NCBI GenBank assembly: GCA_028869325.1
Contig: JAGWST010000151.1
Location: 1-13,698, forward strand
Direction: 5' to 3'
Origin: a bacterium
Lineage (GTDB): Bacteria > Vulcanimicrobiota > Vulcanimicrobiia > Vulcanimicrobiales > SCRA01
Length of the DNA: 13,698 bases
The notes under the pieces were generated by a model. It did no database searches, had not been told where the DNA came from, and worked only from the letters and a program-made list of their open reading frames with translations. Below are positions 1 through 13,698 of the stretch, piece after piece (within the stretch, counting starts at the first letter, position 1; every line of letters starts with the position of its first letter). A program made the position numbers and the translations under genes.

Positions 1-2
1 CG

Positions 3-410
3 CAGTCGTACCAGCGTGACCTCCAGGAGACCAAGGCGCTGGTCGTGCGCGGCCTGGAGCACGCCTACGCCGTCTGCGCGGCGTTCGAGCGCGCGCTGGG
101 CTACCTGCGCTTCGACCGCGAACGCTGCAACGCGCGCGCCGCCATCGGTTTCGCCGTCGCCACCGATCTGGCCGATGCGCTGGTGCGGAGCGGTCTCCCC
201 ACTCGTGCCGCGCACGAGCGCGTGGGACGTGTGGTGGCCCAGGCCGAGAGCGAGGGGCGTGAGCTCAACGCCGCCGACCTGCGGACACTGGGCGTCGAGG
301 CGCCGCTGGACGGGGCCTCCTCAGTCGCGGCAAAACGCACGCTCGGCTCTACCAACCCCGAGTACATCCGCACGGCCATCGCCGCGCTCAGAGAGGAACT
401 TCAGTCATGA
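3..410 (+). CDS. argH: Argininosuccinate lyase, C-terminal part (5' end outside window)
   Basis: This is the last 135 codons of an open frame that enters from the left edge. Argininosuccinate lyase splits argininosuccinate into arginine and fumarate, the last step of arginine synthesis, in the cytoplasm. The first visible residues ([11 protein letters not shown]) match the conserved stretch after the catalytic loop of the fumarase/aspartase superfamily. The rest looks like the family's helical C-terminal domain, with an [20 protein letters not shown] segment typical of ArgH. The catalytic Ser loop lies upstream and cannot be checked. Its TGA stop overlaps the argC ATG (ATGA, 407-410), so the two are translationally coupled. 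Assignment rests on motif recall and on the adjoining arginine genes. Confidence 0.9.
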
Positions 411-1372
411 CGCGCTTGCACATCGTCGGCGCCTCCGGGTATGCCGCGGGTGAAGTGATCCGTTTCGCGGTCAAGCATCCCCGGCTCGAGCTGGGTGCCC
501 TGGAGAGCGAGAGCGCCGCCGGGCGGCCGTTGGGCGAGATCTTCCCGGCGTTGCGCCGGGTCGATCGGACCTTCGATGCCCCGGGCGCCGTCGAGCGCTC
601 CTTGCAGCCGGGCGATGCGGTCATCTTCGGCTCCGGCAACGGCGTCGCGCTCTCGCGGGCGCCGCAGATGGTGGAGCGCGGGGCGAAGGTCATCGACCTC
701 TCCAGCGACTTCCGCCACGATCCGGCCGCCGTCTATGGTCTGCCCGAGCGCCATCGCAGCGAGCTCGCCGGCGCCTCGCTGGTGGCCAACCCCGGCTGCT
801 ATCCCACGGGCACGCTGTTGGCATTGGCGCCACTGGCGCCGTGGGCCGCGCAGATCAGGCAGCTCATCGTCGATGCGAAGAGCGGCATCTCCGGCGCGGG
901 GCGCACGCCCAAGACGGCCACGCTCTTCTGCGAGGTCGATGGCGACGTCGTGGCCTACGGCCTGGAGGGGCATCGTCACCACCGGGAGATGGTCGCCGAG
1001 CTGAAGGCGAGCGGCATCGAGCGCCCGTTGCTCTTCACGCCGCAGATGGTCCCGCTCAAGCGCGGCATGCTGGTGAGCGCCTATGCCGTCTTCGATGCGG
1101 CACCCTCGGAGGCCGAGGTGCTGGAGGCCTATCATGCGGCCTACCAGCGCGAACCGTTCGTGCACCTGGTGACGGTGGCGCCCAGCCTCGCCGGCGTGCT
1201 CGGCACCAACGACGCGGAGCTGCACGTCAGCGTGGTGGGCCCCACGGTGCGCGTCATCTGCGCCATCGACAACCTGGGCAAAGGCGCGGCGACGCAGGCG
1301 CTGCAGTCGCTGAACGTGATGCTCGGCTTCCCCGAAGAGGAGGGTCTGCATGCTCGCGCCCTCATCGCCTGA
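407..1372 (+). CDS. argC: N-acetyl-gamma-glutamyl-phosphate reductase
   Basis: This 321-residue enzyme reduces N-acetylglutamyl phosphate to the semialdehyde with NADPH, the third step of arginine synthesis. The N-terminal [12 protein letters not shown] (residues 8-19) is the dinucleotide-binding loop. [13 protein letters not shown] (128-140) carries the catalytic cysteine, Cys131. [11 protein letters not shown] and the HRHHREM segment are further family signatures. It is slightly shorter than the usual ~340-350 residues but has no visible break. The ATG overlaps the argH stop, and a GAGAGGA ribosome-binding sequence lies inside the end of argH. Its 3' end overlaps argJ by 23 bases. Confidence 0.96.
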
Positions 1373-2564
1373 CCGCCTGATCGCGCTGCGCGGCGGCCTG
1401 GGCGCGGTGCCCGGAATCAAGCTGACCGGCATCCACGCGGGCTTCAAGAAGCGCAAGCCGGATCTGGCGCTGATCGTGGCCGAGCGCGATTGCGTGGGCG
1501 CGGCTTGCATCACCACCAACGAAATCAAAGCGGCCCCCGTGTTGGTCAGCGGCGAGCATCTGGGCGCAGACGGTGAAGCGGTGCGCGCCATCGTCTGCAA
1601 CTCCGGTTGCGCGAACGCCTGCACGGGCGAGCGCGGCATGCACGATGCGCGAACGACCGCGCGCCAGGCGGCGACGCTGCTGGGATTGCGCCCAACGCAG
1701 GTGCTGGTTGCCTCCACCGGCGTGATCGGCGTGCCGCTGGCGATGGACCGCATGCAGAAGGGTTTGGAGCGCATCGTCGGTCAGCTTGGTGAGGGCAGCG
1801 AGGCCGCCTACGAGGCCGCGGAGGCGATCATGACCACCGATCACGTGCCCAAGCTCTCGGCGTACGCCTTCTACCACCAGGGCAAACGCTACGTGGTCGG
1901 CGGGATCGCCAAGGGCGCCGGCATGATCGCTCCCAACATGGCGACGATGCTGGCCTTCGCCGCGACCGACGCGCCGATGTCGAGGACGGCGCTGCAGCAG
2001 GCGCTCTCCGAGGCCGTCGTCGACACGTTCAATATGATCTCGGTCGACGGCGACATGAGCACCAACGACTCGATCTATGCGCTGGCGCCGCGCGGCGAGG
2101 GAGCGGCACCGGCCGGCTTCACCGCGGCGCTGCACGCCGTCTGCGAGGAGCTGGCGGTGGCGATGGTGCGCGATGGCGAGGGCGCCACCAAGACCATGAC
2201 GGTGACCGTGAGCGGCGCCAAGACGCGCGAACAGGCGCGCGGCATCTGCAAGGCGATCATCAACTCGAGCCTGGTGAAGTGCGCGCTCTACGGGGAGGAC
2301 CCCAATTGGGGGCGCATCATCGCCGCGGCCGGCAGCATCGGCGCCGGGGTCGTCGACGGCAGCTGGAGTCTGATGCTCAACGACCGGGTATGGGTCGAGC
2401 GTGGCGCCGTCGAGGCGCTGAGCGAGGCCGAGGCGCACGGTGAGCTGGAGGGGCAGGACGTGCGCGTGGTCCTCGATCTCGGCCAGGGTGACCAGCAGGC
2501 CGTGGGCTGGGGCTGCGATCTGACCACGCAGTACGTGCACATCAACGCGCACTACCGGACTTGA
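1350..2564 (+). CDS. argJ: Glutamate N-acetyltransferase / amino-acid acetyltransferase (ornithine acetyltransferase)
   Basis: This 404-residue protein moves the acetyl group from N-acetylornithine to glutamate, recycling acetyl in the cyclic arginine pathway. Members autocleave into alpha and beta chains at a conserved Ala-Thr bond. The cleavage motif [14 protein letters not shown] is at residues 188-201, so Thr199 should become the nucleophile and new N-terminus. STGVIG (122-127) is the oxyanion-hole motif and NDPNWGR-like GEDPNWGRI marks the C-terminal domain. The ATG is preceded by AGGAGGG about seven bases away, within argC. Whether it is bifunctional (also using acetyl-CoA) cannot be told from sequence. 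The next gene is argD, without argB between. Confidence 0.96.
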
Positions 2565-2599
2565 GCATAGCGGCGCAACCAGAGGAGCGGGAACGATCG

Positions 2600-3841
2600 G
2601 TGGATACACTCTCTACGGCAGCCCAGACCAGCCTTGGGGCCTCGAGCCTGGAGCAGGTGATCGAGCTCGAACGGCGCTACGTCGTCTCGACCTACCGCCG
2701 GCTCCCGGTGCTCTTCGTGCGCGGCGAGGGCTGCGAGCTGGTCGACGAGCAAGGGCGGCGCTACCTCGACTTCGTCGCCGGCATCGCGGTCTGCGCGCTC
2801 GGTCACGCCCATCCCGCCGTGACGGCGGCGATCGCCGCGCAGGCGGCGACGCTGGTCCACGTTAGCAACCTCTATCACTCGATTCCGCAGGCGCAACTGG
2901 CGGCGGAGCTGGTGCGCCGCTCGGGATTGGAGCGCGCCTTCTTCTGCAACAGCGGAACGGAGGCCAACGAGGCGGCCATCAAGCTCGCGCGCAAGCATGC
3001 CTACCGCAAGGGCGAGCCGCAGCGTACGACCATCATCACGATGGCCGGCGCCTTCCACGGACGGACCTTCGGCGCGCTCGCGGCGACCCCGAATCCCAAG
3101 TATCAGGAGGGATTCGCCCCGCTGCCCGGCGGCTTCAAGACGGTTCCCTTCGGCGATCTCGCCCAGGCGCGTGCCGCGATCGACGGGCAGACGGCCGCCG
3201 TTCTGGTGGAGCCCGTGCAGGGCGAGTCCGGAATCCATCCCGCCGATCCGGCTTACCTCGGCGCGCTGCGCGAGCTCTGCCACCAGCGCGGCGCTCTGCT
3301 CATCTTCGACGAGGTGCAGTGTGGCTTGGGACGCATCGGCACGCTCTTCGCCTTCCAGCACTACGGCGTGGTTCCCGACGCGGTGACGTTGGCCAAGGGC
3401 CTGGCCAACGGGCTGCCGATCGGGGCGCTGGTCGTCGGTAAGGCCGTCGAGGAGTCGCTGCAGCCCGGCGACCACGGCACCACGTTCGGCGGAAATCCCG
3501 TCGCCTGTGCCGCGGCCTTGGCGCATCTGGCGGTCTCCGCGCGCGACGACGTCCCGGCCAACGCCACGCGCGTCGGCGCCATCCTGCGCGGCGAGCTCGA
3601 GCGCCTTGCCGCCGCCTACCCCGCCGTTTTGGGCGAGGTGCGTGGCCTGGGCTTGATGCTGGGCGTCCAGGTGAAAGAGCCGCACACGGCTCGCGCCATC
3701 GTGGAGGCGGCGCTCGAGGAGCGCGTGGTCGTCAACGACGCCGGCGGGAACACGCTGCGTTTCGTGCCCCCGCTGATCCTCACGGGCGACCAGGCTCGCG
3801 AGGGCGTCGCCAGGCTCGAGCGCGCCGTCGCGCGCCTCTAA
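2600..3841 (+). CDS. argD: Acetylornithine aminotransferase
   Basis: This class-III PLP aminotransferase (413 residues from this start) converts N-acetylglutamate semialdehyde to N-acetylornithine. Visible motifs in order are FCNSGTEANEAAIKLAR (PLP phosphate site), FHGRTFGALAAT, VLVEPVQGESGI, LLIFDEVQCGLGR (the Asp binds the pyridine nitrogen), LAKGLANGLPIGA with the Schiff-base lysine encoded at 3395-3397, and TTFGGNPVACAAAL. Two starts are possible. TTG at 2561 overlaps the argJ stop (TTGA) but has no ribosome-binding site. GTG at 2600 has AGAGGAG about 12 bases upstream and is chosen here; family homology starts later than either. A close relative such as a GABA or succinylornithine aminotransferase is less likely given the operon. 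Confidence 0.94.
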   Translation: MDTLSTAAQTSLGASSLEQVIELERRYVVSTYRRLPVLFVRGEGCELVDEQGRRYLDFVAGIAVCALGHAHPAVTAAIAAQAATLVHVSNLYHSIPQAQLAAELVRRSGLERAFFCNSGTEANEAAIKLARKHAYRKGEPQRTTIITMAGAFHGRTFGALAATPNPKYQEGFAPLPGGFKTVPFGDLAQARAAIDGQTAAVLVEPVQGESGIHPADPAYLGALRELCHQRGALLIFDEVQCGLGRIGTLFAFQHYGVVPDAVTLAKGLANGLPIGALVVGKAVEESLQPGDHGTTFGGNPVACAAALAHLAVSARDDVPANATRVGAILRGELERLAAAYPAVLGEVRGLGLMLGVQVKEPHTARAIVEAALEERVVVNDAGGNTLRFVPPLILTGDQAREGVARLERAVARL

Positions 3842-3862
3842 CGCGGCGGCGGCAGCCCGCGG

Positions 3863-4381
3863 TCAACCCATGAGGCGGCGGCGCGCCTGCGCGGCGGCAT
3901 CCAGCGCGCGATCGTGGATCTGCGCGTCGGTCAGCGTGCTCAAGGGGTGGACGATGGAGACGGGATCGAGGCCCTCCATGCCCAGCGCGGCGCGCTGCAT
4001 GTGCGCCTCATGGACGAAGGCCTCGGTCACGATCACGGCGGTCGGCAGCCCCAGCTCCTCGAGCGAGATGGCGTCGTGCATACAGCACGACGTGCACGAC
4101 CCTCAATCGCCGATGGCGGTTAGGGCCGCGTCGTTCTCCGCGGCGATGCGCGAGAGGAGCGCCGGATCGGCGACCTTCGAGAAGCTCTCCTTCTTGTAGT
4201 AGCGGACCTCGCCGATGCGATCCTCGCGCTGCAGCTCCGCAACGGTTGCGCGCAGCAGCTTGCCGGCATTCCACTTCGTGTTGTCGAGGACGCCGACGCG
4301 CACGCCGCTCAGGCCCCGCAGACGAGGTGCCAGCGGTTTGGGCTCGGTCTCGACCACACCGGTGGGGTCGTAGATGGTCAT
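3863..4381 (-). CDS. UGSC-family selenoprotein (in-frame TGA = selenocysteine 93)
   Basis: The reading frame from ATG 4381 to TGA 3865-3863 encodes 172 residues if TGA 4105-4103 is read as selenocysteine. The N-terminal part holds GVRVGVLDNTKWNAGKLL (residues 26-43). The centre is AIGD-U-GSCTSCC (89-100), the motif that names the UGSC family of selenoproteins or Cys homologues. The part after Sec (MHDAISLEELGLPTAVIVTE, 101-120) continues the same fold without a break. A SECIS-like hairpin follows the TGA. ATG 4381 has GGAGGAA just upstream and lies 19 bases after the stop of the preceding 368-residue gene; an upstream ATG at 4456 would overlap that gene and lacks this site. Sec93-x-x-Cys96-x-x-Cys99 suggests a redox-active site. 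The substrate is unknown. A nonsense mutation or sequencing error is possible but less likely. Confidence 0.88.
4072..4092 (-). promoter_or_regulatory. Candidate bacterial SECIS hairpin
   Basis: On the - strand, CGTCGTGC (4092-4085) pairs perfectly with GCACGACG (4079-4072) around the 5-base loop UGUAU (4084-4080). The loop begins 19 bases after the UGA and its second base is G, followed by U. Bacterial SECIS elements recognised by SelB lie within the coding sequence just after the UGA, with the apical loop roughly 16-37 bases downstream and a G in the first two loop positions, so this fits well. The element encodes residues of the selenoprotein at the same time. No folding energy was computed. 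Confidence 0.75.
4103..4105 (-). other. Selenocysteine UGA codon
   Basis: TGA in frame with strong coding sequence on both sides: AIGD before and GSCTSCC after. It sits exactly at the U of the UGSC motif. Standard gene callers would end the upstream fragment here and start a separate 72-codon ORF at ATG 4081. Confidence 0.87.
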
Positions 4382-4400
4382 CGTTCCTCCAGAGTCGTGG

Positions 4401-5507
4401 TTAGAGCCGACAGGTACCGTCGACGCAGACGGGGCCGCTGCCGGGCGGCGTGCCATCGATGGCGCGCAGCACTGGAGCCGTCATGTGGCCCCAGCCTGGG
4501 ATGAAGGCGGAGAAGCGGCCCGCCTCGCCGCCGGCGCAGAAGAGATGAATGTCATCGGACGACGCCACGATCGGAATACGCGCCTGCGGCTCGCGCTTGT
4601 ACCAGCGCGGCAGATTGCGGTTGTAGACCTTGCCGTAGCGGTGGCCGAAGCTGATCTGCTGGAACGTGTTCCCGGCATTCATCCACAGGTAGTTGCGCAC
4701 GTCGTTGCGCGTCCAGCCGTGCGCGGCGATGGTCGCGGCGTGCTCGGGCCCGATGACCACCGCACACGAGCCGCCGGAGACGGCGTTGTTGTGCGCATAG
4801 GTGCTCATCGCGGAGACGATGCTCTCGAGAATCCCCTGCGGATCGTTGGCCACGTGATTGGTCACGCTGTGCGGGGGCTCGGCGGCGATGACGAAGACCG
4901 TGCTCTGCTCCGGCCCGTAGCCGCGATCGACGTGGTAAGGCGCCCAGGGGCTGGCCTCTTCGTTCTCGGCGATGCAGTAGGTGTACTTGCCGGGGTGGCC
5001 CAAGGTGCTCTTGTCCAGGTCGCCGGGCGTTCCGCCGCCGACGGTCAGCAGGACCAGTCGAATGGCGCGCCCGATGGTGGCGTTGGCGCGGTTGCCCGAG
5101 CCGAAGACGTTGCAGCCGGCGTTCATGCCGATCTCGTGGCGGATCGGGCCGTTGACGACCAGCAGCGGGGCGGCCATGTGCGTCGTCGCCTGCACCCCAT
5201 TGAGATTGAAATGCGTATCGCAGAGGGCCAATAGCGCGGCGCGCACCACGGGCGCGTACGCGGGTTTGCAGCCGGCCATTACGAGGTTGATGGCGAGCAC
5301 CTCGCGCGTGAGACTGCCCAGACGCGGCGGCACACGGCATTCCAGACGGCCGGGGTCTCCGCCCAGCGCCTCGACCATCGCGGCGACCTTTGCCGGGGTC
5401 GGCGGGACCACGGGCAAGCCGTCGGACCAGGGTTGCTCGAAGTAAGACTCGACGAGGTCTTCCGGCACGGCCTCGCCGGCGCGGGTGCGGTCTACGGTCT
5501 GGCTCAT
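4401..5507 (-). CDS. Conserved protein of unknown function, putative redox partner of the UGSC selenoprotein
   Basis: I do not recognise a named function. The 368-residue protein looks cytoplasmic, with no signal peptide and no clear membrane segment. Conserved-looking blocks are WSDGLPVVPPTPAKV (residues 27-41), LAINLVMAGCKPAYAPVV (71-88), VVNGPIRHEIGMNAGCNVFG (117-136), GDLDKSTLGHPGKYTYCIAENE (162-183) and HNNAVSGGSCAVVIG (239-253). It has nine cysteines. The chain ends in PVCVDGTCRL, a C-terminal Cys361-x4-Cys366 pair like the flexible redox tails of some disulfide reductases. It starts three bases after livF stops and ends 19 bases before the UGSC gene, so the two are probably co-expressed. 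A role with the selenoprotein is inferred from adjacency and cysteine content only. Confidence 0.75.
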   Translation of the reverse strand: MSQTVDRTRAGEAVPEDLVESYFEQPWSDGLPVVPPTPAKVAAMVEALGGDPGRLECRVPPRLGSLTREVLAINLVMAGCKPAYAPVVRAALLALCDTHFNLNGVQATTHMAAPLLVVNGPIRHEIGMNAGCNVFGSGNRANATIGRAIRLVLLTVGGGTPGDLDKSTLGHPGKYTYCIAENEEASPWAPYHVDRGYGPEQSTVFVIAAEPPHSVTNHVANDPQGILESIVSAMSTYAHNNAVSGGSCAVVIGPEHAATIAAHGWTRNDVRNYLWMNAGNTFQQISFGHRYGKVYNRNLPRWYKREPQARIPIVASSDDIHLFCAGGEAGRFSAFIPGWGHMTAPVLRAIDGTPPGSGPVCVDGTCRL

Positions 5508-5510
5508 CGG

Positions 5511-6220
<710 letters not shown>

Positions 6221-6224
<4 letters not shown>

Positions 6225-6964
6225 GAGGCGCTCGCCTCCTCGAGAGAGGTGCCGAAGTAGGCTTCGCCGACGCGCGGATCGGCGGCGATCTCGGCCGGCG
6301 TGCCGTCGGCGATGGTCTTCCCGAAGTCGAGAACCACGATGCGGTGGGAGATTTTCATCACGACGCGCATCACGTGCTCGACGCCGCCGATCGCGGCGAT
6401 TCCGCGCTCGCGCAACTGTTCGATGAAGACCGCCATGGCGTCGATCTCCGTTGGCGTCAGGCCGGCCATCACCTCGTCCAGGAGCAGCAGCTTGGGGCGC
6501 AACGCCAGTGCGCGCGCCGCCTCCAAGCGCTTGCGCTGGGTGATGGTGAGGTCGGAGGCGGGGCGATCGGCGTACGGCGCCAGGCCCGTCATCTCCAGGA
6601 CCTCGCGCGCGGCGGCGCGCGCGCGCTCCAGCGTGCGCTCGTGGGTCAGCGCCCCGACGGCGACGTTGTCCAACACGCTCAGGCGCACGAAGGGGCGGGC
6701 GATCTGATAGGTGCGCGCGATGCCCGCGGCGGCGATTCGCTGCGGCGACCAGCCGACGATCGAGCGATCCATGAAGCGCACGTCGCCCGAGGTGGGGCGC
6801 AACACACCGCTGACGATGTTGAAGAGCGTCGTCTTGCCGGCACCGTTCGGCCCGATGATGCTGACGATCTCGCCTTCGCGAATCTCGAGGCTCACCCCGT
6901 CCAATGCGCGCACGCCGCCGAAGGTACGCGTCACGTTGTCCACCACCAGCAACGGGGCGCTCAT
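6221..6964 (-). CDS. livG: Branched-chain amino acid-type ABC transporter, ATP-binding protein LivG
   Basis: The second ATPase of the importer, 247 residues from ATG 6964. Walker A GPNGAGKTT is at residues 38-46 and Walker B LLLLDEVMAGL at 159-169, with a switch histidine in GGVEHVM. The signature region reads LTITQRKRLEAARAL instead of the LSxGQ form of its partner. The DEVMAGLTPTE block together with this signature marks a known LivG subgroup. The longer open frame upstream of 6964 is a shadow of livM. The start overlaps the livM stop (ATGA) and the stop overlaps the livF start. Confidence 0.93.
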
Positions 6965-7902
6965 GTGCGCGCCTCCGCGGGCTTGGCTCGCGCGCGCCGG
7001 CGAGAGAGCGCCGCCGCGCATGCGGGGGCGATGCCCCGCGGAAGAAAGACCAAGAGCGCCACCACCAAGCCTCCGAAGATCATGAGGAAAGCCTGCGGAT
7101 ACTGCGCCGCCAAGGCCTCGGAGATCTGCGAGATGAGGACGCCGCCGATGAGCGGCCCCCACACCGTGCCGATCCCGCCCAAGATGGTCATGGCCACCGC
7201 CTGCAGATCGATGCTGGTCGAGAAGACGGAGACCGGATTGACGTAGGTGAGATACCAGGCGTAGCCGCCGCCTAGCAGGCCCGGGATCGCCGCGCTGATG
7301 ATGAAGGCGTACACCTTTTGGGTGGTGACGTGTACCCCCAGCGTGGCGGCGACCTGCTCGTCCTCGCGCAGCGCCTGCAGGCGCAGTCCGAAGGCGCTGT
7401 GGTCGATCAGCCACGTCCCGGCGAAGGCCAGAACGGCGATCGCGAGCGTCCAGTAGTAGACGGAGAGGGCGTTGGAGCCCGGCGGAAGGAAGAGCCCCTG
7501 GCCGCCTCCGGTGATGCCCATCGAGTTCGCCGCCACTTGCAGCGTTCGCGCGAGGCCCAGCATGCCCAGAGCGAAGAACGGCCCGCGCAGGCGCAGCATC
7601 AAATAGCCCAGCGGCACGGCAAACGCGGCCGAGACCACGCCGCCCAGCAGGGCCCCGATCTCCCATGGCAACGGCGTCTTGGTGACGACGATCGCCGTCA
7701 CGTAGGCGCCAAGCCCAAAGAACGTGACCTGCCCGAACGAGAAGTACCCGGCGTAGCCGGAGATCACGTTCCAACCGTAGGCGAGCGCCACGTAGAGGAG
7801 CGTGATGTAGAAGAGCGAGCGATAGTAGCCGTTGGCCATCGGCGGGATGACGATCAGCAGCGCGACGACGACGCAGAAGACGAGAATCCCGATGCGTCTC
7901 AC
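6961..7902 (-). CDS. livM: Branched-chain amino acid-type ABC transporter permease LivM
   Basis: A 313-residue membrane permease starting at GTG 7902, whose last bases overlap the livH stop (GTGA). The first hydrophobic segment, RIGILVFCVVVALLIVIPP, lies right at the N-terminus. Family signatures are GWNVISGYAGYFSFGQVTFF, LMLRLRGPFFALGMLG, ALREDEQVAATLGV (the cytoplasmic coupling loop that touches the ATPase) and AMTILGGIGTVWGPLIGG. About eight or more hydrophobic segments are visible, followed by a basic C-terminal tail. The open frame extends far upstream in shadow of livH, but homology and the coupled GTG fix the start here. Confidence 0.93.
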   Translation of the reverse strand: MRRIGILVFCVVVALLIVIPPMANGYYRSLFYITLLYVALAYGWNVISGYAGYFSFGQVTFFGLGAYVTAIVVTKTPLPWEIGALLGGVVSAAFAVPLGYLMLRLRGPFFALGMLGLARTLQVAANSMGITGGGQGLFLPPGSNALSVYYWTLAIAVLAFAGTWLIDHSAFGLRLQALREDEQVAATLGVHVTTQKVYAFIISAAIPGLLGGGYAWYLTYVNPVSVFSTSIDLQAVAMTILGGIGTVWGPLIGGVLISQISEALAAQYPQAFLMIFGGLVVALLVFLPRGIAPACAAALSRRRARAKPAEART

Positions 7903-8774
7903 GCGGCCCTCCGTCCCAGCAGTCCCACCGGGCGCACCAGCAAGATGAGGATGAAGAGCACGAACGGCGCCGCTTGGGCGGCCTGCGCGCTCACGTAGTA
8001 GCCGGTGAACGAGATGGCCAGGCCCACGATCGCCGCGCCCAGCAGCGTCCCCGCGTAGTTGCCGAGTCCTCCCAGTGCGATGACGGCGAAGGCGCTGAGC
8101 GTGAAGTCGTCGCCCGTCTGCGGGTTGTAGGAGAAGATGGTGCTCAAGAGACATCCGCAGGCCGCTGCCAGCCCGCTGCCGATCGCGAAGCTCACGGTGC
8201 GCACGTTCTCGACGTCGATCCCGCAGGCCATCGCCCCCTGGAGGCTCTGGCTGGTCGCGCGAATCGAGCGTCCGACGGCCGTGTAGCGCAACACCACGGC
8301 GAGCAGCAGCGCGATGATGGCCGCCGTGACGAAGGCGATCAAGCGCGCCTGCGCGATGGAGAACGGTCCGATGCTCCACGAACCGGTGAGATACGGAACC
8401 GAGTGGAAGTTGCCGGTGAAGATGGCAAAGCCCAACCCCAGCATGAAGTAGGAGACGCCGAAGGTGAGCAAGAGCGAGGTCGTCTCCGCGGAGGCGAGAT
8501 CCTCGGGAAGCCGCCGCAGGAAGGCGCGCTGCACGAGGGCGCCCGCGATCAGCGCCCCCACGAAGGCGACCGGGAGCACGGCAAACGGGCTGACGTGCCC
8601 CCAGTCGAAGAGCGCCGCGCAGATCAGCGCCGCCATGATCACGAACTGGCCGTGGGCGAGATTGACGATGCGCATGACCCCGAAGATCACATTCAATCCC
8701 AGGGCCGAGAGCGCATAGATTCCGCCCACCAGGAGGCCGTCGATGGTCAGTTGGCCGATGAGCGCTGGATGCAT
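7899..8774 (-). CDS. livH: Branched-chain amino acid-type ABC transporter permease LivH
   Basis: The partner permease, 291 residues, from ATG 8774. GGIYALSALGLNVIFGVMRI followed by VNLAHGQF is the hallmark N-terminus of LivH. SIRATSQSLQGAMACGIDV is the coupling loop, and AVIALGGLGNYAGTLLGA is the conserved C-terminal permease block. It forms a heterodimeric channel with LivM. It begins 12 bases after the stop of the binding-protein gene, with only a weak AAGGCGAG ribosome-binding sequence. Confidence 0.94.
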   Translation of the reverse strand: MHPALIGQLTIDGLLVGGIYALSALGLNVIFGVMRIVNLAHGQFVIMAALICAALFDWGHVSPFAVLPVAFVGALIAGALVQRAFLRRLPEDLASAETTSLLLTFGVSYFMLGLGFAIFTGNFHSVPYLTGSWSIGPFSIAQARLIAFVTAAIIALLLAVVLRYTAVGRSIRATSQSLQGAMACGIDVENVRTVSFAIGSGLAAACGCLLSTIFSYNPQTGDDFTLSAFAVIALGGLGNYAGTLLGAAIVGLAISFTGYYVSAQAAQAAPFVLFILILLVRPVGLLGRRAA

Positions 8775-8786
8775 CTCGCCTTGGCG

Positions 8787-9983
8787 TTAGTGGGTCGACC
8801 AGGAGGGGAAGGGCACCATGGCCGTCATCTGTGCCTCGTCCTTCGGATAGATGACGAACTGCTTGCCGTTCTTCCACTGCAGAACCATCGCGGCGTAGCC
8901 GACCTGCGAGCCGTTCTTGTCGACCTTATAGGTGCCCATGATGGTGCGCATGGTCATGACGGAGAGCTCGTCGCGGAGCTTGTCCTGATCCAGCGAGCCG
9001 ACCTTGGTGATCGCCGCGCCGAGGACCTCGAGCCCCCCAAAGGCCGCCGCCGCGTGGTAATCCGGAGGCGTGCCGAAGTCGGCCGTAAAGCCCTTGACGA
9101 ACTCCGCGTTCCCCGCCGTCTTGAGCTCGGCGCTCCAGTTGGCGGTCCCCATCACGCCGTCGGCGTCCTTGCCGTTCTGCTGGCCGAAGTTGGGCTCCGT
9201 CGGACCGACACCTTCGTAGAGAATCTTCGGCGCGAAGTTCGCCTGCTTCAAGGCCCGCAAGAGACCGATCGAGTCGGGCAGGTAACAGGCCGAGAGCACG
9301 ACGTCAGGGTTGGCCTCCTTGATCTTCTGCGCGATCGAGGTGTAGTCGGAGGCATTGTGGGGGTAGAGCTGGTCGAAGACGATCGTCATCCCCATCTCCT
9401 TGGCGTAGCCGGCGGCGCCGGCGACGACGGAACGCGGGAAGAGCGAGTCCTCGCCGGAGACGGCGATCGTCTTGTAGCCGTGCTCCTTGGCGATCTCCAT
9501 CGGGCCCTTGATATAGAGCGGTGACTGTTGGATGCCTTGGAAGATATAGGTCAGCCCACGCGAGTATATCTTTGGCGAGGATCCGCCGGGACCCATCATG
9601 ACCATCTTGTGTTGCTGCGAGACGTTCGCGACGGAGGCGGTGACCTCGCTCGAATACGGGCCCACGATCAAGTCCACATGGTCCTGGTCGATGAGCCGTT
9701 GGTAGAGCCGCACGGCGTTGGCGGCATCGCTGGCGTCGTCGTAGGTCTTGAGCTCGAGTTGACGCCCGAGCAATCCGCCCTTGGCGTTCTGCTGCTTGAC
9801 CCAGTACTGGTAGCCTCGCAGCTGAAACTTCGCGCTGTTGGCGTAGGCTCCAGTCTCCGATATCGTGCCACCGATGACGATGGGCCTACCGGCGGCACGT
9901 GCCCGCGCGAACGAGCTGCCCACCACGAGCGCAGCTCCCGCCACGGCGGTGGAACCGATCATCTGGCGACGTGTCTGCTTCAT
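8787..9983 (-). CDS. ABC transporter substrate-binding protein, branched-chain amino acid type
   Basis: This 398-residue periplasmic binding protein (LivK-like, type I fold) captures the ligand for LivHMGF. The N-terminus TRRQMIGSTAVAGAALVVGS is a twin-arginine-like signal, with likely cleavage after ARA or ARAA near residue 31. There is no lipobox cysteine. The mature part starts PIVIGGTISETGAYAN, followed by GGLLGRQLELKTYDD and DLIVGPYSSEVTASVA, which are standard ligand-pocket strands. A strong AGAGGAGGTG site four bases upstream of the ATG predicts the highest translation rate in the operon, as expected for a binding protein. The ligand cannot be read from sequence; the mutase and selenoprotein genes around it suggest something other than ordinary leucine. 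Confidence 0.93.
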   Translation of the reverse strand: MKQTRRQMIGSTAVAGAALVVGSSFARARAAGRPIVIGGTISETGAYANSAKFQLRGYQYWVKQQNAKGGLLGRQLELKTYDDASDAANAVRLYQRLIDQDHVDLIVGPYSSEVTASVANVSQQHKMVMMGPGGSSPKIYSRGLTYIFQGIQQSPLYIKGPMEIAKEHGYKTIAVSGEDSLFPRSVVAGAAGYAKEMGMTIVFDQLYPHNASDYTSIAQKIKEANPDVVLSACYLPDSIGLLRALKQANFAPKILYEGVGPTEPNFGQQNGKDADGVMGTANWSAELKTAGNAEFVKGFTADFGTPPDYHAAAAFGGLEVLGAAITKVGSLDQDKLRDELSVMTMRTIMGTYKVDKNGSQVGYAAMVLQWKNGKQFVIYPKDEAQMTAMVPFPSWSTH

Positions 9984-9996
9984 TTGGCACCTCCTC

Positions 9997-10728
9997 TTAA
10001 GTAGATAAGTGCTGTGGAATGAGGTCGAAGGCGCCGGCTCTTCCGAGGGAGCCGGAGCGCTCTAGTTGCTCCAAGAGCAACGCGCAGCCGACGCGCACGT
10101 GCTCCTCGGCCCAGTTGCGCGCCTCTTGCGCGGAGCCCGACTCCAGCGCCCCGATCAGCGCGCGGTGATGCTGCATGGCAAGATGCGACCAACCTGGGAC
10201 CATCGCATGGAAGGCGTGCGGAACGCTGTACGACACTTGACGTAGTATCCGCGCGAGCCGCGGCGCCCCCGCCTCGAGGTTGATGAGCCGATGGAACTTC
10301 CAATTGAGGTCGTCGATCGACTCCTTCGAGCGTCCCGCCGCGACGCGCTCCATTCTGCGCTGGAGTCGTCTGCAGGCCTCCAACAGCGGCGGGAGGGCCC
10401 GCGCGGCGGCACGCGCGGCAAGCTCCCCCGAGAGAAAGGCGTGCAGGAGATAGACGTCGCGGACATCCTCGCGCGTCATCGGAATCACGCGCACGCCGCG
10501 CGCCTTGGCGATCTCGACCAAACCCTCACGCTCCAACTCCATGAGTGCCGAGCGCACGGGGGTGATGCTGGTACCGAGTGCGCGCGCAAGATCGGCCATG
10601 CGCATCCAGCGAGTGGAGTCGATGCGCCCCGCAACGATGAGATCGCGCAGGTAGGCCAGCGAGCGTTGCGAGAGCGTGGCGTCGTGCGTGGCGTCGTGCG
10701 TGGCGGGGGGGAGCACGACGTGCCTCAT
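9997..10728 (-). CDS. GntR-family transcriptional regulator with FCD ligand domain
   Basis: A 243-residue regulator. Residues about 18-85 form the GntR winged helix ([19 protein letters not shown] is the recognition-helix region). Residues about 88-220 form an all-helical FCD domain with candidate metal or ligand residues Asn142/His146 (NWKFH), His188 and His210. FCD regulators usually bind carboxylates or amino-acid-like metabolites. It lies between the mutase subunits and the binding protein, with an ATGA overlap upstream and 13 bases before the next ATG, so it is probably autoregulated with the operon. The N-terminus contains a duplicated THDA encoded by a 12-bp tandem repeat. No ribosome-binding site is obvious; translation is probably coupled. 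Confidence 0.9.
10681..10704. repeat. 12-bp tandem repeat, two perfect copies
   Basis: GTCGTGCGTGGC occurs twice in a row (10681-10692 and 10693-10704), with a partial copy (GCGTGGC) just before at 10674-10680. It lies in the 5' end of the GntR gene and encodes the duplicated residues T-H-D-A. It looks like a slippage duplication in an unconstrained N-terminal extension. Confidence 0.85.
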
Positions 10729-11120
10729 CGCGCCGCGCGCCCGCGATCGTAACGCAGAAAGGCGCCGACGACCTCACCCATCGGCGAGCCCGTGGGGAAG
10801 ACCTCGGCGGCGCCAAGCGCCTTGAGCCGCTCCACGTCGCGCGGTGGTATCGCCCCGCCTACCAGCACGGGCACCTCCGCCGCGCCGCGCTCCGAGAGGC
10901 GCTCGATCAGTTTCTTCGTGAGGCTCAGGTGCGCGCCGGAGAGAATGCTCAATCCGACCGCGTCGGCATCCTCCTGTACGGCGGCCTCGGCGATCTGCTC
11001 CGGCGTCCGGCGCAGGCCCGTATAGATCACCTCCGCCCCCGCATCGGCCAGCGCGCGAGCGATGATTTTCGCTCCACGATCGTGCCCGTCGAGTCCGGGT
11101 TTGGCGATCACGATGCGCAT
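10725..11120 (-). CDS. Acyl-CoA mutase small subunit, B12-binding (methylmalonyl-CoA mutase C-terminal domain type)
   Basis: A 131-residue stand-alone cobalamin-binding subunit. DGHDRG (residues 11-16) is the DxHxxG motif whose His13 replaces dimethylbenzimidazole as the lower cobalt ligand. GLSILSGAH carries the SxL motif (Ser54, Leu56) and VLVGGAIPP the GG motif (84-85). It binds adenosylcobalamin and pairs with the large subunit encoded just upstream, whose TGA shares one base with this ATG. Separate large and small subunits are found in archaeal-type methylmalonyl-CoA mutases, isobutyryl-CoA mutase and 2-hydroxyisobutyryl-CoA mutase. The stop overlaps the regulator's ATG. Confidence 0.93.
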
Positions 11121-12715
11121 CAGATCACGATGGGCTCGCGGAACTCACCGAATGCCGCTCGCAGCCGATCGCAGATTTCGCCGAGCGTGCAATACGACTC
11201 CACCGCCTCGATCAACGGCGGCATCAGGTTCTCCGTGCCCTCGGCTGCCGCCCGCAGGTGCGCGAGGGCGGCGCCGGCGCGGGCGGGATCGCGTCTGGCG
11301 CGTACAGCCTGCAGGCGCGCGATCTGCGTGCGGACGGAAGAGTCGTCGAGCTCGAAGAGCTCCAGCCGATGCGCCGTACCGTTCGTGCGAAAACGATTGA
11401 CGCCGACGAGGACGTCGTCGCCGGCCTCGATCCGGCGTTGTTTGCGGTAGGCCTCGTCGGCGATGAGCTGCTGGATATAGCCGCCCTCCACGCACGCCAC
11501 CATCCCGCCGCGCTCGGCGATCTCCGCCATGATGCCCAGCACGTGACGCTCCGTGGCATCGGTCAGCGACTCCACGTAGTAGGATCCGCCCAGCGGATCG
11601 GCGACCTCGGCCGCGCCGGTCTCATAGGCGAGGATCTGCTGCGTGCGCAGGGCCAGCTCGGCGCTCTCTTGGGTCGGGATGGCGAACGGCTCGTCCCAGG
11701 CAGCGGTGAAGATGGAGCTAGCCCCGCCGAAGACCGAGGCCATCGCCTCGAAGGCCACGCGAATGGCGTTGTTCATCGGCTGCTCGGCCTGCAGCGTGCT
11801 GCCGCCGCAGACCAAGCCGAAGCGAAACGCCCACGAGCGCGGATCGTGCGCGCCGAAGCGCTCGCGCATCAGCCGCGCCCAGATACGCCGCGCCGCACGG
11901 TACTTTGCGACCTCCTCGAAGAAGTCGCTGTGCGTGTAGAAGAAGAAGCTGATGTTGCCGGCGAAGGCGTCGATCTCCATGCCGCGCTCCAAGCAGCGCT
12001 GCACGTAGGTGATGCCGTCGGCGAGCGTGAAGGCCAGCTCCTGCACGGCGGTGGCGCCGGCATCCCGGAAGTGCGCGCCGGCGACGCTGATCGCGTTGAA
12101 GCGCGGCAGCTCGCGCGAGCAGTAGTCGATGGTGTCGACGATCAGCCGCAGCGAGGGCTCGACGGGATAGATCCACGTTCCACGCGAGACGTACTCTTTG
12201 AGGATGTCGTTCTGAATGGTGCCGGATATCTTGCGCAGATCGGCGCCTTGGCGCTTTGCGACGGCCACGTACATCGCCAGCAGCACCGCCGCCGTGGCAT
12301 TGATGGTGAACGAGGTGGTGATGCGCTCCAGCGCGATGCCGGCGAAGAGGCGCTGCATGTCGTCGAGCGTGTCGATGGCCACGCCGACGCGTCCGACCTC
12401 CTCCTCGGCGCGCGGGTCGTCGGAGTCGTAGCCCAACTGCGTCGGCAGATCGAGCGCGACGCTGAGGCCGGTCTGCCCTTGATCGAGGAGATAGCGATAG
12501 CGCGCGTTCGACTCGTCGGCGGTGCCGAAGCCGGAGTACTGGCGGAAGGTCCAGAGCTTGCCGCGGTAGCCGTCGGCGCGCACGCCGCGCGTATACGGGA
12601 AGCAGCCCGGATCGGCGACGCCGGAGGCGTACGAAGAGCCGTCCCAGTCAGAAGGCCCGTACGCAGGCTTCCGGGGGATTCCCGATGGTGTGGTGGACTC
12701 CCGTTTCTCGCTCAA
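11120..12715 (-). CDS. Adenosylcobalamin-dependent acyl-CoA mutase, large subunit (methylmalonyl-CoA mutase-like, divergent)
   Basis: This is the catalytic TIM-barrel subunit, 531 residues from TTG 12715, the start chosen because GGGGAGG lies 13 bases upstream. GTG 12745 (541 residues) is an alternative without such a site. Recognisable blocks are [68 protein letters not shown] and [13 protein letters not shown]. Compared by memory with Propionibacterium methylmalonyl-CoA mutase, Tyr89, Thr195, Gln197, Arg207, His244 and Ser285 have counterparts (Y60, T166, Q168, R178, H215, S256). Tyr243 is Ala214, Arg283 is Asn254 and His328 is Gly300. The mutase chemistry is likely retained and Arg207 suggests a second carboxylate, but the pocket is enlarged, so the substrate may differ from methylmalonyl-CoA. 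No MeaB-type chaperone gene is in the window. Confidence 0.88.
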
Positions 12716-12848
12716 CGAAACGTACGCACCTCCCCATGCCGCCACACCACGACACGCGGTACCATAGCCCGACAGGCTCCTGTCAATCGACCGGGAACTG
12801 ACCTATCCTGACGGTAGCATAGGAGATATTTCTAGACAAGGGGTTCGC
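12716..12848. promoter_or_regulatory. Divergent intergenic region with candidate control elements
   Basis: This short gap separates the leftward mutase-transporter-selenoprotein unit from the rightward crotonase gene, so promoters for both should lie here. On the - strand TTGACA (12786-12781) is a good -35 candidate, but the nearest -10-like TATGGT is only 14 bases on, so the promoter is uncertain. For the + strand, TAGCAT (12815-12820) and GATATT (12825-12830) are weak -10 candidates with no matching -35. A loose inverted repeat, CCTAT-12-ATAGG, spans 12802-12823. AAGGGG (12838-12843) is the ribosome-binding site for the TTG at 12849. Confidence 0.5.
12771..12784. promoter_or_regulatory. Perfect 14-bp dyad, candidate operator
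   Basis: GACAGG-CT-CCTGTC is a perfect 6-2-6 inverted repeat in the divergent promoter gap. It overlaps four bases of the - strand TTGACA hexamer. Its location and symmetry fit a dimeric repressor site, with the GntR protein of the operon as the obvious candidate. Its base sequence is not a match to a GntR consensus I can name. Confidence 0.4.
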
Positions 12849-13646
12849 TTGCCGCGCACCACCCACTCGACGATCGCGTTGGAGCGCCATGCGGACGGCC
12901 GCATCCTCGTGCTGGCGCTCAATCGCCCGGCGCTTCACAACGCGATCAATCTGCGCATGATCGACGAGATCGGCGGCGTGCTCTCGCAGGCCGCCCAAGA
13001 CCCCGGGCTTGCATGCTTGGTCATCACCGGGACCGGCGAGAAGACCTTCACCTCGGGGGGCGACCTTAAAGAGTTTGCCTCGATTCGCACGCGCGAGGCG
13101 GCCGAGGAGATGTCGCTGCGGATGCAGCGTCTGGCGCGGGCGATTCGCCGCGCCCCCTTTCCCGTGCTCGCCGCCATGAACGGTGACGCCTACGGCGGGG
13201 GCTTGGAGTTCTCGCTGGCGGCGGACGCGCGGGTCGTCGACGAGCGGGCCAAGCTCGGCTTTCTCCAGGTGACCATCGGTGTGACGCCCGCCTGGCGCGG
13301 CATCTCTCGCGCGCGCGAGCTGCTGCCGAGATCGACGGCGCTGCTGCTGATGTTGACCGGCGACGTCGTCGACGCGCAACAGGCGTTGGCCTTCGGCCTG
13401 GTCGACCGCGTCGCCCCCGCCGGTTGCGCGCTAGAGGTTACGCTGACCATCGCGCGGCGCATCGCCTCGCATCCGCCGCTTGCGGTGCGCGCCATCAAGC
13501 GGATGCTGGACGCCCCGTCCGGCGACGAAGACGAGGCGTTGCAGCGAGAGGCGTCGTCGTTCGCCGGCTCCTGGATATCCGAGGATCATTGGGAGGCGCT
13601 TGCCGCTCGCAGCGAGCGGCGTGCCGGAGAGTACAGAGGGCGATGA
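12849..13646 (+). CDS. Enoyl-CoA hydratase/isomerase (crotonase) family protein, atypical active site
   Basis: A 265-residue crotonase-fold protein from TTG 12849, with AAGGGG five bases upstream. LNRPALHNAIN (residues 24-34) and FTSGGDLKEF (67-76) form the CoA site and first oxyanion-hole strand; NGDAYGGGLEFSLAADARV (111-129) forms the second. The first catalytic Glu of hydratases (Glu144 in rat crotonase) is present as Glu120. The second (Glu164), exactly 20 residues on, is Gln140 in the LGFLQVTIGVTPAWRG segment. True hydratases need both. The GVTPAWRG pattern recalls ethyl- and methylmalonyl-CoA decarboxylase-like members. It is divergent from the mutase operon and overlaps the next gene by ATGA. 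Confidence 0.9.
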   Translation: MPRTTHSTIALERHADGRILVLALNRPALHNAINLRMIDEIGGVLSQAAQDPGLACLVITGTGEKTFTSGGDLKEFASIRTREAAEEMSLRMQRLARAIRRAPFPVLAAMNGDAYGGGLEFSLAADARVVDERAKLGFLQVTIGVTPAWRGISRARELLPRSTALLLMLTGDVVDAQQALAFGLVDRVAPAGCALEVTLTIARRIASHPPLAVRAIKRMLDAPSGDEDEALQREASSFAGSWISEDHWEALAARSERRAGEYRGR

Positions 13647-13698
13647 GCTTCTTCGACGCCCTCTACGCGGGTGGCAAGGGGATCTACGGCCAGGAGCC
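13643..13698 (+). CDS. Start of an unidentified gene, truncated by window end
   Basis: ATG 13643 overlaps the crotonase stop (ATGA) and opens a frame running to the window edge: MSFFDALYAGGKGIYGQE. Eighteen residues are too few to identify. The coupling shows it is probably co-transcribed with the crotonase gene. Confidence 0.6.
   Translation, partial: MSFFDALYAGGKGIYGQE

Follow-up and report, generated by a model that had tools for sequence, protein, structure and literature searches.

The window, by which we mean the whole 13,698-nucleotide stretch of DNA analysed here, carries on its minus strand a predicted full-length gene of the already known UGSC family (PF24696, NF041046), in which an in-frame TGA is in all probability read as selenocysteine (Sec); beside it lies the gene of a second protein that accompanies UGSC in nearly every locus compared, and the two products may together form a reductase distantly related to PrdB and GrdB. 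The UGSC gene occupies 3863..4381: translation of the minus strand from 4381 to 3863, with TGA taken as Sec (U), gives 172 residues with U93 in an IGDUGSC motif (TGA at 4103..4105), and a second TGA ends the gene. The frame upstream from the first TGA ends in LTAIGD and has 117 residues if started at an ATG at 4456 or 92 if started at the one at 4381; the frame behind that TGA (4081-3863) has 72 residues and starts MHDAISLEE. The front half matches positions 2-68 of NF041046 (E=1.9e-11) and the rear half positions 77-143 (E=4.6e-17), and the same halves match positions 1-92 and 101-171, respectively, of PF24696; because they match adjacent, non-overlapping parts of one model, their arrangement goes beyond chance. 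The joined protein reaches 146 bits with NF041046 (cut-off 125) and 188 bits with PF24696 (cut-off 25; E=1.9e-55), exceeding both curated cut-offs, and a [UC]GSC motif with a U or C codon is found in its homologues. A preliminary description had proposed that two in-frame pieces around this TGA make up a 172-residue UGSC protein, and both its coordinates and its family assignment are borne out by the DNA, the translation and the full-length match.

In itself the window gene is ordinary, one more Sec gene split by ordinary gene calling. Such splitting, which the preliminary description had anticipated, can be seen in two public plasmid records: on Paracoccus pFER4, two small hypothetical proteins are annotated over one Sec-UGSC gene (L196:5399-5968), and on Acidovorax p2-T1, a single small hypothetical protein covers the front part, while the rear part carries no annotated protein (L197:5380-5895; the plasmid gene table is incomplete by its own description). 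The minus-strand orientation, the SECIS-like hairpin, the partner gene, the relation to PrdB/GrdB and the existing Pfam and NCBIfam models, all treated here, are additions to that description. A second-pass protein search with a UGSC profile returned UGSC proteins only, among the 120 matches listed of 4038, and the family was found in 18 of 149 genomes of the window's phylum. The second Cys of the UxxC motif was retained in 108/108 UGSC proteins. A tree of the family, used solely to count changes of the Sec/Cys label, had long branches and weak support at 46 of its 105 inner branches, and the label needs two changes on it (2 of the 108 rows, in which the motif was not readable, were left unlabelled). 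Some genomes hold more than one copy: the window's own genome contains a second, diverged partner-UGSC pair (L143, contig C11, 8296-9549), with the UGSC gene cut by the contig end, and one genome of the same genus (G032) gave four UGSC matches.

The codon at the Sec site was compared across 81 loci, namely the window and the best 80 of 151 relatives from a species-level genome collection; it is TGA in 54, TGC in 23 and TGT in 4, and this alternation of U and C at one codon agrees with the preliminary reading of the TGA as Sec. Within the phylum of the window, 26 of 29 UGSC matches contained one TGA. It is very improbable that the TGA truly terminates the protein, arose as a sequencing error or marks a pseudogene, a reading that draws on the single contig sequence and nothing beyond it. 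Against it stand the TGA at the same codon in two-thirds of the loci just counted, its retention in three genomes of the same genus and the divergence on either side of it, which is codon-like: between the window and relative L149, differences at codon positions 1, 2 and 3 number 15, 8 and 32 before the TGA and 9, 8 and 26 after it, and since most fall at third positions on both sides, the region behind the TGA looks to be selected as protein. The hairpin associated with Sec forms, described below, and the Sec machinery of the genome likewise argue against a stop. Side by side with these data, TGA-UGSC genes were also seen on contigs of metagenome-assembled genomes labelled Klebsiella pneumoniae and Bordetella parapertussis (L062 and L084), labels that look doubtful.

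The preliminary description had named the Sec machinery as a check on its reading, and all parts of it were found. The genome of the window (539 contigs totalling 2.53 Mb, 82% complete) holds selA and selB on one contig, a tRNA-Sec and selD, with all best matches above the family cut-offs; the tRNA-Sec scored 71.7 bits against a gathering score of 47. The selD gene (L017, contig C78) has an in-frame TGA of its own, and SelD itself thus appears to be a selenoprotein in this genome. On the minus strand of another contig (L100, contig C193), a PrdB-like selenoprotein (GGUPLC), so named from a PF07355 match and a same-genus copy, is directly followed by a selenoprotein with a TPVUTS motif, which we take to be Prx-like; both genes contain an in-frame TGA. 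A genome-wide reassignment of TGA, for example to Trp, would also leave the TGA open within the UGSC frame, and in one metagenome protein (P0002) the residue given for the U93 position is Trp (IGDWGSC), probably because a gene caller translated TGA as Trp. Reassignment is the least probable of all the readings weighed here: the UGSC gene itself terminates at TGA, the homologous loci that lack TGA have Cys codons in 27 of 27 cases, and Sec machinery is present. Taken together, a UGSC frame with UGA93, a SECIS-type hairpin and the Sec machinery lead us to conclude, from sequence, that UGA93 of the window gene is almost certainly recoded as Sec.

The SECIS-like hairpin (4072..4092, minus strand) begins 10 nt after the UGA and has an 8-bp stem (CGUCGUGC/GCACGACG) with the loop UGUAU. 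At this fixed place, at least 7 of the 8 pairs form in 54/54 Sec loci versus 3/27 Cys loci, and with the phylum loci added the same holds for 77 of 79 distinct Sec genes, the two that fall below being L161 (5 pairs) and L162 (3 pairs). Sec loci average 7.65 pairs against 5.66 in a synonymous-codon null that encodes the same peptides (largest group mean, 6.28). Diverged copies have compensated stems (GUCCUGC/GCGGGAC in L138 and GUCGUGG/CCACGAC in L160). Of five shuffle measures, three, namely paired cells, double-change cells and the covariation score, beat all 500 shuffles, while pairs changed on both sides were as high in 287 and further pair types in 475 of the 500; in the covariation count, half of the stem pairs are invariant. 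Mean hairpin energies barely separate Sec from Cys loci (-19.6 vs -17.4), so that the argument is carried by position, loop and pair count. In Sec genes, the peptide encoded over the stem reads T-S-C, then C or S, then mostly M, L or T, then H (52/54); in Cys genes it reads C or T, then S, then A, G or S, then C, then V, L or I, then R or N. This stem pattern fits an RNA constraint that operates only where Sec is used, although the Cys forms also belong to lineages of their own. An Rfam search at the gathering threshold gave no match in the window; with the shuffle measures mixed as they are, the hairpin behind UGA93 nevertheless has the make-up expected of a bacterial SECIS and is best called a predicted one.

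The partner gene (4401..5507, minus strand) lies upstream from UGSC and encodes a 368-residue protein that has no Pfam or NCBIfam family; in Pfam, 40 of its relatives matched nothing below E=0.03, and a PDB sequence search with the partner gave no match below E=0.74. It belongs to a large group nonetheless, with at least 7961 homologues at E<=0.001 among 7998 candidates scored. The partner adjoins UGSC in 79 of 81 loci, and it lies on the same strand and upstream in the window as well as in 78 of the 80 loci fetched; in the two exceptions (L046 and L057), UGSC lies 254 and 487 bases from the contig start. The gap between the two genes has a median of 56.5 nt and is at most 150 nt in 62 of 78 cases and more than 500 nt in five, with a maximum of 1588 nt. 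All 20 phylum stretches fetched, among them the one with the second pair of the window's own genome (L143), also had a partner near UGSC, and of 24 plasmid records with a partner, 8 were opened and all 8, two archaeal ones included, showed a UGSC-like domain adjacent or fused. The order is not fixed everywhere: UGSC comes first in some diverged pairs (L157, L160, L161 and L162), as it does in plasmid records from two haloarchaea, Paracoccus and Acidovorax. Across 88 loci, with one gene of each kind, distances between UGSC proteins and between partners are correlated (r=0.906, to which shared organismal ancestry contributes, against at most 0.396 in 999 permutations). In a protein encoded on a Vibrio europaeus plasmid (L198:5398-7083), the partner is fused to a UGSC-like domain with Met at the Sec/Cys position; genes carrying the annotations aconitase X and DUF126 lie nearby.

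The partner of the window ends in a CX4C tail (CVDGTC, residues 361-366; 4410..4427, minus strand). In the main clade, 72 of 87 partners match the C-x4-C end pattern, and the other 15 tails, inspected by eye, have the form C-x-x-G-[TA]-C. The C-x4-C pattern is missing from all 13 diverged partners, so the tail cannot be essential everywhere.

In the window and in three genomes of the same genus, the pair closes a gene run encoding a B12-dependent acyl-CoA mutase, a regulator of the GntR type and an ABC transporter of the Liv type. Read on the minus strand of the window, this run comprises the large subunit (11120..12745; TIGR00641) and the B12-binding subunit (10725..11120; TIGR00640) of the mutase, both above cut-off, the GntR-type regulator (9997..10728; best match TIGR03338, below cut-off), a substrate-binding protein of the branched-chain-amino-acid type (8787..9983; best match below the model's cut-off), LivH-like (7899..8774) and LivM-like (6961..7857) permeases, each matching PF02653, and LivG-like (6221..6979; PF00005 and PF12399) and LivF-like (5511..6224; best match below the model's cut-off) ABC ATPases; the starts of the LivM-like and LivG-like genes were chosen by us. 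Among these four operons, the small mutase subunit was detected in only two, those of the window and L152, and in the three relatives an acyl-CoA dehydrogenase gene follows UGSC. On the plus strand of the window, argC-, argJ- and argD-like genes, named from their Pfam domains, lie convergent with the UGSC operon (407-3841). Among the 81 loci, in which clusters of open frames of at least 90 residues were named by one representative each, the neighbours include CaiB-type CoA-transferases (34 loci), TctC-type receptors (19), acyl-CoA dehydrogenases (17) and LarA-type racemases (15), as well as selB in 10 loci and selA in 7. The neighbours vary so widely that they do not fix the substrate.

Genes for thioredoxin reductase, at 48% identity or more, lie near UGSC in 12 of 109 loci, a count that includes two query loci and several close relatives and excludes two weaker matches at about 32%; all 12 are Cys forms. 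A trxA gene was found in 1 of the 109 loci, and in Arthrobacter the order trxB-trxA-partner-UGSC is consecutive. The window itself yielded no gene for thioredoxin or its reductase.

A relationship of UGSC to PrdB/GrdB is supported by profile statistics. In hhalign, the UGSC profile (108 rows) aligned with a profile of PF07355 matches (25 rows, 23 distinct) at E=7.9e-6, with a probability of 84% and a score of 41 over 81 columns, and with the Sec/Cys sites in register. Control scores reached at most 22.7 in 60 column shuffles, 16.4 on reversal and at most 24.9 with 29 neighbour clusters, at least one of which (cluster 9) resembles a spurious antisense frame. With four Bacillota prdB sequences (TAGUGTCHR...; three annotated as PrdB and one from an unannotated record), UGSC aligned at E=8.5e-6, Sec on Sec, and 60 shuffles of the joint PrdB set scored no higher than 23.6. 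The same-genus PrdB-like selenoprotein matched NF041046 (E=0.00098) across a segment that includes its Sec, and it matched TIGR04483 at E=2.4e-54 and 184 bits, under the cut-off of 300. In hmmscan, 63 UGSC proteins gave no PF07355 match at E<=10, with filters that drop most matches above 0.1, and the window protein gave no TIGR04483 match at E<=0.001. On these statistics, UGSC is best called a remote homologue of PrdB/GrdB outside the membership of PF07355 and TIGR04483.

The likeness to PrdB of D-proline reductase and to GrdB extends to the place of the Sec in UxxC and to a shared stretch running on to an E..GIPT..I segment, and further to the second-subunit gene that adjoins UGSC and to the thioredoxin reductase in some UGSC clusters; glycine reductase operons also include thioredoxin reductase. 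UGSC differs in being tied to acyl-CoA and organic-acid genes, and many of its hosts are presumably aerobes, unlike the setting of PrdB and GrdB. The partner showed no kinship to PrdA (E=0.86), PrdD (E=0.71), PrdB (E=0.2) or GrdB-like proteins (E=0.39), and, as it is unlike PrdA and PrdD, it offers no counterpart to the pyruvoyl half of proline reductase. A search for PF09338 in 20 genomes gave no match, but control searches were equally silent.

The view in print holds that UGSC probably has a thioredoxin-like fold, and the protein might accordingly act as a thioredoxin-like thiol or selenol oxidoreductase or as an antioxidant protein. The UxxC motif is formally thioredoxin-like, and the thioredoxin reductase genes near some UGSC genes would suit such a role. 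No thioredoxin family of Pfam or NCBIfam is matched, however, PDB sequence searches with UGSC gave no useful match (best E=1.1 with the single sequence and E=0.34 with the profile), and the similarity to the PrdB/GrdB profiles lies well over the controls; a near-constant partner, and neighbours that include CoA-transferases, acyl-CoA dehydrogenases and transporters, better suit a substrate-specific catabolic enzyme. We therefore regard a thioredoxin-like role as unlikely.

An equally unlikely alternative is that the pair forms a non-redox enzyme, such as a lyase, isomerase or racemase, in which Sec or Cys merely serves as nucleophile or base. The LarA-type racemases and CoA-transferases among the neighbours would be in keeping with this, as would a match of one of 63 UGSC proteins to the Asp/Glu racemase family PF01177 (E=0.00057). 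Kinship of UGSC to Asp/Glu racemases was rejected on a profile comparison with 28 racemase relatives (E=0.25, score 13.7). The thioredoxin reductase neighbours of some loci, the invariably kept second Cys of UxxC and the CX4C tail of the partner all point instead to redox chemistry.

The reading that we favor, and hold to be slightly more likely than not when all its parts are taken jointly, is that UGSC and its partner form a two-subunit, thioredoxin-type reductase that acts in a PrdB-like manner in organic-acid or acyl-CoA catabolism. UGSC would be the catalytic Sec subunit and the product of the 368-residue neighbour the second subunit, and in the main clade electrons would pass between the CX4C tail of the partner and the Sec/Cys pair in UGSC. 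As in PrdB, the selenolate might attack either the substrate or a bond that the partner has made labile; the selenylsulfide formed in this way would be reduced by the partner tail and the thioredoxin system. The substrate of the window operon could be an organic acid or amide imported by the Liv-type ABC transporter, and the product may pass to acyl-CoA chemistry, through the B12-dependent mutase in the window and the acyl-CoA dehydrogenase behind UGSC in the same-genus operons. The reaction may be the reductive cleavage of a C-N, C-S or C-O bond, which is the least certain step. That there is one joint enzyme, that its electrons come from thioredoxin, that it cleaves reductively and that its substrate is an organic acid are all points that we infer.

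UGSC is far from rare: with 255 sequences it ranks fifth among the selenoprotein families in the table of the GOS survey (PMC2398784), and a later marine survey (PMC9402790) assigned 8.2% of its selenoprotein genes to it. The window protein itself does not differ from the family of the GOS survey, with which it shares the UGSC motif in its Sec form. The sections of the UGSC selenoprotein literature consulted give no established function for the family, nor do they mention the partner as a neighbouring gene, its CX4C tail or kinship to PrdB. The GOS data do contain UGSC fused to a conserved domain called Unknown_1 (PMC2398784, Fig. S1), much as a UGSC-like domain is fused to the partner in the Vibrio record here; Unknown_1 may be this partner, which is a guess. 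Within the parts of the literature searched, the pairing, the CX4C tail and the PrdB link thus appear to be new, with the novelty of the pairing provisional.

On a broader view, it is possible, if somewhat doubtful, that UGSC and its partner represent an unrecognised class of two-subunit selenoenzymes, thioredoxin-linked reductases that combine a half derived from PrdB/GrdB with a new family bearing the CX4C tail in the main clade. Such a class would be spread across Acidobacteria, Proteobacteria, Actinobacteria and, in Cys forms, haloarchaea, and its paralogous pairs would be adapted to different organic acids. The function of UGSC becomes experimentally approachable now that the protein has a defined partner, a possible source of electrons and a likely place in a superfamily whose chemistry is known.
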